From Streptomyces antimycoticus (lineage in GTDB: Bacteria > Actinomycetota > Actinomycetes > Streptomycetales > Streptomycetaceae), in NCBI RefSeq assembly GCF_005405925.1, contig NZ_BJHV01000001.1, positions 5,890,001-5,954,000 on the forward strand: 64,000 nt of DNA. Reading direction: 5' to 3'. Positions within the stretch are counted from its first letter, which is position 1. Each line of letters starts with the position of its first letter. The translations under genes were made by a program, and so were the position numbers. Below the pieces are notes generated by a model. That model was not told the origin of the DNA and did no database searches. It was given only the letters and a program-made list of their open reading frames with translations. Of this stretch, positions 1-64,000 are shown one piece after another.

Positions 1-1
1 G

Positions 2-489
2 GCCAGGCTGATCGTGGACGCGGACGCCGGTAAGGCGCCCGGCGCGGCACCGGCCGACCCGCCCCAGGACGCCGCGGCCGTGTCCCTCGCGACCATCTGC
101 AACGACGTGGAGTGGCCCACGTCCGTGCCGGACTACGCGCGGGATGTGGCCGCCAGCCGTAAGAGCCACCCGCTCACCGCGGGCATGCCGGTGAACGTCA
201 CGCCCTGCTCGTTCTGGCATGACACGCCGCGCGACAAGCCGGTGCGGATCACCGATCAGGGGCCGTCGAACGTGCTGCTGGTGCAGAACAAGCGCGATGT
301 GGCCACCCCGTACAGCGGGGCGCTGAACCTGCGGCGTGCCTACGGCGACCGGGCCCGGATGGTCAGCGTGGACGCGATGGGGCATGGCGCGGCCTATGTG
401 GTGAACAACGGCAGCGCCTGCGCGGACCGGAAGGTCACGGACTTCCTGCTGAAGGGGAGCGGCCGAAGCACGATGTGCTCTGCCGGTGA
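2..489 (+). CDS. TAP-like secreted alpha/beta hydrolase, 3' part (one-base frameshift)
   Basis: This is the C-terminal part of a secreted tripeptidyl-aminopeptidase-like alpha/beta hydrolase; the start lies before the window. The visible part matches the TAP C-terminal domain: NVLLVQNKRDVATPYSGA carries the expected acid residue (D of KRD), and DAMGHGAAY carries the catalytic His. The Cys-rich end (SACADRKVTDFLLKG) is typical of the Streptomyces SlpD/SlpE group. The open frame runs past the usual family end into argS. One extra G in the run at 454-457 gives the family-like ending KGERPKHDVLCR and a stop at 487-489. Family assignment is firm; the substrate is unknown. Confidence 0.75.
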
Positions 490-534
490 GGAGCGCGGGG
501 GTGAGGAGCGCGATACGCACCTGATGAACGTGCG

Positions 535-566
535 GCGCCCCGCTCCCTGTCGCAGGGGCGGGGCGC
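535..566. terminator. Hairpin between convergent genes
   Basis: A GC-rich inverted repeat with about 14 paired bases and a one-base bulge lies between the 3' ends of the hydrolase and argS. It probably terminates both. There is no T tract, as is common in Streptomyces. Confidence 0.6.
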
Positions 567-582
567 TTCACGGTCAGCCGGC

Positions 583-2370
583 TCAGAGGCGCTCGGGGGT
601 GCGGATGCCCAGCAGGGTCATGCCCTGCCGCAGCGTCCGCGCCGTGATGTCGCACAGGAAGAGGCGGTTCTCCACCTGGGACGGGCCGCCCTCGGCCTTC
701 AGAACCGGGCACTGGTCGTAGAAGGTCGTGTAGAGCGAGGCCAGCTGGTAGAGATACCCGGCCAGCTTGTGCGGCTCGAACCCGGCGGCCACCTCGCGCA
801 GCGTCTCCCCGAACTGGTCGAGGTGCAGGCCCAGCGCCCGCTCGGCCGGGGCCAGCGGAAGCTCCGGGTGGGCCAGCGCCCGCTGTCCCTCATCGGCGCG
901 GCGCAGGATCGACTGGATCCGGGCGTACGCGTACTGGAGGTAGACCGAGGTGTCCCCGTTGAGCGAGACCATCTGGTCGAGGTCGAACTTGTAGTCCCGC
1001 GAGGCGGAGGTGGACAGATCCGCGTACTTCACCGCGCCGACGCCGACCTGGGCGCCGCGCTCGAGGATCTCCTCCTCGGTGAGGCCGAGCTTCTCGCTCT
1101 TCTCCCGGACCACGGCCGCGGCCCGCTCGGTGGCCTCGTCCAGCAGGTCCTCCAGCCGCACCGTCTCGCCCGCGCGGGTCTTGAACGGCTTGCCGTCCTT
1201 GCCCAGGACGGTGCCGAAGGCGAGCTGGACGGCGTGCACCTGGTCATTGAGCCAGCCGATCCGGCGGGCGGTCTCGAAGACCATCCTGAAGTGCAGCGAC
1301 TGGCGGGCGTCCACCACATACAGCAGGGTGTCGGCCTTCAGATGCTGCACCCGGTCGCGGATCGCGGAGAGGTCGGTGGCCGCATAGCCGAAGCCGCCGT
1401 CGGACTTCTGGACGATCAGCGGCACCGGATTGCCCTCGGGGCCCTTGATGTCGTCGAAGAAGACGCACAGCGCACCCTCGGAGCGAACGGCGACGCCGGA
1501 CTCCTCCAGCAGCCGGCAGGTCTCGGCCAGCATGTCGTTGTAACCCGACTCGCCGACCACATCGGGGTCGTGGATCTCGATGTCCAGCTTGTCGAAGACC
1601 GAGTAGAAGTAGATCTTCGACTCGTCCACGAACTTCCGCCACAGGGCGATGGTCTCCTCGTCGCCCGCCTGGAGATCCACCACCCGCCGCCGGGACCGCT
1701 CCTTGAACTCCGGGTCGGCGTCGAAGAGCGCCCGCGCGGCCTTGTACAGCCGGTTCAGATTGGACATGGCCTCCTCGCCGGAGGAGGCGTCCTTGTGGTC
1801 CAGCTCATGCGGGTGCTCGATCAGATACTGGATGAGCATGCCGAACTGGGTGCCCCAGTCGCCGATGTGGTGGCGGCGGACCACCTTCTCGCCCGCGAAC
1901 TCCAGAATCCGCACCACCGCGTCGCCGATCACCGCCGAGCGCAGATGGCCGACGTGCATCTCCTTGGCCACATTGGGCTGGGCGTAGTCGATCACGGTGG
2001 TGCCGGGCGTCTGCGCGAAGGGGACGCCGAGGCGGTCGTCGGCGGCGCGGGCGGCCAGGGTCGCGGTGATCGCGGAGTCGGCGATCGTGATGTTGAGGAA
2101 GCCGGGGCCGGAGACCTCGATGTCGGCGATCACCGGATCGGGGTCGGCCGAGGTGGCGGCGACCGGAAGGTGCGCCACGACCTTGGAGGCCAGCTCACGA
2201 GGGTTTCCCTGGAGCTTCTTGGCCAGCGCCAGCATCCCGTTGGCCTGGAAATCGGCCCGGTCGCTTCGTCGCAGCAGCGGGTCCGCGGAGCCGGCTTCCG
2301 GCAGGGCAGCCGAGAGGGCGTCCGCGACGCGCTGATGGACGGTGGCGGCGAGGGAAGGGACCGATGCCAT
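583..2370 (-). CDS. argS: Arginyl-tRNA synthetase
   Basis: Class I aminoacyl-tRNA synthetase that charges tRNA-Arg in the cytosol. The 595-residue protein has the usual ArgS length and layout: an N-terminal additional domain, the HIGH-type motif HVGH in [16 protein letters not shown], a Rossmann catalytic core, and a C-terminal DALR anticodon-binding domain ending RTPERL. ArgS enzymes normally lack a canonical KMSKS, and none is seen. The ATG at 2370 is chosen because homology-like sequence begins there; upstream codons in the same frame look non-coding. It is transcribed divergently from the lysyl-tRNA synthetase across about 180 bp. Confidence 0.95.
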
Positions 2371-2553
2371 AGATGAGGTGCCATTCCGATAGTGGTGGTA
2401 TGGGCAACCCAGTATTTCACGGCGGGTCCAACGATTTCCCCGGCCTGTGGATAACCCGGGCCCGCCCGGCAGGTCCTGTGGGCAACGCCAGAGGGGTCCG
2501 TTCCGTCTGGGACAATGGGCGGTGCCATGACCGCTAGGAAGGAAGTGCCGACC

Positions 2554-4277
2554 GTGGCTCAGAGCACCGAGACCGACTGGGTCTCCCGATTCGCCGACGA
2601 GGTCATTGCCGAGGCGGAGCGCCGCGCCCCGGGCAAACCTGTCGTCTGCGCCTCGGGCCTCAGCCCGTCCGGCCCGATCCACCTCGGCAATCTGCGCGAG
2701 GTCATGACCCCGCACCTGGTCGCCGACGAGATCCGGCGCCGGGGCTATGAATGTGTTCACATCCTGTCCTGGGACGACTACGACCGGTACCGCAAGGTCC
2801 CGGCCGGGATCGACCCGTCCTGGTCCGAGCACATCGGCAAGCCGCTCACCTCGGTCCCGGCCCCGCCCGGATCGCCGTATGCGAACTGGGCGGAGCACTT
2901 CAAGGTGCCGATGGCCGAGGCGCTGCGGGAGATGGGCATCGAGTTCCACCCCATCAGCCAGACGGAGATGTACACCTCGGGGCGTACCGCGAGCAGATCC
3001 TGCACGCGATGCGCCATCGCCGGGAGATCGACGCCGTTCTGGACCGGTACCGCACCAAGGAGAAGGCGGCCGCGAAGAAGCCGGCCAAGCAGCAGCAGAA
3101 GCCGGTCGACGAGGCCGAGCTGGCCGCCGCCGAGGGGTCGGGCGCGGCCGCCGAGGACGACGGCAGCGCCGGCGGCGCGGGCTACTTCCCGTACAAGCCT
3201 TACTGCTCGGTCTGCGACCGCGACCTGACCACGGTGACCTCGTACGACGACGAGACCACCGAGCTGGCCTACACCTGCGCGTGCGGCCACGGCGAGACCG
3301 TCCTGCTCACCGAGCACAACCAGGGCAAGCTGGTCTGGAAGGTCGACTGGCCGATGCGCTGGGCGTATGAGGGCGTGGTCTTCGAGCCCTCCGGTGTCGA
3401 CCACTCCTCGCCCGGCTCGTCCTATGTGGTCGGCGGCCAGATCGTCCGCGAGGTCTTCGGCGGGGAGCAGCCCATCGGCCCGATGTACGCCTTCGTGGGC
3501 ATCAGCGGCATGGCCAAGATGTCCTCCTCCAAGGGCGGTGTGCCCACCCCGGCCGACGCCCTGGAGATCATGGAGGCGCCGCTGCTGCGCTGGCTGTACG
3601 CCCGCCGCCGGCCCAATCAGTCCTTCAAGATCGCCTTCGACCAGGAGATCCAGCGGACCTACGACGAGTGGGACGCGCTGGAGCGCAAGATCACCGAGGG
3701 CACGGCCCAGCCCGCCGACGTGGCCGCCTACGGCCGCGCGACCCGCACCTCCACGGGCGAGCTGCCGAGCACTCCGCGCCCGCTGCCGTACCGCACGCTG
3801 GCCTCGGTGGTGGACATCACCACCGGCCATGACGAGCAGACGCTGCGCATCCTCAGCGACCTCGACCCGGGCAACCCGGTCACGTCCCTGGAGGAGACCC
3901 GGCCCCGGCTCGACAAGGCCGAGCGCTGGATCACCACCCAGGTCCCGGCCGACCAGCGCACCCGGGTCCGGGACGAGCCGGACACCGAGCGGCTGGCCGG
4001 GCTGGGCGACACCGAGCGGGAGTCGCTGCGGCTGCTGCTCGACGGCCTGGACGACCACTGGTCGCTGGACGGTCTCACCACGCTGGTCTACGGAGTGCCC
4101 AAGATCCAGGCGGGGCTGTCGCCGGACGCCAAGCCGACGCCGGAGCTGAAGGTCGCCCAGCGGTCGTTCTTCGCGCTGCTCTACACCCTGCTGGTCGGGC
4201 GGGACACCGGCCCGAGGCTGCCCACGCTGCTGCTGGCGGTGGGGGCGGACCGGGTGCGCAAGCTCCTCGCGGCCTGA
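2554..4277 (+). CDS. lysS: Class I lysyl-tRNA synthetase (one-base frameshift)
   Basis: Charges tRNA-Lys, but belongs to the class I (archaeal-type) LysRS family rather than the class II LysRS of most bacteria. Visible motifs are HLGN (HIGH equivalent) in [22 protein letters not shown] (KMSKS equivalent), and a Cys/His insert with YCSVC and CACGH that may bind metal. The frame breaks at a GGGG run (2979-2982): MYTSG before and [10 protein letters not shown] after join when one G is added, giving about 574 residues. GTG 2554 is preferred because AGGAAGG lies 11 nt upstream; GTG 2545 and ATG 2515 are alternatives. Divergent from argS. A second, class II LysRS may exist elsewhere in the genome. 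Confidence 0.85.
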
Positions 4278-4291
4278 CCTCCGCGCTCCCG

Positions 4292-4330
4292 GGCGCCGGG
4301 CGGGCGGCCTTACGGCTGCCGCCCGGCGCC
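4292..4330. terminator. Strong hairpin between convergent genes
   Basis: Inverted repeat with 12-nt arms (GGCGCCGGGCGG and its complement) and a further paired inner segment. It lies 15 bp after the lysyl-tRNA synthetase stop and just before the DUF2637 gene stop on the other strand. Confidence 0.7.
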
Positions 4331-4337
4331 TTCGGCT

Positions 4338-5803
4338 TTACGGGATGGCTTCCCGCTCCAGGCGGACCCGCTCCTTGAAGTCCTCGACATACGCGGACAG
4401 CTCGCCGTTGCTGAGGTCGCTCACGCCGTACGTCTCGCGCAGTCGCTGCCCGAACTGGTACGCGGAGGGGTACCGGCTGTGGTCGGCGAGGAACTGGCGG
4501 AAGGTCGCGTAGTAGACCTCCTCGCGCGGGACGTCGTCCGGGAGCTGGTTCACCGGCTGCCCCGGCTGCTCCTCGTACGCGTACCGCTCGGGCTCGCGCT
4601 GCTCCGGTACGTACACGCCCTGATGGCTGGCCATGCCCTCACCGCCGAGCGGGCGCACCCGGCCGCCGGGCCCGACCGGCACGGTCAGCTGGGGCTGCTG
4701 TGGCTGTTGCTGCTCGGGCTGCTGCCCGAACTGCGCCGCCTGGCCCGGGACCTGCTGGTACTGCGGCTGGGGGCCTGCTCGTACTGCGCCTGCTGGGGCT
4801 GCTGCGGCTGTTGCTCGACCGGCGTGGGGTGGGTGGCGGCCGCCGGGTCGAGCGGCACGGCGTTGCGGCCGTCGTGGCCCTGCCCGGCGGGCTGCTGGTA
4901 GACCGGCAGGGGCAGCGAGAGCGGCAGCTCCTGCGTCTGGGGCGTCTGGGGGTGCTGCTGCGGGGCGTCGGCGGCGCCGGCGCCGCCCGCACCCTCCAGG
5001 GCCCCGGGCGGGCCGTACGGGCCCGGCTGGGCCCCCGGGGAGGCGGTCTCGGCCCCCGCCCCGTCCGCCGCGTCGGTCCGCCCCCGGGGAAGCGCCGTCG
5101 GCGACACCGCGGAGGGCTCCAGCCCGGCCGCCGCGAGCCCCGCGGGGGCGGTGTCCGACAGCGGCACCCCGTACCGCGCCAGCCGCAGCGGCATCAGCGA
5201 CTCCACGGGCGCCTTACGGCGCCAGGCGCGCCCATAGCGGGCCCGCAGCCGGGCCTGGTAGACCAGCCGGTCCTGCTCCAGCCTGATGACCTCGTCGTAA
5301 CTGCGCAGCTCCCACAGCTTCATCCGGCGCCACAGCCGGAAGGTGGGCACCGGCGCGAGCAGCCAGCGGGTGATGCGGACCGACTCCATGTGCCGGTCGG
5401 CGGTGATGTCGGCGATCCGGCCGACCGCGTGCCGGGCGGCCTCCACGGAGACGACGAAGAGGATCGGGATCACGGCGTGCATGCCGACGCCGACCGGGTC
5501 CGGCCAGGCGGCCGCGCCGTTGAAGGCGATGGTGGCCGCGGTCAGCAGCCAGGCCGTCTGGCGCAGCAGCGGGAAGGGGATGCGGATCCAGGTGAGCAGC
5601 AGATCCAGCGCGAGCAGGACCACGATCCCCGCGTCGATGCCGATCGGAAAGACGTTGGAGAACGTGCCGAAGCCCTTGTCGAGGGCGAGATCGCGCACCG
5701 CGGAGTAGGAACCGGCGAAGCCGATCCCCGCGATCACCACCGCCCCGGTGACGACCACTCCGGCCAGTATTCGGTGCATCCGTGTCAGTTGCATCGCGGC
5801 CAC
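4338..5803 (-). CDS. DUF2637-type membrane protein with Gln/Pro-rich tail (one-base frameshift)
   Basis: Membrane protein of the actinobacterial DUF2637 family, function unknown. The N-terminal 120 residues contain about four hydrophobic helices (for example ILAGVVVTGAVVIAGIGFAG). A basic juxtamembrane region (FRLWRRMKLWELRSYDEVIRLEQ) and a long Ala/Pro/Gln-rich linker follow. The frame breaks at a GGGGG run on the + strand (4769-4773). Adding one base keeps the Gln-rich linker going and joins it to a compact 75-residue C-terminal region (PREEVYYATFRQFLADHSRYPSA), about 488 residues in all. The GTG at 5803 has GGGAGGGG upstream. The C-terminal region resembles short helical domains of Streptomyces DNA-associated proteins, but I would not assign it. 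Confidence 0.7.
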
Positions 5804-5891
5804 CCGCGACCCCTCCCCGTCTTCAACAACAGCGGGCTCAGCGTCGCATACACGTCAAGGTCCGTGGGCGGGAAGGGGCCGTGTCGGGGGA

Positions 5892-6593
5892 TCAGGTGCC
5901 GCTCTGGGAGTCCTTCGCGATGGCGCCGACGGCCTCCTTGGCGGCGGACTTGGCGTCCTTGAGCAGTGCGGCCGCGTCCGGGGTCTTCTCCTTCTCATAG
6001 CCCGCGCCGTCGTACTGGACGGTGATGACGACATTGGCGGTGCGGGTCACCACCGTCTGGTTGCGGAACTCGTCGCCGTCCTTCTTCTCCTTGGAGCTGA
6101 CCGAGGTCGCCTCGTCGCCGATGCCCGCGGCCTTCTCGGTCTTGGGGTCGGTCACCTTGCCGGTGGCGGCCCGGCTCGCCTGCTGGGCGGCGTACTCCCC
6201 GGCGCGCCGATCGCCGGAGCCGAGCCCCGGGTCGGAGTGGAACAGCTTGAGGGAGACGGTCAGCGAGCGGTACTTGAAGCCGTCGAGGCCGCTCCACAGG
6301 CAGCTGGCGGAGGTGTTGGTGTCGGCCGAGGGAAGGGCCTTGCCCTTCTTGTTCTGCGCCTTGGGGACGAGCTTGTCGACGGTCTTCCCGGAAAGGGCGG
6401 TGCACACGTCGGGCAGCTTGCTGAACTTCGCGGCCGCGACGGTGGGTGAAGCGCTGGGCGAGCCGGGTCTCGCCGAGCCACCGGCGTTCTTTTCGTCCTT
6501 GTCGTCCGAGCCGGAGGAGCAGCCGGCGACGAGCACCATCGGTACGGTCGCGCAGGCGAGTATTCGGGCGAGTCGCGGGGCTGAACGGTGCAT
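5892..6593 (-). CDS. DUF3558-family lipoprotein
   Basis: Predicted surface lipoprotein of 233 residues. It has a signal peptide with lipobox VAGC (Cys 25), a Ser/Gly/Asp-rich linker, then a DUF3558-like domain starting near KFSKLPDVCTALSGKTVDKLVP. Paired cysteines (PDVC and ASCLW) may form a disulfide. ATG 6593 is preferred because GAAGGA precedes it by a few bases; an in-frame ATG at 6608 has a weaker site. The next gene upstream on the same strand encodes a second lipoprotein of the same type, so the pair probably arose by duplication. Function is unknown. Confidence 0.75.
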   Translation of the reverse strand: MHRSAPRLARILACATVPMVLVAGCSSGSDDKDEKNAGGSARPGSPSASPTVAAAKFSKLPDVCTALSGKTVDKLVPKAQNKKGKALPSADTNTSASCLWSGLDGFKYRSLTVSLKLFHSDPGLGSGDRRAGEYAAQQASRAATGKVTDPKTEKAAGIGDEATSVSSKEKKDGDEFRNQTVVTRTANVVITVQYDGAGYEKEKTPDAAALLKDAKSAAKEAVGAIAKDSQSGT

Positions 6594-6727
6594 GGGTCCT
6601 TCGCTCATTCTCTGTCGATGGGCGGACGTACCGCCCGCGTCATTAGTCGGCACGGTACGCGGCCGACGCGCGGGCGTCCCAATTTCCGAGGTCTGAGCGG
6701 CGGCTCGCGGAGGGTGGCCGGAACCCG

Positions 6728-7660
6728 CTATTCGTTGAGGCGACCGGTCAGCTCATCGGCCAAGTCCTGGGCGTTTTCCTGCAGTCCCTGGCTGTTGGGA
6801 ATGTGCTTCTTGTCGGTCGTCCACTGGTCGTACTCAATGGTGGCAATCACATTCGAGGACCGGAACACCAGCGTGATATCGCGGTGTATACCCGAGTCCT
6901 TGGTGATCAACTCGTCGTTGAGGAAGGCGTCGTCACCGAGGTCGTCCAGCCGGCGCGGGGCGATGTCGTCCGAGGCGGTGTCACTTTCGTCACTCTCGCC
7001 GCTCGCCTCGCCCCCCGCGGAGGGGGTATCGGTGCCTTTGCCCGTCTCATCGGAGTTGTCGGCCTCATCGCCCGTGGCGCCCTTACCGCTCTTGCCGGGC
7101 TCGTCGGAGCTTGTGCCGGGGGAGGCGGAGGAGCTGCTGTCGCCGCTCGCGCCGCCCTCGCCCTGCGAGCTGGAGGAGGGGGTCGAGGGGGCGCTCGGGG
7201 CGTCCGGGATGTCGGCGGCGCCAGCCTTCTTCTCGTAGGTCTCCTGCGCCCGGTCGTCATCGCTGACCGAGGGGTCGTACGAGACGACGCGCTGGAAGTC
7301 GATCGTGAGGTAGCGCGTGCCGCTCGCGGTCTCCACCTTCCAGCGGCAGCCGTCCCGCCGGTCTATGTCATACGTCACGGCGGCCTGGCCGTCGTACACC
7401 TTGTCGTCCTGCTCGGCGCCCGGCAGCAGGGTCTGCAGGGTCTTACGGCTGACCGCGCCGCATGCCTCGGGCAGGGTGCGGTAGCGGCCGGGCTCGGCGG
7501 AGACATTCGTCCCGGAGTCGCCGGAGGCGCCGTCGTCCGGGCCGGACGATGAATCGGAGCCGGTGCATCCGCCGAGCCCCGCGGCGGCGAGCACGGTGAT
7601 GAGCACGGCGACGGCCGGGGTGGCCCGCCGTCCGTACGCCCTTCGCTGCGCTGGCTGCAC
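6728..7660 (-). CDS. DUF3558-like lipoprotein with low-complexity insert
   Basis: Predicted lipoprotein of 310 residues: a basic start, a hydrophobic segment, lipobox GGCTG, a Ser/Asp/Gly linker, then a DUF3558-like domain (RYRTLPEACGAVSRKTLQTLLPG) with cysteines in the same relative places as in its neighbour at 5892-6593. A roughly 100-residue Ser/Gly/Asp/Glu-rich tract splits the domain, and the C-terminal half resumes at ITLVFRSSNVIATIEYDQW. GTG 7660 is chosen because GAAGGGAC lies about 8 nt upstream. It is divergent from rtcB. The acidic insert is unusual for the family. Function is unknown. Confidence 0.7.
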   Translation of the reverse strand: MQPAQRRAYGRRATPAVAVLITVLAAAGLGGCTGSDSSSGPDDGASGDSGTNVSAEPGRYRTLPEACGAVSRKTLQTLLPGAEQDDKVYDGQAAVTYDIDRRDGCRWKVETASGTRYLTIDFQRVVSYDPSVSDDDRAQETYEKKAGAADIPDAPSAPSTPSSSSQGEGGASGDSSSSASPGTSSDEPGKSGKGATGDEADNSDETGKGTDTPSAGGEASGESDESDTASDDIAPRRLDDLGDDAFLNDELITKDSGIHRDITLVFRSSNVIATIEYDQWTTDKKHIPNSQGLQENAQDLADELTGRLNE

Positions 7661-7822
7661 TGTCGGTGTCCCTTCGAGCGACGGAAAACTCCTTGCCGCC
7701 CGCGGGCGGTGGCTGGAGACAATGTCTACCGCACGCACTGCGATGCCTGCCGGTCGCCTGCCCCCTATGGGGCTTTGGTCCGGCTTTTGCGTTTTCTGTC
7801 TTTACGGGGGAATGAGTACATC

Positions 7823-9016
7823 ATGTCGTATGTCGAGGTGCCCGGCGCCCAGGTGCCGATCCGGATGTGGACCGACCCCTCGACGGTCGAGGGCGTGGCC
7901 ATGCAGCAGCTCCGGAATGTCGCCACGCTGCCCTGGATCAAGGGCCTCGCCGTGATGCCGGATGTGCATTACGGGAAGGGTGCCACGGTCGGCTCGGTGA
8001 TCGCGATGGCGGGCGCGGTGTGCCCGGCGGCCGTCGGCGTGGACATCGGCTGCGGGATGTCGGCGGTCAAGACATCGCTGACCGCCGACGACCTTCCGGG
8101 GGATCTCTCGCGGCTGCGGTCCCGGATCGAGCAGACGATCCCGGTGGGGCGCGGAATGCACGACGACCCGGTGGACCCGGGGCGGCTGCACGCGTTTCCG
8201 ACGGCGGGCTGGGACGACTTCTGGAGCCGGTTCGGGGGAGTGGCCGAGGCGGTCAAGTTCCGGCGGGAGCGGGCCGTCAAGCAGATGGGTTCGCTCGGGT
8301 CCGGTAACCACTTCATCGAGTTCTGCCTCGATGACGAGGGCTCGGTCTGGCTGATGCTGCACTCCGGCTCCCGCAACATCGGTAAGGAGCTCGCCGAGTA
8401 CCACATCGGCGAGGCCCGGAAGCTGCCGCACAACCAGGATCTGGTCGACCGCGACCTGGCCGTCTTCATCGCGGACACCCCGCAGATGGCGGCGTACCGG
8501 CACGATCTCTTCTGGGCGCAGGAGTACGCGAAGTACAACCGCGCGATCATGATGGCGCTCTTCCAGGACGTGGTGCGCAAGGAGTTCAGGAAGGCCCGCC
8601 CGGTCTTCGAGCCGGTGATCAGCTGCCACCACAACTACGTCGCCGAGGAGCGCTACGCGCACATGGACCTTCTCGTGACCCGTAAGGGCGCCATCCGCGC
8701 CGGGAGCGGGGACTACGGGATCATCCCGGGCTCGATGGGCACCGGTTCGTACATCGTGCGCGGTCTGGGGAACGAGGCGTCGTTCAACTCGGCCTCGCAC
8801 GGAGCGGGCCGGAAGATGAGCCGTAACGCGGCGAAGAAGCGCTTCTCGACCCGGGATCTGGAGGAGCAGACACGGGGCGTGGAGTGCCGTAAGGACTCCG
8901 GCGTCGTGGACGAGATCCCGGGGGCGTACAAGCCGATCGAGAAGGTCATCGACCAGCAGCGGGATCTGGTCGAGGTGGTGGCGAGGCTCAAGCAGGTCGT
9001 GTGCGTGAAGGGCTGA
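7823..9016 (+). CDS. rtcB: RNA-splicing ligase RtcB
   Basis: GTP- and Mn-dependent RNA ligase that joins 2',3'-cyclic phosphate or 3'-phosphate ends to 5'-OH ends in RNA repair or tRNA splicing. The 397-residue protein carries the metal-binding GVDIGCGM (Asp 74, Cys 77), LGSGNHFIEF, HSGSRNIG, CHHNYV and SMGTGSYIVRG. The late SHGAGRKMSR segment carries the His that is guanylylated in this family. ATG 7823 follows a GGGGGAA site. No rtcR/rtcA operon or archease gene adjoins it, so its trigger cannot be read from context. It converges with the P450 gene. Confidence 0.92.
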   Translation: MSYVEVPGAQVPIRMWTDPSTVEGVAMQQLRNVATLPWIKGLAVMPDVHYGKGATVGSVIAMAGAVCPAAVGVDIGCGMSAVKTSLTADDLPGDLSRLRSRIEQTIPVGRGMHDDPVDPGRLHAFPTAGWDDFWSRFGGVAEAVKFRRERAVKQMGSLGSGNHFIEFCLDDEGSVWLMLHSGSRNIGKELAEYHIGEARKLPHNQDLVDRDLAVFIADTPQMAAYRHDLFWAQEYAKYNRAIMMALFQDVVRKEFRKARPVFEPVISCHHNYVAEERYAHMDLLVTRKGAIRAGSGDYGIIPGSMGTGSYIVRGLGNEASFNSASHGAGRKMSRNAAKKRFSTRDLEEQTRGVECRKDSGVVDEIPGAYKPIEKVIDQQRDLVEVVARLKQVVCVKG

Positions 9017-9105
9017 GGCCCGGAACCCCGCGACCGCACATGATCAACGGCCCTGGGACCGGTGACGGTTCGGGGGCCCGCCTTGTCCATGGGTGATGCC
9101 CGGCG

Positions 9106-10344
9106 CTATCGGCTGAGGCCGTCGAAGGCGATGGGCAGATGCCGGGGGCCTCTGAGGACGGCGTTGTGGCGGTAAGGGGGCGGGTCCTCGACCAGACGGG
9201 GGTTGTCGAGCCGGCGGACGAGTTCGGCCAGGGCGGTCTGCGCCTCGAGGCGCGCCAGGGGCGAGCCGATGCAGTTGTGGATGCCGGTGCCGAAGCCGAA
9301 GTGCTGGTTGTCCGGGCGGTCGGGGAGGAAGCGGTCGGGCTCGGGGAAGCGCTGGGGGTCCCGGTTCCCGGAGGCAGGGACGAGCCACAGGGAGGCGCCC
9401 TGGGGAATGGTGGTACCGGCGATCTCGATGTCGTCGAGCGTGGTGCGCTCGGGCAGTAGCTGCACGGGCGGTTCGAACCGCAGCAGCTCTTCCACCAGCG
9501 GGATGACCAGGTCGGGGTCCGCGCGAAGCTGCTTGAGGGTGTCGGGGTGACGCAGCAGGGTGAGCATCCCGTTGGTGATGAGGTTGACGGTGGTCTCATG
9601 CCCGGCGATCAGCAGCAGCGTCAGGTTGCTGAGCATCTCGGGCAGGGACATCGGGCTCTCGTCGGCTCCGCGGTCGGTGGCCAGGGCGGAGATCATGTCC
9701 TCCCGGGGTGCGCGGCGGCGCTGCTCGATGAGGCCCGAGAGGTAGTCGGCGAGCTGGTGATGGGCCTCGCGAATCGCCCGCCAGTGGGCCTCCTGTTCGT
9801 CGGGCGTGCCGACGGGCGGCTCGATGGCGGTGGCGACGGTGTCGGCCCAGCCGTGGAAGCGCTGCTCGTCCTCCTGCGGGACGCCGAGCAGACGGCAGAT
9901 CACGGTGACGGGGAAGGGGTAGGAGAAGTCGTCGACGAGGTCGATCCGCTCCCGCCCCCGGAACCGGTCGATGAGGCCGGAGACGATTCCGGAGATCTCG
10001 CCGTGCAGGCCGTAGACGCGCCGGGGGGAGTGCGGCGGGCCGTACGTCCGCATGATCAGTCGGCGCAGGCGGTCGTGGTCGGGAGGGTCGAGCCTGATGA
10101 AGCTCGGCGGCAGGTCGGGGTCATCGGTCCTGGGGCCGGTCTTCGCCTCGGGGGCGAGATTGCGGATGTCGGAGCTGACCCTGGGGTCGTGCAGCAGGCT
10201 TTGGATCTCCCAGTAGGTGCTGACCAGGTAGGGGCCGGATTCGTCCCGCACCACGGGGGTCCTGCGGAGTTCGGCATACAGCGGGTACGGGTCGGCGCGG
10301 TTGGCGTAGTCGAGGATCTGGCCCAGGAGTGCGACCGACGTCAT
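9106..10344 (-). CDS. Cytochrome P450 (CYP105/CYP107-like)
   Basis: Soluble bacterial cytochrome P450 of 412 residues. It shows the I-helix oxygen-activation motif AGHETT, the K-helix ExxR (EELLR), and the heme loop FGFGTGIHNCIG with thiolate Cys 358. ATG 10344 has AGGA nine bases upstream. It is the last gene of a minus-strand run SDR, ferredoxin, reductase, P450, so its own redox partners are encoded beside it. The substrate cannot be inferred; no polyketide or peptide synthase adjoins it, so a catabolic or tailoring role elsewhere is possible. Confidence 0.9.
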   Translation of the reverse strand: MTSVALLGQILDYANRADPYPLYAELRRTPVVRDESGPYLVSTYWEIQSLLHDPRVSSDIRNLAPEAKTGPRTDDPDLPPSFIRLDPPDHDRLRRLIMRTYGPPHSPRRVYGLHGEISGIVSGLIDRFRGRERIDLVDDFSYPFPVTVICRLLGVPQEDEQRFHGWADTVATAIEPPVGTPDEQEAHWRAIREAHHQLADYLSGLIEQRRRAPREDMISALATDRGADESPMSLPEMLSNLTLLLIAGHETTVNLITNGMLTLLRHPDTLKQLRADPDLVIPLVEELLRFEPPVQLLPERTTLDDIEIAGTTIPQGASLWLVPASGNRDPQRFPEPDRFLPDRPDNQHFGFGTGIHNCIGSPLARLEAQTALAELVRRLDNPRLVEDPPPYRHNAVLRGPRHLPIAFDGLSR

Positions 10345-10372
10345 GGTGGTTGTCCTTCCGGGTGCCGATGGT

Positions 10373-10444
10373 GTCCGCGTCGGGTGGTGGTGCCCAACTC
10401 GGGCGGTGGGGTCCGCGTCGGGTGGTGGGGTCCGCGTCAGGCGG
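10373..10444. repeat. Short direct repeats between P450 and reductase genes
   Basis: The 18-mer GTCCGCGTCGGGTGGTGG occurs at 10373-10390 and 10411-10428, and a diverged third copy begins near 10430 and runs into the reductase stop codon. It fills the only gap inside the P450 cassette. Confidence 0.65.
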
Positions 10445-11825
10445 GGGTGAACGTGACGCGCTGGTCGGTCGGGGAGTGGCCGCTCACGGTGACCTGCGGG
10501 CCGTGGGTGGGCACCGAGGGGTCGGGGAATCCGGCCGGCACCGGACGCATGCCTTCGGTCCGCCGGTCGACGGTGGTGAACGGCGGCGGGAAGGGCGCGG
10601 CCTGTTCGATCTGCCGCTGGTAGAACTCCAGCCATTTCGCCTGGTCGAAGGTGACGGCGGCGATGACGCGGCCCTGGTAGCCGTAGGCCGCGGTGAAGCG
10701 GTGTTCGCCCAGCGACCCCTGGCTGACGATGATCTGGTCGGCCATGTTCGGGACCCCGACGGACTTGATGTTGACGCCGAACTGGGCCGACCAGAAATAC
10801 GGCGTCCACAGGTGCGGGCGGCGCTCCTCACCGGGGCAGATCATGTTGTGGGCGGCGACCTCGGCCTGCGCGACCGCGTTGCCCCAGTGCTCCAGGGACA
10901 GGAACTGGTAGCCGAACAGCGGATGCGGGGAGCGGGCGACGTCTCCCGCGACGAAGACATCGTCGGTGACGATGCCCCGTACGTCGAAGGCCCGGCAGCC
11001 CGCGTCGCAGGCGATCCCGCGCGGCCCCGCGGCCAGCCCGGATCCCGCGAGCCATTCGGTGTTGCGCGTCGCGCCCAGGGCGACGACGGCCACCTCCGCG
11101 TCCAGGGTCCCGCCGTCGGAGAAGTGGGCCCGCCGCAGCCGTCCCGCACCGTCGCCTTCGAGCCCGGTGACCATCACACCGCAGCGCAGGTCGACGCCGT
11201 GCTGGTGGTGCAGCTGGGCGGCCACATCGCCGATCACGCTGCCCAGGGCGCCCGACAGGGGGGTCGGGCCGCGTTCGGCGACCGTGACGGGCAGGTCCCG
11301 CTCGCGGCAGACGGAGGCGATCTCCGAGCCGGTGAATCCGGCACCGATCACCAGCACCCGGCTGGGCCCGGCCTTCAGCCGGTGCCTCAACCGGGTGGCG
11401 TCGTCCATGGTCCGCAGCACGAAGACGCCGTCCAGGCCGGCCTCCAGCTCGTTCGGCCAGGGGCGGGAGCGGACCCCGGTGGCGATCAGCAGCCGGTCGT
11501 ACTCCACCGAGGTGCCATTGGCGAGAGCCACCCGCTTGGCCGTCGGATCCAGACCGGCCGCGGCGACACCCAGCCGCCATTGCGCCTCGATCGCGCGGCG
11601 CCGGGGAAGGGCCGTATGGTCGGCCGGCACCCTGCCGAGCAGGACCTGCTTGGACAGCGGCGGGCGGTCGTACGGCTCGTACGGCTCGTCACCGATCATG
11701 GTGAGGGTGCCGGTGAAGCCCTCCTCCCGGAGCGTCTCGGCGGCCCGCAGCCCCGCCAGGGAGGCACCCACGACGACGATGCGGCCCTCGCGCCTGAGCC
11801 GCTCCACGGAACCGTCAACCGCCAT
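10437..11825 (-). CDS. FAD-dependent ferredoxin reductase of the P450 cassette
   Basis: NAD(P)H:ferredoxin oxidoreductase of the putidaredoxin-reductase/rubredoxin-reductase type, 462 residues. It shows the N-terminal FAD dinucleotide fold VVVGASLAGLRAAE, EPYDRPPLSKQVLL, a second NAD(P) fold VLVIGAGFTGSEIA, and the FAD-contacting VFVAGDVARS. The C-terminal domain (PYFWSAQFGVNIKSVG) matches the reductase C-terminal fold. Start ATG 11825 overlaps the ferredoxin stop by 11 nt, so the two are probably translationally coupled. It should pass electrons to the ferredoxin at 11815-12051 and then to the P450. Confidence 0.9.
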   Translation of the reverse strand: MAVDGSVERLRREGRIVVVGASLAGLRAAETLREEGFTGTLTMIGDEPYEPYDRPPLSKQVLLGRVPADHTALPRRRAIEAQWRLGVAAAGLDPTAKRVALANGTSVEYDRLLIATGVRSRPWPNELEAGLDGVFVLRTMDDATRLRHRLKAGPSRVLVIGAGFTGSEIASVCRERDLPVTVAERGPTPLSGALGSVIGDVAAQLHHQHGVDLRCGVMVTGLEGDGAGRLRRAHFSDGGTLDAEVAVVALGATRNTEWLAGSGLAAGPRGIACDAGCRAFDVRGIVTDDVFVAGDVARSPHPLFGYQFLSLEHWGNAVAQAEVAAHNMICPGEERRPHLWTPYFWSAQFGVNIKSVGVPNMADQIIVSQGSLGEHRFTAAYGYQGRVIAAVTFDQAKWLEFYQRQIEQAAPFPPPFTTVDRRTEGMRPVPAGFPDPSVPTHGPQVTVSGHSPTDQRVTFTPA

Positions 11826-12051
11826 CGGAGACACCCGCCCCCTCCGCGGCCCATGTGGCGCCCGCGCCCTCCACGGTGATGGCCTTGACCGGACAGGCCG
11901 CCTCCGCCCGCAGGACGTCCAGGCGTCGCGTGTCGTCGGGCTGCCCGTCGTACAGCAGCGCCTCCTCACCGTGCATCGCGAACACATCCGGCGCGAGGAA
12001 GGCGCACTGTGCGTAGCCCTGGCACCGGTTGAGATCTACGACAACTCTCAT
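11815..12051 (-). CDS. 3Fe-4S-type ferredoxin
   Basis: Small electron carrier of 78 residues, of the kind paired with actinobacterial P450s. Cysteines occur as CQGYAQC near residues 10 and 16 and in ACPVKAI near residue 53. Three ligands with the fourth position replaced suggest a 3Fe-4S cluster. ATG 12051 has GGAGG a few bases upstream. The last residues overlap the reductase start. Together with the reductase and P450 it makes a complete class I electron-transfer chain. Confidence 0.88.
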   Translation of the reverse strand: MRVVVDLNRCQGYAQCAFLAPDVFAMHGEEALLYDGQPDDTRRLDVLRAEAACPVKAITVEGAGATWAAEGAGVSDGG

Positions 12052-12177
12052 GACGCCTCCGCTTCACCGCGAGGTGACGGTCTCTCCCAGCATCGGAGAG
12101 ACCTCGGGACGGCGCACATGCACCGGGTCGGACGGGCGGGCGGCCAGAACGGACGGCTACAGGCCGCCCGTTCGCGG

Positions 12178-12262
12178 GCTCAGCGCTCGCGAACGGGCTC
12201 AGCAGGCGTCAGTAGCGGCGAAAGCGCTCAGCAGCTGCGAAACGCGCTCAGCGCTCGCGGTG
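12178..12262. repeat. Degenerate repeats around the SDR stop codon
   Basis: On the minus strand the SDR ends GAGCGCTGA. The next 85 bases repeat variations of GCGCTGAGCNCG several times, each carrying another TGA. The unit length varies, so this is a decayed tandem array. It occupies part of the gap before the ferredoxin gene. Confidence 0.5.
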
Positions 12263-13003
12263 GACCTTGTGCTGGGCGGCCTGGGCGCGTGGACGGATGA
12301 CCACCATGTCGATGTTCACATGCGAGGGGCGGGTGACCGCCCACTCGACCGTGTCGGCCACGTCGTCGGCGGTCAGCGGCTCGGCCACGCCGTCGTAGAC
12401 GGCCGCGGCCTTGGCCTCGTCGCCGCGGTAGCGGTTCACCGCGAACTCGTCCGTCCTGACCATGCCCGGGGCGATCTCGATCACCCGCACCGGCTCACCG
12501 CACAGCTCCAGGCGCAGGGTGGCCGCGATGGCGTGGGCGCCGTGCTTGGCCGCCACGTACCCGCCGCCGCCCTCGTACGCCACATGGCCCGCCGTGGAGG
12601 ACAGCACCACGATCGTGCCGTCGCCGGAGGCAGTGAGGGCGGGCAGCAGCGCCTGGGTCACCTGAAGCACGCCCACCACATTGACCTCGTACATCGCCCG
12701 CCAGTCGGCCGGGTCGGCGGTGGCGACGGGCTCGGCGCCGATCGCGCCGCCCGCGTTGTTCACCAGGACGTCGCAGCGGTCCACAGCGGCGGCGAAGGAC
12801 TCCACGGCGGCACGGTCGGTGACATCCAGGACATACGCCTCGGCCTCGTGCCCCGCCTCGGTCAGCTCGGCGGCGAGCGCGTCGACGCGCTCCTTACGGC
12901 GGGCGGCGAGGATGACGCGGAATCCGGCGGCGGCCAGGCGGCGCGCGGTCGCGGCGCCGATCCCGCTGCTCGCGCCGGTGATGACTGCGGTACGGGTGGT
13001 CAT
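12248..13003 (-). CDS. Short-chain dehydrogenase/reductase
   Basis: Classical SDR of 251 residues. It has the cofactor glycine motif TGASSGIG, the NNAGG motif, and the catalytic set Ser (VVLSSTAGH), Tyr and Lys (YVAAK). The start AARRKER after beta-2 has basic residues, which favours NADP. ATG 13003 has AGGAGGG six bases upstream. It is the first gene of the minus-strand run leading to ferredoxin, reductase and P450, but a 196-bp gap with repeats separates it from the ferredoxin, so shared transcription is not certain. The substrate is unknown. Confidence 0.85.
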   Translation of the reverse strand: MTTRTAVITGASSGIGAATARRLAAAGFRVILAARRKERVDALAAELTEAGHEAEAYVLDVTDRAAVESFAAAVDRCDVLVNNAGGAIGAEPVATADPADWRAMYEVNVVGVLQVTQALLPALTASGDGTIVVLSSTAGHVAYEGGGGYVAAKHGAHAIAATLRLELCGEPVRVIEIAPGMVRTDEFAVNRYRGDEAKAAAVYDGVAEPLTADDVADTVEWAVTRPSHVNIDMVVIRPRAQAAQHKVHRER

Positions 13004-13201
13004 CGGCCCTCCTGTGGCGACGTGGCGCAAACGGCGGTGCCTGCGCATGATCCATACGCAGGATATGACGGCCTGATTTACCTCCAACCGGGGGACTGAA
13101 GATCGGAATCCGCTAGCGGGTCCTGGGCTCGGGGAAGGGTGCAGTGCGTCCGGCGCGGCGCCGGTAATGGAGCACCCATGCCCAAGGAGTGAATTCAGGT
13201 A

Positions 13202-14584
13202 ATGACGCAGCAGAGCAGATTCCTTCAGCGGTCTCGTCGTTCTTTCCGGCGCTGGGGCGTGGCCTCAGCGGGTGCCATCGCGGCGGCGGCCCTGGTCACA
13301 GGTGCTCCGGGAACCGCATGGGCCACGGGCAGCACCCCCGAGCCGCACTCGTCGCCGAGCAACAAGTGCCACCAGGACAGGGCGCACGGCGACAGCAAGG
13401 GGCACCACGAGAACGGTCACCAGGACCCGAACGGCCGCCACGACGAGAATGGTCATCAGGACCCGAACGGCCGTCACGATCACGTCCGTCACGACGAGGG
13501 CAGCCGTCACGACGAGGGCAGCCGTCACGACGAGGGCAGCCGTCACGACGACGGTGGGCGTCACGACGACGACAGCCGTCACGACGAGGGCGGCCGTCAC
13601 GACGAGGGCAGCCGTCACGACGACGGTGGGCGTCACGACGACGACAGCCGTCACGACGAGGGCGGCCGTCACGACGAGGGCAGCCGTCACGACGACGGTG
13701 GGCGTCACGAGGAGAGCGGCCAGCGTGAGGACAGCGGCCGTGACGACCACGGGCGCCAGGAGAACAGCGGCGGCCAGGAGAGCAGCGGCGGCCAGGAGGA
13801 CAACGGCCAGCGCGAGGACCAGGGGCGTCCGGACCTGAGCCAGTACTTCCCCGGGAAGTATTGGCACGGCCCCCAAGGCCGCAGCATGGCGCGCCCCGAG
13901 CAGGCCGCACAGCCGCAGCAGGCAGCTCAGCCGCAGCAGGCAGCTCAGCCGCAGGAGGCCGCGCAGCCGCAGGAGGCCGCGCAGCCCGAGCAGGCCGCCC
14001 AGCCCGCTGAGGAGGCCCAGGACCGCGGCGCCGTGCGCCCTGTCACCGTTCCCGCCCACGAGGACGACCAGGCGCGCCACGGCGAGGAGAACAAGCAGAA
14101 CAAGCAGAACAAGGACAACAAGGACAACAAGGAGCACCAGGACGCGAAGAAGAGCGCCCCGGTGACGATCGCCGAGGCGATCGAGATCGCCGAGTGCGAG
14201 GTCGGCGGCCGGGCCGTCACCGCCGAGCTGGTGGACTGCCCCGAGGACGACCCGCACCACAAGGGCAACCACCAGGACGAGCGCAAGGACGAGCGCAAGG
14301 ACGACCGCAAGGACCCGCAGCACCACGACGGTCAGCGCAAGGACAAGCAGCGCAAGGACGAGCACAAGGACCCGCACCAGAAGGAGGGCAAGAAGGTGTG
14401 GGTCGTGGAGGTCGAGTGCGACGACACCCTCACGACCGTCTTCATCGACCCGGACACCGGCTGCGTCCTCGGTACGGAGCAGGAGCAGGAGCAGGACGAC
14501 CACCACGGTGACCACGGCAAGCAGGGTGACCACGGCGACCACGAGGGCAAGGGCGGCCACGGCCGGCCGATGGTTACCGCCTAG
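13202..14584 (+). CDS. Tat-exported His/Asp-repeat protein with split PepSY-like domain
   Basis: A 460-residue exported protein that I cannot name. The N-terminus carries the twin-arginine motif SRRSFR (residues 11-16), a hydrophobic stretch and a cleavage-like AWA near residue 41. Residues 96-167 are twelve perfect six-residue units of the form RHD-(D/E)-(G/D)-(S/G). Gln/Ala repeats (PQQAAQ type) cover about 232-273. Two halves of a PepSY-like fold follow: [16 protein letters not shown] near 321-336 and [19 protein letters not shown] near 398-416. A Lys/Asp/His/Gln-rich insert of about 45 residues separates them. Cysteines 332, 346, 406 and 421 could form disulfides. The tail is again His-rich. 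His/Asp density suggests binding of a divalent metal, which is inference. ATG 13202 follows AAGGAG; the 3' end overlaps the next gene by 11 nt. Confidence 0.8.
13487..13702 (+). repeat. Twelve 18-bp repeats with a 72-bp higher-order unit
   Basis: In-frame 18-bp units beginning CGTCACGACGA start at 13487 and recur every 18 bp to 13685; a degenerate thirteenth unit starts at 13703. Four-unit blocks with the peptide order DEGS, DDGG, DDDS, DEGG repeat at 13523-13594 and 13595-13666, with a half block after. This shows a recent 72-bp duplication on top of older 18-bp expansion. Assembly length errors are possible here. Confidence 0.9.
13895..14020 (+). repeat. 18-bp repeats encoding Pro/Gln/Ala hexads
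   Basis: Seven in-frame 18-bp units encode P(E/Q)(Q/E)AAQ-type hexapeptides; the last (PAEEAQ) is diverged. They form a linker between the His/Asp array and the PepSY-like halves. Confidence 0.8.
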
Positions 14585-14906
14585 GCACGTACATGATCAC
14601 AGCGACTCCGGCCAGGCAGATCAGCGCTCCGATGACATCGAAGCGGTCGGGCCGGTAGCCGTCGGCGACCATGCCCCAGGCGAGCGATCCGGCGACGAAA
14701 ACGCCGCCGTACGCCGCGAGGATGCGGCCGAACTCCGCGTCCGGCTGGAGCGTGGCCACGAACCCGTAGGCACCCAGGGAGATGATCCCTGCGCCGATCC
14801 ACGCCCAACCCCTGTGCTCACGTACGCCCTGCCAGACGAGCCAGGCGCCGCCGATCTCCAGGAGCGCGGCCACGGCGAACAGAGCGATGGAACGTGCGGT
14901 GAGCAT
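14574..14906 (-). CDS. YnfA/UPF0060-family small membrane protein
   Basis: Four-helix inner-membrane protein of 110 residues in the UPF0060 (YnfA) family, related in fold to small multidrug-resistance transporters. Hydrophobic helices span [60 protein letters not shown] and [17 protein letters not shown]. The family signatures [10 protein letters not shown] and [11 protein letters not shown] are present, and the length is typical. ATG 14906 matches the family start although the ribosome site is weak; an in-frame ATG at 14930 is possible. Its stop overlaps the stop of the convergent repeat-protein gene. Transport substrate is not established for the family. Confidence 0.88.
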
Positions 14907-15025
14907 GGGGGAAGGGTACGGCCCGGCCATGAAGCCGGAACGAACCGCCCATGGGCCCGCCTGAGCCCCGGGCGTCGGCCGAAATTCCCTTTGCGCGCAT
15001 CCGCCCGTGTGCCAGGGTCGGGCCG

Positions 15026-15562
15026 ATGACGACGTCGACGACATCCCGGTGTGCCTTACTGCGCTGGCAGTTCGACCTGACCTGGTCGCTCTTCGAGTAC
15101 CACCTGGAGCGGTTGGATCCCGGGGACTTCCTGTGGGAGCCCGCGGCCCACTGCTGGACGGTGCGGCGGGGCGCCGACGGGGCGTGGGTGCCGGACTGGG
15201 CGGAGACCGAGCCCGATCCCGTGCCCGTCCCCACCATCGGATGGCTGAGCTGGCATATCGGCTGGTGGTGGAGTGTGACCATCGATCACGCGGAGGGACG
15301 GAGGCCACGGGAGCGGACCGAGGTCGGCTGGCCCGGCGACGGTAAGGCGGCCATCGAGTGGCTGCGGGGTCTGCGGACGGCGTGGACGGCCGTGCTGGAA
15401 CGGCTCACCGAGGAGGACCTGGACGCCATCGCGCCGTTCCCCTGGGACCGGGACCCGGAGCACACCGTGGCCCACATGGCGGCCTGGGTGAACGCCGAGC
15501 TGATGAAGAACGCCACCGAGATCGGCCAACTCCGCCTGCTGCGCGCCGCGTCCGCGACGTAG
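15026..15562 (+). CDS. DinB-like four-helix protein
   Basis: A 178-residue protein of the DinB/YfiT-like superfamily (DUF664/DinB_2 type), often metal-binding thiol-dependent enzymes. It has an N-terminal helix ([20 protein letters not shown]), a His-containing segment [19 protein letters not shown] and a later [19 protein letters not shown]. The His residues in SWHIG, TIDH and AHMAAW fit the usual three-His metal site. ATG 15026 is the first Met followed by family-like sequence. It stands alone between genes on the other strand. The reaction is unknown. Confidence 0.7.
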
Positions 15563-15632
15563 GGACCAGGCCTCAGGGCCCCGGCCTCGGAGCACGGTCC
15601 GGATTCAAGGCCCGGGTCTCAGAACCCCGGCC

Positions 15633-16066
15633 TCAGGGCCACACCAGGCAGTACGCCTGGTGCCCCGCCTCGTGCAGCCGGTGGCTGAAGTCCTGCCATT
15701 CGTGGAGCAGCTGATAGACCGTGAAGGCGTCCCGGGGGCCGCCGCGGTCGGGGACCGTGGACCAGATGAAGGCCGCGGCGCCCACGGACTCCTCGCCCAC
15801 GCCGCGCAGCGGGTCGACGACGGTCATCGGGAGCTTGACGACGGCGTAATCCGGGTGGAGGACGACCAGTTCGAGCGGGGGACCCTGTGCAGTGGGACGC
15901 CCTCGATGCCGGTGAGGACCATCGCCGCGACCGTCTCCGGCTTGATCTTCGTGAACATGCCTTGGCCGAGCTCATCGCCGCCGAGCTCCTCGGGGCGCAT
16001 GGAGATGGGGACCCTGGCCGCGGTAGCGCCATCGGGCGCACCGAAGTACTTGTAGGTCACCCCCAT
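15633..16066 (-). CDS. Conserved hypothetical protein (one-base frameshift)
   Basis: I do not recognise a named domain. The protein starts [20 protein letters not shown] and continues to [13 protein letters not shown], where the frame breaks at a GGGGG run (15877-15881 on the + strand). Adding one base joins it to [17 protein letters not shown] and a C-terminal part rich in aromatic and His residues ([29 protein letters not shown]). The restored length is about 144 residues. It is cytosolic by appearance, with no signal peptide or membrane segment. Its start faces hemL, so they share a divergent promoter region. Confidence 0.65.
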
Positions 16067-16308
16067 GCGGCCCCCGCTTCTGCCTGCCCTGCCCGCCTCG
16101 TCCCGCCGATGGCGTCCGGGCCGGGCACGCTCGGGGCCGCCTCGGTCGTCGGTCCCTTCACCCAGTTCGCCACCGCGATGCATATCTCCACCCGACCACT
16201 CGCGGCCACTACCGCGCAACCCGATCTCTGTCACAGCAACCTCCCCCACGCTCGGGCTGTGAAACGCCCGGCCGCGGGACTCTGTCCGGCTCTGACAACA
16301 TGGCTTGC

Positions 16309-17616
16309 GTGAGCTATCCGTACGCAGCCCCAGTTTCGCAGACGCTTTTCGATCGCGCGGCCGCCGTGACCCCCGGCGGCGTGAACTCTCCGGTGCGGGC
16401 CTTCCGCGCCGTGGGAGGAACGCCCCGGTTCATGGTGTCCGGTGACGGTCCGTACCTCACCGATGCCGACGGACGCGAGTATGTGGATCTCGTGTGCTCG
16501 TGGGGACCGATGATCCTCGGCCATTCCCACCCCGAGGTCATCGCGGCCGTGCAGGCCGCCGTCGCTCGCGGTACGTCGTTCGGCACGCCCGGTGAGGGTG
16601 AGGTCGAGCTCGCCGAGGAGATCGTGGCGCGGGTCGCCCCCGTCGAGCAGGTGCGCCTGGTGTCCTCCGGCACCGAGGCGACGATGTCGGCGATCCGCCT
16701 GGCCCGCGGGTTCACCGGGCGGTCGAAGGTGATCAAGTTCGCCGGTTGCTACCACGGGCATGTGGACGCCCTGCTGGCCGCGGCCGGGTCCGGGGTGGCG
16801 ACCTTCGGGCTGCCGGACACTCCGGGGGTGACGGGAGCGCAGGCGGGGGAGACCGTGGTGCTGCCGTACAACGATTTGGAGGCGGTCCGGGCGGCCTTCG
16901 CCGCGCACCCCGGGGAGATCGCCTGTGTGATCACCGAGGCGTCGCCGGGCAACATGGGCGTGGTCCCGCCGCTGCCCGGGTTCAACGCGGGCCTCAAGCA
17001 GCTCTGCGCCGACCATGGCGCGCTCTACATCTCCGACGAGGTCATGACCGGCTTCCGGGTCTCCCGGGCCGGGTGGTTCGGGCTGGACGGCGTGGAGCCC
17101 GACCTGATGACCTTCGGCAAGGTCATGGGCGGCGGCTTCCCGGCCGCGGCCTTCGGCGGGCGCGCCGATGTCATGGAGCGCCTGGCCCCGGCCGGCCCGG
17201 TCTACCAGGCGGGCACGCTGTCCGGGAACCCGATCGCCACGGCCGCGGGCGTCGCGCAGCTGAGGCTGCTGGACGACGCGGCGTACGGACTTGTCGACGC
17301 GGCCTCCGAGCGGCTGCGGGCGATGGCGACGGAGGCCCTCTCCAAGGCGGGCGTGGCCCACCGGGTGCAGGTCGCGGGCAACATGTTCTCGATCTTCTTC
17401 ACCGGCGACGAGGTCACCAACTACGAGCAGGCCAAGGCGCAGGAGTCGTTCCGCTTCACCGCCTTCTTCCACTCGATGCTGTCCCAGGGCGTCTATCTCC
17501 CGCCGTCCGCCTTCGAGTCGTGGTTCGTCTCCACGGCGCATGACGAGCGGGCGCTGGAGCGGGTGGCAGCGGCTCTGCCGGGGGCGGCGCGGGCCGCCGC
17601 CGAGGCCACTGAATGA
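16309..17616 (+). CDS. hemL: Glutamate-1-semialdehyde 2,1-aminomutase
   Basis: PLP enzyme that converts glutamate-1-semialdehyde to 5-aminolevulinate in the C5 route to heme and other tetrapyrroles. Diagnostic segments are [27 protein letters not shown] (PLP phosphate contact), [19 protein letters not shown] and [14 protein letters not shown] with the Schiff-base Lys near 271. At 435 residues it is full length. GTG 16309 is preferred because homology-like sequence starts there; ATG 16300 is in frame. The phosphatase start overlaps its stop. Heme supply fits the cytochrome c maturation genes 3 kb downstream. Confidence 0.93.
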
Positions 17617-18311
17617 TGGGTGACATGACACAGAGCGAGAACGACATCACCGTCGTCCATGTGATGCGCCACGGCGAGGTCCACAACCCGGAGGGCGTGC
17701 TCTACGGCAGGCTGCCCGGCTACCACCTCTCGGACCTGGGGCGGCAGATGGCCGACCGGGTCGCCGAACACCTCGCCGACCGTGACATCACCCATGTCGT
17801 CGCCTCCCCGCTGGAGCGGGCGCAGGAGACGGCGGGGCCGATCGCCAAGGCGCACGGCCTGGACGTGGCCTCGGACGAGCGGCTGATCGAGGCGGCGAAC
17901 GTCTTCCAGGGCAAGACCTTCGGCGTGGGCGACGGCGCACTGCGCAAACCGGCCAACTGGCGCCATCTCACCAACCCCTTCCGTCCGTCCTGGGGCGAGC
18001 CCTATGTCGACCAGGTGGTGCGGATGATGGCGGCGCTGGGCCGGGCGCGGGACGCCGCGCGCGGGCACGAGGCGGTGTGCGTCAGTCATCAGCTGCCCAT
18101 CTGGATCGTGCGCAGCTTCGTGGAGCGGCGGCGGCTGTGGCACGACCCGCGCAAGCGGCAGTGCACCCTGGCCAGCCTCACCAGCTTCACCTACAGCGGC
18201 GACAGGATCGTCGCGGTGGGCTACAGCGAACCGGCCCGTGATCTTGTCCCGGCCCATCTGCGCGCGGGCGCCAAGCCGGTGAAGGGGGCCTCCAAGGGCT
18301 TCGGCGCCTGA
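17613..18311 (+). CDS. Histidine phosphatase superfamily protein
   Basis: Phosphoglycerate-mutase-like phosphatase of 232 residues. The RHG motif [11 protein letters not shown] carries the phospho-accepting His, [13 protein letters not shown] carries the second Arg/Glu region, and [13 protein letters not shown] carries the second catalytic His. The start overlaps the hemL stop, so the two genes are probably co-translated. Start codons at 17613, 17616 and 17625 are all possible. The substrate is unknown. The C-terminal tail is basic and Gly-rich. Confidence 0.85.
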
Positions 18312-18360
18312 GCGGCAGGGCCTACGACGCCTGAGCGGCCGGGCCTACGACGCCTGAGCC
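18306..18360. repeat. 23-bp tandem repeat containing the phosphatase stop codon
   Basis: Copies begin at 18306, 18329 and 18352 with GCCTGAGCSGC. The first copy contains the gene's own TGA, and each later copy repeats it. The third copy is cut short. Confidence 0.8.
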
Positions 18361-18556
18361 GCGGGCTGCGGTGCGCGGTGACCGGCGCATGGCCGCACGG
18401 TGGCCGGTGCGCCACGGGGTGCGTTCCCGAATGGAGACATTGTGTCCACCGTGTAATTGACCGCGTTCCTTCGGAACCTCGCTATTCGCTTCGCCATCTC
18501 CAGGGTTGTCCGGACACCCCGGGCAATCGGAACGGCGAGTGCGAATAGAGGACGTT

Positions 18557-19741
18557 ATGCGTGAGGTCAGCCGGAGGGGGATCCTCGGTCTGGGTATGGG
18601 AGCGGCGGCATCACTGGCCGTCGCCGGCTGTTCCTCGGGCTCGGGGACGCCGAAGCCTGCGAAGAAGACCACTCAGGCGAAGCCGATCGGTGACGGCTCC
18701 ACTTCGAAGGGTGAGCAGCGGCCGGCGGACCCGAAGCCCGAGCGGCTGGCACCGGGGCAGAAGCCGCCACAGTTCGTGGTCTTCTCATGGGACGGCGCGG
18801 GAGAGGTCGGCAACGGTCTCTTCCCGCGGTTCCGCAAGCTCGCCAAGGACCACGGCGCGACCATGACCTTCTTCCTCTCCGGTATCTACTGCCTTCCGGA
18901 GTCGAAGAAGTCTCTGTACCGGCCGCCGAACAACCCGGTGGGCGCCTCCGACATCGGCTATCTCACCGATGAGCACATCAAGGAGACGCTGCGTAACGTG
19001 CGTGAGGCGTGGCTCGAGGGCCATGAGATCGGCACCCATTTCAACGGCCACTTCTGCTCCGGAAGCGGGTCGGTGGAGAACTGGACGTCCGCGCAGTGGA
19101 AGTCCGAGATCGACCAGGCCATGTCCTTCGTCACTGAGTGGCGGACGAATACGCGCTTCACCGATGTGGAACCGCTGCCGTTCGACTACGCCAAGGAACT
19201 CATCGGCGGCCGCACGCCCTGTCTGAAGGGCCAGACCAATTTGCTGCCGACCGCCCGGGAACTCGGCTGGCGCTATGACGCCAGTTCGCCCGGCGGACTC
19301 CAGGTATGGCCGTCGAAGAAGCAGGGCGTGTGGGACTTCCCGCTGCAGCAGATTCCCTTTCCAGGGCACACCTTCGAGGTGCTCTCGATGGACTACAACA
19401 TCCTGGCGAACCAGTCGAAGAATTCCACCAATGCCCCGCCCGCGAACTACCCGGGCTGGCGCAAGCAGGCCACCGAGGCGTACATAGCCGGCTTCAATCG
19501 GGCCTATGAGACCAATCGTGCCCCGTTTTTCATCGGCAACCACTTCGAGCAGTGGAACGGCGGTATCTACATGGACGCCGTCGAAGAGGCGCTGAAGCAT
19601 ATGGCCGACGAGAAGCGGAAGGACGTCCGGCTGGTCTCCTTCAAGCAGTTCACCGACTGGATGGACGCACAGGACCCGGCGGTCCTGGCCGATCTGCGCG
19701 GGCTCGGCGTGGGCCAGGCGTGGAGCGCGAGCGGTCACTGA
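18557..19741 (+). CDS. Tat-type lipoprotein with NodB-like deacetylase fold
   Basis: A 394-residue exported lipoprotein. The N-terminus has SRRGILGLG (twin-arginine type) and lipobox VAGC with Cys 25, then a Lys/Thr/Pro linker. The rest resembles the polysaccharide deacetylase (NodB) superfamily: VVFSWDGAGE sits where the catalytic Asp pair normally lies, TMTFFLSGIY is the following strand, and GHEIGTHFNGHFC holds the zinc His-x3-His region. Motif 1 is WDG instead of the usual DDG, so catalytic activity is uncertain. ATG 18557 follows GAGGAC. Next downstream is the cytochrome c maturation operon, behind two hairpins. Confidence 0.78.
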   Translation: MREVSRRGILGLGMGAAASLAVAGCSSGSGTPKPAKKTTQAKPIGDGSTSKGEQRPADPKPERLAPGQKPPQFVVFSWDGAGEVGNGLFPRFRKLAKDHGATMTFFLSGIYCLPESKKSLYRPPNNPVGASDIGYLTDEHIKETLRNVREAWLEGHEIGTHFNGHFCSGSGSVENWTSAQWKSEIDQAMSFVTEWRTNTRFTDVEPLPFDYAKELIGGRTPCLKGQTNLLPTARELGWRYDASSPGGLQVWPSKKQGVWDFPLQQIPFPGHTFEVLSMDYNILANQSKNSTNAPPANYPGWRKQATEAYIAGFNRAYETNRAPFFIGNHFEQWNGGIYMDAVEEALKHMADEKRKDVRLVSFKQFTDWMDAQDPAVLADLRGLGVGQAWSASGH

Positions 19742-19749
19742 CCGCGTCG

Positions 19750-19805
19750 GCGGGCCGTAAGGCCCGCGGAGGCCCTCCGGACCCCTGGCGGGGGTGCCCG
19801 GAGGG
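19750..19805 (+). terminator. Two consecutive hairpins
   Basis: A perfect 7-bp stem with a GTAA loop (19750-19767) and an 8-bp stem CCCTCCGG/CCGGAGGG (19773-19805) follow the lipoprotein stop and separate it from the ResA gene. Confidence 0.6.
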
Positions 19806-19847
19806 GGGTGGCGAAGATCCGCAAAAGGGCCATGCGAAACTTTTCAC

Positions 19848-20465
19848 ATGAGTGCCTGCCGTGCCCTTCGGGGCCTCGCGACCCGTCGTGGCGCAACCGT
19901 GCCGGCCATCGGGGCCGTGATCGCCGCGCTGTCCCTGACCGCCTGCAGCGGGGGCGGCGCCTCGGGCGGCTCCGCCGATACCAAGTTCGTCCAGGGCAAG
20001 GGCGGCGTGGACACGGTCTCCGAGGAGAACCGTAAGGACGCCCCCAAGCTGTCGGGGAAGACCCTGGGGGACAAGCCGCTGGACGTGGCGGACTACAAGG
20101 GCAAGATCGTGGTCCTGAACGTCTGGGGCTCGTGGTGCGCCCCCTGCCGGGCCGAGGCGTCGAACCTCGCCAAGGTCGCCAAGGACACCAAGGCCAAGGG
20201 TGTGCAGTTCGTCGGGATCAACACCCGTGACTCCAACCGCGCCCCCGCTCTCAGGTTCGAGAAGGAATACGGCGTCGACTACCCGAGCCTGTACGACCCG
20301 ATCGGGAAGCTCATGCTGCGCTTCCCCAAGGGCAGCCTCAACCCGCAGGCCATCCCCTCGACGATCGTGCTGGACCGGGAGGGCAGGATCGCGGCCCGCG
20401 CTCTGACGCCGCTCAGCGAGGAGCGCCTGCGCTCGATGATCACCCCGCTGATCGCGGAGAAGTGA
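19848..20465 (+). CDS. resA: Thioredoxin-like lipoprotein (ResA/TlpA type)
   Basis: Membrane-anchored extracytoplasmic thiol oxidoreductase that keeps the apocytochrome c CxxCH cysteines reduced. It has a signal peptide with lipobox LTAC (Cys 33), then a TlpA-type thioredoxin fold with active site WCAPC (Cys 97 and 100), FVGINTRDSNRAPALRF, and the cis-Pro region AIPSTIVLDREGRIA. Length is 205 residues. ATG 19848 is the only good Met before the signal peptide. It is first in the run resA, ccdA, resB, ccsB, with the next start within a few bases, which fits System II cytochrome c maturation. Confidence 0.88.
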   Translation: MSACRALRGLATRRGATVPAIGAVIAALSLTACSGGGASGGSADTKFVQGKGGVDTVSEENRKDAPKLSGKTLGDKPLDVADYKGKIVVLNVWGSWCAPCRAEASNLAKVAKDTKAKGVQFVGINTRDSNRAPALRFEKEYGVDYPSLYDPIGKLMLRFPKGSLNPQAIPSTIVLDREGRIAARALTPLSEERLRSMITPLIAEK

Positions 20466-20470
20466 CCTCC

Positions 20471-21234
20471 GTGAGCGCTCTGGCCGCCGCCACCGATCCC
20501 AACCAGACCGTCCTGACCGGGGCGCTGCTGCTGGCGCTTCCGGTCGCCCTGCTCGGCGGGCTGGTCTCCTTCTTCTCCCCGTGCGTGCTGCCGCTGGTGC
20601 CCGGCTATATGTCGTATGTCACCGGGGTCACGGGGACGGATCTGGCCGAGGCCAAGCGCGGCCGGATGGTCGCGGGCGCCTCGCTCTTCGTGCTCGGCTT
20701 CACCGCGGTCTTCGTCTCCGGGGGCGCGCTCTTCGGCAACTTCGGCTGGACCCTCCAGGAGCACAAGGAGACCATCTCCAAGATTCTCGGGGTCGTCACG
20801 GTCGTGATGGGCCTCGCCTTCATGGGGCTGCTCAAGGGCTTCGGACAGCGGGAGTTCCGCTTTCACATCAAGCCCACGCTGGGGCTCGCGGGGGCACCGC
20901 TGCTGGGCGCCCTGTTCGGCGTCGGCTGGACGCCGTGCCTGGGGCCGACGCTCACGGCCGTCAACGCCCTGGCGTTCAATGAGGCGAGCGCGGGACGCGG
21001 GCCCTGCTCACCGCCGCGTACTGCGTGGGGCTCGGGCTGCCCTTCGTGGTGGTCGCCGTGGCCTACCGCCGGGCGCTGGGCGCCTTCGGCTGGGTCAAGC
21101 GGCACTACGTCTGGGTGATGCGGGCCGGCGGCGGCATGCTCGTCGTCCTGGGGGTGCTGCTGCTCACCGGTATCTGGGACACCATGATGGGCTCCATGCA
21201 GACCTGGGCTCAGGGCTTCAACGTTGGGATCTGA
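20471..21234 (+). CDS. ccdA: Thiol-disulfide transporter CcdA (one-base frameshift)
   Basis: Polytopic membrane protein that carries reducing equivalents from cytosolic thioredoxin to ResA. It shows the paired redox cysteines in SFFSPCVLPLVPGYMSYV and GVGWTPCLGPTL. The frame breaks at a GGG run (20999-21001): NEASAGRG and ALLTAAYCVGLGLPFVVVAV join when one G is added, giving about 254 residues and the usual six helices. GTG 20471 is preferred because GGAG lies 12 nt upstream; GTG 20462, overlapping the resA stop, is the alternative. Its stop lies 3 nt before resB. Confidence 0.85.
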
Positions 21235-21237
21235 CTG

Positions 21238-23055
21238 ATGTCCACCACCGATACCGACACCGCGGCCGGCCAGGAGGCGCCGCCCGAGAGCGGCGCGACC
21301 GCCGAGGAGCGCGAGCTCGGCGCCGCGGAGTCGCAGCTCTCCACCGCCCCGGCCGAGGAGATCAACATCCCCTCGCTGGGGCCGCTCGGCTGGGCCCGGT
21401 GGTTCTGGCGGCAGCTGACCTCGATGCGGGTCGCGCTGCTGCTGCTCCTGCTGCTCTCCCTCGGCACGATCCCCGGCTCGCTGGTCCCGCAGACCAGCAT
21501 CGACCAGCTCAAGGTGCAGGACTTCCAGGAGCGGCACCCGACGCTCACGCCGATCTACGAGAAGCTGCAGCTGTTCCACGTCTACAGCTCGGTGTGGTTC
21601 TCGGCGATCTATCTCCTGCTGTTCATCTCCCTCATCGGCTGCATCGTGCCGCGCACGTGGCAGTTCATCGGCCAGCTGCGCGGCCGTCCGCCGGCCGCGC
21701 CCCGCCGGCTGACCCGGCTTCCCGCGTACACCACCTGGCGCAGCGAGGCCGAGCCGGAGCAGGTGCTCGAGGCCGCCCGGAAGATCATGAAGCGGCGCCG
21801 CTTCCGCATCCACGGCTCGGGTGACGCGGTGGCCGCGGAGAAGGGCTATCTGCGCGAGGTGGGCAATCTGCTCTTCCATATCGCGTTGATCGTGCTGCTG
21901 GTCTCCTTCGCCGCCGGTCAGTTGTGGAAGACCGAGGGCAGCACCCTGATCACCGAGGGCGGCGGCTTCTCCAACAGCGTCACCCAGTACGACGACATCA
22001 AGTCGGGGCAGCTGTTCAACAACGACGATCTCGCCCCCTTCGGCTTCCAGCTCGACCGCTTCACCGCGACCTATGAACGCAGCGGTCCGCAGATGCGCAC
22101 CCCGCGCACCTTCCGCGCCGATGTGTCCTACTGGGAGGGCGCGGACGGGGCCACCCGCAAGACCTCCATCGAGGTGAACGAGCCGCTGGAGATCTCGGGC
22201 TACAAGATCTTCCTGGGGAACCACGGCTACTCGCCGGTCGTCACCATCCGGGACGGCAAGGGCAATGTGGTGCACCAGGGCCCGGTGGTCGGGCTGCCGA
22301 TCGACGGGGCCAACCTGACCGAGAGCATGGTCATCAAGGTCCCGGACTATCGGGACAAGGACGGCAAGAAGGATCAGATCGGCTTCCAGGGGCAGTTCCT
22401 GCCGACCTGGGTGCGCAGCCAGGGCATGTTCTCCGTCTTCCCGGCGCTGGACAACCCGACGCTGGTCCTGACCGCCTACCACGGCAGCCTCGGCGTCGAC
22501 GGCGGCACTCCGCAGAGCGTGTACCAGCTGGACAAGTCGCGGATGAAGCAGTTCATGGAGTCCGACGGCAAGACCAAGTTCGCCCGGGCGCTCAAGGTCG
22601 GCGACACCATGAAGCTGCCGAACGGCGCCGGAACGCTGTCGTTCGACGGCGTCAAGGAATGGGCCAGCTTCCAGATCTCGCACAAGCCGGGTGACCAGGG
22701 CGCACTCATCGGCGCCGTCGCCGCCCTGGTGGGCCTGGCCGGCTCCCTGTTCATCCAGCGCCGCCGGGTGTGGGTGCGCGCGGCGAGGGGCGATGACGGC
22801 ACCACCGTGGTCGAGATGGCGGGGCTCGGCCGCAGTGAGTACGCCAAGCTCCCCGAAGAACTCGCCGATCTGGCCGTCCGTCTGCAGACGGACGCACCTC
22901 CGGCCCCGGAAGCGGAACCCGATCCGGAGCCCGACCGGGACTCCCCCGAGGAGCCCGGCAAGGACTCCTCCAAGGAGCCCACCAAGGACTCCGCATCGGA
23001 ATCCGCATCCGACACCGCAGATCCCGCAGATCCTGCCGAAGGAGCGCGCGCGTGA
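21238..23055 (+). CDS. resB: Cytochrome c biogenesis protein ResB
   Basis: Membrane half of the System II heme-delivery and ligation machine, acting with CcsB. The 605-residue protein has hydrophobic helices at SMRVALLLLLLLSLGTIPGS, VWFSAIYLLLFISLIGCIV, LLFHIALIVLLVSFAAGQL and a late AALVGLAGSLFIQ. A large extracytoplasmic domain with SGYKIFLGNHGYSPVV lies between the last two. The C-terminal 60 residues are an acidic Asp/Pro/Ser/Glu-rich cytosolic tail. ATG 21238 follows the ccdA stop directly, and the ccsB start overlaps its stop, so the genes form an operon. Confidence 0.93.
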   Translation: MSTTDTDTAAGQEAPPESGATAEERELGAAESQLSTAPAEEINIPSLGPLGWARWFWRQLTSMRVALLLLLLLSLGTIPGSLVPQTSIDQLKVQDFQERHPTLTPIYEKLQLFHVYSSVWFSAIYLLLFISLIGCIVPRTWQFIGQLRGRPPAAPRRLTRLPAYTTWRSEAEPEQVLEAARKIMKRRRFRIHGSGDAVAAEKGYLREVGNLLFHIALIVLLVSFAAGQLWKTEGSTLITEGGGFSNSVTQYDDIKSGQLFNNDDLAPFGFQLDRFTATYERSGPQMRTPRTFRADVSYWEGADGATRKTSIEVNEPLEISGYKIFLGNHGYSPVVTIRDGKGNVVHQGPVVGLPIDGANLTESMVIKVPDYRDKDGKKDQIGFQGQFLPTWVRSQGMFSVFPALDNPTLVLTAYHGSLGVDGGTPQSVYQLDKSRMKQFMESDGKTKFARALKVGDTMKLPNGAGTLSFDGVKEWASFQISHKPGDQGALIGAVAALVGLAGSLFIQRRRVWVRAARGDDGTTVVEMAGLGRSEYAKLPEELADLAVRLQTDAPPAPEAEPDPEPDRDSPEEPGKDSSKEPTKDSASESASDTADPADPAEGARA

Positions 23056-24146
23056 ACCTCGCCGCCGAAGTCAACGAGAACCTGGCTCATTACAGCAACG
23101 TGCTGATCTACTCGGCGATGGCGGTCTACACGCTCGCCTTCCTCGCGCATATCGCCGAGTGGGTGTTCGGCAGCCGCAGTGCCGTCGGCCGCACCGCCGC
23201 CGCGATCACCGCCGACGCCGCGGCCGCCCAGCGCGCCAAGGTGACCGTGCGGGTCGGCGGGCAGAGCGGCGGCACCGCCGTGCTGGAGCGACCGAAGATC
23301 GTCACCCGCTCCGCGGCGGGCAGCCGCGACGTGCCGGACGGGCCGGGCGCCGCGGGCGGCACCGAACAGGGCGATGTGTACGGCCGGATCGCGGTGGGCC
23401 TGACCGTACTGGCCTTGGTCTTTCATGCCGTGGGCGTCCTCTTCCGCGCGCTGTCGGTGCGGCGGGCGCCGTGGGGCAACATGTACGAGTTCTCCACGAC
23501 CTTCGCCATGGTCGCGGTCGCCACGTACCTGGTGCTGCTGGCGCTGAAGAAGAATGTGCGCTGGATCGGGCTGCCCCTCGTCACCACGGTCCTCCTCGAC
23601 CTCGGTCTCGCCGTCTCTGTCTTGTACACCGACAGCGACCAGTTGGTTCCGGCCCTGCACTCGTACTGGCTGTGGATCCACGTGAGCTGTGCGATCGTCT
23701 CCGGCGCCTCGCTCTACATCGGGGCCGTCGCCACGCTGCTGTACCTCTTCCGCGACCGCTACGAGGCCCAGTTGGAGAACCCGGAGGGCAAGCAGTACGG
23801 CCGGTTCGCCACCTCCGTTCTGGAGCGGGTGCCCTCGGCGGCGTCGCTGGACAAGTTCGCGTACCGCATCAACGCCACGATCTTCCCGCTGTGGACCTTC
23901 ACGATCATCGCGGGCGCGATCTGGGCCGAGGCGGCCTGGGGCCGCTACTGGGGCTGGGACCCCAAGGAGGTCTGGTCCTTCATCACCTGGGTCGCCTACG
24001 CCTGTTACCTGCACGCCCGCGCCACCGCCGGCTGGAAGGGCCGCAAGGCCGCCTATCTGGCGCTGATCGCCTTCGGCTGCTACCTGTTCAACTACTACGG
24101 CGTCAACATCTTCATCACCGGCAAGCACTCCTACGCCGGGGTCTGA
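23052..24146 (+). CDS. ccsB: Cytochrome c biogenesis protein CcsB (CcsA/ResC type)
   Basis: Heme-handling membrane protein, partner of ResB, that exports and attaches heme to apocytochrome c. The 364-residue protein has about eight helices and the tryptophan-rich WWD-type signature in AAWGRYWGWDPKEVWSFITW. Histidines that could ligate heme occur in VFHAVGVLFRA, LHSYWLWIHVSC and near the end (TGKHSY). A poorly conserved soluble linker (residues 50-110) follows the first helix. GTG 23052 overlaps the resB stop, so translation is coupled. Confidence 0.93.
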   Translation: MNLAAEVNENLAHYSNVLIYSAMAVYTLAFLAHIAEWVFGSRSAVGRTAAAITADAAAAQRAKVTVRVGGQSGGTAVLERPKIVTRSAAGSRDVPDGPGAAGGTEQGDVYGRIAVGLTVLALVFHAVGVLFRALSVRRAPWGNMYEFSTTFAMVAVATYLVLLALKKNVRWIGLPLVTTVLLDLGLAVSVLYTDSDQLVPALHSYWLWIHVSCAIVSGASLYIGAVATLLYLFRDRYEAQLENPEGKQYGRFATSVLERVPSAASLDKFAYRINATIFPLWTFTIIAGAIWAEAAWGRYWGWDPKEVWSFITWVAYACYLHARATAGWKGRKAAYLALIAFGCYLFNYYGVNIFITGKHSYAGV

Positions 24147-24161
24147 CACCGGAACACGCCA

Positions 24162-24201
24162 ACGGCCGGTGCCCGTGACCCAGGTCACGGGCACCGGCCG
24201 T
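24162..24201. terminator. Perfect 19-bp hairpin after the cytochrome c operon
   Basis: Arms 24162-24180 and 24183-24201 are perfectly complementary with a 2-nt centre. It lies 15 bp after ccsB and before the convergent membrane-protein gene, so it probably stops both transcripts. Confidence 0.85.
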
Positions 24202-24250
24202 GGTGTGTGCGGACAGCTCCGGCCGCCGCGTCAGGCCCTCCGACCCCTCC

Positions 24251-24721
24251 TCAGGACGCGGCCGGCGGCGGTGAGTCCTCGGGACCGGAGCCGGAACCGG
24301 AACCGGGCCCCTCGCCCTTGCGGCGCAACTCCTCCTCGCGGCGGCGGAGGTCGGCCTCCCAGTCCTTCAGCCGCTCCTCGTCGCTCTCCTGGTCGCCGGG
24401 CGGGTCGGCCTGCGCGTCCCCGTCGTCCTTACGGCTCTTGTCGTTCAGGGACTTGAGGAACTCGGGATTGTCGTCCGGCGCGACCCACCCGCCCTGGCCG
24501 CCCGCGCTGCGGGCAGCGCCCCGGCCGCCGCCTCCGGCGACGGCGCGCTTACGGCCCGCGATCAGCCAGGAGATGGAGCCCACGACGGGGAACAGCAGAA
24601 CGAGGATCGCCCAGATGGGCTTGGGGATATAGCGGATGTCCTGTTCGTCGGTGGTGATGCAGTCGATGAACGCGTAGATGCTCAGTGCCAGCGGCACCAG
24701 GATCATCAGCACCCGTAGCAT
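24251..24721 (-). CDS. PLDc_N-domain small membrane protein
   Basis: A 156-residue protein with two N-terminal helices ([20 protein letters not shown] and [20 protein letters not shown]) and the pattern W-L-I-A-G-R-K-R typical of the phospholipase D nuclease N-terminal (PLDc_N) domain, which here stands alone without a nuclease. The cytosolic part is Gly/Ala-rich and then strongly charged, with a likely coiled coil ([20 protein letters not shown]). Function is unknown. It is monocistronic on the minus strand and divergent from the UbiD-type gene. Confidence 0.82.
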
Positions 24722-24811
24722 GAGGCGATTCCCCCTGCGTGTGGTGTTCGGGGCGGTGGCTCGGGCCCCCAGTTACGGGACCAGGGTAGTGCGTACCGGA
24801 TACTGGGACGC

Positions 24812-26263
24812 ATGGCTTATGACGATCTTCGTTCCTTTCTGCGGGCGCTCGACAAGGAAGGCGACCTCAAGAGGGTCAAGGCCGAAGTCGATCCGTATCT
24901 GGAGGTCGGGGAGATCGTCGACCGGGTCAACAAGGCGGGCGGCCCCGCGCTGCTCTTCGAGAACGTCAAGGGCTCGGCGATGCCGCTGGCCATGAATGTC
25001 TTCGGCACCGACCGCCGCCTCCTCAAGGCCCTCGGACTCCGCTCGTACGACGAGATCAGCGAGAAGATCGGCGGGCTGGTCAAACCCGAGCTGCCGCAGG
25101 GATTCGTCGGTATGCGCGAGGCGTTCGGGAAGCTGGGCTCGATGGCCCATGTGCCGCCGAAGAAGGTGAAGGAGGCGCCCGTCCAGGAGGTGGTCCTCAC
25201 CGGCGAGGACGTCGATCTGGACCAGCTTCCGGCGCTGTTCACCTGGCCCGAGGACGGCGGGTCGTTCTTCAACCTCGGCCTCACCCACACCAAGCACCCC
25301 GAGACCGGCGTGCGCAACCTCGGCCTCTACCGCCTCCAGCGCCATGACCGCCGCACCATCGGCATGCACTGGCAGATCCACAAGGACAGCCGCAACCACT
25401 ACCAAGTGGCCGCCCGGCGCGGGGAGAAACTCCCGGTGGCGATCGCCTTCGGCGCGCCGCCCGCCGTGACCTACGCCTCGACCGCGCCGCTGCCCGGCGA
25501 CATCGACGAGTACCTCTTCGCGGGGTTCGTCCAGGGCCGGCGGGTCGAGATGGTCGACTGCAAGACGGTGCCGCTCCAGGTCCCGGCGGCCGCCGAGGTC
25601 GTCATCGAGGGCTGGCTGGAGCCCGGAAAGATGCTGCCGGAGGGCCCGTTCGGCGACCACACGGGCTTCTACACGCCCCAGGAGCCGTTCCCGGCCCTGA
25701 CCATCGACTGTGTGACGATGCGGCGGCGGCCGCTGCTCCAGTCGATCGTGGTGGGCCGTCCGCCGACCGAGGACGGACCGCTGGGGCGGGCGACCGAGCG
25801 GTTCTTCCTCCCGCTGCTCAAGATCATCATCCCGGACATCGTGGACTACCACCTCCCCGAGTCCGGCGGATTCCACAACTGCGCGATCGTCTCGATCGAC
25901 AAGAAGTACCCCAAGCACGCGCAGAAGGTGATGCACGCCATCTGGGGCGCCCACATGATGTCGCTCACCAAGCTGATCGTCGTAGTCGACGCCGACTGCG
26001 ATGTACACGATTTGCACGAGGTCTCCTGGCGCGCCCTCGGGAACACCGACTACGGCCGCGATCTGACCGTGGTCGATGGCCCCGTCGACCACCTCGACCA
26101 CGCCTCGTACCAGCAGTTCTGGGGCGGCAAGGCGGGCATCGACGCCACCGCGAAATGGCCCGAGGAGGGCTATACGCGCGACGGCGGATGGCCCCGCATG
26201 GTCATGTCCGACCCGGAGATCGCCGATCGGGTGACAAAGCGATGGAAGGAGTACGGGCTGTGA
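24812..26263 (+). CDS. UbiD-family menaquinone biosynthesis decarboxylase
   Basis: Prenylated-FMN-dependent decarboxylase, 483 residues, of the UbiD family (SCO4490 type). In the futalosine route it is expected to act on the naphthoate core. Family marks are NVFGTDRRLLKALG, GLYRLQRHDRRTIGMHWQIHKD, EGPFGDHTGFYTP (catalytic Glu and metal-site region) and PTEDGPLGRATERFFLPLL. The prenylated FMN cofactor would come from the UbiX-type enzyme two genes downstream. Its stop overlaps the mqnP GTG, so the genes form an operon. ATG 24812 has no clear ribosome site, so a leaderless mRNA is possible. Confidence 0.9.
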   Translation: MAYDDLRSFLRALDKEGDLKRVKAEVDPYLEVGEIVDRVNKAGGPALLFENVKGSAMPLAMNVFGTDRRLLKALGLRSYDEISEKIGGLVKPELPQGFVGMREAFGKLGSMAHVPPKKVKEAPVQEVVLTGEDVDLDQLPALFTWPEDGGSFFNLGLTHTKHPETGVRNLGLYRLQRHDRRTIGMHWQIHKDSRNHYQVAARRGEKLPVAIAFGAPPAVTYASTAPLPGDIDEYLFAGFVQGRRVEMVDCKTVPLQVPAAAEVVIEGWLEPGKMLPEGPFGDHTGFYTPQEPFPALTIDCVTMRRRPLLQSIVVGRPPTEDGPLGRATERFFLPLLKIIIPDIVDYHLPESGGFHNCAIVSIDKKYPKHAQKVMHAIWGAHMMSLTKLIVVVDADCDVHDLHEVSWRALGNTDYGRDLTVVDGPVDHLDHASYQQFWGGKAGIDATAKWPEEGYTRDGGWPRMVMSDPEIADRVTKRWKEYGL

Positions 26264-27183
26264 GCGCCGATTCCGCAACCTCCGATCTCTTCGGCCCCGA
26301 ACCGGCGCCGCCCGGGCGGGTCCGCGCCTTTCTGCGGCTGGTGATGATCGAGCACTCGGTCTTCGCGCTGCCCTTCGCCTACACGGCCGCGCTGACCGCG
26401 ATGCATCTGTGGGACGGCACCGTCCACTGGACGCGGCTGCTGCTGATCACGGTCGCCATGGTGGGCATGCGCACCTTCGCGATGGCCTGCAACCGGATCA
26501 TCGACCGCGAGATCGACGCCCGTAATCCGCGCACCGCAGGGCGTGAGCTGGTCACCGGCGCCGTGTCGGTGCGCACCGCCTGGACCGGCGCGTTCATCGC
26601 GCTCGCCGTCTTCCTGGGCTCGGCGGCGCTTCTGGGCCCGCTCTGCCTGGCGCTGGCGCCGTTCGCGGTGGTGCCGATGGTGGTCTATCCGTACGGCAAG
26701 CGGTTCACCGACTTTCCGCACGCCATCCTGGGGCTGGCCCAGGCCATCGGCCCGGTCGGCGCCTGGATCGGGGTCACCGGCGAGTGGTCGTGGGACGCGG
26801 TGATCCTCGGGCTCGCGATCGGCATCTGGATCGGCGGCTTCGACCTGATCTACGCCTGCCAGGACGTGGCGGCCGACCGGGCGCACGGGGTGCGGTCGGT
26901 GCCGGCCCGCTTCGGCATCGCGGGCGCCCTGTACGGGGCGCGCGTCTGCCATGTGGTCACCACGGCCCTGCTGGTCTGGTACGCGCTGGCCACGGACGCC
27001 GGGGCGTTCTTCTGGGTGGGGCTGGTGATCGTCGCGGTGGCGTTCGGGTACGAGCACACGATCGTGCGGCCCGGCGATCTGTCCCGGCTGAACCGCGCCT
27101 TCTTCACGGTCAACGGCTTCATCGGGATCGCCCTGTTCGCCTGCGCGCTCCTGGACCTCGTGGTGCGGGGCCTCAGCCTGTGA
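26260..27183 (+). CDS. mqnP: UbiA-type prenyltransferase MqnP
   Basis: Membrane prenyltransferase that attaches the polyprenyl tail to the naphthoate ring in menaquinone synthesis. The 307-residue protein has eight or nine predicted helices and both Asp-rich motifs of UbiA enzymes: NRIIDREID (residues 78-86), followed by ARNPRTAGRELVTG, and YACQDVAADRAHGVRSVPARFG in the second half. GTG 26260 overlaps the UbiD-type stop and has GAAGGAG about 8 nt upstream. Placement between UbiD-type and UbiX-type genes supports a menaquinone rather than a ubiquinone or heme A role. Confidence 0.9.
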   Translation: MSADSATSDLFGPEPAPPGRVRAFLRLVMIEHSVFALPFAYTAALTAMHLWDGTVHWTRLLLITVAMVGMRTFAMACNRIIDREIDARNPRTAGRELVTGAVSVRTAWTGAFIALAVFLGSAALLGPLCLALAPFAVVPMVVYPYGKRFTDFPHAILGLAQAIGPVGAWIGVTGEWSWDAVILGLAIGIWIGGFDLIYACQDVAADRAHGVRSVPARFGIAGALYGARVCHVVTTALLVWYALATDAGAFFWVGLVIVAVAFGYEHTIVRPGDLSRLNRAFFTVNGFIGIALFACALLDLVVRGLSL

Positions 27184-27207
27184 GACCCGCCGGATAGGCT
27201 CGGTGAC

Positions 27208-27939
27208 GTGGAGACGCCGCACGAGCCTTACGGACCGCATGAGCCGTACGGGCCGCACGAAGAAGTGAGCCGGCGCCGTCCCTGGGTGGTCGGCGTGTCC
27301 GGCGCGTCCGGGACGCCGTACGCCGCCTCGGTGCTGCGCGCGCTGCTGGCGGCGGGGGAGGCCGTCGACCTCGTGGTCAGCAGGGCGTCACGGCTGACGC
27401 TGCTGGACGAGACGGGAATCGGATTCCGGGACGCCCACTGGCGCGAGGATCTGCGCCGCTGGCTTTCGCGGGGTGCGGACGGCAGGCCCGACGCCTTCGA
27501 GGTGCCCGCCGAGGTCGCGGACGTGGCCCACTGGGCGGCCGGGGACCTGGCGGCCGGGCCGTCCTCCGGCTCGTATCCGACCAAGGGGATGCTGATCGTC
27601 CCGGCCAGCACCGCGTGTGTGGCCGGGGTGGCGCTCGGGCTGTCCAAGGATCTGCTCCAGCGGGCCGCGAGCGTGACGCTCAAGGAACGGCGCAAGCTCG
27701 TGGTGGCGGTGCGCGAGACGCCGCTGAACGGGCAGACCCTCAAGGCTCTGGTGTCGCTGGATGAGGCGGGCGCGGTGGTGCTGCCCGCCTCGCCGGCGTT
27801 CTACGCGGGGGCGACGCATATCCAGGATCTGGTGGACTTCGTCGCGGGGCGGGTGCTGGACGCGGCGGGGGTGCCGCACAAGCTGTACCGCCGGTGGGAG
27901 GGGGAGCTCGGTGGGGACCGGGACCGGGGAACGGCCTAG
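27208..27939 (+). CDS. UbiX-type flavin prenyltransferase
   Basis: Makes prenylated FMN, the cofactor of UbiD decarboxylases. The flavoprotein core shows VVGVSGASGTPYAASVLRAL (nucleotide-binding start), SSGSYPTKGMLIVPASTACVAGVALG (family signature region), and RKLVVAVRETPLNGQTLKAL. Length from GTG 27208 is 243 residues. The first 19 residues are a duplicated EPYGPH tract not expected in the family, so GTG 27265 (starting SRRRPWVVG) may be the true start. It is third in the UbiD, MqnP, UbiX run. Confidence 0.88.
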   Translation: METPHEPYGPHEPYGPHEEVSRRRPWVVGVSGASGTPYAASVLRALLAAGEAVDLVVSRASRLTLLDETGIGFRDAHWREDLRRWLSRGADGRPDAFEVPAEVADVAHWAAGDLAAGPSSGSYPTKGMLIVPASTACVAGVALGLSKDLLQRAASVTLKERRKLVVAVRETPLNGQTLKALVSLDEAGAVVLPASPAFYAGATHIQDLVDFVAGRVLDAAGVPHKLYRRWEGELGGDRDRGTA

Positions 27940-27950
27940 GGGCGCTCGCC

Positions 27951-28127
27951 CTAGCGGGTCCAGCGCCTCCTGGTGCGCGCGGCCCGGGCCGCGACGACGG
28001 CCGCGCGGCGGGCCGCACGGGAGACGGGCCGGTCGGTGGCATGGGCTGCACGCGAGCGGTTGGCCAGGTCCCGCAGCTCGAGCATGCGGGCCTCAAGACC
28101 TTCGATCGTGTACACGGTGAGTCTCAT
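27951..28127 (-). CDS. Small basic protein, conserved-looking
   Basis: A 58-residue frame starting MRLTVYTIEGLEARMLELRD, then Ala/Arg-rich (SRAARRAAVVAARAARTRRRW). ATG 28127 lies immediately after AGGAG; GTG 28115 gives a 54-residue form with better spacing to that site. GC at third positions is coding-like. It ends 11 bp from the convergent UbiX-type stop, and its start faces the AsnC-type gene across an operator-like palindrome. It has a short amphipathic helix and then a basic tail, so nucleic-acid binding is conceivable. Function is unknown. Confidence 0.55.
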   Translation of the reverse strand: MRLTVYTIEGLEARMLELRDLANRSRAAHATDRPVSRAARRAAVVAARAARTRRRWTR

Positions 28128-28185
28128 CTCCTGAAGACAGGTTGATCGCCTGAAAGATTTACAGGGCTTGTGGCCCTGATGCCTT

Positions 28186-28203
28186 AGATTCTACATGTAA
28201 TCT
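28186..28203. promoter_or_regulatory. Imperfect palindrome, candidate AsnC/Lrp operator
   Basis: AGATTCTACATGTAATCT is an 18-bp near-palindrome in an AT-rich island 31 bp before the AsnC-family start. Its position suits autoregulation and control of the divergent small gene. A second 6-bp inverted repeat (CAGGGC/GCCCTG) lies at 28162-28178. Confidence 0.45.
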
Positions 28204-28233
28204 CGCTCAATCACTGAATAATGGAAGGCGTAC

Positions 28234-28701
28234 GTGCTTATGGACGCGGTGGACAGGCAGCTCATCCAGGCCCTGCGGGAGAACGGCCGGGCCTCGTACG
28301 CGGAGCTGGGCAGGCTGGTCGGCCTCTCCGGGCCCAGCGTTACGGACCGGATCAACCGCCTGGAGGCCGCCGGGGTGATCACCGGTTATCGCGCGACCGT
28401 CGACGCCGCCTCCCTCGGACTGGGCGTCACCGCCCTGATCGGCATCCAGCTCTCGGACGCCACCGACCACGAGGAGGTGGCCCACCGGATGCGCGAGCTC
28501 GCCGAGATCGAGGACTGCTGGTTCATCGCGGGCGACGACTCCTACATGCTCAAGGTGCGCGCCTCCGACGTGGACGGCCTGGAGCGGACCATCCGCCGGC
28601 TCTCCGGCACCAAGGGCGTCTCCCGTACCCGCACCACGATCGTGCTCTCCACCAAGTGGGAGAACCGGGTCGGCGAGCTTCCCGAGGACATCGAGGCGTA
28701 G
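28234..28701 (+). CDS. AsnC/Lrp-family transcriptional regulator
   Basis: A 155-residue regulator. The N-terminal winged helix-turn-helix (RQLIQALRENGRASYAELGRLVGLSGPSVTDRINRLEAAGVITGYRA) binds DNA, and the C-terminal RAM ligand domain (ALIGIQLSDATDHEEVAHRM, CWFIAGDDSYMLKVRA, TIVLSTKWENR) senses an amino acid or similar small molecule and forms oligomers. GTG 28234 has GGAAGG about 6 nt upstream. It sits 46 bp before mqnE and between the two halves of the menaquinone cluster, so it may control them. The ligand is unknown. Confidence 0.9.
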   Translation: MLMDAVDRQLIQALRENGRASYAELGRLVGLSGPSVTDRINRLEAAGVITGYRATVDAASLGLGVTALIGIQLSDATDHEEVAHRMRELAEIEDCWFIAGDDSYMLKVRASDVDGLERTIRRLSGTKGVSRTRTTIVLSTKWENRVGELPEDIEA

Positions 28702-28747
28702 TCTCGGCGAAGGCTGACATCAGCAGACGTATTGGGAGGCGACCGGG

Positions 28748-29926
28748 GTGACGGGGACCACACACGACGCGGGTTTCAAGCGGGAGTTGGAAGAGAAGGT
28801 CCGCGCGGGCGAGCGGCTCTCGCGGGAGGACGGCATCGCCCTCTACGAGTCCGACGACCTGGCCTGGCTGGGCGGTCTCGCCCATGAGGTGCGCACCCGT
28901 AAGAACGGCGACGTCGTGCACTTCAACGTCAATCGCCACCTCAACATGACGAACGTGTGCACCGCGTCCTGCGCGTACTGCTCCTTCCAGCGCAAGCCCG
29001 GCGAGAAGGACGCCTACACGATGCGCATCGAGGAGGCCGTCCGCCTCGCCAAGGCGATGGAGAACGAGAACCTCACCGAGCTCCACATCGTCAACGGCCT
29101 GCACCCGACCCTGCCCTGGCGCTACTACCCGCGCTCGCTCAAGGCGCTCAAGGAAGCCCTGCCGCAGGTCTCGCTGAAGGCGTTCACCGCGACCGAGATC
29201 CACCACTTCGAGAAGATCTCCGGCATGCCGGCCTCGGAGATCCTCGACGAGCTGATCGACGCCGGACTGGAGTCGCTCACCGGCGGCGGCGCCGAGATCT
29301 TCGACTGGGAGATCCGGCAGCACATCGTCGACCACGAAACCCACTGGGAGGACTGGTCGCGCATCCACCGGCTCGCGCACGAGAAGGGGCTCAAGACCCC
29401 CTGCACCATGCTCTACGGGCATATCGAGGAGCCCCGCCACCGGGTGGACCACGTGCTGCGCCTGCGTGAGCTCCAGGACGAGACCGGCGGCTTCCAGGTC
29501 TTCATCCCGCTGCGCTACCAGCACGACTTCGTGGACATGAAGGACGGCAAGATCCGCAACCGCCTTCAGGCCCGCACCACCATGGCGACCGGCGCCGAGG
29601 CGCTGAAGACCTTCGCGGTCTCCCGGCTGCTGTTCGACAACGTGCCGCACGTCAAGGTCTTCTGGGTGATGCACGGCGTGCAGACCGCACAGCTCGCGCT
29701 CAACCACGGCGCGGACGACATGGACGGCTCGGTCGTCGAGTACAAGATCACGCACGACGCCGACGCCTACGGGACGCCCAACAAGCTCACCCGTGACGAC
29801 CTGCTCGACCTGATCCGGGACGCCGGCTTCCGGCCGGTGGAGCGGAACACCCGCTACGAGATCATCCGCGAGTTCGAGGGCCCGGACGCGGACCGCCGCG
29901 AGTCCCCGCAGCCGATGCGGGTGTGA
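28748..29926 (+). CDS. mqnE: Aminofutalosine synthase MqnE
   Basis: Radical SAM enzyme of the futalosine menaquinone pathway. It adds the adenosyl radical to 3-[(1-carboxyvinyl)oxy]benzoate to make aminofutalosine. The 392-residue protein has the radical SAM cluster CTASCAYC (Cys 71, 75 and 78) after NRHLNMTNV, then ENLTELHIVNGLHPTLPW and LTGGGAEIFDWEIRQHI, typical of MqnE, and GGFQVFIPLRYQHDF. GTG 28748 has GGGAGG upstream. It is co-oriented with the regulator. MqnA, which supplies its substrate, is encoded about 10 kb downstream. Confidence 0.93.
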   Translation: MTGTTHDAGFKRELEEKVRAGERLSREDGIALYESDDLAWLGGLAHEVRTRKNGDVVHFNVNRHLNMTNVCTASCAYCSFQRKPGEKDAYTMRIEEAVRLAKAMENENLTELHIVNGLHPTLPWRYYPRSLKALKEALPQVSLKAFTATEIHHFEKISGMPASEILDELIDAGLESLTGGGAEIFDWEIRQHIVDHETHWEDWSRIHRLAHEKGLKTPCTMLYGHIEEPRHRVDHVLRLRELQDETGGFQVFIPLRYQHDFVDMKDGKIRNRLQARTTMATGAEALKTFAVSRLLFDNVPHVKVFWVMHGVQTAQLALNHGADDMDGSVVEYKITHDADAYGTPNKLTRDDLLDLIRDAGFRPVERNTRYEIIREFEGPDADRRESPQPMRV

Positions 29927-29945
29927 CCCGTCCTGCCCACCGCCC

Positions 29946-29969
29946 GGCGGCCGCTGTCTGACGGCCGCC
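29946..29969 (+). terminator. Hairpin after mqnE
   Basis: Perfect 8-bp GC stem (GGCGGCCG/CGGCCGCC) with an 8-nt loop, 20 bp after the mqnE stop. Confidence 0.5.
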
Positions 29970-29989
29970 GAGCGGGGCACTCGGGGGCC

Positions 29990-30649
29990 ATGGCCGGTAC
30001 GAACAGCCCCGAGGACGCGTACACCGCCGCCCCCTTCGTCCCGGACGGCGCCGACCTGGGCGCGCTCCGGGAGGCGGCGGCCGGATGCCGCGGCTGCCCG
30101 CTGCACCGCGACACCACGCAGACGGTCTTCGGCGCCGGCGACCCGGGCGCCCGGGCCATGCTCGTGGGCGAGCAGCCGGGCGACCAGGAGGACCGGCAGG
30201 GCAAGCCCTTCGTGGGCCCGGCCGGCAAGGTCCTCGACCGGGCCCTGGCCGAGGCCGGGATCGATCCGGGCGAGACGTACATCACCAACGCCGTCAAGCA
30301 CTTCAAGTTCACCCATGTCCCCGAGCGTGGCAAGCGGCGCATCCACAAGCCGCCGAGCCTGCGCGAGCTCTCGGCCTGCGGGCCCTGGCTGGAGGCCGAG
30401 GTGGAGCTGATCGGGCCCGAGGTGATCGTGGCGCTCGGCGCCACGGCCGGGAAGGCGCTGCTCGGCTCGTCGTTCCGGGTGACCAAGGAGCGCGGGACGC
30501 GGCTGGAGGGCGACGCGTCGGGACCGGCGCGCGGCGCCCTGATCGTCCCGACGATCCACCCCTCCGCCGTGCTGCGGGCCGATGACCGGGAGGCGGTGTA
30601 CGGGGGGCTGGTGGCGGATCTGAGGGTCGCGGCGGAGGTGCTCGGCTGA
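29990..30649 (+). CDS. udgX: UdgX-type uracil-DNA glycosylase
   Basis: Uracil-DNA glycosylase of the family 4-like UdgX subgroup, 219 residues. The active-site segment GEQPGDQED (60-68) replaces the usual GEAPG form. KRRIH (115-119) is the UdgX signature loop, whose His forms a covalent bond with DNA after uracil excision in the Mycobacterium smegmatis enzyme. Iron-sulfur ligands are CRGC (33 and 36), probably the AVKHFKF region where other family 4 enzymes have Cys, and Cys 130. The late motif IVPTIHPSAVLRA is present. ATG 29990 has only a weak G-rich site. It stands alone with no DNA-repair operon partners. Confidence 0.88.
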   Translation: MAGTNSPEDAYTAAPFVPDGADLGALREAAAGCRGCPLHRDTTQTVFGAGDPGARAMLVGEQPGDQEDRQGKPFVGPAGKVLDRALAEAGIDPGETYITNAVKHFKFTHVPERGKRRIHKPPSLRELSACGPWLEAEVELIGPEVIVALGATAGKALLGSSFRVTKERGTRLEGDASGPARGALIVPTIHPSAVLRADDREAVYGGLVADLRVAAEVLG

Positions 30650-30755
30650 GCGAGCGGCCGGGGCCGGGGCGTACGGAAGCCCCGGGAGTTCCGCCGTCGT
30701 GTAAGGGGCCCGAGGCGCGTGGGCACTGACAGTCCCGGTGGGTATCGTCGGCCGC

Positions 30756-31280
30756 ATGTCCCTGCGCTTTGAACTCGACCCCGAGGTCACCCCCGAGCTG
30801 CTCGACTCCGTCTGTTCCCTCTGGGCCGACGTATCGAACGCGGACGGCGCCGTCGGCTTCGTACCGCCCGTGACCGAGGACGACATACGCCCCGAGCTGC
30901 TCAAGCACCTCGCCGCGATGACGGAGGGCCGGACCCGCCTGCTCATCGGCCGCGACGAGGACGGCACCGTGGCCGCCACCGCGTTCTTCACCTTCAACGT
31001 CCACCGGCTGATGCGCCACTGGTGCTGGCTCTACACCGTGATGGTGCACCCCTCCCACCAGGGCAAGGGGTATGGTCGCGCCCTTATGGCCGCCGCCGAG
31101 GACGCCGCGCGCGATATGGACGGCATCCGGGGGATACGGCTCACCTGCCGCGGTGGCACCGGGGCGGACCGCTTCTACGAGGCGTGCGGCTACAAGGAGG
31201 TCGGGCGGGTGCCCGGCGCGATCAAGGTCGCGGACGACGACTTCCGGGACGACGTCACCATGTGGCTGCCGCTGAATTGA
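30756..31280 (+). CDS. GNAT-family N-acetyltransferase
   Basis: Acetyl-CoA-dependent acyltransferase of 174 residues. The GNAT core is clear: strand 4 WLYTVMVHPSHQGKGYGRALMAAAED contains the acetyl-CoA pyrophosphate loop Q-G-K-G-Y-G, and the terminal strands are GIRLTCRGGTGADRFYEACGYKEVG. ATG 30756 is chosen because the family fold starts there; GTG 30738 is in frame. A TATCGT element lies just upstream, so the mRNA may be leaderless. The acceptor substrate is unknown. Confidence 0.88.
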   Translation: MSLRFELDPEVTPELLDSVCSLWADVSNADGAVGFVPPVTEDDIRPELLKHLAAMTEGRTRLLIGRDEDGTVAATAFFTFNVHRLMRHWCWLYTVMVHPSHQGKGYGRALMAAAEDAARDMDGIRGIRLTCRGGTGADRFYEACGYKEVGRVPGAIKVADDDFRDDVTMWLPLN

Positions 31281-31374
31281 TGAGAGCCCGGCCGTGGTTC
31301 ACTGGGAGGACAGTTTCTCCCGGCACAAGCTCCGGCAGAACGCCCAGCAGAACTCCCAGGAGAGAGGACGAGTC

Positions 31375-31662
31375 GTGTCCTTCACGCCGAGTGCCATGTT
31401 CCGCTACACCCTCATGCGCTTGGGAATCTTCGTCGGCTCGTTCCTGGTCATCTGGGGCCTGGTCTACGTGCGGGTGCTGCCCTCCGGCCTCGGCAGCTCC
31501 AACCTCTTCTGGGTGGCGCTGCTCGCGCTGGTCGTCTCCGCGCCGCTGAGCTGGGTGATGCTGCGCAGGCAGCGGGACGCCGTGGCCGTCCAGGTCGCCG
31601 AGAAGGTGGACCGCGCCAAGGAGCGGCTGGCGGCGAACCAGAGCCAGGAGGACGGCGTCTGA
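31375..31662 (+). CDS. DUF4229-family small membrane protein
   Basis: A 95-residue protein with two hydrophobic helices (MRLGIFVGSFLVIWGLVYV and LFWVALLALVVSAPLSWVML) and a charged C-terminal helix (RRQRDAVAVQVAEKVDRAKERLAANQ), the layout of DUF4229, function unknown. GTG 31375 has GAGAGGA upstream; the longer in-frame opening from 31294 lacks family-like sequence. In Streptomyces such genes commonly lie near menaquinone genes, which fits here but does not assign a role. Confidence 0.8.
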   Translation: MSFTPSAMFRYTLMRLGIFVGSFLVIWGLVYVRVLPSGLGSSNLFWVALLALVVSAPLSWVMLRRQRDAVAVQVAEKVDRAKERLAANQSQEDGV

Positions 31663-31712
31663 CCCGCGCCGGGCTGTAACCCTCCTCACACCACCCCACA
31701 CACTCCACCGAT

Positions 31713-31746
31713 GCCCCCTGCGCCAGCTTCCGTTGGCACAGGGGGC
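31713..31746 (+). terminator. Strong hairpin after DUF4229 gene
   Basis: Stem of 12 paired bases (GCCCCCTG-GCCA with TGGC-CAGGGGGC) separated by single unpaired bases, with an 8-nt loop. Confidence 0.75.
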
Positions 31747-31813
31747 GTTGATGTCTTTCGGCCCCTCAGGAGCCGTCAGGAGCCCTCAGAAGCCGCCAGA
31801 AGTCAAAGATTTC

Positions 31814-31830
31814 CTTTGGGTGCCCCAAAG
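31814..31830. promoter_or_regulatory. Inverted repeat overlapping the leader-peptide promoter
   Basis: CTTTGGG-TGC-CCCAAAG is a perfect 7-3-7 inverted repeat. It overlaps a possible -35 (TTGGGT, 31816) whose -10 partner would be TAATGT near 31841, about 7 bp before the leader ATG. It looks like an operator for a dimeric regulator. Confidence 0.5.
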
Positions 31831-31852
31831 CGGCGGTGTTAATGTACTTGTC

Positions 31853-31957
31853 ATGAAGACAGCAGCCGCGCCCCTCATCTCCGCGAGCGTTCCGCTCGTG
31901 GCGCGCCTGCACATCGATCTTTGCCGCTGCCTGTCCGCGGCCTGTCGTCGCCGCTGA
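31853..31957 (+). CDS. Cysteine-containing leader peptide
   Basis: A 34-residue frame from ATG 31853: MKTAAAPLISASVPLVARL, then HIDLCRCLSAACRRR and stop. The RLHIDLCR...C core matches the conserved putative leader peptides found in actinobacteria ahead of sulfur and cysteine genes, where ribosome movement over Cys codons senses cysteine supply. The three Cys codons cluster at the end. No ribosome site precedes ATG 31853, and a -10-like element ends about 7 bp upstream, so translation is probably leaderless. The transporter begins about 80 bp downstream. Small hairpins at 31977-32001 and 32021-32031 could be competing attenuator elements; the second would cover the transporter's GGAG. Confidence 0.75.
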   Translation: MKTAAAPLISASVPLVARLHIDLCRCLSAACRRR

Positions 31958-32039
31958 TCGACCTCACGCACAGCGGCCGGAGATCCCGTACGGACTCCTG
32001 GCTTTCTCCCGCCCTCTTACCTCCACCGGAGTGTGTCCG

Positions 32040-33365
32040 TTGTCGTCCGCCCTCAAGGCGTCCCCCCAGGGGTCGTCGTCCTTCCGCCTGCCCAAGGTGC
32101 CCTTCTGGGCACAGATCCTGCTGGGCCTCGTCCTCGGTGTGGTGCTGGGCTGGATCGCCCGCAGCGGTGATGTCGGCTGGCTGGTCACCACGCTCGACAA
32201 GATCGGTTCGATCTTCGTCCAGCTGCTGAAGCTGGCCGTCGCCCCGCTGGTCTTCTTCGCGATCCTGATCTCGATCACCAATCTGCGGAACGTCAACAAC
32301 GCCGCCCGGCTGGCGACCCGCACCCTGCTGTGGTTCATGGCCACCTCGCTCATAGCCGTCGCCATCGGCCTCGCGATCGGCCTGATCACCAACCCGGGCG
32401 CCGGCACCGATCTGACCCCCAAGGACGGCGCCAAGCCCGACCATGCGGGCTCCTGGCTGGACTTCCTCACCGGGATCGTGCCGACCGACATCATCACCCC
32501 GTTCACCGAGCTGAACGTCCTGCAGATCGTCTTCATCGCCGCCGTCGCGGGCGTCGCGGCCCTCCAGCTCGGCGAGAAGGCCCAGCCGATCCTCACCCTG
32601 AGCCAGTCGGTGCTGGAACTGCTCCAGAAGGCCCTGTGGTGGGTCATCCGCCTCGCCCCGCTGGGCACCCTCGGCCTCATCGGCACCGCCATCGCCGACT
32701 ACGGCTGGAACCTGATCGGCAAGTACGCGACCTTCACCGCCGACATCTACATCGGCTGCGCGCTGGTGATGTTCGGCGTCTACCCGCTGCTGCTCGCGAC
32801 GGTCGCCAAGGTCAACCCCCTGAGCTTCTTCAAGGGCGCCTGGCCCGCCATCCAGCTCGCCTTCGTCTCCCGCTCCTCGGTCGGCACCATGCCGCTGACC
32901 CAGAAGGTCACCGAGCGGCTGGGCGTCCCCAAGGAGTACGCCTCCTTCGCGGTGCCCTTCGGCTCGACGACGAAGATGGACGGCTGCGCCTCGATCTACC
33001 CGGCGATCGCCGCGATCTTCATCGCCCAGATCTTCGACGTCCACCTCGGCATCGGCGACTACCTCCTGATCGCCTTCGTCTCGGTCATCGGCTCCGCCGC
33101 CACCGCCGGCCTTACGGGCGCCACGGTCATGCTGACCCTGACCCTCTCCACCCTGGGCCTCCCCCTGGAGGGCGTCGGCCTGCTGATGGCCATCGACCCG
33201 GTGCTGGACATGATGCGGACCGCCACCAACGTGGCCGGCCAGTCGCTGATCCCGGTGATCGTCTCGGCCCGCGAGAAGATCCTCGACCACGAGGCGTACG
33301 CACACGCCAGCGCGTCCCCGCTGGACGACTACGACGAGCCGGAGCGCCGGCTCGCCGCCGCGTAA
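32040..33365 (+). CDS. DAACS-family symporter, possibly cystine (TcyP-like)
   Basis: Sodium- or proton-coupled dicarboxylate/amino-acid symporter of the DAACS (GltP/DctA) family with about eight helices plus two re-entrant loops; 441 residues. The first hairpin loop reads SRSSVGTMP, and FGSTTKMDGCASIYPAIAAIF follows. Glutamate and C4-dicarboxylate carriers usually have SSSAAT- or SSSES-like loops here. The SRSS form resembles cystine carriers (TcyP/YdjN), and the Cys-rich leader upstream fits this. Generic annotation would say DctA. TTG 32040 has GGAG 8 nt upstream; GTG 32031 is the alternative. A strong hairpin follows the gene. Confidence 0.82.
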   Translation: MSSALKASPQGSSSFRLPKVPFWAQILLGLVLGVVLGWIARSGDVGWLVTTLDKIGSIFVQLLKLAVAPLVFFAILISITNLRNVNNAARLATRTLLWFMATSLIAVAIGLAIGLITNPGAGTDLTPKDGAKPDHAGSWLDFLTGIVPTDIITPFTELNVLQIVFIAAVAGVAALQLGEKAQPILTLSQSVLELLQKALWWVIRLAPLGTLGLIGTAIADYGWNLIGKYATFTADIYIGCALVMFGVYPLLLATVAKVNPLSFFKGAWPAIQLAFVSRSSVGTMPLTQKVTERLGVPKEYASFAVPFGSTTKMDGCASIYPAIAAIFIAQIFDVHLGIGDYLLIAFVSVIGSAATAGLTGATVMLTLTLSTLGLPLEGVGLLMAIDPVLDMMRTATNVAGQSLIPVIVSAREKILDHEAYAHASASPLDDYDEPERRLAAA

Positions 33366-33401
33366 CCGCTGACCGGTGAACCCCTGACCGGCGACAAAAC
33401 G

Positions 33402-33434
33402 GTGCCCCCGGACCTCCGCGAGGACCGGGGGCAC
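33402..33434. terminator. Strong bidirectional hairpin
   Basis: GTGCCCCCGG pairs with CCGGGGGCAC, and the inner TCC/GGA extends the stem. It lies between the convergent transporter and SMR genes. Confidence 0.8.
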
Positions 33435-33442
33435 CGCGCTGT

Positions 33443-33763
33443 TCACTCGCCGGCCGTGGCCTCCAGCCCCACGATGGCGACCACCAGCAGGAGCAGGAAG
33501 AAGATCCGGCCCGGGGTGACCGGTTCCTGGAAGAGGATCATGCCCAGCAGCGCGGTGCCGACCGCGCCGATGCCCACCCAGACGCCGTACGCGGTGCCGA
33601 TGGGCAGGCTCTTCACCGCCACGCTCAGCAGCCCCATGCTCACGATCAGACCGGCGACGGTGAACACGCTGGGCCACAGCCGGGTGAAGCCGTCGCTCAG
33701 CTTCATGCCGATCGACCAGCAGATCTCGAACAGTCCGGCGATGAGCAGCAGCACCCATGCCAT
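33443..33763 (-). CDS. gdx: SMR-family guanidinium exporter (Gdx/SugE type)
   Basis: Four-helix small multidrug-resistance protein of 106 residues. Glu 13 in AGLFEICWSIGMK is the conserved proton/substrate carboxylate. The SugE/Gdx-type sequence around it (WSIGMKLSDGFTRLWPS) and VKSLPIGTAYGVWVGIGAVGTAL place it with guanidinium exporters rather than EmrE. ATG 33763 follows GGAGGTG. The guanidine-III riboswitch just upstream gives independent support that the substrate is guanidinium. A hairpin separates it from the convergent transporter. Confidence 0.9.
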   Translation of the reverse strand: MAWVLLLIAGLFEICWSIGMKLSDGFTRLWPSVFTVAGLIVSMGLLSVAVKSLPIGTAYGVWVGIGAVGTALLGMILFQEPVTPGRIFFLLLLVVAIVGLEATAGE

Positions 33764-33794
33764 GACGGCACCTCCGTGAAGTCTCTCGTTACGG

Positions 33795-33838
33795 GGTGCG
33801 TCGTCTTTGCGGGGCCCGGTACGGCGCGTCTCGTCGGG
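33795..33838 (-). promoter_or_regulatory. Guanidine-III (ykkC-III) riboswitch
   Basis: Read on the minus strand, the RNA begins CCCGACGAG, continues GCGCCGUACCGGG and ends GCAAAGACGACGC. This follows the guanidine-III consensus: a P1 helix (CCCG/CGGG), the conserved ACGAG, the GCGCCGUAC loop, then the AAGACG segment whose flank forms a pseudoknot with the loop. CCCG/CGGG replaces the CCGG/CCGG of the Thermobifida aptamer, a compensatory change. One pseudoknot pair appears mismatched. It ends 31 nt before the exporter ATG, so guanidine binding would free the GGAGGTG ribosome site. Confidence 0.82.
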
Positions 33839-33866
33839 TTGTTTTCGACCGTAGCAAACCCCGGCG

Positions 33867-34882
33867 TCAGGCGACCGGGTCGGTGAGGAGGGGCAGGGCG
33901 CGGGTGAGTTCGCGTTCCCAGTAGGGCCAGGTGTGGGTGCCGGGGCCGTAGAGATGGGCGGTGACGGCCAGACCGTGGGCGCGGGCCCGGCGCACATAGC
34001 GCTGGGCCATCTCCCCGAGGCCGCGCTCCAGGGTGTCCTCGGGGCGGTCCGGCGGGTCGAGGGGGCCGGGGGTGCCGTTGCCGCAGGCCAGGTAGAGCGG
34101 ATAGCCGCGGGGGAGCCGGGGGATGAGGGCGTAGGGATTGTGGGCGTCCCAGAGCGCGGACTGGGCGGCGGGGTCTCCCCACAGGGCCGTCGGGTCGGCG
34201 CCCTGGCCCGTAAGGATGCCTTGGATGCCGGCGGGGTCCAGGGTGGTGTGGCTGACACCGCTGAAAGACGCCGCCGCGCGGAACAGGCGGGGTGGCGGGC
34301 GGCGTAGGACAGGGCGCCGAAGCCGCCCATGGACAGCCCGGCGATCGCCCGGCGGCCGTTGGCCCGTAGGGCGCGCTCCAGGAGGGGGCGCAGCTCGGCC
34401 AGGTGGAAGGTCTCCCAGGCGGGCGGGCCGTAGTGGCCGCCGTTCCACCAGTTGGAGTAGAAGCCGACCGGGCCGCCCTCGGGGGAGACGATCAGGGCCG
34501 GGATGCCGGCGGTAATGGCCTCGACATCGGTGTTGAGGGTCCACGCCTCCCAGCCGGGGCCGGGGTCGCAGCACCCGTGGAGCAGATAGAGCACGGGCCA
34601 GCGGTGGTGGGGGCGGCGGTCGTAGCCGGTGGGGAGGAGGACGCGGGCATGGCCCTGGCGGCCCAGTGCGGGGGAGTCGATCGTCAGGTCGAGGACGCGC
34701 TCGCTGACGCGGTCCGCGGCGATGAGGCGCGCGCGGGCGGGCGTCCGGCGTCCGGCAAGGGCTTCCGCGGGACGGGCCTTCGAGGGGCCGGGCTCCGGGG
34801 AGCGGGCTTCGGCGGTGGTCGCCAGGAGTGGTGCGGCGGCCAGCGCGGTGAGTGCGGCGACGGCTCTGCGGCGGTTCGGCAT
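33867..34882 (-). CDS. Secreted esterase, EstD/antigen 85-like (one-base frameshift)
   Basis: Exported alpha/beta hydrolase of the putative esterase family. It has an N-terminal signal peptide (RRRAVAALTALAAAPLLATTAEA), WPVLYLLHGCCDPGPGWEAW (oxyanion region), nucleophile elbow GLSMGG (Ser 184), and ends GPGTHTWPYWERELTRALPLL with the catalytic His. The frame breaks at a GGGG run (34289-34292 on the + strand): AARHP and RLFRAAASFSG join when one base is added. The restored length is about 338 residues. ATG 34882 starts the signal peptide. Substrate is unknown; mycolyl transfer is unlikely in Streptomyces. Confidence 0.8.
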
Positions 34883-35049
34883 CGTTCGTTCTCCTTCGCG
34901 GCGCTGCGTACGGAGCTGAACGGGGCACGGTGCGTGGTCAGTTGAAACTTTGATGTCGACGGGCGGCTGTGGCAAGAGCGCCGACAGCGGTCCCACGTAG
35001 GCTTACTCGCGATATGTGTGCGGGGGCACGATCGAAGGGGGCGGCCTGC

Positions 35050-35706
35050 GTGGGCGGGGCGACGGGGAGCAAGCGCGTACCACGGGCGGTGCGGGAGCAG
35101 CAGATGCTGGACGCGGGGGTGCGGGCCTTCGCGCGCAGCGGCTATCAGAACGCCTCGATGGACGACATCGCCGAGCTGGCCGGGGTTTCCAAACCGCTGG
35201 TCTATCTCTATCTCAACTCCAAGGAAGAGCTGTTCACGGCGTGCATACGGCGGGAGGCCGCGGCGCTGGTGACCGCGGTGCGCGCCGCCGTGGAGCGGGA
35301 CGCGCAGTTGTGGAGCGGGCTGAGCGGCTTCTTCGCGCATGCGGCCGAACATCCCGAGGGCTGGACGCTGTTGCATGTGCAGGCCCGCACGCATGGGCAG
35401 CCCTACGCGCGCGAAGTGGCCGCGATGCGGGCGGAGATCGTGGAGTTCGTGACGCAGCTGATCGGGGCGGCGGCGCGGGAGCACGCCCGCGGCGCGGCGC
35501 GCGCCCGGACCCTCGCGGGCACCGAGGTGTCCGGGCTCGCGCACGCGCTGGTGGGCGCGGCCGAGTCGCTCGCGGACTGGGCGGGCGACGGAAGAGCGGG
35601 CGGGCACTCGGCCCAGGAGGCCGCGGCCACCCTGATGAACTTCGCCTGGGCCGGGTTGGGGAATCTGCTCCAGGGGACGGGATGGTCGCCCGATCGGGTC
35701 GGGTGA
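35050..35706 (+). CDS. TetR-family transcriptional regulator
   Basis: A 218-residue repressor-type protein. The N-terminal TetR helix-turn-helix is clear: QQMLDAGVRAFARSGYQNASMDDIAELAGVSKPLVYLYLNSKEELF. The C-terminal ligand domain is helical, with RTHGQPYAREVAAMRAEIVEF. GTG 35050 has AAGGGGGCGG upstream; ATG 35014, with a TAGGCT -10-like element near 34998, would give a 230-residue leaderless form. It is divergent from the secreted esterase, the most likely target. The ligand is unknown. Confidence 0.88.
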   Translation: MGGATGSKRVPRAVREQQMLDAGVRAFARSGYQNASMDDIAELAGVSKPLVYLYLNSKEELFTACIRREAAALVTAVRAAVERDAQLWSGLSGFFAHAAEHPEGWTLLHVQARTHGQPYAREVAAMRAEIVEFVTQLIGAAAREHARGAARARTLAGTEVSGLAHALVGAAESLADWAGDGRAGGHSAQEAAATLMNFAWAGLGNLLQGTGWSPDRVG

Positions 35707-35753
35707 GGTGTGGATTCAGCTGAGGCGTGGGTCGGCGTGGTGTCGGGCGGGCG

Positions 35754-36917
35754 TCAGGCGGTGCAGTTGCCCCGTGTCGGCTCGTCCGCCAGCCGTCCGG
35801 CCATCCAGTCCAGGGCCGCTGGCACGCCGGTCAGCGCCGTGGTGACATGGTCGAGCGGATAGTCCTGCCACTCCACCGGCACGCCCTGGGCGCACCAGCG
35901 GGTGCGCAGCGCCTCGCCGACCCGGTACGGGATCAGCTCGTCCACCAGGCCCTGGTAGAGGTAGACGGGGCGGTCCGGGGAGCGGGTGCCCAAGTACGAG
36001 GACCGCACAGCGAGTTGCCAGGCCGGGTCGGCGAGTGGGTCCCTTACGGTCACCTCGGACATGTGCTGGAAGAGCCCCGCGATGGTGCTGAGGGCCACGC
36101 AGTTCCGCTTCATGAAGTCCACATAGCCGCGGCCCCGGTCGTTGAGGTACGCGTCGAGCCGCAGTGCGGGGAAGGCCGCGTCCTGTCCGGTGAGCGCCAT
36201 AAGGGCGAGCCCGGCACCGGCTCCGCCGTCGTTGTAGGCGAGCGTCGTGGGGAGATCGGCGGGCACGCCTCCGGCGGCCGTGCCCTTCAGCCGCAGCTCG
36301 GGGGCGTACGAGGCGTGCAGTTCGGCGGCCCAGCCGGCCGCCTGGCCGCCCTGGGAGTAGCCCATGATGCCGACGGGAGCGTCCGGTGAGAGTCCGGCCT
36401 CCGGAAGGCGCTGGGCGGCGCGCGCCGCGTCCAGGACGGTATGGCCCTCGGACCGGCCGGCCGTATAGGTGTGGTCGCCCGGGGTACCCAGCCCCTCGTA
36501 GTCGGTGACGGCGATCGCCCAGCCACGGCGGAGCGCCAAGTCGATCAGCTGGGCCTCGATCGAGGTGCCCTGCGGGAACCGGCCGGAGACCGCGCAGTCG
36601 TCGGAGAGGCCGACGGCGCCGATGCCCCAGGTGAGGAGCGGCCGGGGGCCCTGTTTGCCGTCGTCGGGGACGATGACCGTGCCGGAGACGACGTCGGGGC
36701 GGCCGGTGGCGGTGGTCGAGCGGTAGGTGATGTGCCATGCCCTGGTCGCCGTCGGCACCCCGGGCAGCGTCCGGAAGGCGGTGGGGGCGGAGGTGACGAT
36801 GTCGCCGGGTCTGCCGGTGCCGGCGGCCGGGGCGCCCGATACGGCCGCGGCGGCGGGCGGCGCCGAGGCCAGGGCCAGTGCGGCGAGGGCGGCGAGCACG
36901 GTGGTGCGGATGCGCAT
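35754..36917 (-). CDS. Secreted lipase (secretory LIP family)
   Basis: Exported lipase or esterase of 387 residues. A signal peptide (RTTVLAALAALALASAPPAAA) is followed by the LIP-family alpha/beta hydrolase: GIGAVGLSDDCAVSGRFPQG, nucleophile elbow GYSQGG (Ser 188), PVYLYQGLVDELIPY with the catalytic Asp, and DYPLDHVTT with the catalytic His. Cysteines near 108, and NCTA at the end, may form disulfides. ATG 36917 has GGGAGAG upstream. It converges with the TetR gene and is followed upstream by an AraC-type regulator on the same strand. Confidence 0.88.
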   Translation of the reverse strand: MRIRTTVLAALAALALASAPPAAAAVSGAPAAGTGRPGDIVTSAPTAFRTLPGVPTATRAWHITYRSTTATGRPDVVSGTVIVPDDGKQGPRPLLTWGIGAVGLSDDCAVSGRFPQGTSIEAQLIDLALRRGWAIAVTDYEGLGTPGDHTYTAGRSEGHTVLDAARAAQRLPEAGLSPDAPVGIMGYSQGGQAAGWAAELHASYAPELRLKGTAAGGVPADLPTTLAYNDGGAGAGLALMALTGQDAAFPALRLDAYLNDRGRGYVDFMKRNCVALSTIAGLFQHMSEVTVRDPLADPAWQLAVRSSYLGTRSPDRPVYLYQGLVDELIPYRVGEALRTRWCAQGVPVEWQDYPLDHVTTALTGVPAALDWMAGRLADEPTRGNCTA

Positions 36918-37016
36918 ACGACTCTCCCAACGGTGCGGGCGGTGCGCTCTGGTGGTGCCGAGTCGCTGTGGGAGGACCGTAAGGACGGGCGGAATGTCTG
37001 TGGCTGACCGCGGGGC

Positions 37017-38108
37017 TCAGATTTGCTGACTCCATGTCTCATGTCGGTATGCGCCCGGCGTTGATCCGGTCCAGCGCCGGAACGCCCGGTGGAACGCCGT
37101 GTCCTCGGAGAAGCCGAGCCGTGCGGCCAGGTCGGCGATGGGCTCGACCCCCTCGGCCAGGCTGCTGACCGCCTCGTCGCGCCGCACGGTGTCCTTGAGC
37201 TCCTGGAAGGACGTGCCCTCCTCGCGCAGCCGCCGCCACAGCGTCGCCGGGCTGACCGCCAGCCGGGCGGCCACCTCGGGAAGCTCCGGGAGCCGCGCGG
37301 TGCGCCGGCCGCGTGAGTTCATCGCCGGGCCGCCGCGCGCCCGCAGTGCCCCGGTGAGCGCGTGCCGCACCTGCTCGGCCACGGTCGTCGCGTAGGCGCG
37401 ACGGCTGAGCAGCCCGGCGGGCGCGTGCCGCAGCAGCGTCCGGAGCGTGGACTCGTCCTGGACGACGGGGGCGGTCAGCCAGCGGCGGTCGAAACCGGCA
37501 GCGGTGCGCGGTGCGCCGAAGCGGGGCGGGCAGCCGAAGAGCGGCTCGTAGTCGGCGGCGTACGGGGGCGGGGGATAGGCGAACTGGGCCCACAGCAGCG
37601 GGATTCGGCGGCCGATCAGCCAGCCGGCGAGCCGGTGCCAGATGAGCATGAGCCATTCGGCCACGATGTGGTTCTCGGCCGCCGTAAGGCCGTCCGCATG
37701 CGGGCCCAGCCCGCCGCGCAGGGCGAACACCGCCTCCCGGCCGCGGTCCGCGCCGCGCTCCAGGGCCAGATTGGGCCCGCCGGGGAAGAGCCGGTAGAAG
37801 CGGGCCCCGCGCTCCACCGCCGTGCCGAGGTCGGGGCAGCCCAGCGAGGCGTAGCACATCATCGCGAAGGTGCCGGGGCGGCTGCGGATGGTCCCCAGCC
37901 CCAGGAACTCGTCCCCGGTGGCCCGGTGCAGGGCGCGCACCAGCCGGGCGAACTGCTCGGGGGAGACGCGGGCGCCGTCGTCGGTGAGCAGCAGCGGGGG
38001 TATCCGGGCCCGTTGCAGCAGGGGGACGGTGTCGAGGCCGAGCCGCTGCGCACCGCGCAGCGCGGCCCGCACATGGTGCACCGTCACCGTCCGCCGCCCG
38101 CGCCCCAT
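37017..38108 (-). CDS. AraC-family regulator (OruR/ArgR-like)
   Basis: A 363-residue AraC-type regulator with an N-terminal ligand domain of the Arabinose_bd (AraC_binding_2) kind (TVPLLQRARIPPLLLTDDGARVSPEQFARLVRAL). The C-terminal double helix-turn-helix reads VAARLAVSPATLWRRLREEGTSFQELKDTVRRDEA and IADLAARLGFSEDTAFHRAFRRWTGSTPGAYR. ATG 38108 is preferred; TTG 38114 is in frame. Its 3' end lies 100 bp upstream of the lipase on the same strand, so the lipase may be its target. The effector is unknown. Confidence 0.88.
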   Translation of the reverse strand: MGRGRRTVTVHHVRAALRGAQRLGLDTVPLLQRARIPPLLLTDDGARVSPEQFARLVRALHRATGDEFLGLGTIRSRPGTFAMMCYASLGCPDLGTAVERGARFYRLFPGGPNLALERGADRGREAVFALRGGLGPHADGLTAAENHIVAEWLMLIWHRLAGWLIGRRIPLLWAQFAYPPPPYAADYEPLFGCPPRFGAPRTAAGFDRRWLTAPVVQDESTLRTLLRHAPAGLLSRRAYATTVAEQVRHALTGALRARGGPAMNSRGRRTARLPELPEVAARLAVSPATLWRRLREEGTSFQELKDTVRRDEAVSSLAEGVEPIADLAARLGFSEDTAFHRAFRRWTGSTPGAYRHETWSQQI

Positions 38109-38170
38109 GGTCAAAACCGTAGCCCGATCGGGGCGTTGCGTCAGCGGTGCGTCGCTGGACCCCTACACGG

Positions 38171-38247
38171 CGTGAGCACCTTAAGGGCGGCGCGAGCCCC
38201 TTCATGCCGGGTGAGTGCCTTGAGTCGAGGAGGGCGTGAGCGCCTTA
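38171..38247. repeat. Four short irregular repeats before the cupin gene
   Basis: Copies of CGTGAGYRCCTTR start at about 38171, 38191, 38210 and 38235, spaced 19-25 bp. The array fills the divergent AraC/cupin gap. Confidence 0.45.
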
Positions 38248-38295
38248 CGGGCTATCCTCGACGGCCCGGACGGACCTGTGAGAGCGGTGAGGGAC

Positions 38296-38742
38296 ATGAC
38301 CACGACCCGGCGGCCCGCGACAGCCGAATGGCTCGGTCTCGAGCCCCATCCGGAGGGCGGCTGGTACCGGGAGACCTGGCGCAGCGATGTCACGGTGCGG
38401 CCGCCGGGGTACGAGGGCGAGCGCGCGTCGGCCACGGCGATCTACTTCCTGCTGACTCCCGGTGAGGAGTCCCGCTGGCATGTGGTGCGCTCGGCGGAGC
38501 TGTGGCTGTGGCACAGCGGCGGCCCGCTGCGGCTCCGGCTGGGCGGTACGGGCGACGGCCCGGATGCGGCCCCCACCGAGCTGGTCCTGGGCCCCGATAT
38601 CGCCGCCGGCCAGCGGCCCCAGGTCGTCGTCCCGCCGGGCACCTGGCAGTCGGCCCGTCCGGTGTCGGACGAGGAGGTCCTGGTGAGCTGTGTGGTCTCC
38701 CCGGGCTTCGACTTTGCCGACTTCCGGTTGCTGGAGGACTGA
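38296..38742 (+). CDS. Cupin_5 (DUF985) family protein
   Basis: A 148-residue single cupin of the DUF985 family. The segments LGLEPHPEGGWYRETWRSD, TAIYFLLTPGEESRWHVVRSAELWLWHSGG (first cupin motif) and VVVPPGTWQSARPV (second) are characteristic. ATG 38296 has GAGGG two bases upstream; the longer frame from GTG 38236 runs through short repeats and is unlikely. Function is unknown, though related proteins are sugar-epimerase-like. A purine-rich stretch and a hairpin follow. Confidence 0.85.
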   Translation: MTTTRRPATAEWLGLEPHPEGGWYRETWRSDVTVRPPGYEGERASATAIYFLLTPGEESRWHVVRSAELWLWHSGGPLRLRLGGTGDGPDAAPTELVLGPDIAAGQRPQVVVPPGTWQSARPVSDEEVLVSCVVSPGFDFADFRLLED

Positions 38743-38815
38743 CCGTCCCCGCGAGGCTCCGGGAAAGGCAGAAAGCCAGAAAGGGCGGAGTAGAGCGAGA
38801 AGAGGCGGAAAAGGC

Positions 38816-38854
38816 AGGAGCCCCGCTTCCCGCCAGGCGGGGAGCAGGGCTCCT
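38816..38854. terminator. Long hairpin between cupin and cold-shock genes
   Basis: Arms of about 18 nt with one internal mismatch and a 1-2-nt turn. It lies between convergent genes, 18 bp past the cold-shock stop. Confidence 0.75.
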
Positions 38855-38871
38855 TAGGTGGTGCTGCTGGA

Positions 38872-39075
38872 TCAGACGGCGCTGACGTTCTCCGCCTGGG
38901 GGCCCTTCGGACCCTGAGTGACGTCGAAGGTCACGGCCTGGTTCTCCTCAAGAGAACGGAAGCCGGTCGCGTTGATCGCGGAGTAGTGAACGAAGACATC
39001 GGGGCCGCCGCCGTCTTGGGCGATGAAGCCGAAGCCCTTCTCGGCGTTGAACCACTTGACGGTTCCGGTAGCCAT
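38872..39075 (-). CDS. Cold-shock domain protein
   Basis: A 67-residue single cold-shock domain. RNP1 (KGFGFI) and RNP2 (VFVHYSAI) are intact, and the start [18 protein letters not shown] is canonical. It binds single-stranded RNA and DNA as an RNA chaperone. ATG 39075 has AAGGAGGG at good spacing. A long untranslated leader is likely, because AT-richer sequence with a perfect 9-bp hairpin (39140-39166) precedes the gene, as is usual for cold-shock mRNAs. Confidence 0.95.
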
Positions 39076-39139
39076 AAGCCCTCCTTGGGCCAAAGGGTTG
39101 CCCTGCTCCAGAACCTGCAAGAAGTCTGAAAACTACAAA

Positions 39140-39166
39140 AGCCTGCGGTTACATGCTCCGCAGGCT
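39140..39166 (-). promoter_or_regulatory. Hairpin in the cold-shock leader region
   Basis: AGCCTGCGG pairs perfectly with CCGCAGGCT, with a 9-nt loop, 65 bp upstream of the cold-shock ATG. It could be a leader structure or the terminator of an upstream transcript. The rest of 39076-39377 holds an AT-rich stretch and the mqnA promoter region, with no gene seen. Confidence 0.5.
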
Positions 39167-39209
39167 CTGTACTGCAAGGAAACCAAACTGCAACTTGCGG
39201 CGAGCCTAG

Positions 39210-40289
<1,080 letters not shown>

Positions 40290-40394
40290 GCCGACCCGAG
40301 CCGACCCGACCTGACCTTCCGGACCGCACCGACCTGCGTGGATGGCGGGAACACCCCCTAAGCTGGATCGGCGCACGGAGGGGGAGGCAACGCG

Positions 40395-42181
40395 ATGGAT
40401 CCGCTGGGAGCGGACGATCCGCAGGTCATCGGCGCGTACCGGCTGCTCGGACGGCTCGGTTCGGGCGGGATGGGCCGGGTCTTTGTGGGACGCAGCGCGG
40501 GCGGGCGCACGGTAGCGGTGAAGGTTGTGCACGCCCATTTCGCGATGGACGAGGAGTTCCGCGCCCGGTTCCGGCGCGAGGTCGATGCCGCGCGCCGGGT
40601 CGGCGGCGCCTTTACCGCGCCGGTCCTGGACGCCGACCCGGAGGCACGCATTCCGTGGGTGGCCACCGGCTATGTGGCGGGCCCTCCGCTCAACCAGGCC
40701 GTGTCCGACGAGGGGCCGTTGCCCGAATCGGCGGTGCGGGCCCTGGGCGCGGGACTCGCCGAGGCCCTGGCCGCGGTGCACGCCCTCGGCCTGGTCCACC
40801 GCGACGTCAAGCCGTCCAATGTGCTGCTCGCGCTCGACGGTCCGCGGCTGATCGACTTCGGCATCGCCCGGGCCACCGAGGGCACGGTGTCGCTGACCTC
40901 GACCGGCGCCTCCATCGGCTCGCCCGGCTATATGGCGCCCGAGCAGATCCTGGGCGAGGGCGTCGAGGGCGCGGCCGATGTCTTCTCCCTGGGCGCGGTG
41001 CTGGCGTACGCGGCGACCGGCAAGCCGCCGTTCCCGGGCGACACTTCGGCCGCGCTGCTCTACAAGGTGGTGCACGACGAGCCCAAGCTCGGCCCCGAGC
41101 TGACCGGGGAGCTGCGCGATCTGGTCGCCGCGTGCCTCGCCAAGAACCCGGCCGACCGCCCCACCCCCGAGCGGATCGTGCGGCGCCTCGCCCCGAGGAC
41201 GGCGCCTCGGGGCTCGCGCGGCCGGGCTGGCTGCCGGGGGCGCTGGTCGAGCGGGTGAGCCGGCAGGTGGTGGAGCTGCTCGACCTGGAGGCGGAGGCCG
41301 TGGCCCTGCCGCCGGCGGCCGAGCGGCCCGCCATAGGGTCGTCCGCCATAGGGCCGTCCCCGGCCGGGCCGTCGGCCATGGAGCCACCCGCCGCCGGGCC
41401 CTCCACCACCCGGCCGCCCGCCGAGGACTCCCCGACCCCGCCGCCCACCCCGGCCCCGGGTTCACCCCTGCTGGGTGCCTTCGGCCCGCCCGACCCGTCG
41501 TACGCCAACGGGCTGCCCCCGAAGGACCGGCCGGCCGGGCCCCCGCTCCCCTCCCCGCCGTCCCCGCCGTCCCCGCCGTCGGCGAAACCGGGCGGCCGCA
41601 GTGTCGCGCTCTCCGCCGCCGTCGGCGGTAAGAAGCGCCCCAAGGCGCTGAGCTGCACGCTGGTGCTGTCCGTCGCGGGCGCGCTGGCCGTGGCGACGAC
41701 CGCCGCCGTGCTCTTCAAGGTGCTGCCCGGCGGCTCCGCCGACAACAACGACCAGGGCGCCGCGGACCCCCACGCCTCCGCCACCGAGCGGAACCCGGGA
41801 GACGGAGGTTCTGATGGCTCCGGGAAGGGCGCCGTGCCCAAGGCGTTCCTCGGCACCTGGCAGGGCGATCTGACCTCGGACTCGGGCATCCCGGTGGGCA
41901 CCTTGACCATCACCTTCCGGCAGGGGCGGACCGGACAGGACGTCGCCAGCGGCCGGGTCAAGCTGTCGGTGCTGCGCTGCGACAGCACCTGGAAGCTGGT
42001 CTCGGCGGCCCCGAAACAACTCCACCTCGACGCGCGCCTGAAGGGCTCCGAGCCCCAGCAGGGGTGCAGCGACGCCTCGACGGACGAGCAGTTCACCCTC
42101 ACCTCCGACGGCGCGCTCAGCTACAAGGCGAAGGACGAGCAGGCGGGTGACCCCACGGGCACGCTGCGCAAGCTCGAATGA
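40395..42181 (+). CDS. Transmembrane Ser/Thr protein kinase (one-base frameshift)
   Basis: Hanks-type receptor-like kinase. The kinase domain (residues 14-270) has P-loop GSGGMGRVF, ATP Lys 43 (VAVKVV), catalytic HRDVKPSN (Asp 137), DFGIAR (154-159) and SPGYMAPEQ. The frame breaks at a CCCC run (41191-41194): RRLAP and EDGASGLARPGW join when one C is added, giving about 595 residues. A Pro/Ala/Ser linker, one transmembrane helix (SVAGALAVATTAAVLFKVL) and an extracellular domain (FLGTWQGDLTSDSGIPVGTL) with several beta strands and two cysteines follow. ATG 40395 has GGGAGG upstream. The extracellular part has no PASTA repeats, so its signal is unknown. Confidence 0.85.
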
Positions 42182-42286
42182 GCGGGGCGGGCTGCACTGA
42201 TGTGCCCGCCACGTACTCGTACAGGCGTACAGGCGCTGGCGTACGCTGGGTCGGTCCACCCATAAACCTCCGAAAGGTACGCCCCG

Positions 42287-43486
42287 GTGACCGCAAACGC
42301 AGAGGTGCAGGTAGTCCTCGACCGCGCCGCCGACGGGGGTCGGATCACCCCACAAGAGGCGCTCGACCTTTACCGCTCGGCTCCGCTGCACGCGCTGGGG
42401 GCCGCCGCCGACGCCGTCCGGCGGCGTCGCTACGCCGGCACCGAGCACATCGCGACGTACATCATCGAACGGAACATCAACTACACCAACGTCTGCGTGA
42501 CGGCGTGCAAGTTCTGCGCCTTCTACGCCGCGCCGAAGGACACCGCGAAGGGCTGGAGCCGCGATCTCGACGACATCCTGCGGCGCTGCGCGGAGACCGT
42601 CGAGCTGGGCGGCACGCAGATCATGTTCCAGGGCGGCCACCACCCGGACTACGGCGTGGAGTACTACGAGGAGCACTTCTCGGCCATCAAGAAGGCGTTC
42701 CCGCAGCTGGTGATCCACTCGCTGGGGGCGTCCGAGGTCGAGCACATGGCGCGGATCTCGGGTGTCTCGGCCGAGGAGGCCATCCGCCGTATCCACGCGG
42801 CCGGCCTCGACTCCTTCGCGGGCGCGGGCGCCGAGCTGCTGCCCGAGCGGCCGCGCAAGGCCATCGCACCGCTGAAGGAGTCCGGCGAGCGCTGGCTGGA
42901 GATCATGGAGATCGCCCATAACCTCGGCGTGGAGTCCACCTCCACCATGCTGATGGGCACCGGCGAGACCAACGCCGAGCGGATCGAGCACATCCGCATG
43001 ATCCGCGATGTGCAGGACCGTACGGGCGGCTTCCGCGCCTTCATCCCGTACACCTACCAGCCCGAGAACAACCATCTGAAGGGCCAGACGCAGGCGACCG
43101 TCTTCGAGTACCTGCGGATGATCGCCATCGCCCGGCTCTTCCTCGACAACGTCGCCCATATCCAGGGTTCCTGGCTGACCGTCGGCAAGGAGGCCGGCCA
43201 GCTGGCCCTGCACTACGGGGCGGACGACCTCGGCTCGGTGATGCTGGAGGAGAACGTGGTCTCCTCGGCCGGCGCCCGCCACCGCTCCAACCGGATGGAG
43301 CTGCTCCACCTCATCCGCGCGGCCGGCCGGGTCCCCGCGCAGCGCGCGACGACGTACGAGCACTTGGTGGTGCACGACGACCCGGCGAACGACCCGGTCG
43401 ACGACCACGTCGTCTCGCATCTGTCCTCGACGGCGATCGACGGTGGCACGGCCCACCCCGAGCTGACGGTGATCCAGGCGTCCTGA
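42287..43486 (+). CDS. mqnC: Cyclic dehypoxanthinyl futalosine synthase MqnC
   Basis: Radical SAM enzyme that cyclises dehypoxanthinyl futalosine in menaquinone synthesis. The 399-residue protein has cluster motif CVTACKFC (Cys 70, 74 and 77), GTQIMFQGGHHPDYGVEYYE, FAGAGAELLPERPRKAI, and a C-terminal EENVVSSAGARHRSNRMEL, all as in MqnC. GTG 42287 follows AAAGGTA. Direct repeats of CGTACAGG near 42219-42236 precede it. The next gene starts inside its stop codon, so translation is coupled. MqnB and MqnD, the steps before and after, are not in the window. Confidence 0.93.
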   Translation: MTANAEVQVVLDRAADGGRITPQEALDLYRSAPLHALGAAADAVRRRRYAGTEHIATYIIERNINYTNVCVTACKFCAFYAAPKDTAKGWSRDLDDILRRCAETVELGGTQIMFQGGHHPDYGVEYYEEHFSAIKKAFPQLVIHSLGASEVEHMARISGVSAEEAIRRIHAAGLDSFAGAGAELLPERPRKAIAPLKESGERWLEIMEIAHNLGVESTSTMLMGTGETNAERIEHIRMIRDVQDRTGGFRAFIPYTYQPENNHLKGQTQATVFEYLRMIAIARLFLDNVAHIQGSWLTVGKEAGQLALHYGADDLGSVMLEENVVSSAGARHRSNRMELLHLIRAAGRVPAQRATTYEHLVVHDDPANDPVDDHVVSHLSSTAIDGGTAHPELTVIQAS

Positions 43487-43935
43487 TGCTCACGCTCCAC
43501 GCGGCGCCCGTCGTCCGGCACACCCCTGACGACGCGGCGCCGCTGCACGACGCCGCCGTCGCGGTCGACGGCGACCGCATCGCGGCCATCGGCCCCCTGG
43601 AGGAGCTGCGGCGGAGCTATCCGCGGGCCCGGGTGCGGGAGTGGCCCGGGGAGCTCGGCCCGGCCCTCGTCCACGAGGGCCCGGTGCCCGACGCACCCAG
43701 CCCACGGGAGCGGATCCACGCCCTGCTGCGGCGGGGCGCGACCGCCGTCCTCGCGCACCACCTCGGGGACGCCGAGCTGCGCGCGGCCGCCCACCGGGGC
43801 GGTATCACCGTCCTGGACCGGCCCCGGCCGCCCGTCCTGGCCCCGGCGGGCCGCGCGGACCTGGCCGTCTTCGACGCGGACGGCGCGTGCCTGGCCACGG
43901 TGGTGGCGGGGCGGCTGGTGCACCGGCGCCGCTGA
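43486..43935 (+). CDS. Amidohydrolase composite-domain protein (imidazolonepropionase-like)
   Basis: A 149-residue protein whose start [35 protein letters not shown] resembles the N-terminal beta-sandwich of imidazolonepropionase and related amidohydrolases. The end [25 protein letters not shown] resembles the C-terminal strands that close the same small domain. The catalytic TIM barrel, including HxH metal ligands, is missing; instead a short helical linker ([20 protein letters not shown]) joins the halves. It starts on the mqnC stop (TGATG), so a role linked to MqnC is plausible. It cannot be a conventional amidohydrolase. Confidence 0.72.
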
Positions 43936-43990
43936 GGCACGCCGGGGCCCCGGGCGGGGGCGCGGGGCGCGGGAGGTGAACAATGGGGGC

Positions 43991-44683
43991 GTGAGCCGAG
44001 CATCCCTGGACAAGCAGCCGCACGAAGTCGCCGCCATGTTCGACGGCGTGGCGGCCAAATACGACCTCACCAACGATGTGCTGTCGCTCGGGCAGGCCCG
44101 GCTGTGGCGCAAGGCGGTCGCCCGGGCCGTGAACGCGCGCGCCGGTGAGCGGGTGCTCGACCTCGCCGCCGGTACGGGGACGTCCTCGCTGCCCTTCCAG
44201 GCGGCGGGCGCGTACGTGGTGCCGTGCGACTTCTCGCTCGGGATGCTCCGGGAGGGCAAGAAGCGCCATCCGCGGCTGCCGCTGACGGCGGGCGACGCGA
44301 CCCGGCTGCCCTTCGCGGACGGGGTCTTCGACGCCGTCACGATCTCCTTCGGGCTGCGCAACATCCAGGACACGCAGGGGGCGCTGCGCGAGATGCTGCG
44401 GGTGACCCGGCCCGGCGGACGGGTCGTCATCTGCGAGTTCAGCCACCCCACATGGGAGCCGTTCCGCACGGTCTACAGCGAGTATCTGATGCGCGCGCTG
44501 CCGCCGATCGCGACGTCGGTCAGCAGCAACCCGGACGCGTATGTCTACCTCGCCGAGTCCATCCGCGCCTGGCCCGACCAGCCCCGTCTCGCCGCCCGGC
44601 TGCGGTCGGCGGGCTGGGAGCGGCCGGCCTGGCGCAACCTCACCGGCGGCGTGGTGGCCCTCCACCGGGCGTACAAGCCGTAA
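43991..44683 (+). CDS. menG: Demethylmenaquinone methyltransferase
   Basis: SAM-dependent UbiE/MenG C-methyltransferase, the final ring step of menaquinone synthesis. The 230-residue protein has [22 protein letters not shown], motif [26 protein letters not shown], the [17 protein letters not shown] signature and [16 protein letters not shown] 43991 starts the family-like sequence ([17 protein letters not shown]). It is followed by 20-bp tandem repeats carrying its stop-codon context and then by the reductase that may act on the same lipid. Confidence 0.92.
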
Positions 44684-44750
44684 GGCGGCTAGGCGGCCAC
44701 GAACGCGGCAACGTGCCGTAAGGCGGCCGTACGTGCCGTAAGGCGGCCAT
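44677..44750. repeat. Tandem repeats carrying the menG stop-codon context
   Basis: GCCGTAAGGCGGC, which holds the menG TAA, is repeated in two adjacent 20-bp units at 44711-44730 and 44731-44750 (ACGTGCCGTAAGGCGGCC plus two variable bases). Each unit repeats the stop. Confidence 0.8.
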
Positions 44751-44898
44751 GGGCGGTCCCCGGCCGGGCCGTGGGGGACGGCACCTTGCTGCCCTTCGCG
44801 CCCCTTCGCGAGTGCCGGAGTTTCGCCCCACATAGACTGCAGCTGTCCAGTGCCCGGCGTGACCGGCACGCCGTTACCGAGGCTTGGGGAGACCCCGC

Positions 44899-46209
44899 GT
44901 GAGCGAGACCGCACCCACCGAGAGCGCGTCCTTTGGGATCTCGGAGCGCAGCGCCGATGTGATCGTCGTCGGCGCCGGACCGGCCGGCTCCACCACCGCG
45001 TACCACCTCGCCAAGGCGGGGCTGGATGTGCTGCTGCTGGAGAAGACGGCCTTTCCGCGCGAGAAGGTGTGCGGTGACGGGCTGACCCCGCGCGCCACCA
45101 AGCAGCTCGTGGCCATGGGCATCGACATCTCCGAGGAGGCGGGCTGGCTGCGCAACCGGGGCCTGCGGATCATCGCGGGCGGGGTGCGGCTGCAGCTCGA
45201 CTGGCCGGAGCTGGCCGCCTACCCCAACTACGGCCTGGTCCGTAAGCGCGACGACTTCGACGAGCAGCTGGCGCGGCAGGCGCAGAAGGCCGGGGCCCGG
45301 CTGTACGAGCGCTGCAATGTGGGCGCCCCGATCACCGACGACCGCACCGGCCGGATCACCGGGGTGCACGCGAAGCTGGGCGAGGAGAAGACGCCCGTCA
45401 CCTTCCACGCGCCCCTGGTGGTCGCCGCCGACGGCAACTCCACCCGGCTCTCGCTCGCCATGGGGCTGCACCGGCGCGAGGACCGTCCGATGGGCGTGGC
45501 CGTGCGGACGTACTTCACCTCGCCCCGCCATGACGACGACTACCTGGAGTCCTGGCTGGAGTTGTGGGACCGGCGCGGTGCGCAGGACCGGCTGCTGCCC
45601 GGCTACGGCTGGATCTTCGGCATGGGCGACGGCACGAGCAATGTGGGCCTGGGCGTCCTCAACACCTCGTCCTCCTTCAAGGAGCTCGACTGGCGCGAGG
45701 TCCTCAAGGCGTGGTGCGCCTCGATGCCGGAGGACTGGGGCTACACCCCGGAGAACATGACCGGTCCGATCCGCGGCGCCGCGCTCCCAATGGCCTTCAA
45801 CCGGCAGCCGCACTACACCCGCGGGCTGCTGCTCGTCGGTGACGCGGGCGGCATGGTCAACCCGTTCAACGGCGAGGGCATCGCCTATGCGATGGAATCC
45901 GGGCAGATCGCCGCGGACGTGATCGTGCAGGCCCATGCCCGCGCCACCGCCTCCCAGCGCGAACTGGCCCTCCAGCGCTACCCGAAGGTCCTCAAGGACA
46001 CCTACGGCGGCTATTACACGCTGGGCCGGGCGTTCGTGAAGCTGATCGGCAATCCGAAGGTCATGAAGCTGGCGGCGCAGCGCGGGCTGACGCATCCGAT
46101 GCTGATGCGGTTCACCCTGAAGCTGCTGGCGAATCTGACGGATCCGACGGGCGGCGACGCGATGGACCGCATCATCAACGGCCTCACCAAGGTGACTCCG
46201 CGAGCTTGA
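44899..46209 (+). CDS. Geranylgeranyl-reductase-family flavoprotein (possible menaquinone reductase MenJ)
   Basis: FAD-dependent reductase of 436 residues. The N-terminal dinucleotide fold is VIVVGAGPAGSTTAYHLAKAG (residues 21-41), followed by the family signature FPREKVCGDGLTPRA, a middle VVAADGNSTRLSLAMG, and GLLLVGDAGGMVNPFNGEGIAYAMESG. Members saturate isoprenoid double bonds. Next to menG, a menaquinone-tail reductase such as mycobacterial MenJ is the most likely role, since Streptomyces make partly saturated menaquinones. GTG 44899 starts a short nonconserved N-terminus. Confidence 0.85.
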   Translation: MSETAPTESASFGISERSADVIVVGAGPAGSTTAYHLAKAGLDVLLLEKTAFPREKVCGDGLTPRATKQLVAMGIDISEEAGWLRNRGLRIIAGGVRLQLDWPELAAYPNYGLVRKRDDFDEQLARQAQKAGARLYERCNVGAPITDDRTGRITGVHAKLGEEKTPVTFHAPLVVAADGNSTRLSLAMGLHRREDRPMGVAVRTYFTSPRHDDDYLESWLELWDRRGAQDRLLPGYGWIFGMGDGTSNVGLGVLNTSSSFKELDWREVLKAWCASMPEDWGYTPENMTGPIRGAALPMAFNRQPHYTRGLLLVGDAGGMVNPFNGEGIAYAMESGQIAADVIVQAHARATASQRELALQRYPKVLKDTYGGYYTLGRAFVKLIGNPKVMKLAAQRGLTHPMLMRFTLKLLANLTDPTGGDAMDRIINGLTKVTPRA

Positions 46210-46281
46210 CGGCCCGTCCGGACGCCGCCGCGTGCCCGTGTCCGGACGCCCCTGCCGCGTGTACGTCCGGCGGTCCGGCCG

Positions 46282-47063
46282 CTAGGCCCCCGGGCCGCCG
46301 CTCGCGATGACGCCGAACGGCGCCCGGACCACATCCGCCAGCCAGGCCATCCGGCCGATCCCCTCGGCCGACATGGCCGGCATCAGCACGGAACCGCCCA
46401 GGTCCTGCCCCTTGGCCACCACCGCGTCGCAGTCCGCCACCTCGAAGTACGGCAGCCACTGCGGCGGTGTCGAATGCCCCTCCTGGAGCTGGGCGACGCC
46501 GCCGAAGGAGCCCTCCCGGCCGGCGCCGGTGGTCATCAGCACCGTGTACGACCCGCCGGGGAAGGACATCTCCTCGGCGTCCCAGCCGAAGACCTTGCGG
46601 TAGAAGGCCAGGTCCTTGGGGGATCGGGGGAGTGGAGCTCGGTCCAGCACAGGGTGCCGGGGTCGTTGACCGCGTCCAGCCCCGCCGTCCTGCCGGGCTG
46701 CCAGATGGCGAAACGGGCCCCGCCGGGGTCGGTGAACTGGGCCATCCGCCCCTCCTCGAAGACGTCGAACGGAGCGAGCCGCACCGTGCCGCCCGACTGC
46801 TCGACGGTCCGCGCGGTCGCCTCGGCGTCACGGGTGTGGAAATACGGCGTCCAGGCGGACCGTGCGCCCTCCTCGGTGAGCGGACCGACGGCGGCGACGG
46901 TCTCGCGGCCCAGGGTGAAGAAGCCGTACCCGCCCGCTTCGGGGCCGGCCGACTCGAAGCGCCAGCCCATCAGGGAGCCGTAGAAGGCCACGGCCGCTTC
47001 GGTGTCGGCGGCGCCCAGATCGAGCCAGTTGGGGGCGCCGGGGACGTAATCGGTGGTGAGCAT
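46282..47063 (-). CDS. Double VOC-domain protein (one-base frameshift)
   Basis: Glyoxalase/bleomycin-resistance (VOC) superfamily protein with two tandem modules: residues 1-120 (APNWLDLGAADTEAAVAFYGSLMGW) and about 135-260 (TLCWTELHSPDPPKDLAFYRKVFGW). The frame breaks in the G runs at 46618-46630 on the + strand; one added base restores the junction SPDPPKDLAFY, giving about 260 residues. The repeat of W-(L/E)-x(4-6)-AFY in both modules supports the join. ATG 47063 is a good start. Such tandem VOC proteins are often annotated as hydroxylases without proof; function is unknown. Confidence 0.82.
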
Positions 47064-47316
47064 GGGCGCTCCTTCGACGGTCGAGCGCGAAGACGCGGGA
47101 AGTTCTGCCGGCGGTTGCCTCGTTCTGTCCGGGATTGCCTCGTTACTCAGTCTGGCACCGGGCACCGACGGCCGCCGCCGGGCTCGACATGACGTCGTCG
47201 TGGGGCGTGGTGACAATGAAGGCAGGGGGCGCCGTGCGCGCGAGCCGCGGTGACGCCGGATCGATGGGGCTCACAGGGCCGGATCCACCGCCGGTGGGCC
47301 TGGCAGGAGGTACACC

Positions 47317-47736
47317 ATGACGAAGGCAGCGGACATCATGCACCCGGGCGCGCAGTGGCTTCCGGAGAACGAGACGGTGCTGCGCGCCGCCCAGCTCATG
47401 CGGGACCTCGGCGTAGGGGCCCTGCCGGTCAGCGACAGCAATGAGCGGCTGTGCGGCATCGTGACCGACCGCGACATCGTCGTCGACTGCGTCGCGCAGG
47501 GCGCCGACCCGTCCGGGACGCCCGTCGGGGCGCTCACCAAGGGCACTCCGCGCTGGATTTCCGCGGACGCCGATGTCACCGATGTCCTGCGGGAGATGGA
47601 GGAGCACAAGATCCGCAGGCTGCCGGTGATCGACCAGAACAAGCGGCTGGTCGGAATGATCTCCGAGGCGGATCTGGCGCACCACCTCAGTGACGACCTC
47701 CTCGGCGAGTTCCTGGAGAAGGTCTACGCGCAGTAG
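47317..47736 (+). CDS. CBS-domain pair protein
   Basis: A 139-residue cytosolic protein made of two CBS domains forming one Bateman module: AADIMHPGAQWLPENETVLRAAQLM...GIVTDRDIVV and TPRWISADADVTDVLREM...GMISEADLA. Such modules bind adenine nucleotides and are often stress-induced. ATG 47317 has AGGAGGT close by. A hairpin follows. No partner enzyme adjoins it, so the regulated target is unknown. Confidence 0.9.
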   Translation: MTKAADIMHPGAQWLPENETVLRAAQLMRDLGVGALPVSDSNERLCGIVTDRDIVVDCVAQGADPSGTPVGALTKGTPRWISADADVTDVLREMEEHKIRRLPVIDQNKRLVGMISEADLAHHLSDDLLGEFLEKVYAQ

Positions 47737-47755
47737 GCGCGCGATGGGGGCGTGA

Positions 47756-47784
47756 GGCCGCCGTCCGAGGTCGGAACGGCGGCC
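47756..47784. terminator. Strong hairpin between convergent genes
   Basis: GGCCGCCGT-CCGA pairs with TCGG-AACGGCGGCC with one bulged base and a tiny loop. It lies between the CBS and NlpC/P60 gene ends. Confidence 0.8.
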
Positions 47785-47811
47785 CCAGGCCCCTGGGTCG
47801 GGAGGTGCGCC

Positions 47812-48627
47812 TTACAGGACGCGCACGGCCCCGGTGGGCATGTCGTAGTCCAGCGGGCGCTCGACGATCCCGGTGCTCGAGTTCTGGGCGCCGATGAAGT
47901 TGCCGTCGCCGACGTAGACGCCGACGTGGTACGCGCTGCCGGCGCTGCCCCAGTAGAGCAGGTCGCCCGGCTGCAGGGAGTCCAGCGAGACCGGGGTGCC
48001 GGTGGTGGACTGGTCCTGGGAGACGCGCGGCAGGCTCACGCCGACCTGCTTGAAGGCGGCCTGGGTCAGCCCGGAGCAGTCGTAGGAGGACGGACCGCTG
48101 GAGCCGAGCACATACGCCTTGCCCAGCTGCGCCTTCAGGAAGCTGATCAGCGTGGCGGCGTTGCCGGTGGCGTTGCTGACGCTGGTGGTGGACAGCGTGG
48201 TGCGCTCGGCGGAGCGCGACGCCTTCGCCGCCTGGGCCTTGGCCTCGGCCGCACGCTTGGCGGCCGCCTTACGGGCCGCCTCCCGGGCTTCCTTCGCCTT
48301 ACGGTCGGCCTCAGCCTTGGCCTTCTTGGCGGCGATCTTCGCGTGGGCGGCCGCCTGCTCCTGCTGTGCCTGGAGTTCGTAGTCGGACGCGGCCTGCTGC
48401 GTGGCGTCCGCGGTCTGGGCGGCCGTGCTCGCCAGCGTGGCGCTGACGGTCGGCATTTCCAGGGTGGACTCGGCCGGGGCGGCGTTGGACTCCGCGGCGG
48501 AGGCGGGCACGGCGGCACCGGCCACCGCGAGGGTGAGGAAGCCACCGGTCATCCCTGCGCGGAGTGCACGCGTGGACGCGGCACGGCGGGGCTTCCGGTG
48601 GCTGGGTATGTGTGCGACTGGGGACAT
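47812..48627 (-). CDS. Secreted NlpC/P60 peptidoglycan hydrolase
   Basis: Cell-wall endopeptidase of 271 residues. It has a signal peptide (SHRKPRRAASTRALRAGMTGGF then hydrophobic residues and PASA), a long Ala/Lys/Glu-rich coiled coil (about 65-140), and a C-terminal NlpC/P60 domain. The catalytic Cys 184 lies in SSYDCSGLTQAAF and His 234 in SAYHVGVYVG. PRVSQDQ and QPGDLLYW are family marks. ATG 48627 has AAGGA upstream. The 713-bp region upstream could hold a long leader, but I could not recognise a c-di-AMP riboswitch in it. Confidence 0.92.
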   Translation of the reverse strand: MSPVAHIPSHRKPRRAASTRALRAGMTGGFLTLAVAGAAVPASAAESNAAPAESTLEMPTVSATLASTAAQTADATQQAASDYELQAQQEQAAAHAKIAAKKAKAEADRKAKEAREAARKAAAKRAAEAKAQAAKASRSAERTTLSTTSVSNATGNAATLISFLKAQLGKAYVLGSSGPSSYDCSGLTQAAFKQVGVSLPRVSQDQSTTGTPVSLDSLQPGDLLYWGSAGSAYHVGVYVGDGNFIGAQNSSTGIVERPLDYDMPTGAVRVL

Positions 48628-48923
48628 AGGTCCTTGGCTACCAGGGCCCTAAGGCCCAGATCAACAAAAGTGGGGTGCGCCACATTTGACGTGCGCACGC
48701 CTAGAAATCGGACCAAATGATCTTCGTGGGCCCGTCGGCGGCCATGCCCGAATTTCTCGATCATGTCTCTACGCACGGCATTTGGCGGCCATGCGGTGTC
48801 TGCGGGCGATCTACCACTGATGGGGCCCGCATACAAAGGGTTCCCGGGAAATCTAGATCCACAACCGGTCCGGGCGTGGGATACCTCACTCGCTCCGAGC
48901 CGCTCGTGAACGCGTGCGCGAAC

Positions 48924-48956
48924 CGGTGATCAATCGGTGATCGACCCATGATCGAT
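48924..48956. repeat. Three contiguous 11-bp repeats
   Basis: CGGTGATCAAT, CGGTGATCGAC and CCATGATCGAT follow one another without gaps, each containing TGATC. An 11-bp period puts TGATC on the same helical face. Confidence 0.6.
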
Positions 48957-49018
48957 CGACGCCCGGGACGAGGGTCACCCATGAGAATGGTGGACGCATA
49001 TCAGCTGACAAAGCCCAC

Positions 49019-49030
49019 TGCAAATTTGCA
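49019..49030. promoter_or_regulatory. Perfect 12-bp AT-rich palindrome
   Basis: TGCAAATTTGCA is a full palindrome in the nuo upstream region, about 310 bp before nuoA. No recognised regulator is assigned. Confidence 0.45.
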
Positions 49031-49222
49031 TGTATGTACCATGTCTTGGTAGGGGCGCAACGCGCTCACCTGTGATGACGTCTCCGTATGTCACTTCTCG
49101 TGGTCGTTCGGATGCTTCACGTACAAGATCACCGCTCATCCGACTTCATGATCCTTCGTCAGGTGGTGGAGATCACAAAGACGTTGTCGTACCCCGTGTC
49201 GCAGATCACAGACCGACGGGCA

Positions 49223-49228
49223 TAGGAT
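49223..49228 (+). promoter_or_regulatory. Possible nuoA -10 element
   Basis: TAGGAT fits a TANNNT-type -10. No strong -35 is seen at 17-18 bp. Transcription from here would start about 10 bp before the Rex-like site. Confidence 0.35.
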
Positions 49229-49243
49229 GCAGGCGAAACGGGC

Positions 49244-49261
49244 TTGTGAACTGCCTCACAT
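49244..49261. promoter_or_regulatory. Rex-like redox operator before nuoA
   Basis: TTGTGAACTGCCTCACAT matches the actinobacterial Rex operator pattern TTGTGAA-N4-TTCACAA at 12 of 14 fixed positions. It lies 80 bp upstream of the nuoA GTG and just downstream of the -10-like element, a position suited to repression that is relieved when NADH/NAD+ rises. Confidence 0.7.
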
Positions 49262-49340
49262 GTGCGCGATCTTCGTGGGGTGACCGGCATGTCCGTGCGG
49301 TCCGCCAAGCAGTCATCGTCGACTGAAGGGAGCGAGGACG

Positions 49341-49700
49341 GTGAACGCATACGCGCCCATCCTCGTACTGGGAGCCCTCGGGGCAGGTTTTGCGATCTTC
49401 TCGGTGCTCATGGCCGCGATCATCGGCCCCAAGCGCTACAACCGGGCCAAGCTCGAGGCCTATGAGTGCGGCATCGAGCCGACTCCGCATCCGTCCGGCG
49501 GTGGGCGCTTCCCCATCAAGTACTACCTGACGGCGATGCTTTTCATCGTCTTCGACATCGAGATCGTCTTCCTCTACCCCTGGGCCGTCACCTTCGACGC
49601 CCTCGGCCTGTTCGGGCTCGTGGAGATGCTCCTCTTCGTGCTCACCGTCTTCGTGGCCTACGCCTACGTATGGCGGCGCGGCGGCCTGGAGTGGGACTAA
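49341..49700 (+). CDS. nuoA: NADH-quinone oxidoreductase subunit A
   Basis: Small membrane subunit of complex I, 119 residues with three helices. The conserved segment KLEAYECGIEPTPHPSGGGRFPIKYY contains the loop Cys that lies near the quinone site, and AMLFIVFDIEIVFLYPWAV is the signature second helix. GTG 49341 has AAGGGAGCGAGG upstream. It is first of the nuo operon, which runs to the window end in the usual actinobacterial order. Confidence 0.96.
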   Translation: MNAYAPILVLGALGAGFAIFSVLMAAIIGPKRYNRAKLEAYECGIEPTPHPSGGGRFPIKYYLTAMLFIVFDIEIVFLYPWAVTFDALGLFGLVEMLLFVLTVFVAYAYVWRRGGLEWD

Positions 49701-49732
49701 AGGGGCTCTAGAGGAGATAGGGGAAACATCGC

Positions 49733-50287
49733 ATGGGTATCGAAGAGAAGCTCCCGAGTGGGTTCCTGCTCACCACCGTGGAACAGGCCGCCGGGCTGGC
49801 CCGTAAGTCCTCCGTCTTCCCGGCCACCTTCGGGCTGGCCTGTTGTGCCATCGAAATGATGACCACGGGTGCCGGGCGCTACGACCTCGCGCGCTTCGGC
49901 ATGGAGGTCTTCCGCGGCTCGCCCCGCCAAGCCGACCTGATGATCGTCGCCGGGCGGGTCAGCCAGAAGATGGCCCCGGTATTGCGCCAGGTTTACGACC
50001 AGATGCCGAACCCGAAGTGGGTCATCTCCATGGGCGTCTGCGCCTCCTCCGGAGGGATGTTCAACAACTACGCGATCGTGCAGGGCGTCGATCACATCGT
50101 TCCGGTCGACATCTATCTGCCCGGCTGTCCGCCGCGCCCCGAGATGCTCATGGACTCGATCCTCAAGCTGCACCAGAAGATCCGCGAGGAGAAGCTCGGC
50201 GTCAATCGCGAGCGTGCGGCCCGTGAGGCGGAGGAGGCGGCGCTCAAGGCGTTGCCGATGATCGAGATGAAGGGGCTTCTTCGGTGA
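49733..50287 (+). CDS. nuoB: NADH-quinone oxidoreductase subunit B
   Basis: Peripheral subunit carrying cluster N2, the last electron carrier before quinone; 184 residues. Ligands appear in [10 protein letters not shown] (adjacent Cys pair), [10 protein letters not shown] and [10 protein letters not shown]. The C-terminal tail is charged. ATG 49733 has GAGGAGATAGGGG upstream. A 61-bp repeat element follows the stop and precedes nuoC. Confidence 0.96.
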
Positions 50288-50303
50288 GGCACGCACACGA
50301 GGC

Positions 50304-50364
50304 CACCGGGCCGCAGACGGCGACGAAGGCCGCACCTCTGCGCCTCGTGGGCGGAGAAGCGAAC
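50304..50364. repeat. 61-bp intergenic repeat, copy 1 (nuoB-nuoC)
   Basis: This element fills most of the nuoB-nuoC gap and matches 52527-52587 at about 54 of 61 positions without gaps. Its ends can pair (GGCCGCAGA with TCTGCGCC, one bulge), so the mRNA could fold into a hairpin. Confidence 0.85.
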
Positions 50365-50378
50365 GGAGGGGAAGGGCG

Positions 50379-51122
50379 TTGACCGAGGCCAATGGGTCCA
50401 ACGGGGTCAACCCGGACAAGGACCTCAACGCTGAGAACCTCCCCGGCCGCCGCGGCGACCAGGGCGAGCCCATCCGCGTCCAGCGCGGGATGTTCGGCGC
50501 CAACAACGGCGGCGACACCACCGGCTACGGCGGGCTGGTGCGCCCCGTACGGCTGCCCGGCCAGGCCACCCGGCCGTACGGGGGCTGGTTCGACGAGGTC
50601 GCCGACGAACTCGAGGGCGCGCTCGAGGAGCAGTCGCTGCTCCCGGAGAACGCGATCGAGAAGACCGTCGTGGACCGCGATGAGCTGACCTTCCACATCG
50701 CCCGCGAGCACCTGCCGCGGGTCGCCCGGACCCTGCGCGACGACCCGGCACTCCGCTTCGAGCTGTGCACCGGCGTCAGCGGGGTGCACTTCCCCGGCGA
50801 CAAGGGCCGTGAGCTGCACGCCGTCTACCACCTGCGGTCGCTCACCCATGGCCGGGTGATCCGGCTGGAGGTGAGCGCCCCCGACAGCGATCCGCACATC
50901 CCGTCGATCGTCGATGTCTATCCGACCAACGACTGGCACGAGCGCGAGACCTACGACTTCTTCGGCCTGATCTTCGACGGTCATCCCGCGCTGACGCGGA
51001 TCATGATGCCCGACGACTGGCAGGGCTTCCCGCAACGCAAGGACTACCCGCTCGGCGGCATCCCCGTCGAGTACAAGGGCGCCCAGATCCCTGCTCCGGA
51101 CCAGCGGAGGTCGTACAGCTGA
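50379..51122 (+). CDS. nuoC: NADH-quinone oxidoreductase subunit C
   Basis: Peripheral-arm subunit of 247 residues that packs against NuoD. The core is present: [67 protein letters not shown] and the closing [17 protein letters not shown]. The first 60 residues are a Gly/Asn-rich actinobacterial extension. TTG 50379 has GGAGGGGAAGG upstream. Its stop overlaps the nuoD ATG. Confidence 0.94.
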
Positions 51123-52456
51123 TGACTGCCCCCCACGCAACGCCTTCTGCCTCCGCGCGCGAGACCACCGAAGGCACCGTCTACACCGTCACCGGCGGCG
51201 ACTGGGACGAGGTCGTGGCCGCCGCGGCGAAGGCCGACGACGAGCGGATCATCGTCAACATGGGTCCGCAGCACCCCTCCACCCATGGGGTGCTCCGGCT
51301 GATCCTGGAGATCGACGGCGAGACGGTCACCGAGGCCCGCTGCGGAATCGGTTATCTGCACACCGGAATCGAGAAGAACCTCGAATTCCGGAACTGGACG
51401 CAGGGCACCACCTTCGTGACGCGCATGGACTATCTGACGCCCTTCTACAACGAGGCGGCGTACTGCCTGGGCGTCGAGAAGCTGCTCGGCATCGAGGACC
51501 AGATCCCGGACCGGGCCTCGGTGATCCGGGTGCTGCTGATGGAGCTCAACCGGCTCTCCTCGCATCTGGTGGCCATCGCCACCGGCGGTATGGAGCTCGG
51601 CGCGACCACCATCATGATCTACGGCTTCCGCGACCGAGAGCTGATCCTGGACATCTTCGAGCTGGTCACCGGCCTGCGGATGAACCACGCGTACATCCGG
51701 CCCGGCGGGCTCGCCCAGGACCTGCCGCCGGGTGCGGTCGACCAGATCCGGGCCCTGCTGAAGACGATGCGCAAGAACCTGCCCGAGTACGACAAGCTCG
51801 CCACCGGGAACCCGATCTTCAAGGCCCGGCTGCAGGACGTGGGCTACCTCGACCTCGCCGGCTGCATGGCGCTCGGCGTGACCGGCCCGATACTGCGGGC
51901 CACCGGGCTGCCGCACGATCTGCGCAAGTCCGATCCGTACTGCGGCTATGAGACGTACGACTTCGAGGTGCCGACCGCCGACACCTGCGATGCCTACGGC
52001 CGCTTCCTGGTCCGGCTGGAGGAGATGCGCCAGTCGCTGCGGATCGTCGAGCAGTGCCTGGAGCGGCTGGAGCCGGGTCCGGTGATGGTCGAGGACAAGA
52101 AGATCGCCTGGCCCGCGCAGCTCGCGCTCGGCCCGGACGGCCTCGGCAACTCCCTGGACCACATCAAGAACATCATGGGCACCTCGATGGAGGCCCTGAT
52201 CCACCACTTCAAGCTGGTGACCGAGGGATTCCGGGTGCCGCCCGGACAGACGTACGCGGCGATCGAGTCGCCCAAGGGGGAACTGGGCGCCCATATGGTC
52301 AGCGACGGCGGCACCCGCCCGTTCCGCGTCCACTTCCGCGACCCGTCCTTCACCAATCTGCAGGCCGTGGCGGCGATGTGCGAGGGCGGCCAGGTCGCCG
52401 ATGTGATCGTGGCCGTCGCGTCCATCGACCCCGTGATGGGAGGAGTGGACCGGTGA
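51122..52456 (+). CDS. nuoD: NADH-quinone oxidoreductase subunit D
   Basis: 49-kDa-type subunit that forms the quinone pocket with NuoB; 444 residues. Key segments are [17 protein letters not shown] (His and Asp region near quinone), [47 protein letters not shown] and the end [23 protein letters not shown] 51122 overlaps the nuoC stop. A second copy of the 61-bp repeat lies between this gene and nuoE. Confidence 0.96.
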
Positions 52457-52526
52457 CCGACGCACGCGTGAATGGTGCCTGCGCGCAGCGCAGCCGCTTG
52501 AGGGCGGTGGCGGGAGACGGGCGGGT

Positions 52527-52587
52527 CGCCGGGCCGCAGATGACGACGATGGCCGCACCTCTGCGCCGCGCGGGCGGAGAAGGGAAC
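52527..52587. repeat. 61-bp intergenic repeat, copy 2 (nuoD-nuoE)
   Basis: Gap-free match to 50304-50364 with about 7 differences. It lies in the 142-bp nuoD-nuoE gap, ends 11 bp before the nuoE GTG, and has the same orientation as copy 1. The flanks outside the 61 bp are unrelated. Confidence 0.85.
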
Positions 52588-52598
52588 GATGAGGCACA

Positions 52599-53428
52599 GT
52601 GAGTGATGTTCAGCTGGGGATGCCGGAACTGCCGGCCCCCGACTACCCCGCCGAGGTACGTGCCCGGCTCGAGGCGGACGCCCGGGAGGTGATCGCCCGC
52701 TACCCGGACAGCCGCAGCGCGCTGCTGCCGCTGCTGCATCTGGTGCAGTCCGAGGAGGGCCATGTCACCCGCACCGGCATGCGGTTCTGCGCCGAGGTGC
52801 TGGGGCTGACCACCGCGGAGGTCACCGCCGTCGCCACCTTCTACACGATGTACCGGCGCAAGCCCTCCGGCGACTACCAGGTGGGGGTGTGCACCAACAC
52901 CCTGTGCGCGGTCATGGGCGGCGACGCGATCTTCGAGGAGCTGCAGAGCCACCTTGGCGTGGGCAACGGGGAGACCACCGAGGACGGCAAGGTCACCCTG
53001 GAGCACATCGAGTGCAACGCGGCCTGCGACTACGCCCCCGTGGTGATGGTCAACTGGGAGTTCTTCGACAACCAGACCGTCGAGTCGGCCAAGGGGCTGG
53101 TCGACGATCTGCGGGCGGGCCGGACCGTCGAGCCGACCCGGGGCGCGCCGCTGTGCACCTACAAGGAGACCGCCCGCATCCTGGCCGGCTTCCCCGACGT
53201 CCGTCCGGGTGCCGTCGAGGCCGGCGGCTCCGCGGGGCCCGCCTCGCTGGTCGGGCTGCGGTTGGCCAAGGGGGAGGCCGCGCCCGGCCGGGTCGTCTCG
53301 CCGAGGTCCGCGGACGCCCCGCAGGACGAGGCGCCGCCGACGCATCCCAGCTCGCATGACGCGCCGCAGCGGACCTCCGCCTCCGATCCGCACCACCCCG
53401 CAGGTCCGGTCGCCGAGGAGGGGGAGTG

Positions 53429-53429
<1 letters not shown>
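52599..53429 (+). CDS. nuoE: NADH-quinone oxidoreductase subunit E
   Basis: 24-kDa-type subunit with a 2Fe-2S cluster (N1a), 276 residues. Ligands lie in VCTNTLCAVMGG and ECNAACDYAPVVMVN. A Pro/Ala/Ser-rich C-terminal extension of about 90 residues is actinobacteria-like and probably disordered. GTG 52599 has GAGG upstream. Its stop overlaps the nuoF ATG. Confidence 0.95.
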
Positions 53430-54806
<1,377 letters not shown>

Positions 54807-54810
<4 letters not shown>

Positions 54811-57296
54811 CCGTGACCACCAACGCACCCTCGTCGGGCGGGGAGGCGGCGGTGCCGCGAGAGGATCTGGTCTCCGTCACCATCGACGGGATCGAGATCT
54901 CCGTTCCCAAGGGGACGCTGGTCATCCGGGCCGCCGAACTGCTCGGCATCGAGATCCCGCGGTTCTGCGACCATCCGCTCCTCGATCCGGCCGGCGCCTG
55001 CCGCCAGTGCATCGTCGAGGTGGAGGGCCAGCGCAAGCCGATGGCCTCCTGCACCATCACCTGCACCGACGGGATGGTCGTCAAGACGCAGCTCACCTCG
55101 CCGGTGGCCGAGAAGGCACAGCGCGGGGTGATGGAGCTGCTGCTGATCAACCACCCGCTGGACTGCCCGGTCTGCGACAAGGGCGGTGAATGCCCGCTGC
55201 AGAACCAGGCGATGAGCGCCGGACAGGCCGACAGCCGTTTCGAGGGCCAGAAGCGCACCTTCGCCAAGCCGGTCCCGATCTCGGCCCAGGTGCTGCTGGA
55301 CCGCGAGCGCTGTGTGCTGTGCGCGCGCTGCACCCGCTTCTCCAACCAGGTCGCGGGCGACCCGATGATCGAGCTGCTGGAGCGGGGCGCGCTGCAGCAG
55401 GTGGGCACCGGCGAGGGCGACCCGTTCGAGTCGTACTTCTCCGGCAACACCATCCAGATCTGCCCGGTGGGCGCCCTGACCTCGGCGGCGTACCGCTTCC
55501 GCTCCCGCCCCTTCGACCTGGTCTCCTCGCCCAGCGTGTGCGAGCACTGCGCGGGCGGCTGCGCGACCCGCACCGACCACCGGCGCGGCAAGGTCATGCG
55601 GCGGCTGGCGGCGGACGACCCCGAGGTCAACGAGGAGTGGATCTGCGACAAGGGCCGCTTCGGCTTCCGCTACGCGCAGCTGCCCGAGCGGCTCACCACC
55701 CCGCTGGTGCGCGACCGCGAGACGGGGAAGCTGGAGCCGGCGAGCTGGCCCGAGGCGCTGGACGCGGCGGCCGAGGGGCTGGGGATGGCGCGCGGCCGCA
55801 CCGGCGTGCTCACCGGCGGCCGGCTGACCGTCGAGGACGCGTACGCCTACGCGAAGTTCGCGCGGCTCGCCCTGGACACCAACGACATCGACTTCCGGGC
55901 CCGTACGCACAGCGATGAGGAGGCCGACTTCCTGGCCACCCATATCGCGGGCCGGGGCCGTGACCTGGACGGCGGCGGGCTCACCTACACCACGCTGGAG
56001 AAGGCCCCGGCCGTGCTGCTGGTGGGCTTCGAGTCCGAGGAGGAGTCGCCCGGCGTCTTCCTGCGGCTGCGCAAGGCGCACCGCAAGCACGGACAGCGCA
56101 CCTTCTCGCTGGCCACCCACGCGACCCGGGGCCTGGAGAAGGCGGGCGGCATGCTGCTGCCGGCCGCCCCCGGCACCGAGCCGGAGTGGCTGGACGCCAT
56201 CGCGGGCCGCACCGGTCTGGACGAGAGCGGGGAGCGGGCCGCCGAGGCGCTGCGCGAAGAGGGCGCGGTGATCATCGTGGGCGAGCGGCTGGCGTCCGTG
56301 GCCGGCGGGCTGACCGCCGCCGTACGGGCCGCCGCCGCCACCGGGGCCACACTCGCCTGGATTCCGCGGCGCGCGGGGGAGCGGGGCGCGATCGAGGCGG
56401 GCGCCCTTCCCGGGCTGCTGCCGGGCGGCCGCCCGGCCCACGACCCGCGGGCCCGTGAGGAGGTCTCCGCCGTCTGGGGCACCAATGACCTTCCGCACCA
56501 GGTGGGCCGGGACACCGGCCAGATCATCGAGGCCGCGGCGGTCGGCGGGCTCGGCGCGCTGCTGGTCGCGGGCGTCGAGGTCGCCGATCTGCCCGATCCG
56601 GCGCGGGCGCTGGAGGCCCTGGACGCGGTGGACTTCGTGGTCAGCCTGGAGCAGCGGCCCTCGGAGGTCACCGAGCTGGCCGATGTGGTGCTGCCGGTCG
56701 CGGCGGTCGTCGAGAAGTCCGGCACCTTCCTCAACTGGGAGGGGCGGGCCCGGCCGTTCGAGGCGGCGCTCAAGCCCGACCAGATGACCCGCCGTCATAC
56801 GCTGCCGGACGCCCGGGTGCTGCACATGCTGGCCGACGCGCTGGACGCGCCCCTGGGCCTGCCGGACGTCGAGGCCGTACGCACCGAGATGACCCGGCTC
56901 GGCACCTGGCAGGGCCCGCGCGCCACCGCCTCGCTGGAGACGGGCGGCCCGCTGCCCCGGCCGGCCGAGGGCGAGGCGGTGCTCGCCGGCCATCGGCTGC
57001 TGCTCGACCAGGGCCGGCTGCAGGAGGGCGACCCGGCGCTGGCCGGGACCCGCCATGCGGCCGTGGCCCGGCTGTCGGCCGCCACGGCGGGCGAGGCGGG
57101 GGTCGAGGACGGCCAGATCCTGCGCGTCAGCGGCCCGGCCGGCTCGGTCCAACTGCCGTTGAGCATCACCCCGATGCCCGACCGGGTGGTCTGGCTGCCG
57201 CTGGCCTCCGTCGGCGGCGGTGTCCACCGCGATCTAGGAGCCCGCCCCGGTGATGTCGTCACGATCACTGCCCCCGCGACGGAGGTGACCCAGTGA
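54807..57296 (+). CDS. nuoG: NADH-quinone oxidoreductase subunit G
   Basis: 75-kDa-type iron-sulfur subunit, 829 residues. The N-terminal 2Fe-2S site is [15 protein letters not shown]; 4Fe-4S sites follow in [13 protein letters not shown] (with preceding His region) and [18 protein letters not shown] is the extra cluster region before the molybdopterin-like domain ([22 protein letters not shown]). The long C-terminal half matches a degenerate formate-dehydrogenase-like fold ([22 protein letters not shown]). ATG 54807 overlaps the nuoF stop. Confidence 0.95.
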
Positions 57297-58651
57297 GGTA
57301 TCTCGCCGCAGAGGACCTGTCGATGTTCGGCACCGACCCGTGGTGGCTGGTCCTGATCAAGGCCGTCTTCTGCTTCGCGTTCCTGATGGTGACGGTGCTG
57401 ATCTCCATCGTCATGGAGCGCAAGGTGGTCGGCTGGATGCAGCTGCGCATCGGGCCCAACCGCCACGGCCCCTGGGGCATGCTGCAGTCCCTCGCGGACG
57501 GCGTGAAGCTGATGCTCAAGGAGGACGTGGTCGTCAAGGGCGCGGACAAGGTGGTCTATGTCCTGGCGCCGGTCGTCGCGGCCATCCCCGCCTTCATGGC
57601 GGTCGCGGTGATGCCGTTCGGCCCCTCGGGCGGCGAGGTCTCGATCTTCGGCCATCGCACCACGATGCAGCTGACGGATCTGCCGATCGCCGTCCTCTAC
57701 ATCCTCGCCACCGCCTCGGTCGGCATCTACGGCATCGTGCTCGCGGGCTGGTCCTCCGGATCGACGTATCCGCTCCTGGGCGGCCTGCGCTCCTGCGCCC
57801 AGATGATCAGCTACGAGATCGCGATGGGGCTCTCCTTCGCGGCGGTCTTCCTCTACTCCGGGTCGATGTCGACCTCGCAGATCGTCGAAGGGCAGCACGA
57901 CCGCTGGTACGCGGTGCTGCTGCCGGTCTCGTTCCTCATCTACATCGTCTCGATGATCGGTGAGACCAACCGGGCGCCGTTCGACATGCCGGAGTCCGAG
58001 GGCGACCTGGTCGGCGGCTTCAACACCGAGTACTCGTCGATCAAGTTCGCGATGTTCATGCTCGCCGAGTACATCAACATGGTCACCGTCTCGATGGTCG
58101 CCGTCACCCTCTTCCTCGGCGGCTGGCGGGCCCCCTGGCCGATCAGCACCTTCTGGGAAGGCGCCAACCACGGCTGGTGGCCGATGCTGTGGTTCGTCGG
58201 CAAGGTCGTCACCTCGCTGTTCGTCTTCATCTGGGTGCGCGGCACGCTCCCGCGCGTGCGCTACGACCAGTTCATGAAGCTGGGCTGGAAGGTGCTCATC
58301 CCGATCTCGATGGTCTGGCTGATGCTGGTCGCCACCGTCCGGGCGCTGCGCAACGAGAACTACGACTACCAGGACATCGTGCTGTACGTGGGCAGCGCGG
58401 TGATCGCGCTGCTGCTGCTGTCCTTCGTGGTCGACTTCTTCCGCGACCGTTCGGCCACCCAGGCCGAGGCCGGAGCGGAACAGGGACCGGAGCCCGCCTT
58501 CGATCCGATGGCGGGAGGTTTCCCGGTGCCGCCGCTGCCCGGCCAGGCCTTGCCGCCCGTCCCCCGCCGACGTCCGCGCACCGAGCGCGAGTTGATTGTC
58601 AGTGGTGGACCCGACACTGCCAGTGACGGAAAGGAGGCCGACGGTGTCTGA
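57293..58651 (+). CDS. nuoH: NADH-quinone oxidoreductase subunit H
   Basis: Membrane subunit linking the quinone pocket to the proton pumps; 452 residues with eight helices. Signatures are [64 protein letters not shown] and [16 protein letters not shown] Pro-rich cytosolic tail of about 60 residues extends past the usual end, as in other actinobacteria. GTG 57293 overlaps the nuoG stop; the nuoI start lies 8 bp inside its end. Confidence 0.95.
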
Positions 58652-59258
58652 CTTCCAGAATCCGGTGGCCGGCTTCGGCGTGACCTTCAAGGCCATGTTC
58701 AAGAAGCGGCTCACCGAGCAGTACCCAGAGGAGAAGAAGCCCACCGCGCCCCGCTTCCACGGACGCCACCAGCTCAACCGGCATCCGGATGGGCTGGAGA
58801 AGTGCATCGGCTGCGAGCTGTGCGCCTGGGCCTGTCCCGCCGACGCGATCTATGTGGAGGGCGCGGACAACACCGACGAGGAGCGCTACTCCCCGGGTGA
58901 GCGCTACGGCCGCGTCTACCAGATCAACTATCTGCGCTGCATCCTGTGCGGTCTGTGCGTCGAGGCGTGCCCCACCCGGGCGCTGACCATGACCAATGAG
59001 TACGAGCTCGCCGACCGCAGCCGCGAATCCCTCATCTACACCAAGGAAGAGCTGCTCGCGGGCCTCGAGGACGGGATGGTCGACTCCCCGCACGCCATCT
59101 ACCCCGGCACCGACGAGCAGGACTACTACCGGGGTCTGGTGACCGAGGCGGCGCCCGGCACCTCCCGGCAGGTCGCGGTCAGCAAGGGCGAGACCCTGTC
59201 CGACCAGGCCGCGGGGAACGAGGAGTCGCAGGACCGGGGGCAGGGGGTGCAGGCATGA
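58644..59258 (+). CDS. nuoI: NADH-quinone oxidoreductase subunit I
   Basis: Two-cluster ferredoxin-like subunit of 204 residues. The 4Fe-4S sites (N6a and N6b) are [12 protein letters not shown] and [15 protein letters not shown] 58644 has AAGGAGG about 6 nt upstream and overlaps the nuoH end. The C-terminal 50 residues are acidic and Gln/Gly-rich. Its stop overlaps the nuoJ ATG. Confidence 0.96.
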
Positions 59259-60175
59259 GCGGCACTCTGGCCGCTGCGGCCTCCACCACCTCCACGGGTG
59301 AGGCCCTCCAGTTCTGGGTGCTCGGCACCGTCGCCGTGATCGGCGCGCTGTGCACGATCCTGATGCGCAAGGCCGTGCACAGCGCCCTGTGCCTGGCGGG
59401 CACCATGATCGTCCTCGCGGTCTTCTACCTCGCCAACGGTGCGTACTTCCTGGGTGTCGTCCAGATCGTCGTCTACACCGGCGCGATCATGATGCTCTTC
59501 CTCTTCGTGGTGATGCTGGTCGGTGTCACCGCGGCCGACTCCCTCAAGGAGACCCTGAAGGGGCAGCGCTGGCTCGCCGCCCTGTGCGGGATCGGCTTCG
59601 GCATCCTGCTGTGCGCCGGGATCGGCAATGCCTCGCTGAAGACGTGGAACGGCCTGGGCCAGGCCAACTCCGGCGGCAATGTGGAGGGCCTGGCGGCGCT
59701 GATCTTCACCAAGTACGTCTTCGCCTTCGAGATCACCGGCGCGCTGCTGATCACCGCGGCGGTCGGCGCGATGGTGCTGACCCACCGCGAGCGCACCGAG
59801 CGGGCCCGCACCCAGCGCGAGCAGGCCGAGGCGCGCGTGCGCACCGGGCGGAACGTGCCGCCGCTGCCCGCCCCCGGCGTGTACGCGCGGCACAACGCGG
59901 TGGACATCCCCGGTCTGCTGCCCGACGGCACCCCGTCCGAGCTCACGGTCAACGCGACGCTGCGCGGCCGCGGTCAGATCCGGGACGTCTCCAGCGAGGC
60001 GTTGGCCGAGCTGGCGGCGCTGGAGCAGCGCTCGCAGCGCTGGCTGGGCCGTAACGCCAAGGACACCGGCAAGAAGGCCGAGGACGCCGCCGAGCCGGAG
60101 CACGGCGAGAACGGCGCAAACGGCGAGAACGGCGAGAACGCGGCCAGCGCGAACTCGAGGGGAGTCGCCAAGTGA
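59255..60175 (+). CDS. nuoJ: NADH-quinone oxidoreductase subunit J
   Basis: Membrane subunit of 306 residues with five helices; [15 protein letters not shown] follows [13 protein letters not shown] and contains the pi-bulge helix important for coupling. The membrane part ends near [15 protein letters not shown]. An unusually long soluble tail of about 120 charged, Gly/Asn/Glu-rich residues follows ([15 protein letters not shown]). ATG 59255 overlaps the nuoI stop, and the nuoK GTG overlaps its own stop. Confidence 0.94.
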
Positions 60176-60471
60176 ATCCGGTCAACTACCTCTACCTGGC
60201 CGCCCTGTTGTTCACCATTGGTGCGGCTGGCGTTGTGATCAGGCGGAACGCGATCGTCCTCTTCATGTGCGTCGAGCTGATGCTGAACGCGTGCAACCTG
60301 GCGTTCGTCACCTTCTCCCGGCTGCACGGCAATCTCGACGGCCAGATCATCGCCTTCTTCACGATGGTCGTGGCCGCGGCGGAAGTCGTGGTCGGTCTCG
60401 CGATCATCGTGTCCGTCTTCCGCTCCCGCCACTCGGCCTCGGTCGACGACGCCAGCCTGATGAAGCTCTAG
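60172..60471 (+). CDS. nuoK: NADH-quinone oxidoreductase subunit K
   Basis: Three-helix membrane subunit of 99 residues. The conserved Glu in [14 protein letters not shown] and the second in [17 protein letters not shown] are the proton-channel carboxylates of the family. GTG 60172 overlaps the nuoJ stop. nuoL follows after 16 bp with its own AAGGGG site. Confidence 0.96.
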
Positions 60472-60487
60472 AAGGGGTCGCGTTCAA

Positions 60488-62382
60488 GTGGAGAACCTCA
60501 TCGGATTGCTTGTCGCGGCGCCGCTTCTCGGCGCTGCCCTGCTGCTGTGCGGGGGCGGCGGCTGGACGGCAAGGGCCACTACATCGGCACGGTGCTCGCC
60601 GCCGCCTCCTTCGTGATCGGCGCCGTGCTCTTCGCCGAGATGCTCGGCCGCGGCGAGCACGACCGGGCCCTGCACAGCAAGGTCTTCAGCTGGATCCCGG
60701 TGGGCGGCTTCCGGGCGGACGTCGCCTTCCAGCTCGACCAGCTGTCCATGACCTTCGTCCTGCTGATCACCGGTGTGGGCACGCTGATCCACATCTATTC
60801 GATCGGCTATATGGAGCACGACGAGCGCCGCCGCCGCTTCTTCGGCTATCTCAACCTCTTCCTCGCGGCCATGCTGTTGCTCGTCCTCGCCGACAACTAC
60901 CTGCTGCTGTACGTCGGCTGGGAGGGCGTCGGTCTCGCCTCGTACCTGCTCATCGGCTTCTGGCAGCACAAGCCCAGCGCGGCGACGGCGGCGAAGAAGG
61001 CGTTCATCGTCAACCGCGTCGGCGATGTGGGCCTGTCGATCGCGATCATGCTGATGTTCACGACCTTCGGGACCTTCACCTTCGCCCCGGTGCTGACCAA
61101 CGCGGACCACGCGAGCGAGGGCAAGCTCACCGCGATCGGGCTGATGCTGCTGCTCGCCGCCTGCGGTAAGTCGGCCCAGGTGCCGCTGCAGTCCTGGCTC
61201 GGGGACGCGATGGAGGGCCCGACCCCGGTCTCGGCCCTGATCCACGCGGCGACCATGGTGACCGCGGGCGTGTATCTGATCACCCGCTCCGGCGCGATCT
61301 TCGACAACGCCCCGGACGCCCAGACCGCGGTGGTCACCGTCGGCGCGGTCACGCTCCTCTTCGGTGCGATCGTCGGTTGCGCCAAGGACGACATCAAGAA
61401 GGCCCTGGCCGGGTCCACCATGTCGCAGATCGGCTACATGATCCTGGCCGCCGGGCTCGGCCCGATCGGCTATGTCTTCGCGATCATGCACCTGGTGACC
61501 CACGGCTTCTTCAAGGCCGGGCTCTTCCTCGGGGCCGGATCGGTCATGCACGCCATGAACGACGAGGTCGACATGCGCAAGTACGGCGGCCTGCGCACAT
61601 ACATGCCGATCACCTTCGTCACCTTCGGGCTCGGGTATCTCGCGATCATCGGCTTCCCGGGGCTGTCCGGCTTCTGGTCCAAGGACAAGATCATCGAGGC
61701 GGCCTTCGCCAAGGGCGGCACCGAGGGCTGGATCCTCGGCGGCGCGGCCCTGCTGGGTGCGGCCATCACCGCGTACTACATGACGCGGGTGATGCTGCTG
61801 ACCTTCTTCGGCGAGAAGCGGTGGGTGCCCGATGAGGCCGGCCATGAACCGCATCCGCATGAGTCGCCCTCGTCCATGACCATCCCCATGATGGTCCTGG
61901 CCGTGGGATCGGTCTTCGCGGGTGGGCTGTTCAGCCTCAACGACTCGTTCCTGAAGTGGCTGGAGCCGGTCACCGGCCACAGCCACGGCGACTCCCCGCT
62001 CAGCGCCGCGGCGGTCACCGGCGGGACGATGGTGGTGCTGCTGATCGGGGTCGCGCTCGCCTGGGCGCAGTACGGACGCCGGCCGGTGCCGCGCACCGCC
62101 CCCCGCGGCTCCCTGCTCACCCGCGCCGCCCGGCGCGATCTGCTGCAGGACGACTTCAACCATGTCGCGCTCGTCAAACCCGGCCAGTACCTGACCCGCG
62201 GGCTGGTCTATGTCGACCACAAGCTGGTCGACGGGGTGGTCAACGGCACCGCGGCCGGAGTCGGCGGACTCTCCGGCCGGCTGCGGAAGCTGCAGAACGG
62301 CTACGCCCGTACATACGCGGTCTCGATGTTCGGCGGTACGGCGGTGCTCATCGCCGCGACCCTGCTGATGAGGGCGGTCTGA
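60488..62382 (+). CDS. nuoL: NADH-quinone oxidoreductase subunit L (one-base frameshift)
   Basis: Largest proton-pumping antiporter-like subunit, restored length about 631 residues. It shows [19 protein letters not shown] (channel Glu), [34 protein letters not shown] (signature, channel Lys and His), and the long C-terminal lateral helix. The frame breaks at a GGGGG run (60551-60555): GAALLLCGG and [15 protein letters not shown] join when one G is added. GTG 60488 starts [14 protein letters not shown] and has AAGGGG upstream. Confidence 0.92.
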
Positions 62383-62385
62383 GTC

Positions 62386-64000
62386 ATGTCATTTCCCCTG
62401 CTGACGGCCACGGCCGTGGTGCCCGCGCTCGGCGCGGTCGTCACCGCCGCCGTGCCCGCCGCCCAGCGCGCCGCCGCCAAGTGGGTGGCGCTGGGCTTCT
62501 CCCTGCTCACGCTCGCCCTCGCCGCGGTCGTGCTGGTCCGCTTCGACCCCGGCGGCGCCCGCTTCCAGCTCACCGAATCCCACGCCTGGATCAAGGACTT
62601 CGGCGTCCGCTACGAACTGGGCGTGGACGGGATCGCGGTCGCGCTGATCGCGCTCACCGCGGTGCTCATCCCCTTCATCATCCTGGCGGGCTGGCATGAC
62701 GCCGATCCGTTGGAAGGCGCCCGGCCCAACAGCCGCTGGCGGCCGACCCAGGGCTTCTTCGCGCTGATCCTGATGGTCGAGGCGATGGTGGTGATCTCCT
62801 TCGAGGCCACCGACGTCTTCCTCTTCTACATCTTCTTCGAGGCCATGCTGATCCCGATGTACTTCCTCATCGGGGGCTTCGGGGACCGGGCCGGGGGCCG
62901 CTCCGAGGAGGAGACGGCCACTCAGCGCTCCTACGCCGCGGTGAAGTTCCTGCTCTACAACCTGGCGGGCGGGCTGATCATGCTGGCCGCGGTGGTCGGT
63001 CTGTACGCGGTCACCGCCGATCAGCTCGGCACCGGCACCTTCTCGCTGCAGGAGATCGTCCAGGCGCGGGCGGGCGGCCATCTGGACATGGCGTCCAGCA
63101 CCGAGCGGCTGCTGTTCCTCGGCTTCTTCTTCGCCTTCGCGGTGAAGGCGCCGCTGTGGCCGCTGCACACCTGGCTGCCCAACGCGATGGGGGAGTCCAC
63201 CGCCCCGGTCGCCGTGCTGATCACCGCGGTCGTCGACAAGGTCGGCACCTTCGCGATGCTCCGCTTCTGCCTCCAGCTCTTCCCGGAGGCCAGCAAGTGG
63301 GCCACCCCGGCGATCATGATCCTGGCGCTCATCAGCATCATCTACGGGGCGCTGCTGGCGATCGGCCAGCGGGACATCAAGCGGCTGATCGCCTATGCCT
63401 CGATCTCCCACTTCGGCTTCATCATCCTGGGCATCTTCGCGATGACCACCCAGGGCCAGGGCGGCGCCACGCTCTACATGGTCAACCACGGCGTCTCCAC
63501 GGCCGCGCTGATGCTGGTGGCCGGGTTCCTGATCACCCGGCGCGGTTCGCGGCTCATCGAGGACTACGGCGGTGTGCAGAAGGTCGCCCCGGTGCTCGCC
63601 GGCACCTTCCTGATCGGTGGGCTCGCCACCCTCTCGCTGCCCGGACTCGCGCCGTTCATCAGCGAATTCCTGGTCCTGGTCGGCACGTTCAGCCGCTACC
63701 CGGTGTTCGGCGTGATCGCGACCGTCGGAATAGTGCTGGCGGCGCTGTACGTCCTGATCCTCTACCAACGCACCATGACCGGTCCGGTGAAGGCCGAGGT
63801 GCGCTCCATGCCCGATCTGCGGGTGCGTGAGCTGGTCGTCGTGGCCCCGCTCATCGCGCTGCTGATCTTCCTCGGCGTCTACCCGAAGCCGCTGGCCGAC
63901 ATCGTCAACCCGGCGGTCGACCACACGATGTCCGTGGTGGACAAGAAGGATCCCAGGCCCGATCACCCCGTCACCGACGCGGGCTGGTTCAACTACGGCC
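62386..64000 (+). CDS. nuoM: NADH-quinone oxidoreductase subunit M (3' end beyond window)
   Basis: Antiporter-like proton-pumping subunit; 538 residues are visible and the frame is still open at 64000. Signatures are VDGIAVALIALTAVLIPF, FYIFFEAMLIPMYFLIGG (channel Glu), AVKAPLWPLHTWLPNAMGES (channel Lys) and DIKRLIAYASISHFGFIILG. ATG 62386 lies 3 bp after nuoL. The visible end (KKDPRPDHPVTDAGWFNYG) is probably near the true C-terminus. nuoN should follow. Confidence 0.93.
   Translation, partial: MSFPLLTATAVVPALGAVVTAAVPAAQRAAAKWVALGFSLLTLALAAVVLVRFDPGGARFQLTESHAWIKDFGVRYELGVDGIAVALIALTAVLIPFIILAGWHDADPLEGARPNSRWRPTQGFFALILMVEAMVVISFEATDVFLFYIFFEAMLIPMYFLIGGFGDRAGGRSEEETATQRSYAAVKFLLYNLAGGLIMLAAVVGLYAVTADQLGTGTFSLQEIVQARAGGHLDMASSTERLLFLGFFFAFAVKAPLWPLHTWLPNAMGESTAPVAVLITAVVDKVGTFAMLRFCLQLFPEASKWATPAIMILALISIIYGALLAIGQRDIKRLIAYASISHFGFIILGIFAMTTQGQGGATLYMVNHGVSTAALMLVAGFLITRRGSRLIEDYGGVQKVAPVLAGTFLIGGLATLSLPGLAPFISEFLVLVGTFSRYPVFGVIATVGIVLAALYVLILYQRTMTGPVKAEVRSMPDLRVRELVVVAPLIALLIFLGVYPKPLADIVNPAVDHTMSVVDKKDPRPDHPVTDAGWFNYG

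Follow-up and report, generated by a model that had tools for sequence, protein, structure and literature searches.

The locus

The window, by which we mean the whole 64,000-nucleotide stretch of Streptomyces antimycoticus DNA that was analysed, contains a transporter gene of the DAACS/SDF superfamily preceded by a short open reading frame with three Cys codons. The features to which we refer below are the following (positions in the window):

31804-31830, + strand: operator-like element CAAAG-N5-CTTTGGG-N3-CCCAAAG, a candidate from its sequence and conservation
31814-31830, + strand: perfect palindrome CTTTGGG-TGC-CCCAAAG, the main part of the operator-like element
31816-31845, + strand: putative promoter, with a -35-like TTGGGT (31816-31821), an 18-nt spacer and the -10 TAATGT (31840-31845)
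31853-31957, + strand: Cys-containing leader ORF, 34 codons from ATG 31853 to TGA 31957, with the core RLHIDLCRCLSAAC
31922-31924, 31928-31930 and 31943-31945, + strand: the leader codons Cys24, Cys26 and Cys31
31916-31929, + strand: segment 1, GATCTTTGCCGCTG, containing the Cys24 codon and part of the Cys26 codon
31971-31985, + strand: segment 3, CAGCGGCCGGAGATC, the non-coding complement of segment 1
31976-32002, + strand: alternative hairpin 3:4 (GCCGGAG...CTCCTGGC), read from the sequence, which excludes the 1:3 pairing
32021-32031, + strand: short hairpin CTCC-ACC-GGAG over the Shine-Dalgarno sequence (GGAG, 32028-32031), from the sequence and the minimum free energy (MFE) fold
32040-33365, + strand: DAACS/SDF transporter, 441 aa from TTG 32040, or 444 aa from GTG 32031, the listed ORF start

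The 34 amino acids of the leader read MKTAAAPLISASVPLVARLHIDLCRCLSAACRRR. An original prediction, made from the letters alone, had announced a 34-residue Cys frame ahead of a DAACS transporter; this frame is real, and 82 nt separate its stop from TTG 32040. None of Cys24, Cys26 and Cys31 is adjacent to another, which means that the leader has no contiguous Cys run. TTG 32040 is the likelier start of the transporter, because GTG 32031 is replaced by GAG in one relative (L022) and because GGAG stands 8 nt before TTG, a layout common to the relatives.

A leader family in the company of sulfur genes

The leader family is already recognised, as the NCBI model NF042934 (putative leader peptide) shows. 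The core motif of this model aligns with our leader over positions 3-19 of 19, at 21.2 bits, which is below the cut-off of 27; the related model NF042936 (Ms4527A Cys-rich leader) gives 19.8 bits against 45. Shortly ahead of its stop the leader agrees with the core RxH[VI]DLxR..S.xC, which we derived from the members seen in the present analysis.

The genome of S. antimycoticus was then searched with NF042934 at E <= 10. This gave 15 matches, 7 of them over the cut-off; an equally loose search gave matches in 10 of 14 control genomes, none of which was over the cut-off. Thirteen of the 15 were judged by eye to be leaders; they comprise the 7 matches above the cut-off, the leader of the transporter, which falls below it, and 5 further weak matches. 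A cysteine synthase gene (cysKM, over its cut-off) starts 0.4 kb after its own leader. Behind the others come genes for a cysteine dioxygenase (CDO_I), a nitrite/sulfite reductase (NIR_SIR), a rhodanese/3-mercaptopyruvate sulfurtransferase (3-MST), a taurine-dioxygenase-like protein (TauD), an SfnG-like C-terminal part, an SfnB-like protein, an SsuC-like permease, part of an NtaA/DmoA-type LLM monooxygenase, two GST_C-domain proteins and a GsiB-like binding protein; these names are leads only, because the NCBIfam matches other than cysKM fall below their cut-offs. At least eight of the 12 genes behind the other leader-like ORFs look sulfur-related, the monooxygenase, GST-like and binding proteins being the weaker cases. 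Related leaders had been predicted to precede sulfur genes, and these ORFs in the same genome support the placement of our leader among the Cys leaders of actinobacterial sulfur genes. No leader was found before any of the three DctA-like paralogues of this genome. The 13 leader-like ORFs make a natural set for asking whether the peptide is read, or only its Cys codons.

Conservation of the leader-transporter pair

Orthologues of the transporter occur in 102 of 150 sampled same-genus genomes (E <= 1e-80) and in 76 of 296 genomes sampled at the level of the class (E <= 1e-60). We inspected 118 orthologous actinobacterial loci, the S. antimycoticus locus included: 58 came from the first searches and 60 were added later. 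Between them these loci represent 74 of the 76 genomes with the transporter at class level and 48 of the 102 in the genus, with some genomes counted in both. A leader lies directly upstream at 98 of the 118 loci, while the same scan of the reverse strand, taken as a control, found 0/118. The pairing of leader and transporter in other genomes, which had been suggested as a check, is thus borne out. A stricter initial scan of the 60 later loci had found 44 leaders, and the sequence of one locus (L132) ends early, at a contig end.

By family code, the leader was found in 58/61 loci of f1, 20/20 of f17, 13/13 of f19, 2/3 of f28 and 2/2 of f37, and in the small families f30 (1/1), f46 (1/1) and f4 (1/2). 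The scan was negative in f26 (0/5), f36 (0/5), f3 (0/2), f33 (0/1), f40 (0/1) and f44 (0/1). Three same-genus orthologues stand without a leader (58/61 stand with one). Two loci scored as leader-less, L050 (f40) and L060 (f28), proved on inspection to carry divergent leader-like ORFs. Seven members of the transporter clade lie on named plasmid records: the one from Nonomuraea carries the leader LVERLHIDLCRLHGSLCR, and no leader was found before the six others, from four alphaproteobacteria, Tsukamurella and Arthrobacter.

Among the matches listed by a literature search over titles and the beginnings of abstracts, with subscription papers outside its scope, none dealt with a leader ahead of a DAACS carrier in actinobacteria. 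The attenuator table of S. lividans, in the part of PMC8079986 that holds it, has no entry for cysteine or for this transporter.

Operator-like element and putative promoter

A perfect inverted repeat, CTTTGGG-TGC-CCCAAAG, had been predicted over the promoter. It is present and conserved, the promoter itself being read from the sequence. The whole operator-like pattern, searched genome-wide with up to 3 mismatches, has three matches: the exact one at 31804-31830, a second which overlaps it and a third elsewhere, the latter two with 3 mismatches each. We then looked for the pattern with at most one mismatch in 60 same-genus genomes besides that of S. antimycoticus itself. It was found in 38 of the 43 genomes which have the transporter, versus 1 of the 17 which do not (Fisher p 2e-9). 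Each of the 38 has a single site, on the same contig as the transporter match and 60-371 nt upstream of it, with one exceptional distance of 797 nt ahead of a partial match. In three genomes (G008, G018 and G035) the operator stands 60-72 nt before the transporter match; at two of these loci (L154, L152) there is no leader, as if it had been excised.

At the level of the loci, CTTTG-N7-CAAAG occurs at 51 of 61 same-genus loci; its inner two positions are symmetric in 34 of the 51 (28 AG/CT, 6 GG/CC) and asymmetric in 17. The -10-like TAATGT ends 7 nt before the leader ATG, and TA[ACG][CAT]GT lies 6-8 nt before ATG or GTG in 58 of the 61 same-genus loci. The transcript is probably leaderless, because of this distance of only 7 nt. 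A consensus scan for promoters of the sigma-70 type found none at the locus.

The gene of a TetR regulator (34969-35706) neighbours the transporter; it adjoins in 6/6 larger loci and lies within 1.5 kb in 19/58. As the binder of the palindrome it fails the co-occurrence test: at E <= 1e-45, 11 genomes with the operator lack TetR and 16 of the 17 genomes without transporter have it, where a few of the absences may be false, as the search scored the best 45 candidates per genome. NdgR was rejected too, as its motif published in PMC4340878, in the portion giving it, differs.

Other families have other upstream elements. A Crp-like GTGAN6TCA, considered as a general replacement of the operator, was rejected, being present at just 4/20 f17 and 4/13 f19 loci. 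GGAAT-N18-19-GTT is found upstream of all 13 f19 leaders, at a nearly fixed position, and GGAAT-N18-GTT upstream of 5 of the 20 f17 leaders. The search pattern for this type, GGAA[TC]-N17-19-GTT, occurs at 1/58 loci of the genus and in 0-1.3% of shuffles. Passages of PMC9205884 give GGAAT-N18-19-GTT as the form of promoters of SigR (thiol stress), and passages of PMC4340878 describe SigR as responding to thiol oxidation. With a SigR-form promoter in f19 and a palindromic operator in the genus, the leader is retained under differing promoters, one of which links the gene to thiol balance.

Relationships of the transporter

The transporter belongs to the DAACS/SDF superfamily (PF00375, 352.6 bits versus a gathering score of 27.9). 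The label DctA, which the original prediction had suspected to be wrong, is a poor one: the NCBIfam model of DctA gives 213.4 bits versus a cut-off of 513 (GltP 172 versus 638). We built a tree of 34 rows, following the proposal that the transporter be compared with TcyP/YdjN and DctA. Twenty rows, from the genus, other actinobacteria, rhizobia and Sphingomonas, form the transporter clade, which stands alone at 100/99; TcyP forms a separate clade. Grouping the transporter with the DctA rows is rejected (AU p 1.7e-9). A joint clade with TcyP is neither recovered nor rejected, at a cost of 3.78 lnL (AU p 0.09), and the placement of TcyP and SstT is unsure, because both branches are long. The transporter is not a DctA, with which it shares the SDF superfamily; we place it in a subfamily of its own, without claiming identity with TcyP.

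Two marks are nevertheless common to the transporter clade and to the L-cystine symporter TcyP/YdjN, the carrier whose loss together with yecS leaves E. coli unable to use cystine as its only source of sulfur for growth (PMC4383340). The first is a one-residue insert in TM7 (GCAxxYPA: KMDGCASIYPA here, QNGCAGLYPA in TcyP), which is missing from DctA; the second is a proline in TM8 ([DE]P..DM.RTA.NV). Both are found in 20/20 clade rows and 5/5 TcyP rows versus 0/9 DctA, GltP, SstT, paralogue and aspartate-type rows; they are marks found in the present analysis, and not a published definition of TcyP. The transporter differs from TcyP/YdjN in its separate long-branch clade, in TM7, with Lys and Asp where TcyP has Gly and Asn, and in HP2, which is one residue shorter. 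Moreover, two GltPh residues, an Asn and an Asp which presumably bind sodium, are Lys and Gln in the clade, whose ion coupling may be altered. The HP1 loop SRSSVGTMP had been put forward as marking cystine carriers. This argument fails, because GltPh, an aspartate carrier, has TRSSSGTLP there and the loop does not discriminate. TcyP proper (E <= 1e-80) is present in 2 of 149 genomes of the phylum and absent from that of S. antimycoticus; being rare, it leaves the niche open.

Proposed mechanism and RNA pairing

The leader, the operator, the promoter spacing and the pairing potential are conserved, and the leader family keeps sulfur company. The explanation that we favour, and hold to be fairly probable, is that a cysteine-sensing leaderless uORF exerts control in cis over an importer of cystine/cysteine or of a closely similar sulfur amino acid, judging from these sequence features; the cargo would most likely be cyst(e)ine. 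Transcription would start at or near the leader ATG, as the promoter spacing suggests. We infer a response to cysteine by stalling, with the following direction of control. When cysteine is plentiful, the ribosomes would clear Cys24 and Cys26 and depart; the segment with the Cys codons could then pair with the segment just past the stop, and the output of the transporter would be low. When cysteine is short, the ribosomes would dwell on the Cys codons, the downstream segment would be freed for other pairing, and the transporter of this putative substrate would be made. A DNA-binding protein would act at the palindrome over the -35 region, presumably as a repressor.

The pairing was examined in a set of 44 same-genus loci with a leader, 34 of which make up alignment A1; this alignment omits a near copy (L005) and the divergent L008, L036, L037, L041, L043, L044, L045, L047 and L048. 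The heptamer CAGCGGC of segment 3, which sits 9-32 nt after the leader stop and complements the codons Cys24-Arg25-Cys26, is 98.7% conserved in these 34 aligned loci, versus 63% before it and 75% after it. In A1, 94.9% of the cells pair between segments 1 and 3, a flattering figure, because the omitted loci include most of the poor pairers; this is conservation, on which covariation is uninformative since the columns barely vary. A fair figure is 27 of 44 same-genus loci, in which the 1:3 pairing beats shuffles at z < -2, compared with 0/8 loci of other families. In just 8 of the 44 is it matched by 3 or fewer of 300 shuffles.

A short hairpin had also been predicted to cover the ribosome site of the transporter. 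It can be read from the sequence and forms in the MFE fold, but it does not respond to a modelled stall: at our locus the opening of the Shine-Dalgarno sequence costs 5.0 versus 5.1 kcal/mol, that is, a change of -0.1. We therefore rejected a simple masked-RBS switch at the S. antimycoticus locus, as the model shows no dependence on the stall there. Over the 44 loci, a stall eases the opening slightly, by a mean of 0.42 kcal/mol versus -0.22 in shuffles, and by more than 0.5 kcal/mol in 17 loci (22% of shuffles). Taken together, conservation, pairing and folding make a switch plausible, with either transcription or translation as its output.

The output could in particular be transcriptional, through a trp-like or Rho-dependent attenuator, in which, upon a stall, CAGCGGC would be taken up by pairing with the 3' end of the leader (GCCGCUG, at the stop) and hairpin 3:4 would be kept from forming; we count this as a serious possibility, a little on the doubtful side. 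GCCGCUG is present twice, at Cys24-Cys26 and at the stop, and each copy can pair with CAGCGGC. In relatives of the other spacer type, a hairpin at the place of 3:4 shows modest covariation, with 5 cells changed on both sides and a score of 0.065 equalled by 2 of 500 shuffles; the rows of the S. antimycoticus type do not fit the columns of that alignment. Controls slid by +2 and +3 score higher (0.094 and 0.091), yet pair far fewer cells. One locus, L008, shows GGC-UUUUUU after 3:4, but such U-runs are missing in most of the relatives read, and a scan between leader and transporter at our locus found no terminator-like site.

A further question is what the ribosome would sense. The residues R-x-H-[VI]-D-L-x-R of the nascent chain, and not the number of Cys codons, may arrest it in answer to cysteine or Cys-tRNA, which we regard as possible but tentative. 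Outside the search pattern, Leu is found at -3 in 94/95 leaders, Val or Thr at -2 in 95/95 and Ser at +10 in 81/95, and the fixed residues undergo synonymous change (5 codons for Arg; GAT 56 and GAC 39 for Asp). Cys +6 is replaced in 18/95, and 15/95 show just one Cys in the part of the leader that was examined, which is weak for a codon counter. These conserved residues, the synonymous variation and the single-Cys leaders leave room for a sensor in the nascent peptide. Against this, the rows were picked with a pattern that itself prescribes R, H, D, L, R and the last Cys, they are related to one another, and a portion of the stretch, segment 1, is under constraint as RNA as well.

The leader could also work as proposed and serve another organosulfur acid instead of cystine, such as cysteate, cysteine sulfinate, S-sulfocysteine or a sulfonate. 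TM8 retains an Asp and an Arg (IDPVLDMMRTATNV), which we take to be those of the acidic-substrate pocket of GltPh, several of the genes behind leaders are similar to genes for sulfonates and sulfones, and TcyP of E. coli is annotated as a cystine/sulfocysteine carrier. However, TcyP has the same Asp and Arg (EPLIDMGRTALNV), and since it keeps both they are no argument against cystine; we find such a cargo unlikely. That the transporter is an ordinary glutamate, aspartate or C4-dicarboxylate carrier, with a leader which is incidental or serves the supply of carbon skeletons for cysteine, seems very improbable: DctA and GltP are the best named models within the SDF superfamily where Pfam and NCBIfam place it, the closest solved chains are named aspartate transporters, and two distant DAACS rows, outside the transporter clade, lie near an aspartate ammonia-lyase, but the scores are far below both cut-offs, the grouping with DctA is rejected, the Asn and Asp of GltPh are replaced and the DctA-like paralogues have no leader.

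Comparison with known leaders

Cysteine-responsive attenuation has been demonstrated in mycobacteria (Canestrari et al. 2020, doi 10.1111/mmi.14498, as related in passages of PMC9031893, PMC13236596 and PMC9094748). As far as these passages describe them, the mycobacterial leaderless attenuators resemble our leader in the leaderless start (putative here), the short ORF with Cys codons towards its end, the sulfur genes downstream and the several copies per genome; they differ in that ours, known from its sequence, has no poly-Cys run, has the conserved RxHxDLxR core and precedes a DAACS carrier. A portion of PMC4633059 reports Cys-rich uORFs in M. smegmatis, one of them with ribosome occupancy. 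Seliverstov et al. 2005 (PMC1262725) predicted Cys leaders for cys operons of Mycobacterium and P. acnes and for cbs of B. longum. In the sections of that paper which present them, these candidates are, like ours, short actinobacterial ORFs whose Cys codons lie close to the stop and which lack an obvious terminator; Rho was suggested for them. Unlike ours, none is reported there for Streptomyces or before a transporter.

If the favoured explanation holds, namely a cysteine-sensing uORF controlling a cyst(e)ine importer, the reach of cysteine-sensing leaders would widen from assimilation genes to uptake, and a transporter labelled only by its superfamily, in two thirds of the sampled same-genus genomes (102/150), would gain a testable substrate. 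A bolder version, which we offer as a rather improbable speculation, is that the actinobacteria have a third kind of DAACS carrier for sulfur amino acids, which has long carried the wrong name of dicarboxylate symporter; its conserved leader (LTxRxHVDLxRxxSxxC) would sense cysteine through arrest by the nascent peptide and not by counting Cys codons. In this version the lineages would have exchanged the control at the promoter, the genus using a palindromic operator with one site and f19 a thiol-stress promoter of the SigR type, and would have kept the leader. Among the best 120 of 6948 proteins found, nearly all of those named with an organism are from Streptomyces, and most of those with a product name are called "dicarboxylate/amino acid:cation symporter".

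Presence and absence of the leader

In three same-genus orthologues of the transporter (L038, L152 and L154) the leader was searched for and none was found. At L152 and L154, the operator lies 65-72 nt upstream of the transporter match, and at L038 an open frame runs through from promoter-like sequence into the transporter; to judge from sequence, all three layouts look like the outcome of a deletion that removed the leader. We also looked for a leader at four members of the transporter clade carried on rhizobial and Sphingomonas plasmids (L084, L085, L087 and L088), and it was absent from all four. Both Phyllobacterium records have a helix-turn-helix regulator gene upstream, on the opposite strand.

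Two near-identical leader-like ORFs, TRRLHIDLLRIC, were seen in the window's own genome at two GST-like genes (L073 and L075); both score below the NF042934 cut-off. The S. lividans metL leader, which is classed as methionine-dependent in Table 4 of PMC8079986, may be a cysteine leader; its C-terminal end reads RCMCRRMCAF, encoded with three Cys codons.

Promoters, RNA and neighboring genes

A SigR-type promoter, recognized as GGAAT-N18-19-GTT, stands upstream of the leader at 13/13 loci of family f19 and at 5/20 of family f17 (loci L061, L098, L100-L110 and L054-L058). In the own genome, the sequence upstream of the leader for cysteine synthase (L066) fits this pattern as well. Downstream of the leader, the 3:4 hairpin of one locus (L008) is followed by GGC-UUUUUU, a canonical intrinsic-terminator tail; a tail of this type was not seen after the hairpin in most relatives inspected.

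Features near the transporter:
34969-35706, plus strand, TetR-family regulator gene, near the transporter in 6/6 larger loci
33795-33864, minus strand, Guanidine-III riboswitch, 45.6 bits, above the gathering score
about 33443-33763, minus strand, short ORF resembling an SMR/Gdx guanidinium exporter, as judged by eye

For the TetR gene, considered as a binder of the palindrome, the co-occurrence test against the operator gave no link. In G030, a genome without the transporter, an operator-like site with 1 mismatch (C18:64676-64702) lies ~250 bp upstream of the TetR orthologue and may be what is left of a locus that has since been lost. The riboswitch is positioned upstream of the exporter-like ORF.
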